The notes under the pieces were generated by a model, which did no database searches, had not been told where the DNA came from, and saw only the letters and a list, made by a program, of their open reading frames with translations. Positions 1 through 64,000 of a stretch of DNA of 64,000 nucleotides are shown here, piece by piece. The stretch comes from Photorhabdus laumondii subsp. laumondii (GTDB taxonomy: Bacteria > Pseudomonadota > Gammaproteobacteria > Enterobacterales > Enterobacteriaceae): NCBI RefSeq assembly GCF_003343245.1, contig NZ_CP024901.1:5394001-5458000 (forward strand). Reading direction: 5' to 3'. Within the stretch, counting starts at the first letter, position 1. Every line of letters begins with the position of its first letter. The position numbers were made by a program, and so were the translations under genes.

Positions 1-1143
1 GATCAAAGCGCTGGCGGGACACTAATAGAGCAAAAAGTTCTCGACTGGACACGAGATAAAATGGCATTAGGTACAAATGCCGATGGTATCTTTACTAGTG
101 GCGGCACCCAATCAAATCTGATGGCAATGCTACTTGCGCGGGATCATTTTTGTCACCAGCGCAATCCTGAACATAAAAATCAGCTACATGGTCTGCCAGC
201 AGATTTTCATAAACTGCGTATTTTTACCTCGACAGTCAGCCATTTCAGTACACAAAAAGCCGCCGCTATCCTGGGTTTGGGGTACAACGCTGTTGTATCT
301 GTTCCTCACGACAGTGAGTTCCGTATGGACCCTCAAGCATTGGAACAAAGCATTAACCAATGCATCGAACAGGGCAACATTCCTTTTGCCATTGTTGCTA
401 CGACGGGTACCACAGATTTCGGCAGTATTGACCCACTTCATCCTATCGCGGCTATCGCCAAGCAATATAGTATCTGGCTACATGTGGATGCGGCATACGG
501 ATGCGGTTTACTGGTTTCACCTCGTCGCGCTTATCTACTGGAAGGCATTAATTTAGCGGATTCTGTCACGGTGGATTACCATAAGTCATTTTTCCAGCCA
601 GTCAGTTGCAGTGCTTTCTTCGTCAAAAATAAGAAGCACTTATCCCATTTGACTTATCATGCCGAATATTTAAATCCACTCAGTGCCTCACAAGAGGGTA
701 CACCCAATCTGGTCAATAAAAGTATCCAGACAACTCGTCGTTTTGATGCATTGAAAATGTGGCTGACATTACGAATTATGGGTGCAAAACGACTCGGACA
801 AGCTTTTGATAAAGTGGTCGATACTGCTCAGGATGCCTATCGATTAATGGCACAGAATCCCTATTTTGAACTTATTCATTATCCAGAATTAAGTACTTTG
901 GTTTTCCGTTTTATTCCTAAACAAAAATTACCTGATGCGGATATTGATGCCATCAATGCGGCCATTCGTAAGGCACTATTCCGTGAAGGTAATACCGTTA
1001 TTGCGGGTACCAAAGTCAATGGCAGACAATATCTGAAATTCACTTTCCTCAACCCGGCAACAAGCCAACAACATCTACAAGAAATTGTGCATAGCATCGT
1101 AATGCACGGAAACGATTTTCTGGCAACACATAATAACAACTAA
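1..1143 (+). CDS. dfoJ: PLP-dependent decarboxylase, lysine decarboxylase of desferrioxamine synthesis (5' partial)
   Basis: The reading frame is open back to base 1, so the N-terminus lies outside the window. The visible part has the group II PLP-decarboxylase core: TSGGTQSNL, then HVDAAYGCG with the cofactor-binding aspartate, and DYHKSFFQP with the Schiff-base lysine. In the desferrioxamine pathway this enzyme makes cadaverine from lysine in the cytosol. It lies 30 bp upstream of an N-hydroxylase and a fused acyltransferase/synthetase, the dfoJAC order known from Erwinia. Ornithine as substrate (putrebactin-like product) cannot be excluded from sequence. The promoter and any Fur box are outside the window. 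Confidence 0.85.
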   Translation, partial: DQSAGGTLIEQKVLDWTRDKMALGTNADGIFTSGGTQSNLMAMLLARDHFCHQRNPEHKNQLHGLPADFHKLRIFTSTVSHFSTQKAAAILGLGYNAVVSVPHDSEFRMDPQALEQSINQCIEQGNIPFAIVATTGTTDFGSIDPLHPIAAIAKQYSIWLHVDAAYGCGLLVSPRRAYLLEGINLADSVTVDYHKSFFQPVSCSAFFVKNKKHLSHLTYHAEYLNPLSASQEGTPNLVNKSIQTTRRFDALKMWLTLRIMGAKRLGQAFDKVVDTAQDAYRLMAQNPYFELIHYPELSTLVFRFIPKQKLPDADIDAINAAIRKALFREGNTVIAGTKVNGRQYLKFTFLNPATSQQHLQEIVHSIVMHGNDFLATHNNN

Positions 1144-1173
1144 TGAGATTAATATTATTCACCAGGAGAAATT

Positions 1174-2475
1174 ATGATAACTCGCCCTTATGATTTTATT
1201 GCCATTGGAATAGGTCCTTTTAATCTCGGACTGGCTTGTTTAACTCAGCCATTAAAAGATGTTCATAGCCTGTTCATTGATCAAAAACCGGGCTTTGATT
1301 GGCATCCGGGAATGATGCTAGAAAATTCCACCATGCAGACCCCTTTTATGTCAGATCTGGTGACCTTAGCATCTCCCACTCATCCACTTAGCTTCCTTAA
1401 TTACATCAAGCAGAAAGGGAGAATATACTCTTTTTATATCCGGGAAAGTTTTTTCCTGATGCGTAAGGAATATAACCAATATTGTCAGTGGGCGGCAGAA
1501 CAGTTATCTAATTTACGCTTTAACACACGCGTTGACAGTATCAGCTATGATGAAGACGCTTCGCTATATACACTACATTGTTCAGATACGTTAACTGGGC
1601 AGCAACACCAATTTGTTTGTAAAAAATTGGTATTGGGTACCGGACCTGCACCTTATATTCCAAAGTGTTGCCAACCGTTCTCTGAACGGATGGTGACATC
1701 TGGTGATTATTTAAATAACAAAGCGACCTTGCAACAAAAACGATCTATTACTGTTCTGGGTAGTGGACAAAGTGCCGCAGAGATTTTCTACGATTTGCTC
1801 AGTGATATTGATAAATTCGATTATCAACTTAATTGGCTGACCCGTTCGCCACGTTTTTTCCCGCTGGAATATACCAAGCTGACACTAGAAATGACGTCAC
1901 CAGAATATATAGATTATTTCTATAGTCTCCCGGGCGACAAGCGTGATGCATTAAATTTGTCCCACAAGCAGCTTTATAAAGGTATCAATAGTTCATTAAT
2001 CAACGATATTTTCGATTTAATGTACACCAAACGATTAAATGGCAAGTTAAACGTCAACTTATATACCAATAGTGAATTACGACAAGTTAGCCATGCTAAT
2101 AATGGCCGCGACCTAACATTGGCGTTATTCCAACACGAGCAAGAGCAATCATTTTCTCTCGACACCGAAGGAGTCGTTCTGGCAACCGGCTATCAGTATC
2201 AAATCCCGACTTTTATTGAAGGCATACATCACCTTATCCATTGGGATGAAAAAGGACGTTATGGTGTACAGCGTAATTACAGTATCGATCAGAACAATAC
2301 CATTTTCATACAGAACGTAGAATTACATACCCACGGTTTCGTCACGCCGGATCTGGGAATGGCCTGTTATCGCAACTCTTGTTTGATTTATGAAATTACC
2401 GGTATTGAACATTATCCGATTGAGAAAAGTATCGCTTTCCAGCAGTTCAGCGTTGACACCGAAGGAGCATGCTAA
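1174..2475 (+). CDS. dfoA: Cadaverine/diamine N-hydroxylase, flavin-dependent
   Basis: This 433-residue protein belongs to the lysine/ornithine N-monooxygenase family (IucD, AlcA, DfoA). It shows the FAD motif GIGPFNLGLA near residue 12, the NADPH motif GSGQSAAEIFYDLL around residue 195, and the late LATGY motif. It should hydroxylate the free amine of cadaverine, the first committed step of hydroxamate siderophore synthesis. A good ribosome site (AGGAG) lies 7 bp before the ATG. The stop codon overlaps the next start by one base (TAATG), so the two are probably translationally coupled. Confidence 0.88.
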   Translation: MITRPYDFIAIGIGPFNLGLACLTQPLKDVHSLFIDQKPGFDWHPGMMLENSTMQTPFMSDLVTLASPTHPLSFLNYIKQKGRIYSFYIRESFFLMRKEYNQYCQWAAEQLSNLRFNTRVDSISYDEDASLYTLHCSDTLTGQQHQFVCKKLVLGTGPAPYIPKCCQPFSERMVTSGDYLNNKATLQQKRSITVLGSGQSAAEIFYDLLSDIDKFDYQLNWLTRSPRFFPLEYTKLTLEMTSPEYIDYFYSLPGDKRDALNLSHKQLYKGINSSLINDIFDLMYTKRLNGKLNVNLYTNSELRQVSHANNGRDLTLALFQHEQEQSFSLDTEGVVLATGYQYQIPTFIEGIHHLIHWDEKGRYGVQRNYSIDQNNTIFIQNVELHTHGFVTPDLGMACYRNSCLIYEITGIEHYPIEKSIAFQQFSVDTEGAC

Positions 2476-4892
2476 TGTCCGTCTTTAATCCTACGCTGTT
2501 TGAAAAATCCTTGCCTGAAATAGGTACCTTTACATTACGTCCACTGGATCTAGAACGGGATATTCCCATATTAACTGACTGGGTTAACCGGGATTACGCC
2601 CATTATTGGGGAATGATAAATAATACCAAACAACAAGTATGGGAATTTTATCAGGACTTAGAATCCCGCCACCCGGGCAGTGTATTTATTGGAATCTATC
2701 GGGAGCAACCTGCTTTTCTATTAGAGTGTTATCGTGCACAAGATGATCTGATTGGAAAATATTATCCAGCACACCCAGATGATATGGGAATGCATATTCT
2801 GGTTGCACCACCGCAAGCAAAAATAAGGCATTTCACCTGGGGAATTTTCCAAACCATCATGGCCTTTCTGTTTAGTGATCCTACTGTGGCTCGTATTGTG
2901 GTTGAGCCCGATATACGTAATGAGAAAATTCACAAACTTAATCTGCGGGCCGGTTTTGTTTATCAGAAGGCATTGGTATTACCAAATAAAACAGCCAAGT
3001 TAGCCTTTTGCACCAGAGAACAGCATCAGATTGCGTTACAGCGGGAACATCACGCGACAACACCAACCCACTTAGGTTCATTGATGACAAATGCCATGCA
3101 CTTGCAACCAGCGGTCTGGCAGAAAGTTAATCGTCTGCACTTGTGTAAAGCTATTGCTGAATTTTCACACGAATGTTTACTCGTGCCTCAACAGTTAACT
3201 GAAAAAGCAGATAGTGATGGATATCACCATTACCGTTTGGACAGTTACCGTTTGAATAGTGCTGACCATCTGGTCAGCTATACTTTTCGGGCACGGCGTA
3301 TGGCACTGGATCACTGGCTGATTGATGCCGATTCGTTACAGAAAAATGCCAACGGAGAAGAAAAAGCACTCGATTCCTTGCTATTCATTATTGAGTTCAA
3401 ACAACAACTTGGCATCAGCGATGTCGTAATGACTACCTATCTGGAAGAAATTACCAGTACTCTCTATAGCAGTGCTTTTAAGCATAACAGAATCGGTATC
3501 AGTGCAATGGATCTCGTGAATACTGATTTTCAGGCGCTGGAAGGGGAGATGATGGAAGGACACCCCTCCTTCGTCGCCAACAATGGCCGGATTGGTTTTG
3601 ATATTGGTGATTTCCAGAACTTTAGTCCCGAAGCGGCCTCTGCTATACATTTAGTATGGCTGGCCGCACATAAGAGCAAGGCACACTTTGCTTGCATCGA
3701 GCAACTCAATTATCAACAGTTGCTGGAACAAGAACTAGGCACCACCACAATGGCTGAATTTGATCAGCGGTTGATCGCGCTTAACCTTAATCCAAAGGAT
3801 TACTTCCTGATGCCTGTTCACCCCTGGCAATGGCAGAACAAACTGGCATCGGTGTTTGCGCCTGATATTGCTAATCAGAAATTGGTCTACCTTGGTATTG
3901 GTGCTGATACCTATCAGGCACAACAGTCAATCCGCACCCTATTCAATCGCAGTCACCCTCAGCGATATTATGTAAAAATGGCGTTGTCTATTCTCAATAT
4001 GGGATTCATGCGCGGTTTATCACCTTATTACATGGCGACGACACCGGGCATTAACGACTGGTTATTTGATTTGGTAACACAAGATCCCATCCTGCAACGT
4101 TATCGTTTTAAAATTTTACGAGAAGTCGCCAGTGTTGGCTTCAAAAACAGCTATTACGAGCAAGCAATCAGTAGTGATACGCCTTATAAAAAAATGATGG
4201 CGGCACTATGGCGAGAAAACCCACTGCAACTCATTGAACCTGGGCAACAAGTGATGACTATGGCTGCGTTACTGCACAGTGATCAGCAAGGGAATGCCCT
4301 ATTGCCCGCATTAATTTCCGCATCCGGCCTGCCTACTCAGGAATGGTTACGTCGCTATTTAGAGAGTTATCTTGCGCCACTGTTACACTGTTTGTACGCT
4401 TATGATCTAATGTTTATGCCACACGGCGAAAACATCATTCTGGTATTGGAAAACCATATTCCACAGCACATCTTCATGAAAGATTTAGCGGAAGAGATTC
4501 TGGTCATGAATCCCGACGCCGATTTACCGGAAAAAGCGAGTCGAGTCAAAGTAGACATGCCAGAAGATATGAAAACACTCACTATCTTATCTGATGTATT
4601 TGACGGTATATTCCGATATCTGGCTGCAATACTGGATGAACAGGGTGACTATTCACAGGATCTTTTCTGGCAGGCTGTAGCAGAGTGTATTTTAAGCTAT
4701 CAGCACAACCATCCTGAATTGAGTGAGCAATTTGTACGTTATGAGCTGTTTACACCGGAGATTAAACGCTGCTGTCTAAATCGTCTGCAAATAGCGAATA
4801 ACCGTCAGATGCTTGATTTAGCTGATCCGGCTCAAAGTTTACAGTTTGCTGATAACCTGATTAACCCAATTGCCAAATTTGGTCATTCGTAA
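2475..4892 (+). CDS. dfoC: Bifunctional N-acyltransferase / NIS siderophore synthetase
   Basis: An 805-residue fusion. Residues about 1-190 are a GNAT-type acyltransferase of the AlcB/IucB type (FTLRPLDLERD start, VEPDIRNEKIH core). Residues about 215-800 are an IucA/IucC-type NRPS-independent synthetase with HPSFVANNGRIGFD near the active site, HPWQW and MPHGENIILVLE. The first half succinylates N-hydroxycadaverine and the second joins units into desferrioxamine. The same fusion is known in Erwinia and Pantoea DfoC. I place the start at 2475, not the in-frame ATG at 2469, because AAGGAG at 2462-2467 is 7 bp from 2475 but only 1 bp from 2469. Confidence 0.88.
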   Translation: MSVFNPTLFEKSLPEIGTFTLRPLDLERDIPILTDWVNRDYAHYWGMINNTKQQVWEFYQDLESRHPGSVFIGIYREQPAFLLECYRAQDDLIGKYYPAHPDDMGMHILVAPPQAKIRHFTWGIFQTIMAFLFSDPTVARIVVEPDIRNEKIHKLNLRAGFVYQKALVLPNKTAKLAFCTREQHQIALQREHHATTPTHLGSLMTNAMHLQPAVWQKVNRLHLCKAIAEFSHECLLVPQQLTEKADSDGYHHYRLDSYRLNSADHLVSYTFRARRMALDHWLIDADSLQKNANGEEKALDSLLFIIEFKQQLGISDVVMTTYLEEITSTLYSSAFKHNRIGISAMDLVNTDFQALEGEMMEGHPSFVANNGRIGFDIGDFQNFSPEAASAIHLVWLAAHKSKAHFACIEQLNYQQLLEQELGTTTMAEFDQRLIALNLNPKDYFLMPVHPWQWQNKLASVFAPDIANQKLVYLGIGADTYQAQQSIRTLFNRSHPQRYYVKMALSILNMGFMRGLSPYYMATTPGINDWLFDLVTQDPILQRYRFKILREVASVGFKNSYYEQAISSDTPYKKMMAALWRENPLQLIEPGQQVMTMAALLHSDQQGNALLPALISASGLPTQEWLRRYLESYLAPLLHCLYAYDLMFMPHGENIILVLENHIPQHIFMKDLAEEILVMNPDADLPEKASRVKVDMPEDMKTLTILSDVFDGIFRYLAAILDEQGDYSQDLFWQAVAECILSYQHNHPELSEQFVRYELFTPEIKRCCLNRLQIANNRQMLDLADPAQSLQFADNLINPIAKFGHS

Positions 4893-4944
4893 CAATGAGC
4901 ATGGAAAACGGTGCCTCATCAGTAATATAGTGACTATTTTATAT

Positions 4945-4978
4945 AAGGCGGTGCTGCTACAGTACCGCCTTCTTTATT
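4945..4978 (+). terminator. Intrinsic terminator of the dfo operon
   Basis: A perfect 8-bp stem (AAGGCGGT / ACCGCCTT) with an 11-base loop is followed by a T-rich tail (CTTTATTTA). It sits 53 bp after the dfoC stop. The rest of the gap to 5187 is AT-rich and shows no gene. Confidence 0.8.
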
Positions 4979-5187
4979 TACATATACACATAATTTCAGT
5001 AGATTAAATTCCAGCACCAATATTATTTTCCATTTCAACTTACCTATACTGATGTTATTCAGATTATTGCCAAGCATTCCTTAAAGCTGGCAAGATTAGC
5101 AATAAAAGCACAACATTAACAAGTCATTAACTATATAAAGTCATATTGATAACACATACCTTTATTTAGATTTAGGAATAAAATTAA

Positions 5188-5658
5188 ATGTCTACAACGC
5201 TATTAACCTTGGAAGAAGCCCGGCAAGTGATTGGTCATGCTTTTGTTCACAATATGCCTTTTAACCAATTATTAGGACTTGAACTGATTCGGTTTGAACA
5301 AGATTACGTAGAAATACAATTCCGTAATCAAAGTAAATTAGTAGGTAATATCGCACAAAAAATTTTACATGGTGGTGTAATTGCCTCAGTGCTTGACGTA
5401 TGTGGTGGATTGGTCTGTATCGGTAACGCCTTGACCCGTCTGGTACCCGCATCATTAGAAGAATTAGAAAAACGATTATCCATAATGGGAACGATTGATT
5501 TACGGGTGGATTATCTACGCCCCGGTCGTGGTGAATTATTCACCGCCACCAGTAGCATTATCCGCAATGGCAACAAAGTTTCCGTCGCCAGAGCAGAACT
5601 ACATAATGAGCAGAGAGCCCATATCGCCAGTGTAACGGCGACCTATCTGGTAGGATGA
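5188..5658 (+). CDS. yigI: Acyl-CoA thioesterase, hotdog fold
   Basis: A 156-residue PaaI/YigI-type hotdog thioesterase, close to the E. coli length of 155. The motif [15 protein letters not shown] (about residues 64-78) holds the helix and catalytic region of the fold, and [11 protein letters not shown] marks the central strand. YigI hydrolyses medium- and long-chain acyl-CoA. Its position beside rarD matches E. coli. No signal peptide is present, so it should be cytosolic. A possible hairpin (AGCCCG...CGGGCT) lies after the stop. Confidence 0.85.
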
Positions 5659-5769
5659 CAATATAATTTTAATCGCTTGCGTAATATTCAGCCCGGTGAC
5701 ATATTATTTTCACGTTAACGGGCTAAAAACTCATGACACTCTTTCCACCTTTATTAACATCAGGACAAT

Positions 5770-6660
5770 ATGAACAAGCCACAAACTACCAAAGGAGTAC
5801 TGTACGCCTTCGGTGCCTGTTTTATCTGGGGAATCGCACCAATTTATTTTAAACATATCCAGCAAGTACCTGCTGACGAAATCCTGACCCATCGTATTAT
5901 TTGGTCATTTTTCTTTATGTTGCTACTGCTAACATTGACTCGTCACTGGTCACAGGTAGTCAAAGTTTTTCATCAACCTAAAAAAGTGCTATTACTGGCA
6001 GTGACGGCCACTGTCGTTGCCTGTAACTGGCTGATTTACATCTGGGCGGTAAATCACGGCCATATGCTGGAAGCCAGCCTGGGTTATTTCATTAGTCCAC
6101 TGGTTAATGTTTTGTTTGGTATGCTGTTTTTGAGTGAGCGTTTCCGCCGCATGCAATGGGCGGCGGTTATTCTGGCCTTCACCGGCGTGTTAATCCAATT
6201 ATGGCAATTTGGTTCTATACCGGTTATTGGATTAAGTTTGGCTGTTACTTTCGCCCTGTATGCCCTGCTGCGAAAGAAGATGAATGTTGATGCTCAAACA
6301 GGCATGACGATTGAAACACTGTGGTTACTGCCGGTTGCCGCCATTTACCTATTTGGTTTTGCCAACAGCCCAACCAGTGATTTAACTGCTAACCCAATGA
6401 CACTGAATCTATGGCTGATTGCTGCGGGTATTATCACTACTGTACCATTGCTGTTATACACAGAAGCCGCTGCTCACCTGCGCCTATCCACACTAGGGTT
6501 CTTTCAGTATGTCGGCCCAACGCTGATGTTCCTGCTAGCAACTTTGGTTTATGGTGAACAAATAGGCATTGACCGTCTGATTACTTTCGGCTTTATCTGG
6601 GCTGCATTAGTGCTGTTTACATTGGATGCAGTGTATACACAGCGTAGATCGCAGAGATAG
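5770..6660 (+). CDS. rarD: Inner-membrane EamA-family transporter
   Basis: A 296-residue protein made mostly of hydrophobic helices (ten predicted) in two EamA repeats, matching E. coli RarD in length and in segments such as GACFIWGIAPIYFKH and HMLEASLGYFISPLVNVL. RarD is linked to chloramphenicol sensitivity in older work, but its substrate is not firmly known. ATG is preceded by CAGGA at about 8 bp. The following acetyltransferase pseudogene starts 8 bp after the stop. Confidence 0.9.
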   Translation: MNKPQTTKGVLYAFGACFIWGIAPIYFKHIQQVPADEILTHRIIWSFFFMLLLLTLTRHWSQVVKVFHQPKKVLLLAVTATVVACNWLIYIWAVNHGHMLEASLGYFISPLVNVLFGMLFLSERFRRMQWAAVILAFTGVLIQLWQFGSIPVIGLSLAVTFALYALLRKKMNVDAQTGMTIETLWLLPVAAIYLFGFANSPTSDLTANPMTLNLWLIAAGIITTVPLLLYTEAAAHLRLSTLGFFQYVGPTLMFLLATLVYGEQIGIDRLITFGFIWAALVLFTLDAVYTQRRSQR

Positions 6661-6667
6661 CAAAACA

Positions 6668-7248
6668 ATGAAAATAACCATCAGATTAGCCGGTACAACC
6701 GAACAACTCGCCCTTGAAGCTCTGCAATTACGTGCATCTCTTATGTGGGAAGAAGATAGGGAATTACTACTAGCAAATCCCCATATGATAGAACTGCCGA
6801 TAGAATATATTACAGCAGGATATGTTTATATTGCGGAACAAGCTAATGTAATCTTGGGATTTTGTGTTGTATTACCGCTATCTGATGGAAATGCAGAACT
6901 TGATGGAATATTTATTGAACCGGGCTTTTGGCATCAAGGTATTGGCAAGCAATTGGTGCAAATCACATTGAATGATCTTCATATATACCCTATGGATTTC
7001 AAGATGCATCGCGGCGGCAAGGGAGCGAATCCCCGGGAGCATAGGTAACTATGTGACCGGGGTGAGTGAGTGCAGCCAACAAAGAGGCAACTTGAAAGAT
7101 GACGGGTATAAAAGGCAAAGTCTCATTGCAGGTGCTAGCTAATCCTCCGCAAGCAGAAGGGTTTTATATTGCCCTTGGCTTTAAACACTTTGGAAAAGAA
7201 TATACTCAATTAGGAACAGCGATTCGTATGATTAAGTACATCCTGTAA
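6668..7248 (+). pseudogene. GNAT acetyltransferase gene split by an ERIC element
   Basis: The first 106 codons (6668-6985) encode the start of a GNAT acetyltransferase with ELDGIFIEPGFWHQGIGKQL, the acetyl-CoA binding region. A 127-bp ERIC (6984-7110) follows and brings a stop at 7046-7048. The frame resumes at 7111 with the typical GNAT ending VLANPPQAEGFYIALGF and stops at 7246-7248. Removing 6986-7110 (125 bp plus a TA duplication) restores an unbroken 151-residue protein. The broken form lacks the C-terminal half of the fold and is probably inactive. The substrate is unknown. An open frame extends upstream to 6626 inside rarD, but the ATG at 6668 is the sensible start. Confidence 0.85.
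6984..7110 (+). repeat. ERIC element, copy 1
   Basis: An imperfect palindrome of exactly 127 bp, starting TATACCCTATGG and ending GACGGGTATA. It contains the conserved ERIC blocks near GAATCCCCGGGAGC and GTGACCGGGGTGAG, the regions used as the classical ERIC1R/ERIC2 primer sites. It lies inside a GNAT gene and duplicates a TA at its ends. Confidence 0.95.
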
Positions 7249-7686
7249 AATAAGCTAATTCTATTTTATATATTAATGCCTTTCTCGTTACATCTACTTT
7301 ATCTTTAATAATCAAATACTTTTTTCAAAAAATATTTTTATTTAATTCATCCTGCTTTCAAATTTAATATAAAACTGTAGAATTAAGGTTGATAATATTT
7401 CAATTAAACAAATTAAAACTTATATTAAAGATAGAAAACAATAATAAAAACTTCTTTTAAAACGAAAATTACTCCAAGTTATATATTCAATCATAGATTA
7501 TATAAATCATATAGAACTAGCATTTAAGCATTTTATAATAATGTCAAGGTTGTTTCCATTCAATAATCAATATTTTAAATAATAATAATAAAACCTAATG
7601 CCGCACAAAAAGATGATTAAACTATTAATGTACTGTTTTTATGTCTCTATTATAGCCGCCATAATAAAACTATTACGGCGGTCATA
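7249..7686. other. AT-rich stretch without a recognised gene
   Basis: About 440 bp of very AT-rich DNA between the broken acetyltransferase gene and ERIC copy 2. I see no supported reading frame. A small hairpin (CCGCC ... GGCGG) lies at 7656-7681 without a convincing T-tract on either strand. In E. coli yigF and yigG occupy this position; neither is recognisable here. Confidence 0.6.
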
Positions 7687-7813
7687 TATACCCGTCATCT
7701 TTCAAGTTGCTTCTTTGTTGGCTGCACTCACTCACCCCGGTCACATCGTTATCTATGCTCCCGGGGATTCGTTCCCTTGCCGCCGCGATGCATCTTGAAA
7801 TCCATAGGGTATA
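7687..7813 (-). repeat. ERIC element, copy 2
   Basis: 127 bp, starting TATACCCGTCATC on the + strand and ending AGGGTATA. It is in the opposite orientation to copy 1. It directly abuts the corA stop codon (7814-7816), so the corA transcript should carry the folded ERIC as its 3' untranslated region. Confidence 0.95.
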
Positions 7814-8764
7814 TTAAAGCCAATTCTTCCGCTTAAAATAGAGATACGGTGCAAGACCGGCAGCAATCATTAAACCAATTGCGCCCGGATAACCAAATGT
7901 CCAGTGTAACTCCGGCATAAACTCAAAGTTCATACCATAACTGGAAGCCACCAGCGTTGGCGGCAGGAATACCACAGAGACAACCGAGAAGATTTTGATA
8001 ATTCTGCTCTGCTCAATATTGATAAAACCCATTGCCGCCTGCATCAAGAAATTAACTTTCTGAAACAGAGATTCATTATGTGGCAACAGCGATTCAATAT
8101 CCCGCAAGATTTCACGGGCCTGCTCTAGTTGAGCCCCCGGCAAACGGGCCCGTCGCACCAAGAAGTTAAGCGCACGCTGAGTATCCATAAGACATAAGCG
8201 AACCTTCCAGCTAATATCTTCCTGTTCAGCAAGACTGGACAAGGCAATATCAAACTCATCACCCTGTTTCCCTTCCATAATGACCCGGCTCAGGGATTCC
8301 AACACGCTGTAAATATTTTCGATAACATCAGCCAACTGTTCGATCTTGGTTTCAAACAGATCCATCAGCACTTCATAAGCATTACCATCAACTAATGTCT
8401 GATTACGAGCACGCATACGATACAATCGAAACGCAGGGAGCTCCCGCTCTCGCAACGTATAGAGACGACCATCACGAATAGTAAATGCAACTGTTGCGTT
8501 GCCAGCATGGTCTTCCGCGTCTTCAAAGTAGAAAAATGAGTGGACGTGTATCCCGTCTTCATCTTCAAAAAAACGCGCCGACGCCTCAATGTCATCCAGT
8601 TCCGGTCGGGTTGCCAGAATTTGGCCCAATTCATTTTGAACTTGCAGTCTGTCTTGCTCTGCCGGTTCAACCAAATCTACCCATAAGGAATCAGATAACT
8701 TTTCTCCCTCTTCAAACTCAAGACGGAGCAGGCGATTATTCTCTAACTTAAATGCGCTCAGCAT
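7814..8764 (-). CDS. corA: Magnesium/cobalt transport protein
   Basis: 316 residues, the same length as E. coli CorA. The C-terminal signature [12 protein letters not shown] (GMN motif at the pore mouth) is followed by the second transmembrane helix and a short basic tail (KRKNWL). A large acidic cytosolic N-domain precedes them. CorA is a pentameric inner-membrane Mg2+ channel. The gene lies beside uvrD as in E. coli. Confidence 0.97.
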
Positions 8765-8859
8765 GTATCATAAGTCTCCTTTACTCCCTACGTGATCGTA
8801 AGGCGCGAATGTTACGCTTAGAAGAAAAAGCCTGTCAACATTCAACCTGGATATTATTT

Positions 8860-11022
8860 TCAGACCATTTCAAGTCTGGCATAAGCAGCAACCAGCCACT
8901 TAATCCCTTCTCCTTGAAACGCGATTTGCAATCGGCTATGTTCACCACTTCCCTCCATATTGACAATGGTTCCTTCACCAAATTTAGGATGACGAACACG
9001 TTGCCCAAGAGCATAACCGCTATCATTGGCGCTAATTGGTGTACCTAACCGACTATGACTAACCGGACGAGATACTGTCGCACGTAACCGAACTTCTTCA
9101 ATACATTCTGACGGCAGTTCCCCAATAAAACGAGATGGCCGATGATAAACCTCTTTGCCATATAAACGACGACTTTCGGCATAAGTGATGGTCAGCTTTT
9201 CCATTGCACGTGTCAGACCCACATAAGCCAAGCGACGCTCCTCTTCCAAACGTCCACCTTCTTCAATCGACATCTGACTTGGGAACATGCCTTCTTCCAT
9301 ACCAACAATAAATACCTGTGGGAATTCCAGTCCCTTCGCCGAATGTAATGTCATCAGTTGCACCGAATCCTGATAGGCATCGGCCTGCCCTTCTCCCGAT
9401 TCCAGCGCAGCATGGGAAAGAAACGCCTGCAATGGCGTGAAATTTTCATCCTCATCCTGATAACTAAACTGGCGAGTCGCCGTGACAAGTTCTTCAAGGT
9501 TTTCAATACGCGCCTGCGCTTTTTCACCTTTTTCCTGCTGATACATTGCTCGCAGGCCAGAATCACGGATAATCCTGTCAGTCTGAACATGCAATGGCAT
9601 ATCTTCAGTTTCTGTCGATAATGCGTCAATTAGTTCAATAAAACGCTGTAAGGAAGCAGCGGCACGCCCAGCCAACACTTTCTCTTGCAGCAATATCTGA
9701 CAACAATCCCACAACGTTTGCTGCCGTTCACGCGCCGCCTGGCGCACAATATCTAACGTTCTGTCACCAATACCACGGGTAGGCGTATTCACCACACGTT
9801 CAAACGCCGCGTCATCATGACGATTGGCAATCAAACGCAGGTAAGCCAGTGCATCTTTAATTTCCTGACGTTCAAAGAATCGTTGACCACCATAAATACG
9901 GTATGGCATTGATGCCTGTAACAGCGCCTCTTCCAGTACACGGGACTGCGCGTTGCTGCGGTAAAGTATGGCACAGTTTTTCAGGGCACCACCATTTTCA
10001 AGCCAGTTTTTTATCCGGCTGACCACATAACGGGCTTCATCCAGTTCATTAAATGCACAATAAAGGGAGATGGGCTCACCCTCTACCCCATCAGTCCACA
10101 AATTTTTACCCAGACGATCACTGTTATTGGCAATCAGTGTATTGGCAACTTTCAGAATATTACTGGTGGAACGGTAATTCTGCTCCAAACGGATAGTTTC
10201 AGCACCGGGAAAATCTTTCAGGAAACGCTGAATATTCTCAACTTGAGCCCCACGCCAACCATAAATAGATTGATCATCATCCCCAACAATCATCACTTTG
10301 CCTGTTTCTCCTGCCAACAGATGGATCCAAGCATATTGAATACTGTTAGTGTCCTGAAACTCATCCACTAGAATATTAGTAAAGCGGCCACGGTAATGTT
10401 GCAGGATCTGAGGTTTATTCAGCCACAACTCATGAGCTCGCAGTAAAAGCTCAGCAAAATCCACTAGCCCGGCCCGATCACAAGCCTCCTGGTAAGCCTG
10501 ATAAATTTTCTGCCATGTCGCCTCAACAGGATTGCCATAACTTTCAATATGCTGTGGCCGCAATCCTTCATCTTTTTTACCATTGATGTACCACATGCCT
10601 TGACGAGCTGGCCATTGTTTATCATCCAGATTCATCGCTTTGATAATGCGTTTAAGCAGGCGATTTTGATCTTCACTGTCAAGAATCTGAAAATCCTGTG
10701 GCAAATTAGCATCCAGATGATGGGCTCGTAATAAACGATGAGCCAAACCGTGAAACGTACCAATCCACATTCCACCTTGACTGGTACCGATCAAGTTTTC
10801 AATCCGATGACGCATCTCCGCAGCCGCTTTATTGGTGAAGGTCACAGCCATAACAGAAAATGGCGAAGCCTTCTCCACCGATAGCAACCAAGCAATTCGG
10901 TGTACTAGAACCCGGGTTTTACCACTCCCCGCGCCAGCTAATACCAACATATTAGTCCGCGGAGCAGCTACAGCTTCCCGTTGTTTGTCATTCAGACTTT
11001 CGAGCAGATAGGAGACGTCCAT
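8860..11022 (-). CDS. uvrD: DNA helicase II
   Basis: A 3'-5' superfamily 1A helicase acting in nucleotide excision and mismatch repair. Walker A is [11 protein letters not shown] (about residue 30), Walker B is ILVDEFQDTN, and motif III includes [14 protein letters not shown]. With the start at MDVSYLLESLNDKQRE the protein is 720 residues, identical in length to E. coli UvrD. The open frame extends 9 codons further upstream, but that extension has no counterpart in E. coli UvrD. A LexA box lies 38 bp upstream, so SOS control is expected. Confidence 0.97.
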   Translation of the reverse strand: MDVSYLLESLNDKQREAVAAPRTNMLVLAGAGSGKTRVLVHRIAWLLSVEKASPFSVMAVTFTNKAAAEMRHRIENLIGTSQGGMWIGTFHGLAHRLLRAHHLDANLPQDFQILDSEDQNRLLKRIIKAMNLDDKQWPARQGMWYINGKKDEGLRPQHIESYGNPVEATWQKIYQAYQEACDRAGLVDFAELLLRAHELWLNKPQILQHYRGRFTNILVDEFQDTNSIQYAWIHLLAGETGKVMIVGDDDQSIYGWRGAQVENIQRFLKDFPGAETIRLEQNYRSTSNILKVANTLIANNSDRLGKNLWTDGVEGEPISLYCAFNELDEARYVVSRIKNWLENGGALKNCAILYRSNAQSRVLEEALLQASMPYRIYGGQRFFERQEIKDALAYLRLIANRHDDAAFERVVNTPTRGIGDRTLDIVRQAARERQQTLWDCCQILLQEKVLAGRAAASLQRFIELIDALSTETEDMPLHVQTDRIIRDSGLRAMYQQEKGEKAQARIENLEELVTATRQFSYQDEDENFTPLQAFLSHAALESGEGQADAYQDSVQLMTLHSAKGLEFPQVFIVGMEEGMFPSQMSIEEGGRLEEERRLAYVGLTRAMEKLTITYAESRRLYGKEVYHRPSRFIGELPSECIEEVRLRATVSRPVSHSRLGTPISANDSGYALGQRVRHPKFGEGTIVNMEGSGEHSRLQIAFQGEGIKWLVAAYARLEMV

Positions 11023-11059
11023 AGTTACCATCAATTGATTAGACAGCACCCAGAGGTTG

Positions 11060-11075
11060 CTGTGTTTTTATACAG
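11060..11075 (-). promoter_or_regulatory. LexA (SOS) box upstream of uvrD
   Basis: On the minus strand the 16-mer CTGTATAAAAACACAG matches the LexA consensus CTGT-N8-ACAG with both half-sites perfect. It lies 38 bp before the uvrD start and within the gap to yigB. E. coli uvrD has a LexA site in the same place. Confidence 0.85.
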
Positions 11076-11088
11076 AATAATTTCTTGA

Positions 11089-11805
11089 TTATATCAATGC
11101 TGTCAAAGAAGCCAAATCGTAAATCTCAATGTGAGGCAGTAGGCGGCTTTCCATCGTCTGCAATAATTTTTTATTCTTAGTATTCATCCAGCAAGCTTGC
11201 ATACCACTACCCAGCGCTCCTGCCACATCAGTATTCAAGTCATCACCAATATGTAAGATTTGCCCAAGCGCTAAACCCAGACGATCCGCGGCCAAACAGT
11301 ACATATCGCTGCAAGGTTTTGCGCGTCCATCAGGGCCAGCTTGCAGCACAAATTTAAAATAAGGGGCAAGACCACAGGCGGCTGGTTCTGCATTGCCATT
11401 AGTAATGGCTACCAGTGGCATTTGTTCAGCAAGTGCCGCCAGAGTTTTATGTGTTGATTCAGGGATATCAATTCGATTACGCCAAAGTGTGAAATGCGCC
11501 ATGACATCATCTGCCCCCCGATCAGCGTCTTCACGGCTAAAACCGTAATGGCAAAACATCAACTTTGAGGAGTACCAGCGCCATAAAGTCATGTCATGAT
11601 AAATTTCAGGATGCTGCTCAAGTGTCAATTCACGGAAAGCACATAGATCCTGATGATTAAGGTGGCTGAACCTAGGATCATACTGCCGTACAAAGTTCAG
11701 TACTTCCTCTTCTGCCTTATCCATGACTGGATGATTATCATACAGCGTATCATCCAGATCAAATGTCATCGCTAACACTGGCGCAAGAGGCCGGTAAAAA
11801 CGCAT
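11089..11805 (-). CDS. yigB: HAD-family FMN/sugar-phosphate phosphatase
   Basis: 238 residues, as in E. coli. HAD motif I is FDLDDTLYDN near the N-terminus, motif II is AITNGNAEP, and motif IV is HIGDDLNTDVAGA. E. coli YigB dephosphorylates FMN to riboflavin and also 5-amino-6-(5-phosphoribitylamino)uracil. Its start overlaps the xerC stop by one base, so it is coupled to xerC. Confidence 0.93.
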   Translation of the reverse strand: MRFYRPLAPVLAMTFDLDDTLYDNHPVMDKAEEEVLNFVRQYDPRFSHLNHQDLCAFRELTLEQHPEIYHDMTLWRWYSSKLMFCHYGFSREDADRGADDVMAHFTLWRNRIDIPESTHKTLAALAEQMPLVAITNGNAEPAACGLAPYFKFVLQAGPDGRAKPCSDMYCLAADRLGLALGQILHIGDDLNTDVAGALGSGMQACWMNTKNKKLLQTMESRLLPHIEIYDLASLTALI

Positions 11806-12716
11806 TACGATTTCCCCCGTTTGGCTCTGGGATGGGCGACATCATACACTTTTGTCAAATGCTGGAAATCTAAATGAGTATAGATTTGTGTGGAGGATAG
11901 GCTGGCATGACCCAGTAATTCCTGAACTGCGCGCAAATCACCACTGGATTCCAGAATATGAGTGGCAAAAGAGTGACGCAATTTATGAGGATGAATATGA
12001 CTGCTCATTCCCTGGCGTATTCCCCACTGCGCAAATCGTTTTTGTACATTACGGGTTGATATCCGCCGCCCACGCTTTGAGACAAAAACAGCATTATCCT
12101 CCGGCTCGAATAGCTCCCGCATCGCCAACCAACGATTAAGCCATTCAACCGCGGTATGTCCCAAAGGCACCTTCCGCTCTTTACTGCCTTTACCTGAAAC
12201 CCATACTTCCCCACTTTCAAGATCCAGATGCTGGCAATCAAGACCCACCAACTCCGACAAACGTAATCCAGCACCATACATCACTTCCAACATCGTCCGG
12301 TCACGCACCGATAATGGATCATTAAAATTGATATTCAGCAGTTGGTTCACTTCATCCACATCGATATTTTTCGGCAAATGACGCTTGGTTCCCGGCGTGC
12401 TGACGGTTTTACTCGGATTAACGGAAATTTCTCCTTGAATTACCTGCCAATCAAGAAAACTGCGCAAGGAAGATAAACGCAACGCCAAGTTAGCTGATTG
12501 CAAACCAGCCCGACGACTACGTGTTACCAACATTCTCACTTTCGCGGGATCAAGATCTTGCCATTGGCTGACACCCATTTCTAAAACCATCTCAGCCAAT
12601 GTAGCAAGATGGCGACGATAATGGGTGATAGTCACGGGACTTAATCGACGCTCTACCCTGAGGTAGCGCAAAAATGCCTCAATCGGCTCCAGTAACTGGT
12701 CAATTTCCTGCATCAT
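11805..12716 (-). CDS. xerC: Tyrosine recombinase for chromosome dimer resolution
   Basis: 303 residues with the catalytic set of tyrosine recombinases: Arg in [33 protein letters not shown] with the nucleophilic tyrosine. XerC acts with XerD at dif. The stop overlaps yigB by one base and the start overlaps the upstream gene by four (ATGA). Two adjacent ATG codons begin the frame, so the true start may be one codon later. Confidence 0.96.
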
Positions 12717-13438
12717 ATGCGTTTAATCCAACGAGACAATATATCCGGCAATAACTTAGCCAGATGCTCAAGCATGTCAGTTCCCATGCCTTCTTGATAA
12801 TGTTGATGATTCCGACTGTTAAATATCACCATACCCAGTTCGCCCCTCGTTCCCAATAGAGAGACGGCAACCGAACCGACCTGCCGAACTTGCGGCAACA
12901 ACAATAGAATTTCCGGCCCATTTAGCATACCGAGATAGTGGTTTTTATTACCAAAACGCTGAATACGGATTGGTTCAAAAGCATTGCGAGAAAGCGCTAA
13001 ATCAGGCGCATCAAGTGGTGCACCAATATGCCATTTATCACTGAAAAGACGGATACTGGCACTATTTAGTCCCATATTCTTAGCCCATAAACTTAACCGA
13101 CTAAGCATATCTTGCAAACTCTCTGCCGCAACCAAATTAACAAGTAATTTAAGCAACTGCTCAAACAGTTGTTCGTTCACTCTCGCCTGTTCCATGAGCA
13201 GAGTTATATCTTCTTCCAGATAAGCAATACGCGTTCTCTGGCGGCTCATATACCATTCAACCAAAGAAATCGTTTCTCTCACCGGGTGAGGAACCCGCAT
13301 CTGTTCAACGACACATGCATTACGGATAAAGAAATTGGGGTTTTCCAATAAATAATCCACAACAGTCTGATCATCAAGTATGTCATTGATGCTTAACTGC
13401 TCTTCTTTTTTCTCCATCTCCGATGCCCCGCAGCTCAA
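12713..13438 (-). CDS. yigA: DUF484 family protein
   Basis: 241 residues of the DUF484 (GAF-like) family; the segment [14 protein letters not shown] and the later [15 protein letters not shown] match E. coli YigA. The function is not known. It is conserved between dapF and xerC. The first eight residues (before MEKKEEQ) may not be translated. It has no membrane segment. Confidence 0.88.
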
Positions 13439-13449
13439 AACAGAATCGA

Positions 13450-14274
13450 TTACAGATGAATTGTGCCATCATAAACGTGCATCGCCGGTCCCGTCATATA
13501 GAGCGGTTTTCCCGGCCCATCCCAACAGATAAACAGTGAACCTCCCGGCAAATCTACCCGAACATGGTTGTCGAGCAATTGCTGCTGAATACCTACTGCT
13601 ACCGCTGCACAAGCACCACTGCCACAAGCTTGGGTTTCCCCAACACCACGTTCATAAACCCGTAAGCGAATATGACCACGGTTTAAAATTTGCATGAAAC
13701 CAATATTCGCCCGTTCAGGAAATCTTTCGTGGCTTTCCAAAGCTGGCCCCAAAATGTCTACTTCGGCCGTTTCCACATCTGGCACTTGAATCACACAATG
13801 AGGATTCCCCATAGAGACAACACCACAAAGAACAGTTCTCTCTGCTACCCGTAAAATATAGGTTTTTTCCGCCCTTAACGCACGAAATGGCACATGATGC
13901 GGCTCAAATTCAGGCTCCCCCATATTAACGCAAACCTGATCATCATTGGTGATACTCAACACCATCCGTCCCGATTGCGTGCTGACTTTAATATCACGCT
14001 TATTAATTAATCCCTTAAGGCGGACAAAACGGGCAAAACAACGCGCTCCATTGCCACATTGTGCAACTTCACTGCCGTCAGCATTAAAAATACGATAGTG
14101 AAAATCCATATCCGGATCATAAGGTGCTTCAACAATTAATAATTGATCAAAGCCCACACCGGTATGCCTATCTGCCAAACGACAGATCAGCTCTGGTGAG
14201 AAATAAACATTTTGGGTCACAGCATCAACGACCATAAAGTCATTACCCAGACCATGCATTTTGGAGAACTGCAT
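13450..14274 (-). CDS. dapF: Diaminopimelate epimerase
   Basis: 274 residues, same as E. coli. The two catalytic cysteines are visible in [15 protein letters not shown] (about Cys73) and [11 protein letters not shown] (about Cys217). DapF converts LL- to meso-diaminopimelate for lysine and peptidoglycan synthesis. The start is placed at 14274 ([13 protein letters not shown]) because GGTGGAG is 6 bp upstream and the family starts there; a longer frame begins four codons earlier. Confidence 0.96.
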
Positions 14275-14322
14275 ATCATGCTCCACCGTAAACCGTAGCG
14301 ACTAACTATCGGCTTATCTCGC

Positions 14323-14508
14323 TTATTTCTGAGAGGTACTATCCACTTGCTGCCCTTGCTGCTCAGTATTCGCGGGAATCTGAGATGCAGTTGTTGCCTT
14401 CTCGGTCGATGGTTGTTCTGGAGGAAAATAGAGAGGACCTTTCAGTCCACAGCCGGAAAGTACAAATAAGGTTATGATAGCCAGAAATCCACGTAATTTT
14501 TTCTTCAT
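14323..14508 (-). CDS. lptM: Small lipoprotein assisting LptD maturation
   Basis: 61 residues: a signal peptide (KKKLRGFLAIITLFV), a lipobox LSGC, then GLKGPLYFPPEQP, the conserved LptM/YifL segment, and a Gln/Ser/Thr-rich tail. LptM is an outer-membrane lipoprotein that supports disulfide formation in the LPS translocon. The position upstream of dapF matches E. coli. Confidence 0.9.
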   Translation of the reverse strand: MKKKLRGFLAIITLFVLSGCGLKGPLYFPPEQPSTEKATTASQIPANTEQQGQQVDSTSQK

Positions 14509-14586
14509 TGCATTAATGCCTGTAATTCATACGTCAATATTCTCTATAATCGCAGTTAGACCTCGAAAAGCAAATAGGAAATGAAG

Positions 14587-14907
14587 ATGAACGACAGTGA
14601 ATTTCACCAGTTAGCTGACCAACTGATACTTTATATCGAAGGGCAGTTAGATAATTATGATGGCAATGCTGATATCGACTGTGAAACCAATGGCGGTGTC
14701 ATGACCCTGAGCTTTGATAATGACAGCAAAATTATTATCAATCGCCAGGAACCTTTCCATCAAATCTGGCTGGCAACAAAAGGCGGTGGTTATCATTTTG
14801 ACTACAAAGAAGGTCAGTGGATTTGTGACCGCAGCGGGGACAATTTTTTAACCATGCTAGCATACGCCATCACCGAACAAAGTGGCGAACAGTTCAGTTT
14901 CCCATAA
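14587..14907 (+). CDS. cyaY: Frataxin-like iron-sulfur protein
   Basis: 106 residues from [13 protein letters not shown], as in E. coli CyaY. The acidic first helix and the strand [23 protein letters not shown] are diagnostic. CyaY binds iron and modulates IscS in Fe-S assembly. The ATG at 14587 is preferred over the one at 14581 because AGGAA ends 6 bp before it. It is divergent from lptM and convergent with cyaA. Confidence 0.94.
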
Positions 14908-14914
14908 TTGAACC

Positions 14915-14933
14915 TACCCCGCATCGCGGGGTA
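14915..14933. terminator. Hairpin between convergent cyaY and cyaA
   Basis: A perfect 8-bp stem TACCCCGC / GCGGGGTA with a 3-base loop between the two stop codons. No T-tract follows on either side, so it may act as a weak or bidirectional terminator. Confidence 0.5.
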
Positions 14934-14935
14934 AA

Positions 14936-17506
14936 TCAGTAATGTGACACAGAACGATAAAGTTCTGGCTGCTCTTCATTTTCCCCATCATGAGCCACAC
15001 ACAAATGTGAAAAAGATGATCCACTAAATGGAATCACCTGAATCTGGCCTTTCATTTGCACAATCTGATAAAACTGTGGCAAGTTAAAGTTGATAAAACT
15101 TGATCCATAGGTAAACCGATCATGAGATGAAGAATAAAACCGACTGACGTCGCGTACCAATTCTTCCTTACTTCCCTCGCAATGAGAATAAATTTCTACC
15201 CGGTTGGTTTCATCCAGAATATAAATATTAAAACTTTGATTATCTTGCGTATTTTCGAAGAAAAATTGAATAATACCCTCACTGGCAAAGCCATCAACCA
15301 CCGCGGGTAAATGTGTCTCTTTGGTATTAATTTTCACCGGCAACCCATGCAATTTGTTATTAGAGATTGCCCCATAGAATTCCACGGCATTTTCCAATTT
15401 CTGCACAGATACGTTAAGACGTTCAAAGAACAGCCCCCAAGTCTGGCCGGCAATACGTAATGCTTTAAAACGACCTGGGTCCTGACGATTGCTGGATAAA
15501 CGTAATTCAATACATTCAGATACCAGTTGCTGGATCCGAGTTCGAATAAGCCCTCGTAAATGTTCGCTGTAACAGAACACTTCAACCGCCGCTGGCGGCG
15601 CAGCATCTTGATGCATTTTGCCCAGTATGGTCTTCAACGCTTCCAGCACAGATTGCCCACCACTAAAGTGTAAGGTCCTCACTTCATTCCATGAATTACG
15701 ATAAAGTAAGTCAATGCTTTCCACCAAACACTGTTGCGATTCACCAAAACTGAATACATCAAGCTTACGGAAATCAAAATGTACAACCTGATTGGAGAAC
15801 TCAGCGGTCGGATCTTTCTCCAGATTGACAATTATTGCCAAATGACGAATTTCACACGGGCTATAGAGTGCTTTCGGTGTCGGTGATGGCAGGCGGATAG
15901 GAAAATGAGTAGAAATATCATTAATCAATTCATGCAGCTTCAGCTCATCACATTGAGTTTCGCCATGATGAATATGGATACACGATTTTTCTGTTAACAA
16001 GCCGTTAAAGTAGGTCCACGACACCAGTTTATTGAGATAACGATTATATTCCAGAGGTTGATGACCAATGATCGATCCAATAGCCGGAGCCTGATTGTAG
16101 AGATACCAACCGCTACGGTTTGCACGCCCTTGAGGAACATAAATAAATGTTAAATTTTTCTCTGATAGATCTGGCGAAATTTGCGGATTAACCAGCGTTA
16201 CTTTCCCTGGCAATGCTTCAAATGCAGCATAAAGTTTACGCGTCAGCACACCAATATCCTGTGGACTGGCACTGACACTCAGATTATTACGGCGGGCAAA
16301 ACGGATAAGATTACGATAGCTCTGCATCATGGTATCGAGCAGTTCATTATGCGCATCACGAACCTGTTCAATTTTCCATAAGTTGCGGTTATCCAAAATT
16401 TTCAACCGCTCTGGATCCCACTTCCACTCATAGATCAGTTGGGTCAAAACCTGGCGTCGCCAGCCAATGCAGCCTTTATCATCTTGATTTAGAGAGAGTT
16501 TTTCACAAACTTTTAAATAAAAACATCGACGTATTAGATCTAAACGGGTCGTATCATTAATTTCAATCAGATAACGGGTAACACGCTCAAGCATCATGCT
16601 GTATGCGTCAAGGCCAAAGGAAACTATTTCACCTGCATGTAGGCGCTGTTTCATCTCCATTGCCAGTAACTTACCATTGGGATATTCCCAAGAATACGCT
16701 TCCAGTAACAAGCTTTTTAATACGGCTTTATAAGGGGAATCGATACTTTTGTAGAGTTGCCATAAGCTAGCACCAAAGTACTCTTCAGCAGATAGCTCAC
16801 CCAATCCACCGAGATCAAGCCACTCATTTGGCGTCAGAACACCTTGCGCATAAAGCGATAAAACATATTCATCATAATGGCGTTCTTCTTCTACAGGCAC
16901 CATTTCCCATAACAAACGCTTACCCGCCATACGTACAGCGGTACGATAAAATTCATCAAGTAACAGAATATGCTGAGTAGAGCCGCAATCCTCACCACCG
17001 AGGCTACCACTCGCATTGTGGCGAAAGCGGTTTTCATCAATAAGAAAAAAATTGACTTCAATACCAAGCGCTGCCGCCCACTGCTCAATAAGCGTACACT
17101 TACGTTGCAGCAAAAGGCGCTCATCATTATCAAGCCATGACTGATGACATACCCAGATATCCAAATCAGAACAACCGCTCTGCCCGATTGATGAAGTACT
17201 GCCCATTGAGTAAATACCGGTAATAGGAAGTTCACCATTGGCAGGCTGTTCTATGAAGTGATCTAATTTATTTTCTAAATCATTAAGATAAGATTTTTGT
17301 GCTTCATCATGCACGAAAAAACATACGCCATAGGGAACATTACCGTTAATGTAACCTGGCATCATCGAATGATGATAGTGCAATAATACTGGCAGTAAAC
17401 TGTATACCTGTTTAAATTCCGCACTCATGGCGGTAGAGGCGCGTTCTAACCTGAGTTGGTTTATCGCATCCAGTCTCTGCTTCAGTGTTTCGATATAAAG
17501 GTACAA
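14936..17506 (-). CDS. cyaA: Class I adenylate cyclase
   Basis: 856 residues aligning end to end with E. coli CyaA (848). The N-terminal catalytic half includes [20 protein letters not shown] with the nucleotidyltransferase aspartates; the C-terminal half is the regulatory region controlled by EIIA-Glc. The start is TTG (TTG TAC CTT TAT), as in E. coli, where the weak codon limits expression. A CRP site upstream suggests feedback by cAMP-CRP. Confidence 0.97.
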
Positions 17507-17610
17507 GACGTCTCGCCCGATTGAGTTCCAGTGCCCAGATAAATCCCCCGTTTCCGGCTGTTATAGCTCTATGGAATTATTTAGAATGATTTTTACCAAT
17601 TTATTACCGG

Positions 17611-17632
17611 AAACGTGATCAATTTAACACCT
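17611..17632 (-). promoter_or_regulatory. CRP-binding site upstream of cyaA
   Basis: On the minus strand the 22-bp block reads GTGTTAAATTGATCACGTTT within its centre and, as I recall it, equals the E. coli cyaA CRP operator used for autorepression. It lies about 105 bp before the TTG start. Confidence 0.75.
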
Positions 17633-18104
17633 TGTCGATAAACCGTAAAGTCAGTAAAGCAATTGAATTCGATGTCTTATCGTACGAAAAATCAAATAAT
17701 ACATTGTTATATATAGAAATAATCAAAAAACCCATACCATTTATACCCTCATTATATGAAAGAAATTTTCTCTGCCCATTTTTTCAAGTTAATGTGCGTA
17801 ATATCTTGTTATCATCAACCCTACAGAAATGACTCCGTTGGCTATATTTTAATTAATGATTTTTTCCATTCGGGATTCTTTAATTACAGAAATAATTTAC
17901 TGGAAAAGTTAATTCATAATTAAATCAATTTACTTTCATCAATATCAAAATAATTTAAAAAATTAAAATTTATTTTATGCTTTAACATAACCGGCATCTC
18001 TTCTTCTCAGCTCCTAACTGGAAAAAAAACAGCCGAAGTGTTAAAACGAGTGTTATGTTTTTTCATTTATTGACGGCTGAAAAGCCTGAGAAATACAACC
18101 AGCT
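17633..18104. other. Divergent cyaA-hemC intergenic region
   Basis: About 470 bp of AT-rich DNA between the CRP site and hemC. It must hold the hemC promoter. A 66-codon open frame (17632-17832) has no ribosome site or recognisable sequence and is not called. A long-loop inverted repeat (CAGCCG ... CGGCTG) lies near 18030-18080. Confidence 0.5.
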
Positions 18105-19046
18105 ATGTCAACTAAAACCATCCGTATCGCAACCCGCCAAAGCCCTTTAGCTATGTGGCAAGCGCTGTATGTTCAGCAAAAACTGCAACAATGTCACCCA
18201 GATCTGGAAGTTCAACTGGTTCCAATGGTAACCCAGGGCGATGTCATTCTGGACACGCCTCTGGCAAAAATCGGAGGAAAAGGGCTGTTTGTCAAAGAGT
18301 TAGAGTTAGCTCTACTTGAAGGCCGAGCCGATATCGCCGTCCATTCAATGAAAGACGTCCCGATCTCTTTTCCTGAGGGGCTAGGTCTGGTCACTATTTG
18401 TGAACGTGATGATCCTCGTGATGCTTTCGTCTCTGTGAAATATCACTCTCTGGATGAATTGCCAACAGGCAGCATCGTTGGCACATCAAGTTTACGCCGC
18501 CAGTGTCAACTCCGTGAATTACGTCCTGATCTGATTGTCCGTGACCTTCGGGGCAATGTTGGAACCCGCCTGAACAAGTTGGATAATGGTCACTATGATG
18601 CAATCATCCTTGCCGTCGCAGGATTGAAAAGGTTAAAACTGCATGAGCGTATCCGTACGCCGTTGACGGCAGAACAATCATTACCTGCCGTTGGTCAAGG
18701 CGCGGTAGGAATTGAATGCCGCCTAGACGACCAACAAACACAAACTCTGTTAGCACCATTAAACCACTATGATACAGAAGTTTGTGTTCTTGCCGAACGT
18801 GCGATGAATACCCGACTGGAAGGAGGCTGCCAAGTACCAATAGGTAGCTATGCTATCTGGCAGGACGGGAAAATCTGGTTACGGGCATTAGTTGGCGCAC
18901 CTGATGGTAGCGTTATTATTCGCGGTGAGAGAACAGCTTTACCAAAAGATGCCTGCCAGGCAGGGGTTGAATTGGCAGAAGAGTTGTTGGAACGGGGAGC
19001 ACGGGAAATTCTAACCCAAGTTTATCGAGGAAATCCCTCCACATGA
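18105..19046 (+). CDS. hemC: Hydroxymethylbilane synthase (porphobilinogen deaminase)
   Basis: 313 residues. The cofactor-binding cysteine lies in [13 protein letters not shown], and the substrate region VHSMKDVP and [10 protein letters not shown] are present. HemC joins four porphobilinogens into hydroxymethylbilane for heme, siroheme and B12. It is the first gene of hemCDXY and overlaps hemD by four bases (ATGA). Confidence 0.97.
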
Positions 19047-19783
19047 GTATTCTGGTGACTCGCCCTGCTCCTGCCGGAGAGGAACTAGTCAGAAGGTTAC
19101 AGGCTGCGGGAAAAACAGCTTTCAGCGCACCTTTAATCAATATTCACCCAGGTTCAGAGCTGCCACAGCTAGCTGAGAAGCTTAACCCTCTAAATACCCG
19201 TGATATGGTATTTCTATTGTCAAAAAATGCAGTTTATTATGCAAACAATCAGTTAAATAAAATTAATCTGTCATGGCCCGACAAGCTGATTTATTATGCT
19301 ATCGGCAGATCAACCGCTCTGGCTTTTCATCAACTAACAGGTATGAATGTTATCTGGTCATCAGAGGGTGAGACCAGCGAAATCTTGCTAAAACTACCAT
19401 CGCTACATCAGGTTGAAAATAAACAAGCTTTGCTGCTCAGAGGAAATGGCGGGCGTGAACTTATTGCCCGGACGCTGACAGAAAGAGGTGCCACAGTTGA
19501 CTATTGTGAATGTTATTTCCGCCAGCCCGTAGACTACCCGGCAGCAGAATTCAGTGCCCACTGGCAAAAGTATGGAGTACAAACTTTAGTTGTAACCAGT
19601 GGCGAAATACTGCAACTGTTATATAACTTAATACCCGAAAGTGATCGAAACAGGTGGTTATTGCATTGCCGCCTGATTGTGGTAAGCGAACGTCTTGCAC
19701 ATGCCGCCCGAAATTTGGGCTGGCAGGATGTTAAAGTTGCAAAAAGTGCAGATAACGACGCCTTAATTCAGGCACTAGAATAA
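19043..19783 (+). CDS. hemD: Uroporphyrinogen-III synthase
   Basis: 246 residues of the two-domain HemD fold with the N-terminal [13 protein letters not shown] and later [12 protein letters not shown] typical of the family. It closes and inverts ring D to give uroporphyrinogen III. Sequence conservation in HemD is low, but the overlap with hemC and the length support the call. Confidence 0.94.
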
Positions 19784-19803
19784 ACTGACATGGGATGCCC
19801 ACT

Positions 19804-20928
19804 ATGACGGAGCAAAAACAGTCCTCCGAGACAGTTGAACAAACAAAAACTACGGTTGAAAACTCGCAACAGCTCGAAACCGCGCCTCAAAAGCAAGAAC
19901 GTTCTGGCACGCTAAAAAACATAATTGCTATTGCAATCATGCTGGCAATCGGTGGCGGTCTTTATTATTACGGACAGCAACAAAGCCATTTACTGAGTAC
20001 AGAGAACCACGAGCTACGCCAACAACTGGAATCATTGAAACAACAACAATCACAGGATAAACAGCATATTGAAGCGCTGTTTAAAGAACAATCACAGACT
20101 TTAAGCCATTTTTCCGCACAAAATGAGCAACTGGGTCATAGTCTACAAGAGTTACAGGCCAAAATCTCTGCGTTATCCAGTTCTGATGTAAAAAGCTGGC
20201 TACTAGCACAAGCTGATTTTCTGGTCAAAATGGCAGGCCGGAAATTATGGAATGATCAAGATATAGTCACCGCCGCTGCTCTGCTGAAAAATGCAGATGC
20301 CAGTCTCTCTGAAATGAATGATCCAAGCCTGATTGAAATCCGTCGTGCAATTACACAAGACATCAGTACATTATCTGCCATTAGTCAGATTGATTTTGAC
20401 GGCATTATCCTGCGAGTTAATCAGCTTTCTAACCAAGTAGATAACCTGCGTCTGGCTGACAATACAACCGATGGTTCGCCAATGGACGAAGATAATGATG
20501 AATTAACCGGTACATTATCTGAATGGCGCCAGAATCTGAGCAAAAGCTGGAAGAGTTTCATGGATAATTTCATTACCATCCGTCGCCGGGATACCGCAGC
20601 AGAGCCATTACTGGCACCAAATCAAGATATCTATCTACGAGAAAATATCCGAGCCCGTCTGTTGATTGCCGCCCAAGCAATACCCCGTCATCAAGGTGAA
20701 GTTTTTAAACAATCATTAGAAACAGTTTCAACTTGGGTTAGAGCTTACTTTGATATCAATGATCCCAATACCAAAGCATTCCTGGAAGAAATTGATTCAT
20801 TAAGCCAGCAGCCTGTTTCCATAACTGCGCCAGACCACCTTTCAAGCCAGCCTTTACTGGAAAAACTGATGCAAACCCGGGTTCGCAGCTTACTTTCCCA
20901 ATCTTCTGAAACTAATCAGGAGGGTTAA
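19804..20928 (+). CDS. hemX: HemX, membrane-anchored heme operon protein
   Basis: 374 residues from [10 protein letters not shown] short cytosolic tail, one transmembrane helix (about residues 38-58) and a Gln-rich coiled coil (about 65-125) are followed by a conserved domain ([36 protein letters not shown]). The family was once annotated as a uroporphyrin-III methyltransferase, but the sequence shows no such fold; the role is unclear. An ATG at 19795 is in frame, but the E. coli start matches 19804. Confidence 0.9.
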
Positions 20929-20931
20929 GTT

Positions 20932-22170
20932 ATGCTGAAAGTTCTATTACTGTTTGTGGTACTCATTGTTGGTATTGTGCTCGGTCCGATAATTGCTGGC
21001 CATCAGGGATATGTGCTGATTCAAACTGACAATTACAACATTGAAACCAGTGTTACCGGCCTGTTCATTATATTTGTTCTTTTACAACTGGTACTCTGCC
21101 TCTTTGGTTGGTGCTACCGCAGAGTTATACGCACAGGCTCACGTACCCGTGGCTGGTTCCTTGGACGCAAACGCAGCCGTGCCCATGCCCAAACAAAAGC
21201 AGCGTTGCTCAAACTGGCAGAAGGCGATTTCAAACAAGTTGAGCAATTACTGACCCGTAATGCTGATCATGCGGAACAACCTGTAGTCAACTACTTACTG
21301 GCGGCTGAAGCAGCCCAACAACGCGGAGATGAATTTCGTACCAATCAGTATCTGGAACGTGCAGCAGAAGTCGCAGACAATAATCAGTTGCCTGTGGATA
21401 TTACCCGTGTACGTATTCAACTCACTCAAGGTGAAATTCATGCAGCCCGTCATGGTGTAGATAAGCTACTAAATCAAGCTTCACGCCATCCAGAAGTCTT
21501 ACGCCTGGCTGAACAAGCCTATATGAAGTCAGGAGCTTACCAGTCACTGATTGATATACTGCCGGTAATGGAAAAAATCCATCTACATGATGAGTTACAA
21601 ATTCACAAATTGCGCCAGCAAGCCTATATCGGTCTGATGAATCAGTACATGGCAGAACAAGGCAGCGAAGGCTTAAAACGTTGGTGGCATGATCAAAGCC
21701 GAAAAATTCGCCATGATGTGGCTTTACAAGTTGCAATATCTGAACATTTAATTGAATGTGATGACCATGAAACTGCACAAAAGATCATCTTGGAAAGTTT
21801 AAAACGTCAATACGACGAACGTTTACTCTTATTGATCCCTCGCTTAAAAAGCGAAGATCCAAAGCCGATACAAAACGCATTGGACCATCAGTTAAAACAA
21901 CATGGTTCGACCCCTCTGTTAAACAGTACACTTGGACAAGTTGCTTTGCGCCACGGAGAATGGGAAAAAGCAGTAAAAGACTTTAAAACTGCATTAGCCC
22001 AACGTCCTGATGCACATGATTATGCTTGGTTAGCCGATGCATTGGACAAACTACGTAAACCAGAAGAGGCCGCACAAGTTCGTCGCGAGGGATTAGTACT
22101 CACTTTAAAGCGTGAAAGTAATGTCGTGAAGAGTGATCTCGTTAATAGTAATAGTGCTGTAATGTCGTGA
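20932..22170 (+). CDS. hemY: HemY, TPR-containing inner-membrane protein
   Basis: 412 residues with two N-terminal transmembrane helices (about 2-22 and 40-60) and a cytosolic tail of TPR-like helices (LRLAEQAYMKSGAYQSL, WEKAVKDFKTALAQRPD). It is not the protoporphyrinogen oxidase also called HemY. A role in heme synthesis or its protein organisation is inferred from operon position. AGGAGG precedes the start. Confidence 0.93.
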   Translation: MLKVLLLFVVLIVGIVLGPIIAGHQGYVLIQTDNYNIETSVTGLFIIFVLLQLVLCLFGWCYRRVIRTGSRTRGWFLGRKRSRAHAQTKAALLKLAEGDFKQVEQLLTRNADHAEQPVVNYLLAAEAAQQRGDEFRTNQYLERAAEVADNNQLPVDITRVRIQLTQGEIHAARHGVDKLLNQASRHPEVLRLAEQAYMKSGAYQSLIDILPVMEKIHLHDELQIHKLRQQAYIGLMNQYMAEQGSEGLKRWWHDQSRKIRHDVALQVAISEHLIECDDHETAQKIILESLKRQYDERLLLLIPRLKSEDPKPIQNALDHQLKQHGSTPLLNSTLGQVALRHGEWEKAVKDFKTALAQRPDAHDYAWLADALDKLRKPEEAAQVRREGLVLTLKRESNVVKSDLVNSNSAVMS

Positions 22171-22209
22171 TCGCTCATCCATTATTAGCAAGTCTTCATG
22201 CCGATGATT

Positions 22210-22235
22210 AAAAATGCCCCGCACGGGGCATTTTT
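22210..22235 (+). terminator. Terminator of hemCDXY
   Basis: An 11-bp perfect stem (AAAAATGCCCC / GGGGCATTTTT) with a GCAC tetraloop, ending in five T. The A-tract on the left makes it usable on both strands, also for the leftward TM2 pseudogene that ends at 22236. Confidence 0.9.
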
Positions 22236-22457
22236 CTAACCATATTTTTTGGCAAAATCTTCATCGGAAGTGCAAAGATAAATAATAAATTCAATAAATG
22301 CGATAAGTGCAGGGATAAATGTCCAGCAAAATAACAGATATAAAATCCCCATACCGATTTTGCTCAGATAAAATTTATGAGCGCCAAAGGAACCAAGAAA
22401 AAATGCCAACAGTGCAGCAACAATGCGGCTTTTACTACCAGAAGAATAAGCCCTTAT

Positions 22458-24225
22458 CCTTCATTCCGCACCTAATTCAGGAATAAACCGCTTTATATTG
22501 TGCACCTAATAAACTCAAAAGCTCATGGTGGTAAGATTGCATTCCTGTCACCATTTTATGTTCTTGAAATTCAAAGGTGCTGATCCCTTCAAAGGCCAGA
22601 AATACCCAACGCGCGGTGGGGGATTGTGTCGGTTTGTTCTTCATATCGGGGAAAAACGGCACATTTTGTTTCAATTCATGGCGAATTTTATGTTCCAGCG
22701 CCGCATAAACCATGAGACAACATGTCATCACCATTAACAGCGCTTCTATCCGCTCCGGTTTTTTCAGGAAAATGGCAGACGTCAGGAATTCCGGACTTTT
22801 CAGGAAGCGAAAACCCCGCTCCACCTTTTGTTGTGCCTTATAATTAGCCAGTAACGCCGCCATATCAAGCCGTCCTTCATCCCGTTCATTGGTCGCTAAA
22901 ATAAACCTCCCGACCCGCAATCTGGCCTGCTTCACCTTGTCTAACCGGGTATAAGCCTGACCGGCTAATTGATAATGAACCGATTTGGGGGGTTGATGCT
23001 TGCCGGGTTTCCCGCGCCCCGCATACGCGGTAATCGCCTGAATTTCCGGCGAGGCGATGCCGATAAACTGGCATTGAGACTCAAAATCATGCAGTGCCTG
23101 TAAGGCATCCTCCCGGCAGGCAAAGGGCTTTTTGCCCAGTTTGTCGAACTGTTTAGACTCGTTTTCTGTTTCCCTGAGTGTGTTTTTCCGGAAAGTCTGG
23201 TTTTCACGTTTTTCTGCCGCCGTACTGTTCACCAGTAACCAACGCTGAGGAACGCCGCCATATGATGACGTCACCCAGCAGCCTGAATAGCCCTCACTGA
23301 TGGGGCTGAATTGCTCCGCTGTCACGTTCAGGAGAGACTGTTTAGCTTCCTTGATCGTCAGGGGAACACGCGTAATAAATCGTTGTTTTTGCTGATGAAG
23401 CGAAGCGATCGCGGCTTCAGTATAAAGGGCGGCATCGGCCACAAAGTAGCGGCTGTTTTGTGCTGCTTTCAGGCATTGAATATGGGTTTTGATCGTCTGG
23501 GCAAAGGCTTTGGCATCATTCGTATTCCCGCTCATAGCCTGCATATAGACAGGGATACCTGCCTGATTTTCGCAAATCAGTTCAAGGACAACCTGGTTCA
23601 GTTCAGGCCGGTGATCCCGGCTATAACCCGGCACCAGTGCAATGCGTTTTGTGTCATCTCCCAACGCGCTGTCATAGTCACCATCGACATGAAAACTCGT
23701 GATATCCAAATGAACGGAATCGGGATTTAACCCTAATTTATCAACTACTTGCTCAGCAAGCACCTGATAAACTTCCGACACCCCCGCTTCATATAAGGCA
23801 TCCAGTGTTCGGCCGAGCACATCATCATTAAGGTGTTCAGCTTCAATGTCAGCGCCAATTAAACGCGCAATCGGCTTATGTTGAAAAAAGCCGGAAAACA
23901 TGTGCAATGTCCGGCTGTGAAACCCCAGCCCGTTAAGGATCATCGCCAGAAAAGCGTCGCCGTGAGAGACGGTATGCGATGAATATTTTGGGATAATGGC
24001 ATCAATCATGCGGGGTAAACCGGCTTCATGACAAAAAGCGGCGATAAGGCCAAGATGATCGAGACGTTTAATGGCAGGTATAGGTGTGGACATATTCGCT
24101 TTCCGGCAAATAAAAGTAATAGATCAAAATTGGCGATTACCGTCAACCCCACCGATGTCATCAATACAAAAAACCTGTGTAAGATCACATTATTTTTAAA
24201 TCAGAAATACGGTGCGGAATGACGG
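22458..24225 (-). mobile_element. Insertion sequence, IS1634 family
   Basis: A 1768-bp element. The ends are 15-bp inverted repeats CCTTCATTCCGCACC (left) and CCGTCATTCCGCACC (right end, read inwards), one mismatch. A perfect 6-bp direct duplication CCTTAT flanks it (22452-22457 and 24226-24231). It carries one transposase gene without visible damage. The target is a small membrane-protein gene. Confidence 0.92.
22477..24093 (-). CDS. IS1634-family DDE transposase
   Basis: 538 residues with an N-terminal DUF4277-type region (about 10-115) and an RNase H-like DDE core. Probable catalytic residues are Asp130 (HLDITSFHVDG), Asp220 (RYFVADAALYT) and Glu425 (QKVERGFRFLK). The frame is open from end to end, so the element may still be mobile. 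It lies 19 bp inside one inverted repeat and about 130 bp inside the other. Confidence 0.9.
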   Translation of the reverse strand: MSTPIPAIKRLDHLGLIAAFCHEAGLPRMIDAIIPKYSSHTVSHGDAFLAMILNGLGFHSRTLHMFSGFFQHKPIARLIGADIEAEHLNDDVLGRTLDALYEAGVSEVYQVLAEQVVDKLGLNPDSVHLDITSFHVDGDYDSALGDDTKRIALVPGYSRDHRPELNQVVLELICENQAGIPVYMQAMSGNTNDAKAFAQTIKTHIQCLKAAQNSRYFVADAALYTEAAIASLHQQKQRFITRVPLTIKEAKQSLLNVTAEQFSPISEGYSGCWVTSSYGGVPQRWLLVNSTAAEKRENQTFRKNTLRETENESKQFDKLGKKPFACREDALQALHDFESQCQFIGIASPEIQAITAYAGRGKPGKHQPPKSVHYQLAGQAYTRLDKVKQARLRVGRFILATNERDEGRLDMAALLANYKAQQKVERGFRFLKSPEFLTSAIFLKKPERIEALLMVMTCCLMVYAALEHKIRHELKQNVPFFPDMKNKPTQSPTARWVFLAFEGISTFEFQEHKMVTGMQSYHHELLSLLGAQYKAVYS

Positions 24226-24458
24226 CCTTATCATCGCACCACAATGTGGGCACGATTGTGCGGATTCATGTAACATTCGGCTACAACCAGGGCATCCCAT
24301 CATTTTTGACATCAATATTCCCCTTAAGATAAGTTTAGAAATGAAATAACTAAATTAATTTTACAGTAAAAAACTACCTATCATATTTTCAGTTCTGTTT
24401 ATATTAGACAGTAATACCTAAACAGTATATAAACCTACCAAATATATCTCTTAGAAAT

Positions 24459-24493
24459 AAAAAAACACCTACCTTAAAAATAAAGATAGGTGT
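24459..24493 (-). terminator. Intrinsic terminator of glmZ
   Basis: On the minus strand, stem ACACCTATCTT pairs with AAGGTAGGTGT (one mismatch in 11 bp) around a 7-base loop, followed by seven T. Confidence 0.92.
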
Positions 24494-24674
24494 ACAAATA
24501 CAATCAGGTCTACAGACGGATAGTGCCTCACTCAACGTTGAGTCCGGTCGGCGATGAAAAGAGGGTTATATCTTACTCATCTGTGACATGGACAATAGGC
24601 ACCGATAATCGGCTCTGCATCATCCCTGGGTTTATGAAGCATATGCAATCATAAGAAATAGGATGAGCATCTAC
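24459..24674 (-). ncRNA. glmZ: GlmZ small RNA
   Basis: Read leftward, the region matches E. coli GlmZ in several blocks I recall: the 5' end GTAGATGCTCAT, the middle GATGCAGAGCCGATTATCGG, the glmS-pairing block ACTCAACGTTGAGTGAGGCA (palindrome at 24530-24543), and a 3' terminator. Length about 216 nt against about 207. It lies between hemY and the tRNA cluster, near its E. coli place beside hemY. GlmZ with Hfq activates glmS translation and is cut by RNase E with RapZ. Sequence drift is seen in the loop regions. Confidence 0.9.
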
Positions 24675-24685
24675 GTTTATAATAA

Positions 24686-24702
24686 TGCATTTAGTGTGCC
24701 AA
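24686..24702 (-). promoter_or_regulatory. Sigma-54 promoter of glmZ
   Basis: Minus-strand TTGGCACACTAAATGCA fits the sigma-54 consensus TGGCAC-N5-TTGCA with GG and GC 10 bp apart. The GC is 12-13 bp before the predicted 5' end of glmZ at 24674. A TATTAT/TTATAA run at about -10 could also serve sigma-70, as in other enterobacteria with overlapping glmZ promoters. Confidence 0.8.
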
Positions 24703-24795
24703 CTTTTATTCAAATGAAAGCTGCCTCGCTTCATCAGCTATTTCTCTATTTATTACAACAACAAATCGAATCATCACAAAATCCATCTCATGCAC

Positions 24796-24813
24796 TGTCT
24801 CTTATTTGAGACA
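24796..24813. promoter_or_regulatory. GlrR (YfhA/QseF) activator site, proximal
   Basis: TGTCTCTTATTTGAGACA matches TGTC-N10-GACA, the GlrR operator, with no mismatch. It lies about 120 bp upstream of the glmZ start, the usual distance for a sigma-54 activator. Confidence 0.8.
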
Positions 24814-24858
24814 AAACATAAGGTATTTATTATTCTCATTATAATTCAATTTGTTATA

Positions 24859-24876
24859 AGTCTCTTATTTGAGACA
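24859..24876. promoter_or_regulatory. GlrR activator site, distal
   Basis: AGTCTCTTATTTGAGACA differs from the proximal site only in its first base. The two sites are 63 bp apart, six helical turns, so they face the same side of the DNA. Confidence 0.75.
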
Positions 24877-25045
24877 GCTAGTATATCGATTGTCGTCAAA
24901 ATACAAAAAATAAAAAATTATCATATAAAACAAATAGTTATTTTAAAAAAATAATCCACTAAATTTGAATCAACAGAGCACAACTTGAAGGTATATGGAT
25001 TAGGAAAGGGAACAAAAAGCCAAGGAGATAAAAAGGGATAAAACG
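24877..25045. other. AT-rich spacer between glmZ control region and tRNA terminator
   Basis: No gene or clear site is visible. Reading frames here are short shadows across the tRNA terminator. Confidence 0.5.
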
Positions 25046-25067
25046 TAAAAAGCCCTGCATTGCAGGG
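25046..25067 (-). terminator. Terminator of the argX-hisR-leuT-proM operon
   Basis: Minus-strand stem CCCTGC / GCAGGG with a tight loop followed by CTTTTT, 14 bp after the proM CCA end. Confidence 0.85.
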
Positions 25068-25080
25068 TTCTTTTGGAATT

Positions 25081-25157
25081 TGGTCGGCGAGAGAGGATTC
25101 GAACCTCCGACCCACTGGTCCCAAACCAGTTGCGCTACCAAGCTGCGCTACTCGCCG
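25081..25157 (-). tRNA. proM: tRNA-Pro (anticodon TGG)
   Basis: 77 nt including an encoded CCA. The acceptor CGGCGAG, the T arm GGTTCGAATCC and the anticodon loop TTTGGGA (TGG) are all clear. Last gene of the four-tRNA operon; order matches E. coli. Confidence 0.97.
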
Positions 25158-25199
25158 AAATTTTCTACTCTTCGATCTCTAATTCTTTTCTCTTTTTTA

Positions 25200-25286
25200 T
25201 GGTGCGAAAGGGGGGACTTGAACCCCCACGTCCGTAAGGACACTAACACCTGAAGCTAGCGCGTCTACCAATTCCGCCACCCTCGC
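25200..25286 (-). tRNA. leuT: tRNA-Leu (anticodon CAG)
   Basis: 87 nt with the long variable arm of class II tRNAs (GTCCTTACGGAC), encoded CCA and anticodon loop TTCAGGT. Nearly identical to E. coli tRNA-Leu1. Confidence 0.97.
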
Positions 25287-25301
25287 GTGTCACAAAAAAG
25301 A

Positions 25302-25377
25302 TGGGGTGGCTAATGGGACTCGAACCCACGACAACTGGAATCACAATCCAGGGCTCTACCAACTGAGCTATAGCCAC
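25302..25377 (-). tRNA. hisR: tRNA-His (anticodon GTG)
   Basis: 76 nt with GTGGCTA acceptor, encoded CCA and anticodon loop TTGTGAT. The C discriminator base typical of tRNA-His is present. Confidence 0.97.
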
Positions 25378-25453
25378 CATAACAGCTATTTACTGCTAAA
25401 TACTTAACTTACCAACAGCGTAATACATCACCGCAGCTCTTGCACGCAAATAA

Positions 25454-25530
<77 letters not shown>

Positions 25531-25551
25531 TTAACGCCGTTTCGGGTGGGG

Positions 25552-25580
25552 ATAGTACGGATTTAATGATATACTGTCCA
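25552..25580 (-). promoter_or_regulatory. Promoter of the tRNA operon
   Basis: Minus strand: -35 TGGACA, 17-bp spacer, -10 TACTAT, then a GC-rich discriminator (CCCCACCC) as in stringently controlled stable-RNA promoters. It ends 21 bp before argX. Confidence 0.8.
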
Positions 25581-25686
25581 GTGCTTTTTTAAAGAAATGA
25601 TGCGTTTGATTACACCTTGCTCATTTCGTAGATAAAGCCAGCTCTTAACTTTCCTACTTATCTACTACCATGACAGTAAATCAATC

Positions 25687-25813
25687 TATACCCGTCATCT
25701 TTCAAGTTGCTTCTTTGTTGGCTGCACTCGCTCACCCCGGTCACATAGTTTGCTATGCTCCCGGGGATTCACTCCCTTGCCGCCGCGATGCATCTTGAAA
25801 TCCATAAGGTATA
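25687..25813 (-). repeat. ERIC element, copy 3
   Basis: 127 bp, same orientation as copy 2, and like it abutting the stop codon of the leftward gene upstream (yifK TGA at 25814-25816). Confidence 0.95.
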
Positions 25814-27190
25814 TCAGGCTTTTGGTTTTTTACCGTTAAAAAGCTTCACCAACCAATAAATCAGCGACACTATCAACAAAAATCCCCCACCTACCAGCAA
25901 TGAAAAACGGGTATCCGGGTTAATTGCCATCCCTACCAACACACAACATAAAAATGCCAATGTCAGGTAATTTACATAGGGGAACAGGATAGATTTAAAA
26001 CTATGTTGTTTCAGTGCTTGTTGATGATACTGACGAAAACGCAATTGGCTCATCAGAATAACAAACCACGGTACCATTCCTGGTAGCACACTGGCACTGT
26101 AAACATAAACAAAAACCGCCTGCGGATTTGGGATCAAATAATTCAAACTAGAGCCCACAATCAAACACAAGATAGTGATAGCAATACCAATTACCGGTAC
26201 CCCATTCTTTGACAATTTAGTCAATGATGAAGGTAGCTGACGGTTTTGCGCCAGCGCATAAAGCATCCGCCCACCACTGTACATACCGCTGTTACAGCCG
26301 GAAAGCGCGGCCGTCAATACCACAAAGTTAATCACGGCTGCCGCTGAGGTGATCCCCACTTTGGTAAATGTCATGACAAACGGGCTGCCCTGTGCACCCA
26401 CTTCTGTCCATGGAAATAATGTCACTACAATGAAAATCGCACCCACGTAGAAAATCAGGATACGCCAGAGAATATTGTTAATCGCTTTTTTCAATGTCAC
26501 CTGAGGGTTCTTCGCTTCCCCCGCAGTGATACCAACCAGCTCCACCCCCTGATAAGATGCAACCACAATACAGAGCGCAAACAGAAACCCTTGCCAATCA
26601 CCCGCAAAGAAACCACCATGCACAGTCAGATTATCCAATCCAATAGGCTGCCATTGATTACCAATACCGAAAAATATCAATCCCAAGCCAATCAGGATCA
26701 TGACAATAATTGTGGTCACCTTAATCATGGCAAACCAAAATTCCAGCTCACCATAAAGACGTACCGCCGCAAGGTTCGCCAAAGCGACCAACGCCACCGC
26801 AATTAATGCTGATACCCACTGAGGAAGTTCAGGGAACCAGAACTCAGCATAAACACCAATAGCCGTTATTTCTGATATCCCTACCGCCACCCACATAAAC
26901 CAATAGCCCCAAGCGGTGAGGCATCCCCAGTATGGGCTGAGATATTTATGTCCAAAAGAGGCGAAAGAACCCGTGACAGGTTCAAGAAACAGCATTTCTC
27001 CCATCGATCGCATAATGAAAAAAACAAAAATTCCGGCAATAATGTAAGCCAGCAAAACGGAAGGACCAGCCCATTTCAGTGTGCTGGCCGAGCCCATAAA
27101 CAGACCGACACCAATTGTGCCGCCTAGTGCGATCAGCTCTATATGACGGGCTTCTAAACCCCGTTGCAAGCTATGTTGTTGATCTGCCAT
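25814..27190 (-). CDS. yifK: Threonine/serine:H+ symporter, APC family
   Basis: 458 residues from [19 protein letters not shown] with about 12 hydrophobic helices; the family signature [20 protein letters not shown] opens the first helix. It aligns along its whole length with E. coli YifK (ThrP), which imports threonine and serine. A five-codon longer frame exists, but AGGGA lies 4 bp before the chosen ATG and the E. coli protein starts at this point. The gene is upstream of the tRNA operon as in E. coli. Confidence 0.92.
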
Positions 27191-27390
27191 AAATTCCCTG
27201 TCCATTGTTATATGTTGTAATGTGCAATAATAAAAACATACAAGACTGATGTTGATCAGCCATAAAAAGGTCAGGGATCAAAACATGTTTTTCCACTGAG
27301 TGGAATAAAAAATTATCCAATAACTAACTATAAATAGTGAAAATCTGGCAGGATCAAACTGTTAGATAAATATTGTGGAATAAATTCATT

Positions 27391-27422
27391 GTATCGCCTG
27401 ACGAAAGTATCGCCTGACGAAA
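27391..27422. repeat. 16-bp perfect tandem duplication
   Basis: GTATCGCCTGACGAAA occurs twice head to tail in the gap between wecG and yifK. It may be a recent slippage event or a doubled binding site. Confidence 0.9.
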
Positions 27423-27448
27423 ATTCACACGACAGGCAAAAAGCGAGT

Positions 27449-28186
27449 TTACAGACGACCACTGTAATAATATCCAATAAATTTCAATAACTTAAATTGG
27501 CGACGAATACGGCTTGGTTGTGATAACAGGCGATAAAGCCATTCAAGCCCCAAATTCTGCCATGCTTTTGGCGCACGTTTCACATGGCCGGTAAATACGT
27601 CATAAGTACCGCCAACGCCCATATACAACGCATTCGAATGAATTTTTCGACAGTCACGCATAAAAATCTCCTGTTTAGGCGATCCCATTGCAACTGTCAC
27701 AATCACCGCACCGCTGGCATGAATCCGTTCAAAAACAGCATTACGTTCTTCTGGCGTGAAATAACCGTTCTGGCTGCCAACAATATTGACGTTCCACTGA
27801 GCCCGCAGTTTGCTTTCAGTCTGTTTCAATATCTCTGGTTTACCTCCAACCAGAAAAATAGGTGTGCCTTCTTTACCGGCACGCTCCATGATAGCTTCCC
27901 ATAAATCAGCACCCGCTACACGAGAAACTTCAGTGTCAGGGTATTTACGGCGAATAGCACGTACAATACTGATACCATCAGCATACAGATATTCTGCGTC
28001 ACTCAGCAGTGTACTTAAAGCTGTATCTTCCTCTGCCGTCAGAACTTTTTCCGCATTAATCGCCACCATAGTACCCGTCTTTACCTGTTCGCGTTGAAAA
28101 ATATGGTCAAGAAAGTGCGCCATATCGCGGAAGCCCCAAATATTCAGACCACGAATACTGTATTTAGGAATATTGTTTAGCTCCAT
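27449..28186 (-). CDS. wecG: UDP-N-acetyl-D-mannosaminuronic acid transferase
   Basis: 245 residues of the WecG/TagA/CpsF glycosyltransferase family; [23 protein letters not shown] and [16 protein letters not shown] are the conserved blocks. It adds ManNAcA to GlcNAc-PP-undecaprenol to make lipid II of ECA. No helix spans the membrane; it works at the cytosolic face. It overlaps wzyE by 10 bp and its ribosome site (GAGGAAAG) lies around that gene's stop codon. Confidence 0.96.
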
Positions 28187-29556
28187 TTTCTTTCCTCACA
28201 TTGCAGCGGACATTTTTGTGATACCACTCGGTTGCCAGTCAGATACATTCTAATAAGCCCTGCACTCTCAAATAGCCAATACAACAACTTAGCAATTACC
28301 AGACATAAGCCAAAAATAATACAGAAAAATACCACTCGGGAAACAAATGAATCCACGCCTTCACGAGCTAACACAATCATGTTGAAGATCGCGCCAAAGC
28401 AAAATGCCTGCAAGATAGCGGCCTTATAACGATTAGTCTCCTGTTTTCCTAATTCATAAATCCAGTCAAACCACTTAATTATCAATCCAACAACAATCGC
28501 ACCAACCGGAATAAACAGCACGCCTCCCATCACAACCAGAGAGCCTATCAGAGTCGGAGAAATTGCCAGACCAGAGTGGTTATCCAGTACTTCCCAAGTA
28601 AAATAATTCGCAGAATTCAACACAGCATCAGGACGTCCTGGCCAAAGCCAACTTGGAATAAAGACATAGAAATCACGGATAATAGGTGCCAACCCCTGAA
28701 AATCAATTTTGTCGTAGTTATTCAGCAGTAATGCAAAATTTTCCCACGGGGAAAAAGTATCCCTCGTAAGGTAGAGAAAAGTATAAAACGCCTCTGCGCC
28801 GCTGACATCCAAACTATAGCGTTTGAGTGCCAACCAAAACATGCCAACAATCCCTATTGCGCCCGCCGTTACCAACATCCACAAGGTTATCCAGCCACGC
28901 ACAATGCCAATAAACAGAAACAACGCGAACGCAATGATAATATTAGCCCGTGTTCCGCCAACAACGACATAAGTCAGTATCCCAAAAGCAACCGTACTAA
29001 TCAGAAAAAACAGCCAGCGTAACTGGGTCGGCTTCAAGAAATAAACCACCAACATGGCAGGAATAAAGAAGTAAAAGAACCGTTTCAGGGCAACACCGGA
29101 AACCTGACTGGAAAAAATTTGACTGTATGACTGTAATTTAAACAGTAGAAAACCGTTTTGCATAAAGAACAGCCCCACTGTCACCACCGCAACTGATGCC
29201 AGTAGTAACCATGTAAAGTTAGTTTCTACCCGGTTCATGGTGAATACCGGTGCTTTAGGCTGCATAGATGGCTTTCTTAGCCGTGTTTTATAACTGACGT
29301 AATAAATACCATAAAAGCAGGTCGAAGCCAGTAGAGCGTGTAGTAAGGCGTCCACAGGTACCACTTCAACATCAAATTGGAAAACCAACAAACATGTCAG
29401 TGGAAAACCAAAATAGAATGTCAGCAAATAAAGCAATGAGAAGAATATATTAAAATTAAAGCGTACACGCCGGAATTCCTGATAAGTCAACGTCAGGATG
29501 AAAACCAGTGATATTAAATAAACAACAAATAATCCGCCAAACTGCGTTAAAGTCAT
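28177..29556 (-). CDS. wzyE: ECA polymerase
   Basis: 459 residues, almost all in transmembrane helices, with a large periplasmic loop (about residues 255-320, [15 protein letters not shown]) as in WzyE. It joins ECA trisaccharide repeats in the periplasm under WzzE control. It overlaps wecF by four bases (ATGA). Confidence 0.94.
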
Positions 29557-30638
29557 TGCTGCTCTCCCGCCGCTTTTGCCAACGCCTGCCGCCAGCCATC
29601 AATAAAGTTCGGGCTAAAAAAAGCTATCACATTTCTATCCAAGGAGAGCATCTGCCGTTGTGCTTCTGCAATCAGTTGGCTATCTAAAGGATTACCGGCG
29701 AAAAATACCGGCACCTGTTGTTCTATTAAATCTCGCCAAAAAAGATTCTGACGACTAAGTACAAATGGCACACCAAATTGTATCAACAGACAAATTGTTC
29801 CAATCCCCTGCTGGCGATTAAACATGAAATACCCTAAATCACAACGGCGCAATAATGCCAGATAATCATCAAACGCCATATTTTGCTTAATAATGTTCAA
29901 ATTTTCTGGCCGGAACAATGATAAAGCAGCTTGTTCTACCTGATTAATATAAACCTGATTGTTTTCAGGATAACCCATTGGGATAATGATTCGCACCTTA
30001 TCGCCAAACTGCTTATGAATTACTTTCAATGCCGTAATATGGCGGTTCGATCGATCACCAGAATTCCCCAACAAAATTGTCATCTTGCCATCTTCAACAG
30101 GTACTCTTTCTGCAATTGTCAAAGCAGGTTCCATTCTGGTTGGAAAATAGAGCAATGATGTTGGTACGTTTGGATGATGTTGAGAATAAAAATAGAGATC
30201 TCCACGAACCGCAAACACATGCCCTACCCGACGCTGCGCCAAACGGCGCAAGAAATAGAATAGACGGAATTTTAACTGCTGGGAGTCTTCATACAGATCA
30301 GCTCCCCAAGCATGCCACCAAAACTGATGACGTTTGATTTTTCCTGACAACAGCGCCAACCACAAACTCACATTAAATTGACCATGAAAAAAGAACCGGC
30401 AATCTCTATCTGAACACGCTTGAGCAATAACCGCCTGAGCCAGAGATTTTTTACTGTCGAAGAATGCCATATCTAATGCCGGGCAATCATCCAATAAAGC
30501 GCGATTCTTCGTCACCACCATAAACTTCGGTTTGGCTAAAAAACCAATTTCTTGTACTAAGACGTCATTAAAAAAGCGCAGTACTGTTCGATTGTGATGT
30601 GGGATATCAGATCCCAAAACGTGAATAAGGGTTGTCAT
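29553..30638 (-). CDS. wecF: TDP-Fuc4NAc:lipid II Fuc4NAc transferase
   Basis: 361 residues of the WecF family: [19 protein letters not shown] at the N-terminus and [12 protein letters not shown] in the nucleotide-sugar half. It completes lipid III of ECA. Overlaps wzxE by four bases at its start (ATGA). Confidence 0.95.
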
Positions 30639-31885
30639 GCTCGCCTACGATAAATAAGAAATGCACCACAACAAAGGGTGAAATAAATAATGTAAGTTGC
30701 CATATAGGCTTGTGCTGCACCTAACGCTCCATTTACAGGAATAAGCCAGTGGGCAAAACCAGTAAGCAATAAAAACTGGCTAACTTCCGTCAACACATAA
30801 AAACGCAACGCAGCCTTGGCAATCACCAGATAACCAAAAACATAAGCGCCTACCTTCAAGACATCACCCACCAACTGCCAGGCAAATAGATCACGCATAG
30901 CAGTAAATTTGTCAGAAAACAGTAACCAAATGGCAAAATCACGCAGCAGCCATACAGTAAAACTTGCAATAGCCACCGCAGGCAAAACAAATTTCAGCGC
31001 CTTAATTATCTCATTTGATATTTCATTCTTACCCTGCAATCGTGAAAGCGTAGGCAACAGATAAACAGTAAAAGATGCTGTGATAAATTGCAGGTAAGCA
31101 TCGGAAATACTGCTTACACCTTGCCAGATACCCACATCGCGCCAACTATAATGCGCTGCCAGCAGATTTCGCATCATAATGTAGGCAACCGGTAAGGTAA
31201 TAGAAGTCAGCAAAGCCATAAGGGTAAACTTGCCAAGCTGGCCAGCCAGTACTTTATCCCACATGGGCTTAAAGCTTGAAATTGATACCGCTTTGAGACG
31301 CCAAACCATCAATCCCGCAGGAAATATGATTAATGCTGGCACTAAAGCCAAACCCGCCAAAGCGCCTTCATACCCACCAAGAACAAAACAGAGATAATAG
31401 GCCATCACGCCAATCACGCTACCAAAAATAATCGCCAGCGCATTCCTCTGTGCATCTCGGTATCCTTTCAAAATAGCCAAAAAATAGTTGGCAAAAGCAA
31501 TCCCCATTTGAATAAAGGCGAGTGCCTGCACAACTGACTCATAATCTTGATGGCCGAATAATCCCGTACTGATAGACCCGCTAAACAGCAAAAAAATCAC
31601 CGCCAACAGCGTGGAAAACCCAAGGATAATGGCAGAAGATGTTCCCAATACCGCACGCAATCTTTCTGGCTGCTGCTGATACTCAGCAACATATTTCGTC
31701 ACACCATTAAAAATACCGGCACCAGCCAATACCCCAAGCACAGTAATAAGCTGACGGAAATTACCCGCCTGCCCAACCCCGCTGGGGCCAAAAGCAACCG
31801 CCAGTAATTTAACGATTAAAAGCCCTACACCGATTTTTATCAGTGTAGAGCCCGCAGTCCATATTGATGCTTTAGCCAACGACAT
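30635..31885 (-). CDS. wzxE: ECA lipid III flippase
   Basis: 416 residues from [19 protein letters not shown], the same length as E. coli WzxE, with about 12 transmembrane helices of the MATE/Wzx type. It moves lipid III to the periplasmic face. A longer frame starts 12 codons upstream inside wecE; the family start is preferred, although no strong ribosome site precedes either. Confidence 0.93.
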
Positions 31886-31886
31886 A

Positions 31887-33017
31887 TCAGGCGAAGTATT
31901 CCCGAATATGTTTGATGACAATCTGCTGTTCAGCGTCTGTTATGTTGTAAAACATCGGCAAGCGCACTAGACGATCACTTTCACAAGTAGTAAAACAATC
32001 TTCCCCATGAAAACGGCCAAATTTTTCACCACCGGGGCTGGTGTGCAGAGAAACATAATGGAATACTGTTAGTACACCTGCGTCCTTCATATAGCTATTG
32101 AATGCTGAGCGTTCTTCAACATCTTTCAGCTTGATATAGAACATGTGAGCATTATGCTCCAGCTCTTCCGGTATGACCGGCAATGTCAGGAGACCAGCAT
32201 CAACCAGCGGTTTTAATGCTTGATAATAGGTATTCCACAAGGCAAGACGACGCTCATTGATTTTCTCAGCCTCTTCCAATTGTGCCCACAAATAAGCAGC
32301 CTGAAGTTCCGACATAAGATAACTCGAACCGATATCGCGCCAAGTATATTTATCAACTTGACCACGGAAAAACTGACTACGATTAGTCCCTTTTTCACGG
32401 ACAATTTCCGCACGAGAAATCAATGATTGATCATTGATAAGTGCTGCACCACCTTCACCACCAGAGGAGTAGTTTTTGGTTTCGTGGAAACTGTAGCAAC
32501 CAATGTGTCCGATAGTTCCCAATGCACGCCCTTTATAAGTAGACATTACTCCCTGTGCAGCATCTTCCACGACAAACAGATTATATTTCTCTGCCAAGGC
32601 CATAATGGTATCCATTTCACAGGCTACACCGGCATAATGCACTGGAACAATCACGCGTGTTTTAGCTGTAATTGCTGCTTCGATTTTGGTTTCATCAATA
32701 TTCATGGTATCTGGACGGATATCCACAAATACAACAGTTGCTCCACGCAGTACAAACGCGTTAGAACTGGAAACGAAAGTGAAACTCGGCATAATAACTT
32801 CATCACCGGGTTGGATATTCAGCAAAATAGCCGCCATTTCCAGTGCAGCGGTACAGGATGGTGTCAATAGAACTTTCGGGCAATTGAAATGTTGTTCCAT
32901 CCACTCTTCACAACGCTTGGTGAAACCACCATCCCCGCAAAGCTTACCGCTTTCCATGGCTTGCTTCATGTAATCTAATTCAGTGCCAACTACTGGTGGT
33001 TTGTTAAATGGAATCAT
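31887..33017 (-). CDS. wecE: TDP-4-oxo-6-deoxy-D-glucose transaminase
   Basis: 376 residues from MIPFNKPPVVGTELDYM, as in E. coli. PLP-dependent sugar aminotransferase fold: VVEDAAQGV and the lysine in SFHETKNYSSGGEGGA. It makes TDP-Fuc4N for ECA. AGGGGATGAA precedes this ATG; the longer frame (32 codons) lies over wecD and is not credible. Confidence 0.96.
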   Translation of the reverse strand: MIPFNKPPVVGTELDYMKQAMESGKLCGDGGFTKRCEEWMEQHFNCPKVLLTPSCTAALEMAAILLNIQPGDEVIMPSFTFVSSSNAFVLRGATVVFVDIRPDTMNIDETKIEAAITAKTRVIVPVHYAGVACEMDTIMALAEKYNLFVVEDAAQGVMSTYKGRALGTIGHIGCYSFHETKNYSSGGEGGAALINDQSLISRAEIVREKGTNRSQFFRGQVDKYTWRDIGSSYLMSELQAAYLWAQLEEAEKINERRLALWNTYYQALKPLVDAGLLTLPVIPEELEHNAHMFYIKLKDVEERSAFNSYMKDAGVLTVFHYVSLHTSPGGEKFGRFHGEDCFTTCESDRLVRLPMFYNITDAEQQIVIKHIREYFA

Positions 33018-33018
33018 T

Positions 33019-33738
33019 TCATCCCCTATATAACCAATACGCGGTGCTTTCAACAAACGCACCACTGCGTGTATAAAGGCGCAAAGCAGCAATGTTGCTG
33101 GTTTGTGTCGCAATCCTTAACTGATGTATTTGGTGGTGCTGACACCACTGCTGCGCCGCCAACATTAATTTTGAGCCAATCCCACAGCCAATATTTCCTG
33201 GGAATACGGCTAGCAAACCTATACGAGCCTCTCCTGCGCCTATATCCCGTAAGGTAACAAACCCTGCGGGTTGCTCATTATCTCCGTTTACCAGTAAACA
33301 CTGATGATCAAATGTCCCTAATACCGCTTTTTCAACCCAAGTCGCGTAAAAACGACCACTATCCTGTGGTTGATACCACGGGGTTCGGAAACGACTCAAA
33401 GGAAATACGTTGGAAGCCACCTCCTTCAACATCGGGATATCTCGCCTCTCAGCCAAAAGTAGGTTACTCTCAGGATTGTCTTTAGCATTTTCAGCATTTT
33501 CTATGCCAATCATTAAGGAAAGGTCTACTTCCCCTTCTACTAACGAAAAGCCCAACGCGGATAATCCATCAATAAGATCCAATCGCTGCGCAGGTACTTT
33601 AGCCTGCACTAAAGCATACTGATCTAACTGAGATGAGGTTAGCAGACCGGCATCAGGTGTGAAATCAAGGCGAGCGGTGGACAACCCAAAATAGTGGCTA
33701 TCCCACTCTAATGGTTCAATATTGGCGCGCACGGACAT
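33019..33738 (-). CDS. wecD: TDP-fucosamine acetyltransferase
   Basis: 239 residues, GNAT fold, starting [32 protein letters not shown] and [10 protein letters not shown] match E. coli WecD. It acetylates TDP-Fuc4N. The gene overlaps the end of rffH by 23 bp. Confidence 0.94.
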
Positions 33739-34597
33739 GGAGCAAATCCAGCAGATATTGGCCATAGCCAGTTTTTGACAAGGATTTTACTGTTTCTCTT
33801 AACTGTGCATCATCCAGCCAACCATTACGCCAGGCGATCTCTTCAAGACAAGCGATTTTAAAACCTTGACGCTTCTCTACGGTCTGCACAAAAGTGCTGG
33901 CTTCAATCAGGCTGTCATGAGTGCCAGTATCCAACCAGGCAAAACCACGCCCTAACAACTCAATGTTTAGTTCACCACGTTCCAAATACATCTGGTTAAT
34001 ACTGGTAATCTCTAGTTCACCCCTGGCAGAAGGCTTGACCTGCTTAGCAAAATCTACCACTTGATTATCGTAGAAATAGAGACCCGTTACCGCCCAGTTG
34101 GATTTTGGCTTTTCTGGTTTTTCTTCAATGGAAAGAACGCGGAACACGTCATCAAATTCCACCACCCCAAACCGTTCAGGATCCATCACTTGATAACCAA
34201 AAACAGTCGCCCCTTTGCCACGAGAAACAACATTCTTCAGTTTTGGGCTAAATCCTTGTCCAAAGTAGATATTGTCTCCCAATACCAAACAGCAAGGCCC
34301 GCCGTTAATGAACTCCTCACCAATCAAAAATGCCTGAGCTAAACCATCCGGTGATGGCTGTTCTTTATAGCTCAAGTGAATACCAAATCTGTTACCATCA
34401 CCTAACAGCCGGCGGAAAGAAGGTAAATCTTCTGGCGTAGAGATAATTAGAATATCACGTATCCCTGCTAGCATGAGTACTGACAAAGGATAGTAAATCA
34501 TCGGCTTATCATAAATTGGCAGTAGTTGTTTGGAAACACCTTGTGTTATCGGATGCAACCGAGTTCCCGATCCACCTGCCAGAATGATCCCTTTCAT
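33716..34597 (-). CDS. rffH: Glucose-1-phosphate thymidylyltransferase 2
   Basis: 293 residues from [20 protein letters not shown], the E. coli length. This nucleotide-binding motif and [16 protein letters not shown] are typical of RmlA/RffH. It makes TDP-glucose for the Fuc4NAc branch. Seven extra codons upstream are not needed. Confidence 0.95.
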
Positions 34598-34618
34598 ATT
34601 TACTGCCCCCATCGTCAT

Positions 34619-35689
34619 TCAGTTTTTACCTAATCCAAGGCGTTCACCGGCATAAGAACCATCTTGAACCTTACGCCACCAGTTTTCATTTTCCAAATAC
34701 CATTGAACTGTTTTACGAATACCTGATTCAAATGTCTCTTGTGGTCTCCAGCCTAGCTCACGCTCAACTTTCGCCGCATCAATGGCATAGCGCATATCAT
34801 GGCCTGGGCGATCCGCAACATAAGTAATCAAGTCTCGATAATAAGCAATCCCCACGGGTTTCTCAGGACAAAATTCTTCCAGAAGTTCACAAATCGCACA
34901 AACCACATCAATATTTTTGCGTTCATTATGACCTCCAATATTGTAGGTTTTGCCCGGTTCAGCTTCTGTCACAACCAAATAGAGCGCTCTGGCGTGGTCT
35001 TCCACATACAACCAATCGCGAATTTGTTTCCCTTCACCATATACCGGTAAAGATTTTCCTGCTAATGCATTTAAGATCATCAGTGGGATCAGTTTTTCCG
35101 GGAAATGGTAAGGACCATAGTTATTTGAACAATTAGTGATAATGACCGGTAAACCATAAGTCCGGTGCCATGCTCTTACCAAATGATCGCTGGACGCTTT
35201 AGACGCCGAATATGGGCTACTTGGCGCATAAGGTGTTGTTTCGGTAAAGAAGCCCTCCTCACCATGTAAATCACCATACACTTCATCTGTTGAAATGTGG
35301 TGAAACCGGAAAACAGCTTGCTTCTCTTCATTGAGTTTCTGCCAGAAAGCACGTGCAGCTTCCAACAAAGTATAAGTACCCACAATGTTGGTTTCGATAA
35401 ATGCCGTAGGGCCATCAATAGAGCGATCCACATGGCTTTCTGCCGCCAAATGCATCACACAATCCGGCTGATATTGTTCAAAGACCCGATCCAGCGCTCC
35501 ACGTTGACAGATATCAACCTGTTCAAACGCATAACGAGGGCTATCCGCAACCGGGGCAAGAGACGCCAGATTACCGGCATAAGTCAGGCTATCAACTACA
35601 ACCACGCTGTCTTCTGTATTATTAATGATATGCCGCACAACCGCGGAGCCAATAAAACCTGCACCACCTGTGATTAGAATACGTCTCAA
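34619..35689 (-). CDS. rffG: dTDP-glucose 4,6-dehydratase 2
   Basis: 356 residues from [20 protein letters not shown]. The SDR nucleotide motif, [10 protein letters not shown] and the catalytic YSASK are clear. The start is a TTG at 35689: AAGGAG lies 7 bp upstream, and TTGA overlaps the wecC stop by four bases. The upstream ATG at 35719 would add ten residues absent from the family. Confidence 0.92.
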
Positions 35690-36963
35690 CGCCAGACTCC
35701 TTTTGTATCCACAATCCACTTCTGTTTAATTTCATGACTGTTTACAGCTTTAAACTGATTATGATCTACCAGCATCAACAGAATATCTGCTTCTTCCAGC
35801 GCTTTTTCCAGATTAACTAATTGAGTTATTTCCTTCAAAGGTGCAGATAATTCATGAATATGAGGTTCTACAGCCAACGTTTCACCTGTATGCCATTGTG
35901 CAATCATACCGGTGATATGTGCCGCTGGACTCTCACGCAAATCGTCAATATTTGGTTTAAATGCCAACCCAAAACAGGCAATTTTCACTTCGCTTGCACG
36001 TTTTCCACTTTCAGCCAAACAATCCGCAACAGCCGCTTTTACTTGATTCACAACCCACAATGGTTTGTCATCATTAATCATACGTGCTGTATGAATAAGA
36101 CGTGATTGTTTCGGGTTTTGAGAAACAATGAACCACGGATCAACAGCAATACAATGACCACCCACGCCAGGGCCTGGTTGGAGAATATTTACACGCGGGT
36201 GGCGATTTGCCAAACTGATCAGTTCCCACACGTTGATACCTTGATCAGCACAAATCAGAGAAAGTTCGTTGGCAAATGCAATGTTTACATCTCGGAAACT
36301 GTTTTCTGTCAGCTTACACATTTCAGCAGTCCTTGAATTAGTGACAACACATTCACCTTCAAGGAAAATTTTATACAACTCGCTAGCTCTGGCCGAAGAT
36401 TTTAATGTCATACCGCCAACAACGCGGTCATTCTTAATTAATTCAACCATAACTTGTCCTGGCAACACACGTTCAGGACAGTAAGCGATATCAATATCGG
36501 ACTCTTCTCCAACCTGTTGTGGGAAAGTTAAATCAGGACGCGCTGCGGCCAGCCATTCTGCCATCTGCTCCGTCGCGCCTACTGGTGAGGTAGATTCCAG
36601 AATAACCAGATCACCTTTTTTCAGCACCGGCGCCACAGATTCGGCTGCGGAACGGACATACGTCATATCCGGCTCATGATCGCCTTTAAAAGGCGTCGGA
36701 ACCGCTATCAGAAAAGCATCTGCGGGTAACGGGGCAATCACTGCCTTCAGGTAACCACCTTCTACGGCAACTTTTACCACTTTGTCTAGATCCGGTTCTA
36801 CAATATGAATTGCACCACGGTTGATGGTTTCTACCGCATGCTGATTAACATCCACGCCAATGACTTTCTTATTACGGGATGCAAACGCTGCTGCCGTTGG
36901 CAAGCCAATATAACCAAGACCAATAACAGAAATAGTTTCAAAGCTCACAGTTTCAAAGCTCAT
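35686..36963 (-). CDS. wecC: UDP-N-acetyl-D-mannosamine dehydrogenase
   Basis: 425 residues, five more than E. coli. The NAD motif [17 protein letters not shown] and the catalytic cysteine region [16 protein letters not shown] are present. It oxidises UDP-ManNAc to the uronic acid. The extra residues come from a 15-bp tandem duplication at the start (SFET-VSFET); AGGTGA precedes the first ATG, so the duplicated codons are probably translated. Confidence 0.95.
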
Positions 36964-36967
36964 AGTG

Positions 36968-38089
36968 TCACCTGATTTTTTTCAAAGCGTCGAGAATACG
37001 TTGACAGGCATCGCCATCCCCGTAAGGATTGTGAGCGCGGCTCATTCGCTGATAGGCAGCATCGTCTGTCAACAATCGAGTCACCTCTTCCACGATAGTT
37101 TTTGTTTCTGTCCCAACCAAACGTACTGTTCCAGCATCAACCGCCTCTGGCCGTTCAGTAGTATTACGCATTACCAATACCGGCTTTCCTAAAGAAGGCG
37201 CTTCTTCCTGAATACCACCGGAATCTGTCAGGATCATATAGGCATGGTTCATTAGATAAACAAATGGCAAATAATCCTGGGGCTTAATGAGAATAACGTT
37301 ATCAATATCATGCAAAATGCGCTTTACTGGCTCACTGACATTCGGGTTTAGATGAACCGGATAGACTACTTGCACATCTGGATGAGCGCGGGCTATCTGT
37401 GCCAAAGCTTCACAAATTCGCTCAAACCCACCACCAAAACTTTCACGACGATGCCCCGTCACCAGAATCATTTTTTTATTAGTATCAATAAACGGGTAAT
37501 GCTTCGCTAGCTTACTCCGCATAGCCTCATCATTCATTATTCGATCGCGTACCCACAGCAACGCATCAATTACTGTATTTCCGGTAACAAAAACCCGATT
37601 ATCTGCAATGGATTCTTTCAATAAATTATTGTGGGAATTTTCCGTCGGAGCGAAATGATACATTGCCAGATGCCCTGCAATCTTACGGTTTGCCTCTTCC
37701 GGCCAAGGGGAATAAAGATCACCCGTTCTTAATCCAGCTTCAATGTGACCAACAGGGATACGTTGATAGAACGCTGCCAAACTGGTTGCCATTGTTGTTG
37801 TCGTATCTCCGTGAACCAATACAACATCAGGTTTAAATTCTGCTAAAACAGGTTTCAATCCTGCCAAAATACGACAGGTAATATCCGTTAGATCTTGCCC
37901 TGATTTCATAATATTGAGATCAAAATCGGGAGTGATCTCAAAAAGGTGTAACACCTGATCCAACATTTCCCGATGTTGGGCGGTGACACATACTTTCGCT
38001 TCGAAGGCTTCATCCCTTGCCAACGCGTGTACTAACGGAGCCATCTTGATAGCCTCCGGCCGAGTACCAAACACAGTCAACACTTTCAC
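36968..38089 (-). CDS. wecB: UDP-N-acetylglucosamine 2-epimerase
   Basis: 373 residues from a GTG start ([19 protein letters not shown]). AAGAGAG lies 5 bp before the [20 protein letters not shown] and [19 protein letters not shown] are the family signatures. It makes UDP-ManNAc. A longer frame from 38131 has no family support. Confidence 0.94.
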
Positions 38090-38215
38090 AGTGACTCTCT
38101 TATAGTCAGTAACTTGCAGATTTTCCTGCAAACAATACTCTTAATGCTATTTACTCCTGCTGCTGGAGTTGCAGAAGAGATCCCTCAGAAGCAGTTATCC
38201 CTAATAATTATCTGA

Positions 38216-39271
38216 TTACTTACGTGAGCATCTAACCAATGCCACGCCGGCTCCCACTAAAGCGCCAACTGCACCCCACATGATCATCAAAAACATTCTG
38301 CGAGGGCTGTCTCTGGTAACAGGCTCCTCTGGTGTTCTCAAATAGCGGTAAGCCTGGAATTGATCCTGTAACGTCGGGTGAACATTCCATGCTGCTAACA
38401 TTGCAATATTCCGGTCATAGTCCACATCATACTTAGGCCCTATTGCTTCCAAAGTCTCAAGTTGAGCCTGTAACAACGGCGCCCCTAACATAAACATTTT
38501 TGAATCGGGCAACTGATCCACCGGTGTATCCGTTTGATTGCGCCGAATCCCTTGTTTTTCCGCAATTTTCAGGGACTGTTGTAATACATTCATTTCGCGG
38601 CTATAAACCGCTTTAGCGACCATTTCTTGACGCTTAACCAATGCATCCATAGATTGGGCACGGGTAATCCATGCACCTTTTACTTCATCATTTAAATGAG
38701 TACTGGCACGACTATTGGCAAAAGCAATGTACTGGCGCAGGAGTTGATTTGCTTGTCCAGAAGACTCAGCGGTCAGTTTAATGCTGTCATTCAGCACTTT
38801 TTTATCATCATGAGGAATAAACTGAATATTATTGACTAATTCATCTAATAAGGCCGCATCAGCTCTGGCATCGCCTTCCTGCTGCTGCTTGTAATAATCA
38901 GATTTCAACCAGAATTCACGGCGAGTATCATATGCGGCAACCTGAGTGATGAACTCCTTATAGGCTTCTTCTGAAATAGACGGTAACTGAGTTTCCAATG
39001 AAATATTAATGTGAGTATCCAGATTGCGCAAAAACTGCTGCTGAGAGTAATAACTTCCCAACTGATTAGTCGTAGGCAGATCAGTGATTGCGGTGGCACT
39101 CCATTTTTGTTGCATCAGATAAGATGCTCCTAGCGCCGCGGTTGCGAAAATTATTGCCAGTACAATGATCCATACCTTTCCATGCCATAGCGCACTGCAC
39201 AAAGCTCTGATATCCAGCTCATGCTCCAGAGCTTGTTTATCCTGAATAGATTTCGTTTCTGATTTTATCAC
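38216..39271 (-). CDS. wzzE: ECA chain-length regulator
   Basis: 351 residues with two flanking transmembrane helices (about 34-54 and 325-345) around a large coiled periplasmic domain; the C-terminal TPEEPVTRDSPRRMFLMIMW is the Wzz signature. It sets the ECA chain length and supports cyclic ECA. Confidence 0.95.
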   Translation of the reverse strand: MIKSETKSIQDKQALEHELDIRALCSALWHGKVWIIVLAIIFATAALGASYLMQQKWSATAITDLPTTNQLGSYYSQQQFLRNLDTHINISLETQLPSISEEAYKEFITQVAAYDTRREFWLKSDYYKQQQEGDARADAALLDELVNNIQFIPHDDKKVLNDSIKLTAESSGQANQLLRQYIAFANSRASTHLNDEVKGAWITRAQSMDALVKRQEMVAKAVYSREMNVLQQSLKIAEKQGIRRNQTDTPVDQLPDSKMFMLGAPLLQAQLETLEAIGPKYDVDYDRNIAMLAAWNVHPTLQDQFQAYRYLRTPEEPVTRDSPRRMFLMIMWGAVGALVGAGVALVRCSRK

Positions 39272-39300
39272 TGCACAGAACCTCTGCTGATAATAGATGC

Positions 39301-40386
39301 TTAATGGTTAGCTGAACGGCGCATACGACGCTTTTGCCGTTTAATGAAACGAGCTACCTTCCATACACGCTTGAGGCAATAGCCATACAACACAAATGCA
39401 AGCAAGAACAGTGCCAACATTATCCACTCAGGCACAAATTCCAGCCATTCTCCAGTAATGCCGACAGCGGCTAATAAAGTGGCTGCAACAGTGATTAAAA
39501 TAAAAGCCTGACGTGATGAGAATCCAGACCGCATAACTAGGTGGTGAATATGTTGCCTGTCAGGAGAAAATGGGCTCATTCCCTTCCGTAACCGGCGGTA
39601 CATAATAGCAACCATATCCATTAATGGAATGGCAACAATCCACAACGCAGTAACTGGATTAACAGGGCGCTCATTCCCCTGAGTAGATTCAATGAGCAAC
39701 CAGATAATGGTAAAACCAATCAGTGTACTGCCCGCATCCCCCATAAACACTTTGAAACGTTGGCTTAATAAACCAAGATTAAGAACAATATAAGGGAGAA
39801 TGGCAGCAATAAATGCAAAACACCATAATGCTAGTGCCGTATTACCACTTTGATACAGTAAGATCCCCAAAGCACCGAAGGAGACACAAGATAATCCGCC
39901 TAATAATCCATCTATCCCATCAACCATATTAAATGCATTGATAGCAGCCCAGACAGCAAATAGTGTCACAACATAACTAAACGGTCCAAGTGTCATGTCC
40001 CAAGGGCCAAAAGCATAACCAAGACTATCTAACTTCAGGCCAGCAAAATACATCATCGCAATACCAACCAGAGCTTGGATGGTTGCCCGGACCTTAACGC
40101 TGATATCAAAACGGTCATCCAATGCACCGACAAATACCAATACACCAGCACAAACCAAATATAACCACTTGTGAGGAATAAATTCTTTTGTGATAACAAA
40201 AGCAAAACAGATGCCAACAAATATTGATATTCCTCCAACCAGAGGCACTAACCCCTGATGACACTTACGATAATTGGGCTTATCAACAAGGCCAACTTTC
40301 TTTGCTATTTTGCGAGCCATAAACAAAAACGCAAAAGAAAACAGAAAAACATAAAAAATTTCAATATTCATGCTGAGAATATTCAC
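39301..40386 (-). CDS. wecA: Undecaprenyl-phosphate GlcNAc-1-phosphate transferase
   Basis: 361 residues, about 11 transmembrane helices. DDRFDISVKVRA, NMVDGIDGLLGG, VFMGDAGSTLIGF and the late HIHHLVMRSG are the catalytic motifs. It starts ECA synthesis and often O-antigen synthesis. First gene of the ECA operon, downstream of rho as in E. coli. Confidence 0.97.
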   Translation of the reverse strand: MNILSMNIEIFYVFLFSFAFLFMARKIAKKVGLVDKPNYRKCHQGLVPLVGGISIFVGICFAFVITKEFIPHKWLYLVCAGVLVFVGALDDRFDISVKVRATIQALVGIAMMYFAGLKLDSLGYAFGPWDMTLGPFSYVVTLFAVWAAINAFNMVDGIDGLLGGLSCVSFGALGILLYQSGNTALALWCFAFIAAILPYIVLNLGLLSQRFKVFMGDAGSTLIGFTIIWLLIESTQGNERPVNPVTALWIVAIPLMDMVAIMYRRLRKGMSPFSPDRQHIHHLVMRSGFSSRQAFILITVAATLLAAVGITGEWLEFVPEWIMLALFLLAFVLYGYCLKRVWKVARFIKRQKRRMRRSANH

Positions 40387-40560
40387 GATGATAACTCTCT
40401 GTAAAAAGTAAACACACCCTGGTCATTTATCAACCGAAAGCATATGATTTTCTAGCCAGAATCTACCCTCACGAGCGCCTTAGCTTACGAAAACACTGCT
40501 TATATGAAAAAATTAATGGCCCTTATGCTCTTACATCATTCTTTTAATATTTATTTCAAA

Positions 40561-40687
40561 TATACCCGTCATCTTTCAAGTTGCCTCTTTGTTGGCTGCA
40601 CTCACCCACCCCGGTCACATAGTTTGCTATGCTCCCGGGGATTCGCTCCCTTGCCGTCGCGATGCATCTTGAAATCCATAAGGTATA
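40561..40687 (-). repeat. ERIC element, copy 4
   Basis: 127 bp, same orientation as copies 2 and 3, between the rho terminator and wecA. The remaining gap (40387-40560) holds no gene. Confidence 0.95.
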
Positions 40688-40750
40688 TATAGCAGCATAT
40701 ACAGCCTGCAAAATACATGCCATATATAGCTATAACAGCGCGGTGAATAC

Positions 40751-40774
40751 AAAAAACGCCACGAAACTGTGGCG
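40751..40774 (-). terminator. Terminator downstream of rho
   Basis: Minus-strand stem CGCCAC / GTGGCG with a 6-base loop followed by TTTTTT, 32 bp after the rho stop. Confidence 0.85.
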
Positions 40775-40806
40775 CTAATTAAAATGATCATGAACTGAGT
40801 TAAAAA

Positions 40807-42066
40807 CTATGAACGTTTCATCATGTCAAAGAAATCGTCGTTCGTTTTGCTCATAGCCAGTTTGTTGATAAGGAATTCCATCGCATCAATTTCGCCCATC
40901 GGATGAATAATTTTGCGCAGAATCCACATTTTCTGTAGCTCTTCAGAGGTGGTGAGTAGTTCTTCTTTACGTGTACCAGAACGGTTGTAATCAATAGCTG
41001 GGAAAACACGTTTTTCAGCAATTTTACGGGAGAGATGCAGCTCCATGTTACCAGTGCCTTTGAACTCTTCGTAAATCACTTCATCCATCTTAGAACCCGT
41101 ATCCACCAACGCAGTCGCAATAATGGTCAGGCTTCCGCCCTCTTCCACATTACGCGCAGCCCCGAAGAAACGTTTCGGACGATGTAACGCGTTAGCATCC
41201 ACACCACCAGTCAATACCTTACCGGATGCGGGAACAACAGTATTATAGGCACGTGCTAAGCGAGTAATAGAGTCAAGCAGAATAATCACATCTTTTTTGT
41301 GTTCAACCAGACGTTTTGCTTTCTCAATAACCATCTCTGCCACCTGAACGTGACGAGAAGCGGGTTCATCAAAAGTAGAAGCAATAACCTCACCTTTTAC
41401 CAGGCGTTGCATTTCAGTGACTTCTTCTGGACGTTCATCAATCAGAAGTACCATCAATACACAATCTGGATGATTGTGAGCTATGTTAGCGGCAATATTT
41501 TGCAGCAACATCGTTTTACCCGCTTTTGGTGGCGCGACGATCAGACCACGTTGTCCACGGCCAATCGGTGCAGCCAGATCCAGAACACGGGCAGTCAGAT
41601 CCTCAGTGGAACCATTACCACGTTCCATACGCAGGCGGCTATTAGCATGCAGCGGGGTTAAGTTTTCAAAAAGAATTTTACTGCGGGCATTTTCTGGTTT
41701 GTCAAAATTAACTTCGTTAACCTTCAACAGGGCAAAATAGCGTTCACCTTCTTTAGGTGGACGAATTTTACCTGAAATTGTGTCACCGGTGCGGAGGTTA
41801 AAACGACGGATTTGGCTGGGAGAAACGTAGATATCATCGGGGCCGGCAAGGTAGGAGCTGTCTGCTGAACGGAGGAATCCAAAGCCATCCTGCAATATCT
41901 CCAACACGCCATCACCGAAGATATCTTCCCCACTTTTCGCATGCTGCTTAAGGATAGAGAAGATAATATCTTGTTTACGCATACGGGCTAGATTTTCCAG
42001 CCCCATATTTTCGCCAAGTGTAATCAGTTCAGATACCGGCGTATTCTTTAATTCGGTAAGATTCAT
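40807..42066 (-). CDS. rho: Transcription termination factor Rho
   Basis: 419 residues, identical in length to E. coli. RNA-binding N-domain ([21 protein letters not shown]), Walker [11 protein letters not shown], Walker [15 protein letters not shown], and the Q-loop and R-loop segments are all present. It is a hexameric RNA helicase. Confidence 0.98.
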
Positions 42067-42542
42067 AATGGTGGGTTCTTAAACTCGGGGTATATCTCGA
42101 ACTATGAACGTGAATAGTATGGCAGCGTCATCGATCGGTGCCTGTTTATTTTGTACAAAAACAAATCAGACCTTTAATACATTATGCATATAAAAAGGTA
42201 ATAATTTGAAGTACTAAGATTGAGCTCAAATAAGACTGACAGGCTGTCAAAAACGCTGTTGAGATAATGCTGAAACATTACTGATTTCGATAAAAACTAT
42301 CTCAACGTAACGAGCTATACGCCAGATTATTCCCGTATAACCCATTGGATATTTTAGACTATCCAGAGATAACAGACTTATCAGACACTACAGATTATTC
42401 AGTATGCAACATACTTCTAACATGATGTATGTGATACAAGCAGTGGCGCTAACTTATCACGCTTCTTTACGGACGTCTAGCGGTCAATGAAATAAATAAT
42501 AATATACGCTAAACGCCCGGCATTAATGTGAGCTCACTTCAA
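42067..42542. other. trxA-rho intergenic region with the rho leader
   Basis: About 475 bp without a convincing gene. In E. coli the long rho leader carries Rho-dependent autoregulation and the rhoL leader peptide. Here I see no homologue of RhoL; a nine-codon frame (MTLPYYSRS) ends about 40 bp before rho and is not called. Confidence 0.55.
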
Positions 42543-42869
42543 TCAGAGATTAGCATCCAAAAATTCTTTCAATTGAGTTTTTGACAGTGCTCCCACTTTT
42601 GTAGCAGCAACCTGACCATCTTTAAACAGCAACAGTGTAGGAATACCACGGATACCATACTTAGGAGCAGTTGCCGGGTTGTCATCAATGTTCAATTTAG
42701 TAATAGTCAGTTTGCCTGAATATTCTGGGGCAATTTCATCTAAAATAGGTGCAATCATTTTACATGGTCCACACCAGGCAGCCCAAAAATCGACAAGAAC
42801 TGGACCTGCTGCGTTAAGAACGTCAGTATCAAAGCTAGCGTCACTCAAATGAATAATTTTGTCGCTCAT
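42543..42869 (-). CDS. trxA: Thioredoxin 1
   Basis: 108 residues with the active site [13 protein letters not shown] and cis-proline segment [11 protein letters not shown]. General cytosolic disulfide reductase. Divergent from rhlB. Confidence 0.98.
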
Positions 42870-42987
42870 TTTTTACTCCAAAGAATAATTTTTTACCATG
42901 CTAGTGTAACATTACTGATATAAGGTTGCCTTTATTTCAGCGGATACACTTTCGTAAGACAATGGTTAACTGATATTCTACCACACT

Positions 42988-44274
42988 ATGAGTAAAACAC
43001 ACTTGACAGAAAAGAAGTTTTCCGACTTCGCCTTGCACCCCAAGGTTATAGAAGCTCTTGATAATAAGGGCTTTTCTAATTGTACACCGATACAAGCACT
43101 GACATTGCCTTTCACTGTCGAAGGTCGTGATGTCGCGGGGCAAGCGCAAACCGGTACGGGGAAGACGCTAGCATTTTTAGCGTCTGCTTTTCATTATTTA
43201 CTAACTCATCCCGCAGCGGAGGAGCGTCAAACCAATCAGCCAAGAGCGCTGATTATGGCTCCTACCCGCGAGCTCGCTGTACAGATTTACTCTGACGCAG
43301 AAGATCTGGCACAGGCAACAGGTCTAAAGATGGGTCTTGCCTACGGCGGTGATGGTTACGACAAGCAGCTGAAAATACTGGAATCCGGAGTTGACATCCT
43401 TATCGGCACTACCGGACGTCTAATCGACTATACCAAACAGGGGCACATTAATCTGAATGCGGTCCAAGTTGTGGTTCTTGATGAAGCTGATCGCATGTAC
43501 GATCTCGGTTTTATCAAAGATATCCGCTGGCTATTCCGTCGGATGCCACCAGTAAACGAACGCATGAACCTACTGTTTTCTGCCACACTCTCTTACCGAG
43601 TCCGAGAACTGGCATTTGAGCAAATGAATCATGCAGAGTATATCGAGGTAGAACCGTTACAGAAAACAGGACACCGCATCCGCGAAGAGCTGTTTTATCC
43701 TTCTAATGAAGAAAAGATGCGCCTGCTTCAAACGTTGTTGGAAGAAGAGTGGCCTGATCGATGCATTATTTTCGCCAATACAAAACATCGTTGTGAAGAT
43801 ATCTGGGCGCATCTGGCTGCTGACGGACATCGAGTTGGGTTACTAACCGGTGATGTAGCACAAAAAAAACGGTTACGCATTCTGGAAGAATTCAGCAACG
43901 GCAATATTGATATTCTGGTTGCAACTGATGTCGCAGCCCGTGGGTTGCACATTCCTTTAGTCACTCATGTTTTTAATTATGACTTACCAGACGACTGCGA
44001 GGATTATGTTCACCGCATTGGCCGTACTGGTCGTGCAGGTGAAAGTGGTCATTCGATCAGCCTGGCCTGTGAAGAATATGCACTAAACCTGCCAGCGATT
44101 GAAGATTATATTCAACACTCTATCCCGGTCAGCAAATATAACAGTCAAGCCTTGCTGAAAGATTTACCGGCACCTAAACGCCGATACCGTTCGCGTTCAG
44201 GAAATCATCAGCGCCGTAACAATTTGTCGCATCGTAATAATACACCACGTAATAACCGTAAACGTTCAGGCTGA
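42988..44274 (+). CDS. rhlB: DEAD-box RNA helicase of the degradosome
   Basis: 428 residues. Motif I AQTGTGKT, motif [15 protein letters not shown], motif III SAT, motif [12 protein letters not shown], and a basic Arg/Asn-rich tail ([15 protein letters not shown]). Works with RNase E. Linked to gppA by 2 bp. Confidence 0.96.
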
Positions 44275-44276
44275 AA

Positions 44277-45782
44277 ATGATGCTGAGTTCTTCTTCGCTC
44301 TATGCGGCTATCGACCTGGGTTCAAACAGTTTTCATATGCTGGTTGTGCGTGAAGTATCCGGCAGTATGCAAATACTGGCACGAATCAAACGTAAAGTCA
44401 GGCTGGCCGCCGGATTAGATAAAAATAACCGCTTATCTCAACAGGCAATGGAGAGAGGTTGGCAATGTCTCAGGATTTTTTCTGAACGCTTACAAGATAT
44501 ACCACCATCACAAATCCGCGTTGTTGCTACAGCAACTTTACGTATCGCTGAAAATTCAGACGAATTTGTGGGAAAAGCATCAGAAATCCTTGATTGCCCG
44601 GTTAAAGTAATCAGTGGCGAAGATGAAGCTCGGCTTATTTATCAAGGCGTTGCCCATACAACTGGCGGCCCTGAAAAACGTCTGGTTGTAGATATTGGTG
44701 GTGCAAGTACAGAACTGGTTACGGGGAATGGGGCAAAAGCCTCTCAGTTATCCAGCCTAAGTATGGGTTGTGTTACCTGGCTTGAAGGCTACTTTAATGA
44801 CCGTAGCCTGACGGAAGAAAATTTCGCCAGAGCCGAAGCTGCCGCACATGAAACGTTGAAACTCATTGCCCCAAAACTGATCGAACAAGGCTGGCAGATT
44901 TGTGTAGGCGCTTCCGGTACCGTTCAGGCTCTGCAAGAAATCATGATTGCTCAGGGTATGGATGAACTGATCACTTTGCCGAAACTTCAAGAGCTCAAAC
45001 ATAAAGCGATTGAATGCGGTAAGCTGGAAGAGCTGGAAATAGAAGGATTGACGCTGGAACGGGCTTTAGTTTTCCCAAGTGGCCTTGCTATCCTGATAGC
45101 GATTTTCCAGGCATTAAATATTGAAAGTATGATCCTTGCGGGCGGCGCCTTACGGGAAGGTCTTGTTTACGGCATGCTGGATTTACCAATAGAACCAGAT
45201 ATTCGTACCAGAACACTACGTAATATACAGCGACGTTTTCAGCTAGACGTTGAACAGTCTCAACGGGTCAAACAATTGGCTGAACACTTCCTACAACAGG
45301 TTGCTAAACCTTGGGAACTTGATAGCCGATGTCATGAATTATTACAAAGTGCCTGTTTGATACATGAAATTGGCCTAAGTATTGATTTCCATCAAGCTCC
45401 ATCACATGCAGCCTATCTGATCAATTATCTCGCTCTCCCCGGCTATACGCCTGCACAGAAAAAACTCTTAGCCACATTGCTAAAGAACCAGAGCGGCCCT
45501 ATTGATTTGTTTTCCTTTAATCAACAAAACGCCTTACCTCTGATACAAGCTCAACGTTTATGTCGTCTGTTGCGGTTAGCTATCATCTTCGCCAACCGTC
45601 GTCGAAATGACACGCTCCCTGCTCTACGTTTAAAAGTGAGTGATGAAGCGTTAACAATAACGTTACCTCATGGCTGGCTAATGCAACACCCTCTGAGGGC
45701 AGAGTCTTTACAGCAGGAAATTCAGTGGCAAAACCATGCTCAATGGTCACTTGTTTTAGGCGAGCAGGATGCTCAAACCTGA
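44277..45782 (+). CDS. gppA: Guanosine-5'-triphosphate,3'-diphosphate pyrophosphatase
   Basis: 501 residues of the Ppx/GppA actin-like fold: [15 protein letters not shown] (phosphate 1), [12 protein letters not shown] (phosphate 2), and an HD-like C-terminal part. Converts pppGpp to ppGpp and degrades polyphosphate ends. Two consecutive ATG codons open the frame. Confidence 0.94.
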
Positions 45783-45793
45783 ATAAAATCACT

Positions 45794-45820
45794 TTCCCTG
45801 TATCTCTGTGATACAGGGAA
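45794..45820. terminator. Hairpin between convergent gppA and rep
   Basis: A perfect 11-bp stem (TTCCCTGTATC / GATACAGGGAA) with a 5-base loop. On the minus strand AGTGATTTT follows, a weak T-tract, so it may serve rep; it can also block read-through from gppA. Confidence 0.65.
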
Positions 45821-45832
45821 TCTCCAACATAT

Positions 45833-47860
45833 TTATGACTTATTTTTTTGTCCAAGCCCTAAACGCGATTTGATATCCGCAATACGCGATTGCCCTTTTT
45901 GCATTCTTTCTTCGGCAGTCACTATTTTTTTATCTTGTGGCCAATGTAAGTCATCCTGTGGCAACTCATGCAAAAAACGGCTTGGTTCTGGACGGATTAA
46001 CTCGCCATATTGACGACGTTCTTTACATAAAGTAAAGAATAACTCCCGTTGAGCTCGGGTGATCCCTACATAAGCCAATCGTCGCTCTTCATCAATATTT
46101 TCTTCATCAATACTGCTCTGATGAGGCAACAGCCCTTCTTCCATGCCAACCAGAAATACATAGGGAAACTCTAACCCTTTGGAAGCATGTAAAGTCATCA
46201 ATTGCACCTGATCAAACTCCTCACCATCTTCGTCTCGCTCCAGCATATCCCGTAATGTGAAACGCGCGACCACCTGAGATAAAGTCATTGCTTCGTTCAG
46301 TTCATCACCTTCCAGCATTTCACTCATCCAAGTGAATAACTGATTAATATTTTTCATCCGCATTTCAGCCGCTTTCGGACTCGGTGATGTTTCGTACAGC
46401 CAGCTTTCATAATCCATACCATGAAGTAGATCACGCACCGCTAGCAAAGGATCTCGTTCAACCTGACGAGTTATCTCATCCATCCAGTGAATAAAACGCT
46501 GTAATGCCGCCAAACCGCGGCCAGTTAGACTTTGTTCCAAACCGAGATCGAAACTAGCCTGATAGAGACTTTTATTGCGCTGATTCGCCCACTCACCCAG
46601 TTTTTGAATGGTAGCAGCACCAATTTCACGTCTTGGCGTATTGACAATTCTTAGGAATGCGCTGTCATCTTCGGGATTAGTCAGCACCCGCAGATAAGCT
46701 AGCAAGTCCTTAATTTCAGGGCGGGCAAAGAAAGAAGTACCACCAGAAATCCGGTAAGGAATGCGGTTTTGCATCAGCATCTTTTCAAACACGCGGGATT
46801 GATGATTTCCTCGGTAGAGAATAGCGTAATCTTTATATTGGGTCTTATTGATAAAGTGATGTGCCATCAGCTCCCCAATAACCCTTTCCGCCTCATGCTC
46901 TTCATTATTAGCTGTAATCACTTTCAATGGATCACCATACCCCAGTTCAGAAAAAAGCCGTTTTTCAAACACGTGAGGGTTATTGGCGATCAAAATATTA
47001 GCTGCTTTCAGAATACAGCCAGAGGAACGATAGTTTTGTTCTAATTTGATCACATTAAGCTTAGGGAAATCCTCTTTCAGTAACACCAAATTTTGTGGTC
47101 TTGCACCGCGCCATGAATAGATCGACTGGTCATCATCACCCACCACCGTAAAACGAGCCCTTTGCCCCACCAACAATTTAACCAGTTGATATTGACTGGT
47201 ATTAGTGTCCTGATATTCATCTACCAACAGATAACGAATACGGTTTTGCCAACGCTCCCTGACTTCTTCATCACGCTGCATTAGCAAAGTCGGTTTGGTA
47301 ATCAAATCGTCAAAATCCAATACATTACAGCTCGCCAGATGTAAATCATAACGGCGATAACATTCAGCAAACTGGTGCTCCTGAGCAGAACGGACCAATG
47401 CCAAAACTTGCTGTGGAGAAAGCAGATCATTTTTCCAATTTGAAATGGTGGAGATCAGTTTTTGTAATAGATCTTTATCTTCCTCCAGTAAATCGGCTGT
47501 TAAATCTTTCAACAAAGCCATCTGGTCCTGATCATCAAATAACGAGAAATTGCTTTTCATTCCTAACGTTTTGTATTCGCGCTTAATGATTTCCAACCCC
47601 AAAGTGTGGAAAGTCGAAATCATCAACCCCTTAGCCTCTTTGCGCCCCAGAGTTTGTGCTACACGCTCTTTCATTTCCCGTGCGGCTTTATTAGTAAACG
47701 TCACAGCGGCGATATGGCGAGGCTGATAGCCACAAGTACGGATAAGATGAGCAATTTTATTGGTGATCACTCTAGTTTTACCAGAACCCGCCCCCGCCAG
47801 GACCAGACAAGGACCGGTAACAAATTCGACAGCTTGTTGTTGGCTAGGATTTAATCGCAT
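45833..47860 (-). CDS. rep: ATP-dependent DNA helicase Rep
   Basis: 675 residues, superfamily 1A helicase: [42 protein letters not shown]. The start [19 protein letters not shown] is that of E. coli Rep (673), distinguishing it from uvrD in this window. Helps forks pass protein blocks. Confidence 0.97.
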
Positions 47861-48036
47861 GGTATTTAATAAGTTATGTCAAAGCAGTACTTTAAGAGAT
47901 GGAATTGTAGCAGAAAGGGGAGAAAGGAAACGCCGTTTTCTTTATGAAGGAAAAACACTCTATTAGTTGGTAAATCGCGACTTATCCCCCAAAACTTTAG
48001 CAAACGGTCTCAGAACCATATTCATTAGATTCAAAG

Positions 48037-48053
48037 AGGGAGGATTTCTCCCC
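48037..48053 (-). terminator. Possible ilvC terminator
   Basis: Stem GGGAG / CTCCC with a 5-base loop 16 bp after the ilvC stop, followed on the minus strand by TCTTTG. Weak T-tract. Confidence 0.35.
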
Positions 48054-48069
48054 CTTATCTTTATCAATA

Positions 48070-49548
48070 TCAACCACCAACTGCAATACGTTTCATATCT
48101 GTCATGTAACCACGTAATACGCGGCCAACAACTTCAATTGGGTGGTGACGAATAGCCTCGTTTACATCGCGCAACTGGGCGTTATCAATACCGTTATCTA
48201 CAACGGGCTTACCTAAATCACCCGCCTGTAGCGAACCCATAAACTTCTCTTTCAACAGTGGGACCGCAACATGAGAGAACAAATAGTTACCATATTCTGC
48301 TGTGTCAGAAATAACGACATTCATTTCGTACAGACGTTTACGAGAGATAGTATTCGCAATCAGCGGTAATTCATGCAGAGACTCATAATAGGCAGATTCA
48401 GCAATAATACCGGTATCAACCATAATTTCGAATGCCAGTTCAACCCCCGCTTTCACCATAGCAACCATTAAAACGCCGTGATCAAAATATTCCTGTTCAC
48501 TGATTTTGCCATCATATTCAGGTGAATTCTCAAACGAAGTGTTACCGGTTTCCTCACGCCAACCTAATAGTTTCTTATCATCATTGGCCCAGTCAGCCAT
48601 CATACCGGAGGAAAATTCACCAGAAATGATATCATCCATATGTTTCTGGAACAGCGGCGTCATCATTTCTTTCAACTGCTCAGACAGCGCATACGCTCGC
48701 AGTTTTGCCGGGTTAGACAGACGGTCCATCATCAGGGTGATACCACCTTGTTTCAGGGCTTCTGTGATGGTTTCCCAGCCAAACTGGATCAATTTTCCTG
48801 CATAACCCGGCTCAGCACCATCTGCCACCAGTTTGTCATAACACAGCAGTGAACCAGCCTGTAACATACCGCACAGAATAGTTTGCTCACCCATCAGGTC
48901 GGATTTCACTTCAGCCACGAAAGAAGATTCCAGAACACCAGCGCGATGCGCGCCCGTTGCCGCGGCCCATGCCTTAGCGATTGCCATACCTTCACCTTTC
49001 GGATCGTTTTCCGGGTGAACTGCGATCAAAGTAGGCACACCAAAACCCCGTTTATATTCTTCACGCACTTCGGTGCCAGGACACTTAGGCGCTACCATCA
49101 CCACCGTGATGTCTTTACGGATTTGTTCACCGACTTCAACAATATTTAAGCCGTGAGAATAACCCAGTGCAGCGCCTTCTTTCATCAACGGTTGAACTGC
49201 GCTAACAACAGAAGAGTGTTGCTTATCTGGTGTCAGGTTAATCACCAAATCAGCCTGCGGTATTAACTCTTCATAAGTACCGACTTGAAAACCATTTTCC
49301 GTTGCTTTACGCCATGAAGCGCGTTTTTCTTCAATGGCCTCTTTACGCAGGGCATAAGCGATATCCAGACCGGAGTCACGCATATTCAGGCCCTGATTCA
49401 GCCCCTGCGCTCCGCAACCGACGATAACCACTTTTTTACCTTTTAAATATCCTGTCTCATCAACAAACTCTTCCCGCGCCATAAAACGACATTTACCTAA
49501 CTGCGCCAACTGCTGACGCAAATTCAGCGTATTAAAATAATTAGCCAT
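48070..49548 (-). CDS. ilvC: Ketol-acid reductoisomerase, class II
   Basis: 492 residues, long enteric type (E. coli 491). NADPH motif [39 protein letters not shown] is in the catalytic region. Second step of isoleucine and valine synthesis. Divergent from ilvY, which activates it with acetolactate or acetohydroxybutyrate as inducer. Confidence 0.98.
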
Positions 49549-49688
49549 TAGTGACTCCGTATCATGTTGTGCTCAGCAATGAAGTGCTGCGACTATTTTT
49601 TAGATTTCCTCACCCTGTGAGGTGTTTATATATTTTCAATATATGACATGAAAGCCATTGCTTAAATTGATATATTAACAATACTATA

Positions 49689-49703
49689 TTGCATTTTATG
49701 CAA
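49689..49703. promoter_or_regulatory. Candidate IlvY operator
   Basis: TTGCATTTTATGCAA is a perfect inverted repeat with LysR-type T-N11-A spacing, in the 189-bp gap between ilvY and ilvC. It resembles the TTGCAAT-type IlvY sites of E. coli. Placement is suggestive only. Confidence 0.55.
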
Positions 49704-49737
49704 CACAGACTATTGGACAGGAGAAGGAGAATGGGCT

Positions 49738-50619
49738 ATGGATATACGTGATCTCAAACTGTTTCTACATCTGGCTGAAAGCTGCCATTTTGGCCACACA
49801 GCAAAAGCAATGCATGTCAGTCCATCCACATTATCCCGCCAAATTCAGCGTATTGAAGATATTTTGGGACATCCATTATTTTTACGAGATAATCGCACCG
49901 TAAAACTGACCTTTGCCGGCGAGCAATTTAAACAATTTGCCCAACAGACACTGTTACAATATCAGCAACTAAAGCATTCCTTGAATCAACAAAGCCCATC
50001 TCTAAGTGGTGAGTTACGTCTGTTTTGTTCGGTCACCGCGGCCTACAGTCACTTACCACAGATCCTAGACCGTTTTCGTGCAGAACATCCTATGGTTGAA
50101 ATTAAACTCACCACAGGTGATGCCGCAGATGCGGTCAATAAGATACAGTCTAATGATGCCGATTTAGGCATCGCCGGTAAGCCGGAAAAACTACCAGATA
50201 ATGTCAGCTTCACCAAAATGGGTGAAGTCCCACTGGTACTGATTGCGCCTTCCCTCCCTTGCGCTGTACGAGCACTTGTAATGCAAAAGTCCCCTGACTG
50301 GAATAACATTCCCTTCATTTTGCCGGAACACGGCCCATCACGTAAGCGCATTGAGCACTGGTTCCGTCACCATAAAATTACCAACCCATCAATTTACGCT
50401 ACCGTGTCCGGTCATGAAGCCATTGTTTCTATGGTTGCATTGGGTTGTGGAGTAGCATTAATTCCCAATGTCGTTGTAGAAAACAGCCCTGAACCGGTAC
50501 GCAGTCGCATATCTTTATTGGACAATATTTCTTTAGTAGAGCCGTTTGAATTAGGTATGTGCGTACAGAGAAGACGGCTTAATGAACCCTTGATTAAAGC
50601 GTTTTGGGGATTGTTATAA
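49738..50619 (+). CDS. ilvY: LysR-type activator of ilvC
   Basis: 293 residues. N-terminal winged HTH (FGHTAKAMHVSPSTLSRQIQRIE) and a two-lobe inducer domain. Adjacent and divergent to ilvC as in E. coli. It marks the left edge of the accessory segment: in E. coli ilvA follows directly. Confidence 0.95.
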   Translation: MDIRDLKLFLHLAESCHFGHTAKAMHVSPSTLSRQIQRIEDILGHPLFLRDNRTVKLTFAGEQFKQFAQQTLLQYQQLKHSLNQQSPSLSGELRLFCSVTAAYSHLPQILDRFRAEHPMVEIKLTTGDAADAVNKIQSNDADLGIAGKPEKLPDNVSFTKMGEVPLVLIAPSLPCAVRALVMQKSPDWNNIPFILPEHGPSRKRIEHWFRHHKITNPSIYATVSGHEAIVSMVALGCGVALIPNVVVENSPEPVRSRISLLDNISLVEPFELGMCVQRRRLNEPLIKAFWGLL

Positions 50620-51199
50620 CAAACTGCGTTAACAGGTCTTTTTATTCATTACAAGCCTGATGTAACCTATTTTCGGTATTATGCCAACATACTTATAATT
50701 TATGTGGCCTAATTCACAAAGAACATAAAAATATAACCATTTTGTTCTCATGATAATATGTTTAATATAAGTTATAACCAATCAAAATAATTATATGAAA
50801 ATATTGGCTCCTCATTAAATTTTTGGTCATTAATTATGTCGCTAAAGAAAATACTTTTAATTATATCAAGTGGATAGTAGCTATTTAACGTTGAGTTATT
50901 CAGATATTGTTAAGATTGGCTAGCAAAAATCGAATATTCCACCAGCGATAAACAGAGTGGAAAATAATTCTCCATGCCATGTCATAACAATATTTCCCAA
51001 TAGTGAAATTATTTTTTCCCAGATACTATAGGAGGTAACGTCATAATAATTATTTAATAGTATTCCTATGATATAGTAACTAATAATAATTATTTAATCA
51101 GTTAATATAATTTAATTAAAAAATAACACCAAAGATTTATAATAATTATATAAAACAATTAATTAAAATACACACAACAATTTAATAAAGGACACCATC
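50620..51199. other. Very AT-rich spacer before the AraC-type gene
   Basis: 580 bp without a supported gene. A 15-bp direct repeat TAATAATTATTTAAT occurs at 51044-51058 and 51084-51098 (40 bp apart), upstream of the regulator. A hairpin TTCCAC/GTGGAA is near 50937-50962. A 13-codon frame (MSLKKILLIISSG) near 50836 is not credible as a gene. Confidence 0.5.
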
Positions 51200-52054
51200 A
51201 TGTTACACAAAATAGACAAATCACCGTATTTTATTAAATTCTATAAATTCCATCTACAAGATCTCGTTTTCTCTTATAATATGCAAACAGAATGGCATCA
51301 TCATCCTTGCATCCAATTAAGTGTATCACCACATAATTCACTCATGAGGATTGATACTGAAAATGAATCGAGGCAAGCACATGGATTCATTATTTCTTCT
51401 AATATTAAACATAAATTACACTCGGAAGGGCAACTCTGTTTTAATCTACTGATAGATCTAGCCAACCCATTATGTCATTTATTACTACATCAGATGAGAG
51501 GCTCAGATATAATATATTTAAATCAAGAATCATCTGGTTTGATAGCAAACTATTTTACTAATTGTTTACAATCAGAAACCTCTCCAGATATTTTCATCTT
51601 AAATAACCTTTTAGGTAAAATAGAAGATTGCCATTGTTATCAAGATAAACGAATCATAAAAGCAGCCTCTCTTATTACTGAATTACCGGTTAAATGTATA
51701 TCCTCTCGTGAAATATCAAATCAACTCTATTTATCCGAAAGTCGATTCTTGCATCTCTTTAGAGAAAAAATGGGAACTAATTTCCGCAGCTATCTATTAT
51801 GGAAACGCCTGCATCATGCTATTGATGAGATACATTCATCAGATTCACTGACTTTATTAGCTTGTAATAGCGGATTTTCCGATGGCGCACACTTCAGTCG
51901 TACCTGTATGACGCTATATGGATTAAGGCCCTCTGAATTAAAACATGCCAGTAAGAACAGAATTCAACAAGCACAACAAAAATATTTCAATTTATCATCA
52001 ACATTAACAGGTCTAAATTTTACAAAGAAAAATATCTGGGTTATGAATAAATAG
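51200..52054 (+). CDS. AraC-family transcriptional regulator
   Basis: 284 residues. The N-terminal part has a cupin-like start (TEWHHHPCIQLSVSP) as in AraC-type ligand domains. The C-terminal ~100 residues hold two helix-turn-helix motifs (REISNQLYLSESRFLHLFREK and LTLLACNSGFSDGAHFSRTC, then YGLRPSELK). GGACACC precedes the ATG. It is the first gene of the accessory block and the most likely controller of the operon beginning at 53914; the inducer is unknown. Confidence 0.85.
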   Translation: MLHKIDKSPYFIKFYKFHLQDLVFSYNMQTEWHHHPCIQLSVSPHNSLMRIDTENESRQAHGFIISSNIKHKLHSEGQLCFNLLIDLANPLCHLLLHQMRGSDIIYLNQESSGLIANYFTNCLQSETSPDIFILNNLLGKIEDCHCYQDKRIIKAASLITELPVKCISSREISNQLYLSESRFLHLFREKMGTNFRSYLLWKRLHHAIDEIHSSDSLTLLACNSGFSDGAHFSRTCMTLYGLRPSELKHASKNRIQQAQQKYFNLSSTLTGLNFTKKNIWVMNK

Positions 52055-52179
52055 TATTTTTGATAAATTACCTAAAATAAATAATTTATATTTATAACCA
52101 TTATTATCAAAATCAATATGTTAGAGATTCTGTATCATTTTATTCCTAATAGAACATTTACTATATTATGCACTCTTAA

Positions 52180-52321
52180 TGCCTATCCCAATAGGCGTAA
52201 TTGTTGCAGGCAGTTTGAACACGGACAGCGCGGAAAAACCGGAGCGTACACGTAGTACGTGAGGATTTTGAGCACTGCCCAGGTTCAAAATGACAAATAA
52301 AATAGCCCTATGGGATAGGCA
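52180..52321. repeat. 142-bp miniature inverted-repeat element
   Basis: Ends are inverted copies TGCCTATCCCA and TGGGATAGGCA, extended by AATAGGC / GCCCTA. The interior has nested palindromes (CGTACACGTAGTACGTG). It encodes nothing and resembles a MITE. The flanks (AGAACATTTA... and GTTAGTAATG) show no clear target duplication. It sits between the regulator and the flavoprotein gene. Confidence 0.75.
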
Positions 52322-52434
52322 GTTAGTAATGATACAGAATTCAGAACAACACCATAAAAACACTACCCAATAAACCCTCAATCCACGACAAATAAAATAT
52401 ACAGAGTAAAATATCACTATTCTGTATTAATCAT

Positions 52435-53520
52435 TCATTTTAATGGTACATGCTCTTTCAGATAATTTTCTACCCATTTAGCGACCCGACAAGTGTCTTT
52501 ATAAGCCCCTAACATCAATTCAGAACCACGGCTACTCAACCATTTCCGCCCAACGATAAATAACCCAGGATAAGGGGTTTTCCCACCTTCTGCATGACCA
52601 TTTTTACAAACGAATCCATTAGCATCCGCAGCACCGGGAAGCGTTAACCATGCCGTATCATCTTTATACCCCAAACACCAGATAACCGTATCCACCTCAT
52701 ATTGATTGCCGGACGAATCACATAATTTATTGTCTTTTATATCAACTAACCTATTCGCTATTTTTATATCCAAAACAGCTAATCGATGGTTTTTCAGATC
52801 ACCACAAGGGATAGGATTACGCCGCCGCATAATTTTCCCGACTAAACTGTAATAATTGGCAAATAACAGACCGCTTTTACTTAACCACCAAAAGATATCT
52901 TTGCCCAATATTCTATTAGGTAAGAGAGGACGGGAGGAACCACAAAATAATGTCACCTTCGCAGTTGCTGCCAAATCTTTAGCAATCTGACGACCACTCG
53001 CACCATCACCAACGACAGCAACTCGGCTGCCCGTTTTAATTTGCTTAGGTTCCCGATATTGATCTGCTGTAATTTGTTGTATATCGGTAGAAAACCGCTC
53101 AGCAAGCGCCGGAATATCAACTAATTGATTAGCCCCTGTTGCATTAACCAAACAAGGTGCATGAAATACTTTTCCATCTTTTGTTTTAACACGATAGCCA
53201 TCTGTATCGTGCTTCACCTCAACCACTTCGGTTTGAGTATGTATCGCAAGGTTATGATGTGAAGCATAGCGCTCAAGGTAATCAGCGACTTCATTTTTAT
53301 CTGGATAACCTTCTTTAATTCCAGGGAACGGTAAGCCATGAAGTTGAGTCATACCGCGTGAAGTGAATAATAGCATATTATCTGGACGCCTGCGCCACAC
53401 ATCACCAATACGTGCCTCCCGCTCTAATATGCAGACATTAATATTCTTAGCCGCAAGGGTAGCAGCTAAACTTAACCCGGCTTGACCGGCACCCACAATT
53501 AAGCAATCCATTTTCATCAT
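52435..53520 (-). CDS. FMO-like FAD/NAD(P)H flavoprotein
   Basis: 361 residues of the flavin-containing monooxygenase/thioredoxin-reductase-like fold. FAD motif LIVGAGQAGLSLAATLA at residue 6, an Arg-rich GDVWRRRPDN after it, NAD(P)H motif VAVVGDGASGRQIAKDL near residue 170, and late LGYKDDTAW. Related proteins oxidise amines, sulfides or ketones, or reduce substrates with NADPH. It is divergent from the seven-gene operon and probably tailors its product (inference). Confidence 0.8.
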   Translation of the reverse strand: MMKMDCLIVGAGQAGLSLAATLAAKNINVCILEREARIGDVWRRRPDNMLLFTSRGMTQLHGLPFPGIKEGYPDKNEVADYLERYASHHNLAIHTQTEVVEVKHDTDGYRVKTKDGKVFHAPCLVNATGANQLVDIPALAERFSTDIQQITADQYREPKQIKTGSRVAVVGDGASGRQIAKDLAATAKVTLFCGSSRPLLPNRILGKDIFWWLSKSGLLFANYYSLVGKIMRRRNPIPCGDLKNHRLAVLDIKIANRLVDIKDNKLCDSSGNQYEVDTVIWCLGYKDDTAWLTLPGAADANGFVCKNGHAEGGKTPYPGLFIVGRKWLSSRGSELMLGAYKDTCRVAKWVENYLKEHVPLK

Positions 53521-53913
53521 GCGTACTCGTTTTTTAATTTGGCATTTATTTATATTTTATTTCTATCATTATCCCAATCTTAGGACAATGAAAAAATTTA
53601 CAAAAGAACATTCAATAGATCAAAAAACAACGAACTTCACAAAAATATAAAAGACAATTAAAAAATTTACTTGAATTAACTGGTCATATTCGCACTAAAG
53701 TGAATATTTTGAATAAATCAGCTATTTTTAGCATAATTTTAACAATATTGACAAATCCATATAATGATCAAAGTAATAATATAGCCAATTTATTCAATAA
53801 AAATAAATTATTAATGACTATCATTTTTGCCTACGTAACTTATGCTTTATCGCTATAACTTATAATAAGCAAAGATTAATTTATCTACTCTTTACCCTAC
53901 CGGAGATGAAAAA
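53521..53913. other. Divergent promoter region of the accessory cluster
   Basis: 393 bp, strongly AT-rich, between the flavoprotein gene and the LuxE-like gene; it must hold promoters in both directions. I see no perfect operator repeat. Confidence 0.5.
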
Positions 53914-55092
53914 ATGGAAAATATCAAAAATATATATGACGGTATAAAATCTCGTGGCGGAAATCCGTTGAAGTGGCTAATAGCCGATGTCGACCTTCTC
54001 TATAAGTTGTCTAAAGAAGAACAACAGGAATTAAAAACCTGTTTGCTTAAGGACGCTTTTAATTTCCATTATCATAATAACCCTTACTATAAAGATATTT
54101 GTGAAAAACAAGGTATTAAACCAGAAGATATCCAGAACTATAATGATTTGGTTCGCATCCCACTCATACCCGTTGCAACTTATAAATCAGCCGAAAGTCA
54201 CCGTTTATTAAGCAAACCATTATCTGAAATCGAACATGAAATGCGCTCAACGGGTACCAGTGGAATTCCTAGCGTTTATCGTCGTTGCCACGATACGATG
54301 GATCATACAGTATTGGCTGTCTATTCCAATTATCGCAGTATGTTCAAAGTATCTGGCGGTGCCGGCCTATGCTTATGCCCGTCAACAGAAGATATTCCAG
54401 AAATGGCACTGGTCAAAATCTTTAATTTCCTGACGGGTTTATTAGATACCCGACGCTATATGATTAATCAGGACCACTTCTCCCCAGAAGATGCTTTGAA
54501 TCAATTAATCCAGTGGAAAGGCAAATTCACCCGGCATTTAATTGGCCCTCCATTCATGATCCATCGTTTTATTACGTTCCTAAAAGAGAATAATACCAAG
54601 CTCACTTTAGATCGCGATAGCATGGTAATTACTATGGGCGGCTGGAAACGTTTTACCGGGGATATGATCTCCCGCAGCGAATTGAATGCAGATATCGAAG
54701 AATGGATGGGCATTCCAGCTTCCCGGAATCGTGATATGTATGGTCTGGTTGAAGCAAACGTCCTTGCCATCGAAGATGAATATAACCATAAGCATGTTCC
54801 TCCTTATATTCATTTCTCCGTCCGTGATCCTAACGATTTAACACGTGAATTACCTGATGGCGAAACCGGACAATTAGTGATCTTAGATCCACTCTCTGTT
54901 TCCACTCCCGGCATGTTACTGACAGAAGATTTGGTCTACTTGCGTACCGATCCTAATAAATCCTGGCGTAATTCTCAGCGAATTCAGTTTGTTATGCGTA
55001 CCGCTGCTGCTAAAGAGTTTGGTTGCTGTGCGGTCAACCTTGAGAGAAAAATGTCAGACGATGAAAGTACCTCAGCTACACCCGCAGTATAA
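53914..55092 (+). CDS. LuxE-like acyl-protein synthetase (acyl-AMP ligase)
   Basis: 392 residues of the LuxE/PaaK part of the adenylate-forming superfamily. The ATP-binding motif RSTGTSGIPS is at 111-120. LuxE activates a fatty acid as acyl-AMP and takes it on a cysteine near its C-terminus (Cys364 in Photobacterium); here Cys371-Cys372 (FGCCAVNLERK) hold that place. CGGAGATG precedes the start. No luxA/B/C/D genes are near, so light production is not its job; loading an acid onto the nearby ACP or forming an activated acyl is more likely (inference). Confidence 0.85.
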   Translation: MENIKNIYDGIKSRGGNPLKWLIADVDLLYKLSKEEQQELKTCLLKDAFNFHYHNNPYYKDICEKQGIKPEDIQNYNDLVRIPLIPVATYKSAESHRLLSKPLSEIEHEMRSTGTSGIPSVYRRCHDTMDHTVLAVYSNYRSMFKVSGGAGLCLCPSTEDIPEMALVKIFNFLTGLLDTRRYMINQDHFSPEDALNQLIQWKGKFTRHLIGPPFMIHRFITFLKENNTKLTLDRDSMVITMGGWKRFTGDMISRSELNADIEEWMGIPASRNRDMYGLVEANVLAIEDEYNHKHVPPYIHFSVRDPNDLTRELPDGETGQLVILDPLSVSTPGMLLTEDLVYLRTDPNKSWRNSQRIQFVMRTAAAKEFGCCAVNLERKMSDDESTSATPAV

Positions 55093-55108
55093 ATAGCAAG
55101 GTGGAATT

Positions 55109-55465
55109 ATGTTTAACAACATCATTATTGACAACTTTTGCAATCCTGATTGCCAGGGGACGTTATCCGCCCCCACCATTAAACTGGCATTAGGTAACCC
55201 TGTATGTGGTGACAAGGTTGATATCGACCTGACATTAGATAACCAAGGGCGGGTAAATAATGCCTGTTTTCGTGCATGGGGATGTACCGCCTCCCTGGCA
55301 ATGTCTAACCAGTTTTGTCGCCATGCTAAAGGTAAGACTCTCGAAGAATTGAATGCATTATCGCCTGAAGGCATAGATGCATTATTAGGTGAGTTAGAAC
55401 CCGCACAGCAACACTGCCTTGATATGCTGCATAAGCTATTTGAGCAGCTAAAGGGAAAAATATGA
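55109..55465 (+). CDS. IscU/NifU-N-like Fe-S scaffold protein
   Basis: 118 residues. The scaffold ligands are kept: Cys33 in GNPVCGDKV with Asp35, Cys59 in AWGCTAS, His102-Cys103 in QQHCLDM. Four further cysteines (11, 15, 53, 70) are unusual; Cys11 and Cys15 replace the normal HY-NPRN segment. It may assemble a cluster or carry persulfide sulfur from the next gene product. It starts 16 bp after the LuxE-like gene and overlaps the desulfurase gene by four bases. Confidence 0.85.
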   Translation: MFNNIIIDNFCNPDCQGTLSAPTIKLALGNPVCGDKVDIDLTLDNQGRVNNACFRAWGCTASLAMSNQFCRHAKGKTLEELNALSPEGIDALLGELEPAQQHCLDMLHKLFEQLKGKI

Positions 55466-56652
55466 CAAGTCTATATTTCGACTACAACGCCACAACACCG
55501 CTAAGTGTTAAAGCACAGTTGGCGATTAAAGACGCAATGTCTGTTTTTGCTAATCCATCTAGCCACTACAGCTTAAGTAGCATGGCGAAAAAGTTGCTCA
55601 CTGACGCTAGAATATCGATGGCTGCATTGATGGGCACAGTCCCAGAGCAAATCCTGTTTACATCAGGGGGAACCGAAAGTAATAACCAAGCCTTATCCAG
55701 CTTGTTAGCAACACTTTCCGGTTCGGATCTGTCTGCTCATCATGTTATTAGCTCTTCCATTGAGCATCCGTCTGTTCTGGCACCGTTACTCTGGTATCAG
55801 CAACGCGGACTTCAGCTAACACTGATCAACCCCGATAATCAAGGACGGATAAGTGTACAAAGTATCCAGGAAAACTTGCAGCCACAAACCCGTCTGATCA
55901 CCTTAATGGCGATTAACAACGAAACCGGCGTGATCCAGCCCTATGAAGCGGTCGCCTCTTTAGCAAAAGAGGCCGGTGTTTATCTGCATATCGATGCAGT
56001 ACAGGCTATTGGTAAACGGCCTTTTAGCTGTGACACACTTTCCGGTGTAACGACCATATCTTTCTCCGGCCATAAGTTTAACGGCCCGAAAGGTATTGGC
56101 GGGCTTTACCATGCACCAGGTATTCAATTAAATCCCTTGCTACATGGTGGAGGGCAAGAACAAGGAGTACGCAGCGGCACTGAGAACACCTTAGGACTTG
56201 CTGGACTGGCGGCGGCAGCTAAAGAATCACTGAACAGCTTGCAAGGACGCTTCAATACTTACAAAACGCTCAGAACAACCTTGCTATCTCGGTTAGATCA
56301 ACATCATGTTAACTACCTAATTAATGGTAATACCAATCCAGCGTTTCAGGCACCTTGGACTCTCAATTTAAGTTTCTCGGGTATTCGTGCTGAATCGCTA
56401 GCCAGCAGGCTAGATTTACGTCACGGCATCTCTTTATCCTTAGGATCAGCCTGTAGCAATAACAAATCAACCCAACGTTCTCACGTTCTGGCTGCTATGG
56501 GATTACCCGATGATCGTATTGATAGTGCGGTACGCATCAGCTTCGGATATGCCACAAGCCAAGATGATATTGAGATATTGGCTAACGCCATCAAACAAGA
56601 AACGTATAACTTACTTAAAATTTCAGGGAAATCTTTAATCACCCAGGAATAA
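55462..56652 (+). CDS. NifS/IscS-like cysteine desulfurase
   Basis: 396 residues, class V aminotransferase fold. PLP lysine Lys205 in SFSGHKFNGPKGIGG, stacking His102 in SIEHPSVL, and catalytic Cys331 in LGSACSNNKSTQRSHVL, followed by RISFGYATSQDDI. All essential residues are present, so it should release sulfur from cysteine as persulfide. ATGA overlap with the scaffold gene makes a functional pair very likely. It is not in an isc or suf operon, so it probably serves this pathway. Confidence 0.92.
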   Translation: MTSLYFDYNATTPLSVKAQLAIKDAMSVFANPSSHYSLSSMAKKLLTDARISMAALMGTVPEQILFTSGGTESNNQALSSLLATLSGSDLSAHHVISSSIEHPSVLAPLLWYQQRGLQLTLINPDNQGRISVQSIQENLQPQTRLITLMAINNETGVIQPYEAVASLAKEAGVYLHIDAVQAIGKRPFSCDTLSGVTTISFSGHKFNGPKGIGGLYHAPGIQLNPLLHGGGQEQGVRSGTENTLGLAGLAAAAKESLNSLQGRFNTYKTLRTTLLSRLDQHHVNYLINGNTNPAFQAPWTLNLSFSGIRAESLASRLDLRHGISLSLGSACSNNKSTQRSHVLAAMGLPDDRIDSAVRISFGYATSQDDIEILANAIKQETYNLLKISGKSLITQE

Positions 56653-56684
56653 TAGAAAAATTTAAATTTTTAGGGGACATTAAT

Positions 56685-56921
56685 ATGAAACTGTTTGAAT
56701 TACTTCAATCTCAAATTACTGAATTAACCGATATCGAACCAGAAGATATTACTCTCGACACTCTACTTGATGATATTCATTTAGTGAGTCTGGATTTCGT
56801 TTCTATTCAGGTTGCGTTAAAAAGAGAAATGGGAATTCAACTGAATTTCGATAAGTTCCAGCGGGATAATACGACAACAATCGGTGACTTTGTCAATTAC
56901 GTTAGTGAATTAGCAAAATAA
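56685..56921 (+). CDS. Acyl carrier protein
   Basis: 78 residues, acidic four-helix ACP fold. The phosphopantetheine serine is Ser35 in DDIHLVSLDFVSIQV; the usual Asp before it (DSL) is Val here. AGGGGACATTAAT precedes the start. It should carry the growing chain for the ketosynthase, dehydratase and reductase genes that follow. Not the housekeeping acpP, which would lie in the fab cluster. Confidence 0.9.
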   Translation: MKLFELLQSQITELTDIEPEDITLDTLLDDIHLVSLDFVSIQVALKREMGIQLNFDKFQRDNTTTIGDFVNYVSELAK

Positions 56922-56940
56922 TCATCACGAATACACTGGG

Positions 56941-56980
56941 ATGTTAGCTGTCTATGACAATATCACAACACAGCTAACAT
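56941..56980 (+). terminator. Intra-operon hairpin between ACP and ketosynthase genes
   Basis: A perfect 11-bp stem ATGTTAGCTGT / ACAGCTAACAT with an 18-base loop, followed by TCATTTTTATG. It fits a partial terminator or a processing/stability hairpin, which would raise ACP mRNA over the downstream genes. Confidence 0.6.
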
Positions 56981-57076
56981 TCATTTTTATGATGCTTTTA
57001 TCTACCAATCCTATTATTTGGTTGTGTTAAAAAATAAAGCATGTCACCAGGAAATGAATTTTGGAGATAATGTTTC

Positions 57077-58342
57077 ATGAATATTCAAACAGGCTATCAC
57101 CGCGTTGCCGTCACAGGCTATGGTTCTATCTGTTCGCTTGGGCAAAATACCCAAGAAATTTGGGATGCAATCCTAAATTATCGTGTAGGCTACAAAAAGG
57201 AAGAACACCCAGACGCTTCTGTTGTAGCTAAATTTTTCGGTAATATCCCTTTCTCGCCTGATGTATCACGGTTTTCCAAAAAGTTATTAAAGAACCTGCC
57301 CAAATTCAGCAAACTTGGGCTGATTGCGGCGGATGAAGCAATCAAGATGGCATTTGGTAACGATAAAACCGCTCTTGACGAAAATTATTCGCCTTTTGAA
57401 CGCGGCGTCATTTTTGGCACTGGCTGGGGTGGAGAAGATGCAACCGTTGAAAACAGCCATTCCTATGCTGATCAAGGCATTGCTTCACCGATGACCAATA
57501 TTATGTCTATGCACAGCGTAGGAACAGCCGCAATTTCAATGAACTGGAACTTACGGGGATATCAAAATACCCCGGTTGCAGCTTGTGCAACCGGCAGTAT
57601 GGCGATAGGTGATGCGTTTGAACTTATCCGCAGTGGACGCACTAAAATGATGCTGGCAGGGGGTGGTGAAAGCATCAGAGATCCATTCATTGTCTGGAGT
57701 ATCGACATTCTTGGAGCATTGAGTAAAGAACAGGAATCTGTCGAAAAGGCTTGCTGCCCATTCAGTAAAGATCGTAGTGGTTTTGTTATGTCGGAGGGTG
57801 CCGCAATATTATGCCTTGAAGACTATGATTGCGCTGTTGCCAGGGGAGCTAAAATACTGGCGGAAGTGATTGGCTATGGCAATAACTCTGATGCGTCAGA
57901 TATGACCGCCCCGGCCCCAGATTGCAAAGGACGGGTCATGGCAATTCAGATGGCGCTGGAACAGGCCAAACTCTCCACCTCAGATATTCACTATATTAAT
58001 GCTCATGGGACATCAACCCCATTAAACGACATTAACGAAACCGATGTTCTAAAAATGAGCCTGGGCGAGCACGCTTATCGTATTCCTATTTCCAGTACAA
58101 AATCCTATACAGGCCATCTTATTGCCGGAGCAGGAGCAATTGAATCCATTTTCTGTCTCAAAGCGATAGAGACAGCAACGATTCCCGCAACGATGCACTT
58201 GAATAACCCTGATCCGCTATGCGATCTGGATTATGTCCCCAATATCCACCGAACTCACCAACTTATTGACACCGCTTTAAATGTTAACTACGGATTCGGT
58301 GGCACAAACTGTGCACTTATTTTCAGGAAGGCCGATAGATGA
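57077..58342 (+). CDS. Beta-ketoacyl-ACP synthase (FabF-like)
   Basis: 421 residues of the KAS I/II family. Catalytic triad Cys170 (VAACATGSMAIGDA), His310 (NAHGTSTPLND) and His347 (KSYTGHLIAGAGA), plus the glycine-rich NYGFGGTNCALIF end. It should condense acyl-ACP with malonyl-ACP. Tyr for Met in KSYTGH is a minor variation. GGAGATAATGTTTC precedes the ATG. Coupled to the next gene by ATGA. Confidence 0.9.
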   Translation: MNIQTGYHRVAVTGYGSICSLGQNTQEIWDAILNYRVGYKKEEHPDASVVAKFFGNIPFSPDVSRFSKKLLKNLPKFSKLGLIAADEAIKMAFGNDKTALDENYSPFERGVIFGTGWGGEDATVENSHSYADQGIASPMTNIMSMHSVGTAAISMNWNLRGYQNTPVAACATGSMAIGDAFELIRSGRTKMMLAGGGESIRDPFIVWSIDILGALSKEQESVEKACCPFSKDRSGFVMSEGAAILCLEDYDCAVARGAKILAEVIGYGNNSDASDMTAPAPDCKGRVMAIQMALEQAKLSTSDIHYINAHGTSTPLNDINETDVLKMSLGEHAYRIPISSTKSYTGHLIAGAGAIESIFCLKAIETATIPATMHLNNPDPLCDLDYVPNIHRTHQLIDTALNVNYGFGGTNCALIFRKADR

Positions 58343-59154
58343 ACGTTCAATTTAGCAAAAAAGATCTCAGTCAATGGGCTAAATTCTCTGGAGACTACAA
58401 TCCTATCCATTTTGATGAAAAAATCGCAAGAGAAGTTGGGTTAGGTGGTATTGCAGTACACGGCATGCTGGCCATGATCCCGCTCAAAAGCGGATACGAT
58501 TATCTGTCACAACTAAATCGGGAAATGGGCAGACAGTGGCACGTTAATTTACGCAATCCCGTACCTCTGGATGCCTGCTATTGCGTCAAAACTAAGCACA
58601 CTAACCGGAATGGGAAAACGACCTTTAATCTGCAAGACGAAACAACCAACCTGAAACCTCTGATTGGTCACTATAGTTGTTTCGATTTTTCACAAAAAAC
58701 TAGCTTTCCCGAAAAACCACGTTGCCAAGTTCCCATACAAGAGACAATAAAAAAATCCATCGAATTTAAACATACCTTCCCGGAAGTCAATGAATTCTGG
58801 ATCTTTCTTGATGCTCTGATGTTTTATCTTTTTATGCAGCAAAGTGCCAAAACTGCACTAGCAACAGAATTTAAAACCTATTTTGGCAAACAAGAACATG
58901 ATGAAACATGCCTCAAAGATCTCATTGTTTTGCATGTTATGCACACCGTGAGTTTCTCTCCAGCGCTGCTTAATCGCCAAATCCCAGATGAAATGCCAAA
59001 TATCGAATATACGATCGTACCAAAAGATACATTCGACGTTGATGGTTCGTTATACGGTACGCTGGAAATCCCGATCTGGCTGAATGGCGAAATCTCTTTA
59101 GTTGTTGAGATGAGTCTGATGGGAACAACAAAAAGAAAGCAGATTGCCAACTAA
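58339..59154 (+). CDS. MaoC-type hotdog dehydratase/hydratase
   Basis: 271 residues. The N-terminal hotdog has the hydratase-2 motif with Asp19 and His24 (SGDYNPIHFD) and GGIAVHGML; these are the catalytic pair of R-specific enoyl hydratases. The C-terminal half (about 130-271) is unlike known enzymes to me and may be a second, degenerate hotdog. Probable role: dehydration of 3-hydroxyacyl-ACP. Confidence 0.8.
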   Translation: MNVQFSKKDLSQWAKFSGDYNPIHFDEKIAREVGLGGIAVHGMLAMIPLKSGYDYLSQLNREMGRQWHVNLRNPVPLDACYCVKTKHTNRNGKTTFNLQDETTNLKPLIGHYSCFDFSQKTSFPEKPRCQVPIQETIKKSIEFKHTFPEVNEFWIFLDALMFYLFMQQSAKTALATEFKTYFGKQEHDETCLKDLIVLHVMHTVSFSPALLNRQIPDEMPNIEYTIVPKDTFDVDGSLYGTLEIPIWLNGEISLVVEMSLMGTTKRKQIAN

Positions 59155-59210
59155 AATCTGATGAATGCGGTATTGGCAGACGGATGGCATAAATTTAGAG
59201 GAATCACTTA

Positions 59211-59954
59211 ATGAATATCAGCACCCCTTGGGTTTTTATTTCAGGTGGATCACGTGGTATCGGCAAAGGCATAGTAAAAATGCTAGCAGCTCAAAACTAT
59301 CACGTGGTTTTTACCTATAAATCCAGCATAAATGAAGCACAAATATTGTGTCATGACATTGAACAGCAAGGTTATCGCTGTGAGGGCTATCAATGTGACG
59401 TCTCAAACGCGAAAGAAGTCACAACATTGTCAGCAGAACTTATCTCACAATATGGCGCTCCTTATGCCATCATCAATAACGCCGGAATTACACAAGATGC
59501 ATTGCTGATAAATATGAAAGAAGAAGAGTGGCATAATGTCATTTCCACCAATCTTTCTTCTATCTATTTAGTGAATCACTCATTTCTCCCTGAAATGATT
59601 ACTGCTGGAGAAGGCTGCATTATCCATATGAGCTCAGTCACTGCATTTAAAGCTAACTCAGGGCAAGTTAACTACGCTGCCACCAAAGCCGCCATGATCG
59701 GTATTACCCGCTCATTAGCTGTTGAAGTTGGCCGATTTAATGTCCGGGTCAATACCGTTGCGCCAGGCTTGATTGACACTGAAATGCTGGCTCATATCCC
59801 CGCGCCACATAGGAAAAAACTGTTATCTAACATCCCACTGGGCCGCTTGGGTTCAGTAGAAGATATTGCTCTGACAGTCAATTTCCTACTCAGCCCTGGA
59901 GGACGCTACATTACCGGGCAAACATTCGTTATTGATGGAGGAATGACCGCTTGA
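59211..59954 (+). CDS. 3-oxoacyl-ACP reductase (FabG-like SDR)
   Basis: 247 residues, classical short-chain dehydrogenase. Nucleotide motif SGGSRGIG (11-18), NNAG (89-92), catalytic Ser142, Tyr155 and Lys159 (GQVNYAATKA), end GQTFVIDGGMTA. AGAGGAATCACTTA precedes the ATG. Completes the ACP, ketosynthase, dehydratase and reductase set; no enoyl reductase is present, so the chain may stay unsaturated. Confidence 0.9.
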   Translation: MNISTPWVFISGGSRGIGKGIVKMLAAQNYHVVFTYKSSINEAQILCHDIEQQGYRCEGYQCDVSNAKEVTTLSAELISQYGAPYAIINNAGITQDALLINMKEEEWHNVISTNLSSIYLVNHSFLPEMITAGEGCIIHMSSVTAFKANSGQVNYAATKAAMIGITRSLAVEVGRFNVRVNTVAPGLIDTEMLAHIPAPHRKKLLSNIPLGRLGSVEDIALTVNFLLSPGGRYITGQTFVIDGGMTA

Positions 59955-60276
59955 GTCAGTTAAACAATTAACATCAATGGATTCGTAGCCCTATCCTGTG
60001 GTCATTTGTACCCAGATAAATATTCTGGGTACTGACACAAAATACCGTTAATCATTGCCAGATAAACAATCCAGCCTATCTGGTAAATGTTAATAACGAT
60101 AATAAACAATTTTAATATTAAATCATGCTCTTGGCGTTAAGTGCTAAATATTAGCAATTTTCATTTTATCAGATGAGAAGGGCTTGACCTTGTAGTCGAC
60201 TCCAAGGTGTTTAATCAAATATAGGCACATTAATTAAGACGAATTTACTTTTAATCACTGTGATAGGAGAGAACAC
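59955..60276. other. Spacer between the seven-gene operon and the efflux genes
   Basis: 322 bp. Two hairpins: GTACCCAGA/TCTGGGTAC at 60008-60032 (9 bp, 7-base loop) and CCAGATA/TATCTGG at 60058-60083 (7 bp, 12-base loop). Neither has a T-tract. A promoter for the efflux genes is likely further right, but none is clear. GGAGAG precedes the next start. Confidence 0.55.
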
Positions 60277-61449
60277 ATGACCGGAGAAATACAATCACCT
60301 CCGCTTAATGAGAAAAAGTCAAAACGTAAGTTAGCACTGATCCTCGCAACTCTCTTATTTGCTTTTGTCGGGTTGGGTTACTTCACCTATTGGCTTATTT
60401 CATTACGTCATTATCAAGCGACTGATGATGCTTACGTTGTGGGTAATCAGGTACAAGTGATGGCCCAGATCACCGGTAGCGTAACCGCCATTTATGCCGA
60501 TAATACCGACTTCGTTCAACAAGGCGATATTTTGCTACGTTTAGACTCTATTGATGCGGAACATGCTTTTGAGCGAGCGAAAAATACCTTGGCTAATAAT
60601 GTCAGGCAAACTCACCAAACCATTATTGATAATGAAAAACTATTGGCTAACATTGATCTCAAACAAACGGCATTACAACAGGCTCAAGACGATTTAAAAC
60701 GACGTGAACATTTGGGACTCACAGGTGCTATCGCCAAAGAAAATCTGATTCATTCCCGCAATAGCGTACAAATGGCAAAATCTGAGCTGAATGTTGCCCG
60801 ACAACAATATTATGCCAATAAAGCACTAGTTATAGACACCCCATTAGATCAACAACCTGCGATTAAACTGGCCGCTTCCCAGCTCCGCGATGCATGGTTA
60901 ACCTTACAGCGCACCCAGATTGTCGCGCCGGTAACAGGCTACGTTTCACGCCGCAGTGTTCAAGTAGGCTCACAAATAAAAAGTGGTGCTCCACTGATGG
61001 TTATCGTACCCGCTGACCAACTTTGGGTCGAAGCTAACTTCAAAGAAGTTCAACTTGCCAATGTGCGTATTGGTCAACCCGTAACCCTGATTAGCGATTT
61101 CTATGGTAGTGATGTCACTTATAAGGGCCGGATCGTTGGTCTTGATATGGGAACTGGCAGTGCATTTTCTTTATTGCCGGCACAAAACGCCACCGGTAAC
61201 TGGATCAAAGTAGTTCAACGTTTACCCGTTCGTGTTGAACTAGAAGCACAACAACTTATTGCTCATCCTTTACGCATCGGTTTATCCATGCACGCCGCGG
61301 TTGATACCCGAAATCAGGGTGGTCTGGTGCTTGCTGACACGCCTCGTAATGGCATTGTTTATGAAACCAACGTTTTAACTTACAACACCGTAGAAATTGA
61401 TCGGCTAATTAACGAAATCATTCAAGTTAATACCAGTCAAAATAAGTGA
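60277..61449 (+). CDS. emrA: EmrA-like membrane fusion protein
   Basis: 390 residues: short cytosolic tail rich in Lys, one transmembrane helix (about 18-40), then the HlyD pattern YQATDDAYVVGNQVQVMAQ, a coiled-coil hairpin (about 100-180) and the lipoyl half-motif (TQIVAPVTGYVSRRSVQVGSQI). It links an inner-membrane pump to TolC. It is 7 bp before emrB. The closest family name is given; the substrate is unknown. Confidence 0.85.
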   Translation: MTGEIQSPPLNEKKSKRKLALILATLLFAFVGLGYFTYWLISLRHYQATDDAYVVGNQVQVMAQITGSVTAIYADNTDFVQQGDILLRLDSIDAEHAFERAKNTLANNVRQTHQTIIDNEKLLANIDLKQTALQQAQDDLKRREHLGLTGAIAKENLIHSRNSVQMAKSELNVARQQYYANKALVIDTPLDQQPAIKLAASQLRDAWLTLQRTQIVAPVTGYVSRRSVQVGSQIKSGAPLMVIVPADQLWVEANFKEVQLANVRIGQPVTLISDFYGSDVTYKGRIVGLDMGTGSAFSLLPAQNATGNWIKVVQRLPVRVELEAQQLIAHPLRIGLSMHAAVDTRNQGGLVLADTPRNGIVYETNVLTYNTVEIDRLINEIIQVNTSQNK

Positions 61450-61456
61450 GGTTAAC

Positions 61457-62974
61457 ATGCTAAAAGAGCCATTATCAGGAGCCAAACTTGGCTGGCTAAC
61501 CCTGGCTTTAGCATTAGCCGCTTTTTTACAAATATTGGACCTGACCATTGCTAACGTTGCAATATCAACAATTGCTGGAGATCTGGGTTCATCAGTATCA
61601 CAAGGAACCTGGGTTATTACCTCATTTGCTGTTGCTAACGCGATCTCTATCCCATTAACTGGCTGGTTAGCAAAGCGGTTCGGGGAAGTCCGGGTTTTCT
61701 TAATTTCAATGATCTTATTTGTGATCACTTCCTGGTTATGTGGTATTGCTAATAGCTTGGAAATGTTGATTATTTCCCGCGTCCTGCAAGGTATCTCAGC
61801 CGGGCCAATTATGCCCCTTTCTCAAAGTTTGCTACTCAACAACTATCCTCCGCTAAAACGCAATATGGCATTGGCTCTGTGGTCAATGACTATCGTTATC
61901 GCTCCAGTTTGTGGTCCGATACTCGGCGGTTGGATCAGCGACAACTACCATTGGGGGTGGATCTTTCTCATCAACGTTCCGGTTGGCTTTGCCGCCATTG
62001 CTATCACCTGGATGCTGTTAAAAGATCGGGAAACTGAAATAACGGCGAGGTCAATTGATATCGTAGGACTAATTTTATTGGTCATCGGTGTTGGTTGTTT
62101 TCAGCTATTGCTTGATAGAGGAAAAGAGCTTGATTGGTTCAACTCAACAGAAATTATTGCATTAGCCATTATCGCAGTTATTGCCATAACTTTCCTGATC
62201 ATCTGGGAATTCACCGATGATGATCCGATCATTGATTTATCACTATTTAAATCACGCAATTTTACTATCGGTACTTTATGTATCAGTTTGGCTTTCCTAC
62301 TCCATATAGGCACTCTGGTTTTGCAGCCTCAACTATTGCAAATGGTATTTGGTTATACGGCCACTTGGGCAGGATTGGTAATGGCTCCATTAGGGATAGT
62401 GCCAATAATGCTCGTTCCACTCATTGGTCGTTTTAGTTCAAAAATTGATATGCGTTATTTAGTTATGTTTAGCTTTATCATTTTTGCACTCTGTTTCTTT
62501 TGGAGAACTCATACCTTTGAGCTATCAATGGATTTTTCCACTGCTGCCTGGCCACAATTTATTCAGGGCTTTGCTATCGCCTGTTTAATTATGCCACTAA
62601 CAGCCATTATATTATCTGATGTTGAACCCGCTAAAATCGCTTCTGCGGGCAGTTTATTTAACTTTTTACGCACGCTGGCAACATCCGTGGGTACTTCCAT
62701 TACCACGACCATGTGGTCCCGTCGCGAAGCTGTCCATCATGTCCAGTTAACTGAATCGATAACTCCCCATAATCCTATTGCCCAACAAGCCTATGAGAAA
62801 ATGGAACAATTAGGGATGACACACGCTCAAGCCAGTCACTCTCTGGCACGTGAAATCACTAATCAGGGATTGATTATTGCTGCTAACGAGATTTATTGGC
62901 TATTTGGCTTTATTTTTCTGATCTTGCTGATCTTGATCTGGCTGGCAAAACCCACCGTCGGAGAAAAGAAATAA
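61457..62974 (+). CDS. emrB: EmrB-like DHA2 family MFS exporter
   Basis: 505 residues, about 14 transmembrane helices. LQILDLTIANVAISTIAGDLG (helix 1), RVLQGISAGPIMPLSQSLL (motif of helix 4) and GPILGGWISDNYHWGWIFLINVPVG are DHA2 hallmarks. Proton-driven drug or metabolite exporter. In the accessory block it could export the pathway product or protect the cell from it. Confidence 0.88.
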   Translation: MLKEPLSGAKLGWLTLALALAAFLQILDLTIANVAISTIAGDLGSSVSQGTWVITSFAVANAISIPLTGWLAKRFGEVRVFLISMILFVITSWLCGIANSLEMLIISRVLQGISAGPIMPLSQSLLLNNYPPLKRNMALALWSMTIVIAPVCGPILGGWISDNYHWGWIFLINVPVGFAAIAITWMLLKDRETEITARSIDIVGLILLVIGVGCFQLLLDRGKELDWFNSTEIIALAIIAVIAITFLIIWEFTDDDPIIDLSLFKSRNFTIGTLCISLAFLLHIGTLVLQPQLLQMVFGYTATWAGLVMAPLGIVPIMLVPLIGRFSSKIDMRYLVMFSFIIFALCFFWRTHTFELSMDFSTAAWPQFIQGFAIACLIMPLTAIILSDVEPAKIASAGSLFNFLRTLATSVGTSITTTMWSRREAVHHVQLTESITPHNPIAQQAYEKMEQLGMTHAQASHSLAREITNQGLIIAANEIYWLFGFIFLILLILIWLAKPTVGEKK

Positions 62975-63065
62975 CACTATGATAAATAAAAAAATAAGCT
63001 TAAAAACCAAACTATCGATAAATAACCAAAGAACCCATTTAGCCCCCTTTCCAATGAAACCTAAT

Positions 63066-63096
63066 CAAAATAGCACCTTATCAAGGCGCTATTTTG
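63066..63096. terminator. Bidirectional terminator between emrB and ilvA
   Basis: Stem CAAAATAGC-A-CCTT with AAGG-C-GCTATTTTG: 13 pairs with one mismatch and a 3-base loop. T runs on the right (TTTTG, then TCGTTTTATAG) suit emrB, and the A-rich left arm suits ilvA. Confidence 0.8.
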
Positions 63097-63153
63097 TCGT
63101 TTTATAGAACATGTTTTTTCATCACCAAAACTACCGATCAATCTCCGGCTGTT

Positions 63154-64000
63154 TTAAATGTTTTGGCACATCAAAAAGAATTTAAACGCAGGGGTATCCG
63201 TCTCATCATGATACGCATAGCCTAATGCATCAAGATGACGCTTAAAACGCACTTCCGCTCCTGACAATTCAAATGCGGCTAACACCCGACCATAATCTGT
63301 ACCATAATTGCGATAATGGAATAACGTAATATTCCAGTGAGTTCCCAAAGTTTGGAGGAACTTTAGCAAAGCCCCCGGTGATTCAGGAAATTCAAAACTA
63401 AATAAGCGCTCTTTCAATGGCTTAGATGGACGACCGCCGATCATATAGCGAACATGTAATTTCGCCATCTCATCATCAGAGAGATCGGCAACCTGATATC
63501 CTGCGGTACGCAATTCCTCGATAATTTCCCGTCGTTCTACCTCACCACGACTCAGGCGAACACCAACGAAAAGACAAGCCTGATCAGGATCTGCATCCGT
63601 ATAACGATAATTAAACTCTGTTACCACCCGATCGCCCAATTTCTGGCAAAAACTCAGGAAACTCCCTTTCTGTTCAGGAATAGTCACTGCCAGCAATGCT
63701 TCCCGCTGCTCGCCCAATTCACAACGCTCAGAGACATAACGTAACCCGTGGAAGCTTACGTTAGCGCCAGAAAGAATATGTGCCAGTCGCTCACCTCTAA
63801 GCTGATGCTGCTGAACATACTTTTTCAATCCAGCAAGTGCCAATGCACCGGATGGCTCAGCAATCGCACGCACATCCTCAAACAGATCTTTTACCGCGGC
63901 ACAAATAGCATCACTGTCTACCGTGATAACATCATCTACATATTGCTGACACAAACGAAATGTTTCATCACCGATACGCTTAACCGCAACACCTTCAGCA
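63154..64000 (-). CDS. ilvA: Threonine deaminase, C-terminal part (cut by window edge)
   Basis: The frame is open to the right edge (GVAVKRIGDETFRLCQQYV read from near 63990). The C-terminal part of the catalytic domain (EPSGALALAG, HILSGANVSFHGLRY) and two ACT-like regulatory domains (GSFLSFCQKLGD and ESPGALLKFLQTLG) are present. Converts threonine to 2-oxobutyrate and is inhibited by isoleucine. Marks the right end of the accessory block. Confidence 0.96.
   Translation of the reverse strand, partial: AEGVAVKRIGDETFRLCQQYVDDVITVDSDAICAAVKDLFEDVRAIAEPSGALALAGLKKYVQQHQLRGERLAHILSGANVSFHGLRYVSERCELGEQREALLAVTIPEQKGSFLSFCQKLGDRVVTEFNYRYTDADPDQACLFVGVRLSRGEVERREIIEELRTAGYQVADLSDDEMAKLHVRYMIGGRPSKPLKERLFSFEFPESPGALLKFLQTLGTHWNITLFHYRNYGTDYGRVLAAFELSGAEVRFKRHLDALGYAYHDETDTPAFKFFLMCQNI

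What the first reader, a model, noticed from the sequence alone, without database searches (positions are those of the whole stretch)
53914..59954. Seven-gene operon joining LuxE-like activation, sulfur mobilisation and a mini fatty-acid synthase
Seen: LuxE-like ligase, IscU-like scaffold, cysteine desulfurase, ACP, ketosynthase, MaoC dehydratase and FabG-like reductase in one rightward operon, with ATGA overlaps within two sub-groups (scaffold/desulfurase and ketosynthase/dehydratase). Known: each family has clear catalytic motifs and all key residues are kept. I know of no described pathway with this gene set. Inference: an acid is activated by the LuxE-like enzyme, extended on the ACP, and either sulfur is inserted or a dedicated Fe-S enzyme is matured. 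The product may be an unsaturated, possibly sulfur-bearing, lipid or short polyketide.
Basis: partly seen in the sequence, partly recalled or inferred. Interest (0 to 1): 0.9.

Follow-up and report, generated by a model that had tools for sequence, protein, structure and literature searches.

The report
LuxE-NifU-NifS sulfur-lipid gene cassette
A gene set that turns up in unrelated bacteria seems to take sulfur from cysteine and place it on a fatty acid, which would be a new way to make rare sulfur-acid lipids; the product itself has not been seen.

Summary
The window is Photorhabdus (inferred: LuxE 95-98% identical to named Photorhabdus). The core is a conserved cassette. Of 50 loci fetched by LuxE, 49 carry NifU- and NifS-like genes and 45 an FMO, in Pseudomonadota and Cyanobacteriota; a Priestia plasmid has it too. 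Elsewhere a fatty-acyl-AMP ligase plus carrier protein supplies the acyl group (35 of 50). In Photorhabdus and two genomes of another family (one Gilliamella) that module is ACP-ketosynthase-MaoC-FabG. The NifU-like protein keeps three cysteines and an aspartate in 53 of 53 distinct loci but lacks the IscU chaperone motif. I saw no recurrent Fe-S enzyme. Best reading: NifS and NifU relay persulfide sulfur to a LuxE-activated fatty acyl group, giving a thioacid or acyl persulfide that the FMO oxidises and a pump exports. The cassette is well supported; the chemistry is inferred (about 0.45).

The parts
51200..52054 (+). AraC-family regulator, probable regulator of the unit
   Evidence: PF12833 HTH_18 64 bits; homologue near the cassette in all 13 Photorhabdus loci and in Xenorhabdus loci; 29 of 50 loci have an AraC match within 9.5 kb
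52435..53520 (-). Class-B flavin monooxygenase (FMO), divergent from the operon; proposed S- or acyl-oxidising tailoring enzyme
   Evidence: Pyr_redox_3 100 bits; FMO in 45 of 50 loci; AlphaFold model pLDDT 93, best PDB folds 4usq, 4c5o, 4usr
53914..55092 (+). LuxE-family acyl-protein synthetase; C371/C372 proposed acyl site
   Evidence: PF04443 127.8 bits; matches LuxE chain 7xc6_E, whose Cys aligns with C371; CC in 53 of 54 distinct rows
55109..55465 (+). NifU/IscU-like protein, proposed persulfide relay
   Evidence: PF01592 70.6 bits; C33, D35, C59, C103, Q100 in 53 of 53 distinct loci, no LPPVK
55462..56652 (+). NifS/IscS-like cysteine desulfurase
   Evidence: Aminotran_5 198 bits; NCBIfam NifS 314 bits, below its 530.75 cut-off; K205, C331
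56685..56921 (+). Acyl carrier protein, Ser35
   Evidence: PP-binding 30.2 bits
56939..56982 (+). Stem-loop followed by a T-rich run between ACP and ketosynthase; possible attenuator or terminator
   Evidence: fold z -3.7; inverted repeat; aligned across Photorhabdus; not listed by the pattern scan
57077..58342 (+). FabF-like ketosynthase
   Evidence: ketoacyl-synt N and C domains; C170/H310/H347; NCBIfam fabF 393.6 bits, below its 493.75 cut-off
58339..59154 (+). MaoC-like dehydratase; the C-terminal two thirds match no Pfam family
   Evidence: PF01575 47.9 bits over residues 4-89; D19/H24
59211..59954 (+). FabG-like reductase
   Evidence: adh_short_C2 196.7 bits; S142/Y155/K159
60277..61449 (+). 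EmrA periplasmic adaptor
   Evidence: NCBIfam PRK15136 641.9 bits, above its 563 cut-off; present in 20 of 50 loci
61457..62974 (+). EmrB-like MFS exporter
   Evidence: ORF, named from its place behind EmrA and its homologues beside EmrA in 20 of 50 loci; not run against a family library

Best explanation
A mobile biosynthetic cassette for a sulfur-bearing fatty acyl product. Shown: a conserved LuxE-NifU-NifS core, nearly always with an FMO, joined to one of two acyl-supply modules (fatty-acyl-AMP ligase + ACP, or ACP + KS + MaoC + FabG) and to an exporter (EmrAB here). Inferred: (1) in Photorhabdus the KS, FabG and MaoC extend a host acyl group on the ACP to a beta-hydroxy or 2-enoyl chain; no enoyl reductase is encoded. 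(2) NifS takes sulfur from cysteine and hands it as a persulfide to C33 of the NifU-like protein, which acts as a sulfurtransferase in the manner of zinc SufU and not as an Fe-S scaffold. (3) LuxE holds the acyl group on C371 and transfers it to the persulfide, giving an acyl persulfide that collapses to a thioacid, R-CO-SH. (4) The FMO oxidises the product, most simply at sulfur to an acylsulfenic acid, R-CO-SOH. (5) EmrAB exports it.
For: 49 of 50 LuxE-fetched loci carry NifU and NifS. The reverse direction agrees: 10 of 13 strong NifU relatives and 33 of 119 listed FMO relatives lie on contigs whose lengths equal those of LuxE contigs. NifU keeps C33/D35/C59/C103 in 53 of 53 distinct loci while LPPVK, the HscA-binding motif (PMC2644719, passages), reads L[EQDS]P[SAE]Q; the housekeeping IscU of the same genome keeps LPPVK. 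SufU moves a persulfide from SufS to its Cys40 and lacks LPPVK (PMC10216065 and PMC2644719, passages). LuxE C371 aligns with the Cys of LuxE 7xc6_E. The alternative ligase belongs to the fatty-acyl-AMP ligases. A desulfurase-ligase fusion in Pseudoduganella (L036) and an ACP-FMO fusion (P0146) tie the parts together. FMO nearest folds include small FMOs 4usq/4c5o/4usr and an S-allyl-cysteine S-oxygenase. Distance matrices of the four core proteins correlate at r 0.85-0.95 over 33 loci.
Against: No product is known. If LuxE itself adenylates a free acid, a second ligase plus ACP is redundant, so the substrate of LuxE is unresolved. The FMO fold match is not specific: N-oxygenases, Baeyer-Villiger enzymes and the LbmA Ox-ACP didomain also match, and the FMO adjoins or is fused to an ACP in some cases, which fits oxidation of an ACP-bound chain as well. 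Two loci with room for an FMO lack one (L024, L055). The NifU residues kept are also those of true scaffolds. The mirror-tree figures have no species-tree control. LuxE-based fetching favours LuxE-bearing loci.
Confidence: 0.45

Rival explanations
1. The sulfur relay is right, but the sulfur ends elsewhere than in a thioacid: for example in a sulfur heterocycle, a disulfide, or on the chain. The FMO oxidises the ACP-bound acyl chain (hydroxylation or Baeyer-Villiger insertion) and not the sulfur.
For: In the AMP-ligase architecture the order is ligase-ACP-FMO and one homologue is an ACP-FMO fusion (P0146); the LbmA Ox-ACP didomain is among the fold matches. In Grimontia the core sits beside a ligase-ACP-condensation-adenylation-PCP synthetase and there is no FMO.
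Against: The core has no recurrent cyclase among the families I identified; LuxE chemistry puts the sulfur relay beside a carboxyl-activating enzyme.
Confidence: 0.27
2. NifU and NifS build an Fe-S cluster for a dedicated enzyme, or protect Fe-S proteins when the product is made.
For: The NifU residues C33, D35, C59 and C103 are those of IscU scaffolds; sequence matches to IscU and NifU structures.
Against: LPPVK is missing in 53 of 53 distinct loci; no HscA, HscB or ferredoxin among the families found in the operon; no recurrent Fe-S enzyme noticed (not every ORF annotated); Photorhabdus has its own IscU.
Confidence: 0.13
3. An acyl-protein or envelope-lipid system: LuxE acylates a protein or lipid, and the desulfurase is a regulator or a separate function, perhaps through the known contact of ACP with cysteine desulfurases (recalled).
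For: MMPL/LolA-like lipid transport genes form one similarity group present in 19 of 27 loci compared (families checked on members).
Against: The NifU-NifS pair is kept next to LuxE in 49 of 50 loci, closer than a bystander would be.
Confidence: 0.1
4. A chance or lineage-bound gene string without joint function.
For: None found.
Against: Same genes in the same order in Photorhabdus and in another family, the core in two phyla and on a Bacillota plasmid, at different chromosomal places.
Confidence: 0.02

Closest known systems
Thioacid cassette PtmA3/PtmU4 (thioplatensimycin; also PDTC, thioquinolobactin, yatakemycin) (PMC6006322, abstract and Discussion read)
   Same: A small transferable gene set that puts sulfur on an activated carboxyl group.
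   Different: PtmA3 is a CoA ligase, PtmU4 a type III CoA-transferase-like enzyme, and sulfur comes from sulfur-carrier proteins. Here LuxE, a NifU-like protein and a dedicated NifS-like desulfurase; no CoA-transferase family in the operon.
Sulfenicin acylsulfenic-acid pathway (Nat. Chem. 2025, doi 10.1038/s41557-025-01833-9; seen only as a reference in PMC12300202; content recalled)
   Same: As I recall, a thioacid is made and a flavin enzyme hydroxylates its sulfur; a flavin monooxygenase also accompanies this cassette.
   Different: The paper is not held, so gene-by-gene comparison was impossible; as I recall the producer is a marine Streptomyces, and no Streptomyces is named among the 120 closest LuxE relatives (only some rows bear names).
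LuxE of bacterial bioluminescence (7xc6_E)
   Same: Same family, aligned C-terminal Cys.
   Different: No LuxC reductase beside it; NCBIfam LuxE score 148.9 against a cut-off of 550; vicinal CC where 7xc6_E has CS.
SufU zinc sulfurtransferase with SufS
   Same: No LPPVK; three Cys and an Asp; paired with a desulfurase.
   Different: Lacks the 19-residue insertion of Gram-positive SufU (118 aa); the partner is of the NifS/IscS type.
Small FMOs CFMO, SMFMO, PsFMO (4usq, 4c5o, 4usr)
   Same: Closest by sequence and by fold.
   Different: 21-24% identity in the fold alignments; substrate unknown here.

Membership tests
PtmA3/PtmU4 thioacid cassette | Type III CoA-transferase-like PtmU4 beside a CoA ligase | tested here: not met
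   No CoA-transferase family among the ten proteins scanned
PtmA3/PtmU4 thioacid cassette | Produces a thiocarboxylic acid | not testable with these tools
   Needs chemistry
IscU-type Fe-S scaffold | Three Cys and one Asp | tested here: met
   53 of 53 distinct loci
IscU-type Fe-S scaffold | LPPVK chaperone motif | tested here: not met
   0 of 53 distinct loci; K replaced by Q in 53 of 53; housekeeping IscU of the same genome keeps it
SufU sulfurtransferase | No LPPVK | tested here: met
   PMC2644719 passage
SufU sulfurtransferase | 19-residue insertion between second and third Cys | tested here: not met
   118 aa without insertion
SufU sulfurtransferase | Zinc binding | not testable with these tools
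   Needs protein
LuxE acyl-protein synthetase | PF04443 domain and C-terminal acyl-accepting Cys | tested here: met
   127.8 bits; C371 aligned to 7xc6_E. That this Cys is the acyl site is recalled
LuxE acyl-protein synthetase | NCBIfam LuxE equivalog cut-off and LuxC partner | tested here: not met
   148.9 of 550 bits; no LuxC among the neighbours scanned
Cysteine desulfurase NifS/IscS type | PLP Lys and active Cys loop | tested here: met
   K205, C331; no NCBIfam equivalog cut-off reached
Class-B flavin monooxygenase | FAD and NAD(P)H dinucleotide-binding motifs | tested here: met
   G10/G12/G15 in 50 of 52 rows, G171/G173/G176 in 52 of 52
Acylsulfenic acid (sulfenicin-type) S-hydroxylase | Hydroxylates thioacid sulfur | not testable with these tools
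   Reference sequence and paper not available
Type II fatty acid synthase elongation set | KS, ketoreductase, dehydratase, enoyl reductase and ACP | tested here: not met
   No enoyl-reductase gene in the operon; the others are present. The FabG-like protein matches PF13561 but NCBIfam ranks it with 3-oxoacyl-ACP reductases

The most novel reading that the evidence does not exclude
A widespread, undescribed route to fatty thioacids and acylsulfenic acids, in which a LuxE-type acyl-Cys enzyme with a CC motif hands an acyl group to a persulfide carried by a NifU-like protein that has left Fe-S assembly, followed by FMO oxidation at sulfur; the acyl-supply module is swappable.
Probability: 0.35. 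Interest if true: 0.87.

Novelty: new variant of a known kind. Interest (0 to 1): 0.68.

Why it matters
Thioacid natural products are few, and the known cassette uses quite different enzymes. This one would add a second enzymatic logic, would explain what a NifU-like protein does outside Fe-S assembly, and gives a simple sequence handle (LuxE EFGCCAVN, NifU PxQxHC) for finding more. It also occurs in nematode and bee symbionts, so the product may act in host association, which is a guess.

Tried and rejected
Viral contigs: no LuxE relative confirmed. Plasmids: 55 records matched, 14 Priestia at about 45% identity, the others listed below 30%; one Priestia record was opened. The Fe-S maturation reading was weighed and lowered (see rivals). 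A lux-like aldehyde route was rejected because no LuxC lies beside LuxE. An operon-internal terminator was looked for: the pattern scan did not list the ACP-KS stem-loop, folding did; left open. Literature: ten searches; the one paper that met three terms was opened for passages and is unrelated, 'LuxE' there being Luxembourg.

The mirror-tree correlation used 33 of 51 rows with all four proteins; I dropped the 13 fetched Photorhabdus, L071-L073 (duplicates of L027, L026, L049), L041 (NifS gene split) and L061. The tree used 41 rows chosen by me. The similarity-group comparison used 27 loci chosen by me as spread. The FMO contig comparison used 119 of 120 listed proteins, one having no contig length.
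Full report
Observation. The seven ORFs, their coordinates and both ATGA overlaps are as described. Pfam places each protein in the family named, above its gathering score. NCBIfam shows that LuxE, NifU, NifS, ACP, KS and MaoC all stay below the cut-offs of every equivalog they match, that is, they are divergent members. Catalytic residues are present.

The organism. The window lies at 5394001-5458000 of a single 5.69 Mb contig. LuxE is 95-98% identical in all 11 other genomes of the same genus that were searched, and the matching named records are Photorhabdus. The other 26 relatives searched gave no match better than E 2.5e-16.

The unit is larger than reported. A divergent FMO (52435-53520), an AraC regulator and EmrA/EmrB flank the seven genes; they are present in the Photorhabdus loci, and Xenorhabdus loci carry AraC and EmrAB with the cassette too. 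In P. australis (L017) FabG is incomplete and EmrAB were not found in the locus.

A conserved cassette. A profile of LuxE fetched 50 loci from a genome collection. NifU and NifS relatives lie beside LuxE in 49, an FMO in 45, a fatty-acyl-AMP ligase in 35, and KS/MaoC/FabG in 13, all Photorhabdus. The one locus without NifU/NifS (L058) ends about 1.1 kb after LuxE. Of the five without FMO, three are short contigs (L043, L058, L059) and two are not (L024, L055). L059 has neither acyl-supply module in its last 1.9 kb. The lineages include Xenorhabdus, Photobacterium, Shewanella, Pseudoalteromonas, Pseudomonas, Cellvibrio, Lysobacter, Azohydromonas, an alphaproteobacterium (Actibacterium) and three cyanobacteria, and a Priestia plasmid with annotated LuxE, Fe-S scaffold, desulfurase, AMP-binding proteins, phosphopantetheine-binding protein and oxidoreductase in a row. 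Fetching by LuxE biases these counts; the reverse searches help. With NifU as query, 13 strong relatives exist and 10 sit on contigs whose length equals that of a LuxE contig; with the FMO, 33 of 119, a lower bound since both lists are capped (shifting the lengths by a few bases gives 0 or 1 match). Within the own genome, two further LuxE-like genes (27% and 35% identity) have no NifU_N gene beside them, since the genome has only two: this one and IscU.

Two architectures. In type A, LuxE-NifU-NifS is followed by a fatty-acyl-AMP ligase (best solved relatives are fatty-acyl-AMP ligases; NCBIfam agrees), an ACP (separate or fused) and the FMO. In type B, ligase and its ACP are absent and a different ACP with KS, MaoC and FabG stands in their place. 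Type B was seen in Photorhabdus and in L069 and L070, two genomes of one other family. In a LuxE tree, Photorhabdus, L069, L070, Brenneria rubrifaciens and four proteins of unknown context form one clade (100/100), inside type-A lineages, with Xenorhabdus as neighbour. The five type-B rows need three changes of label on that tree because the context of the other five clade members is unknown to me; one swap is the simplest reading, not a shown one.

Gene fusions and further context. Pseudoduganella has one ORF with desulfurase and AMP-ligase domains (L036). P0146 joins a phosphopantetheine domain to the FMO. Grimontia has the core with a ligase-ACP-condensation-adenylation-PCP protein and no FMO. 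A group of MMPL/LolA-like proteins follows the cassette in 19 of 27 loci compared (Pfam or NCBIfam checked for L024, L037, L053, L055). EmrAB replaces it here. Both point to an exported hydrophobic product. That E. coli emrB gives thiolactomycin resistance is recalled, not checked.

NifU as sulfurtransferase. In 53 of 53 distinct loci C33, D35, C59, C103 and Q100 are invariant, and C70 in 52. The segment before C103 reads L/I-x-P-x-Q-x-HC where the housekeeping IscU reads LPPVKIHC. LPPVK binds HscA and is absent from SufU (PMC2644719, passages). In M. tuberculosis, SufU takes persulfide sulfur onto Cys40 with zinc bound (PMC10216065, passages). So the loss fits a relay role; it does not prove it, since the metal-binding residues of scaffolds remain.

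LuxE. The model (mean pLDDT 82, low around residues 157-163 and 372-378) has the PaaK-family fold. C371 aligns with the Cys of 7xc6_E. The CC pair is present in 53 of 54 distinct rows, L058 being the exception. The ATP-binding STGTSG stretch and acidic residues are conserved; that these suffice for adenylation is recalled family knowledge.

FMO. The model (mean pLDDT 93) matches CFMO, SMFMO and PsFMO best; DiatB, an insect N-oxygenase, an S-allyl-cysteine S-oxygenase, Baeyer-Villiger enzymes and the LbmA Ox-ACP didomain also match. Fold therefore does not fix the reaction.

Mechanism and limits. The best reading is given in the field for it. Shown: gene content, residues, conservation, module exchange. 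Inferred: every chemical step. The weakest points are why both an AMP ligase and LuxE are needed in type A, and whether the FMO acts on sulfur or on the chain.

Comparison with the known. The PtmA3/PtmU4 thioacid cassette (PMC6006322, abstract and Discussion) works on the same idea with unrelated enzymes. Sulfenicin biosynthesis may be nearer in its last step, but the paper could not be read. Ten literature searches of the open library were run, nine of them about this gene set or its chemistry, and none returned a paper on it; subscription papers are largely outside that library.

Noticed in passing
L014 and L015 ACP-KS gap; L022 NifS-ACP gap: A similar repeat of about 125 bp is inserted in these intergenic gaps of three Photorhabdus species, in two of them inside the stem-loop region.
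   Followed up: partly
window 56939-56982: Conserved stem-loop with T-rich tail between ACP and ketosynthase genes; may split or attenuate the operon.
   Followed up: partly
L041 11646-14940: In Calothrix sp. PCC 7716 the desulfurase gene is in two ORFs with a 385-aa ORF between them that looks like a transposase by eye.
   Followed up: no
L055 12770-18953: Grimontia marina: core beside a thioesterase-like ORF and a five-domain ligase-ACP-condensation-adenylation-PCP synthetase, without FMO.
   Followed up: partly
L017 15385 onward: Photorhabdus australis has an incomplete FabG and no EmrAB found in the locus.
   Followed up: no
window 58339-59154: The MaoC-like protein is 271 aa, but only residues 4-89 match Pfam; the rest is unassigned.
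   Followed up: no
window 24459-24674 and 42840-42927: GlmZ sRNA and a TrxA 5' UTR thermometer match Rfam above gathering scores.
   Followed up: no
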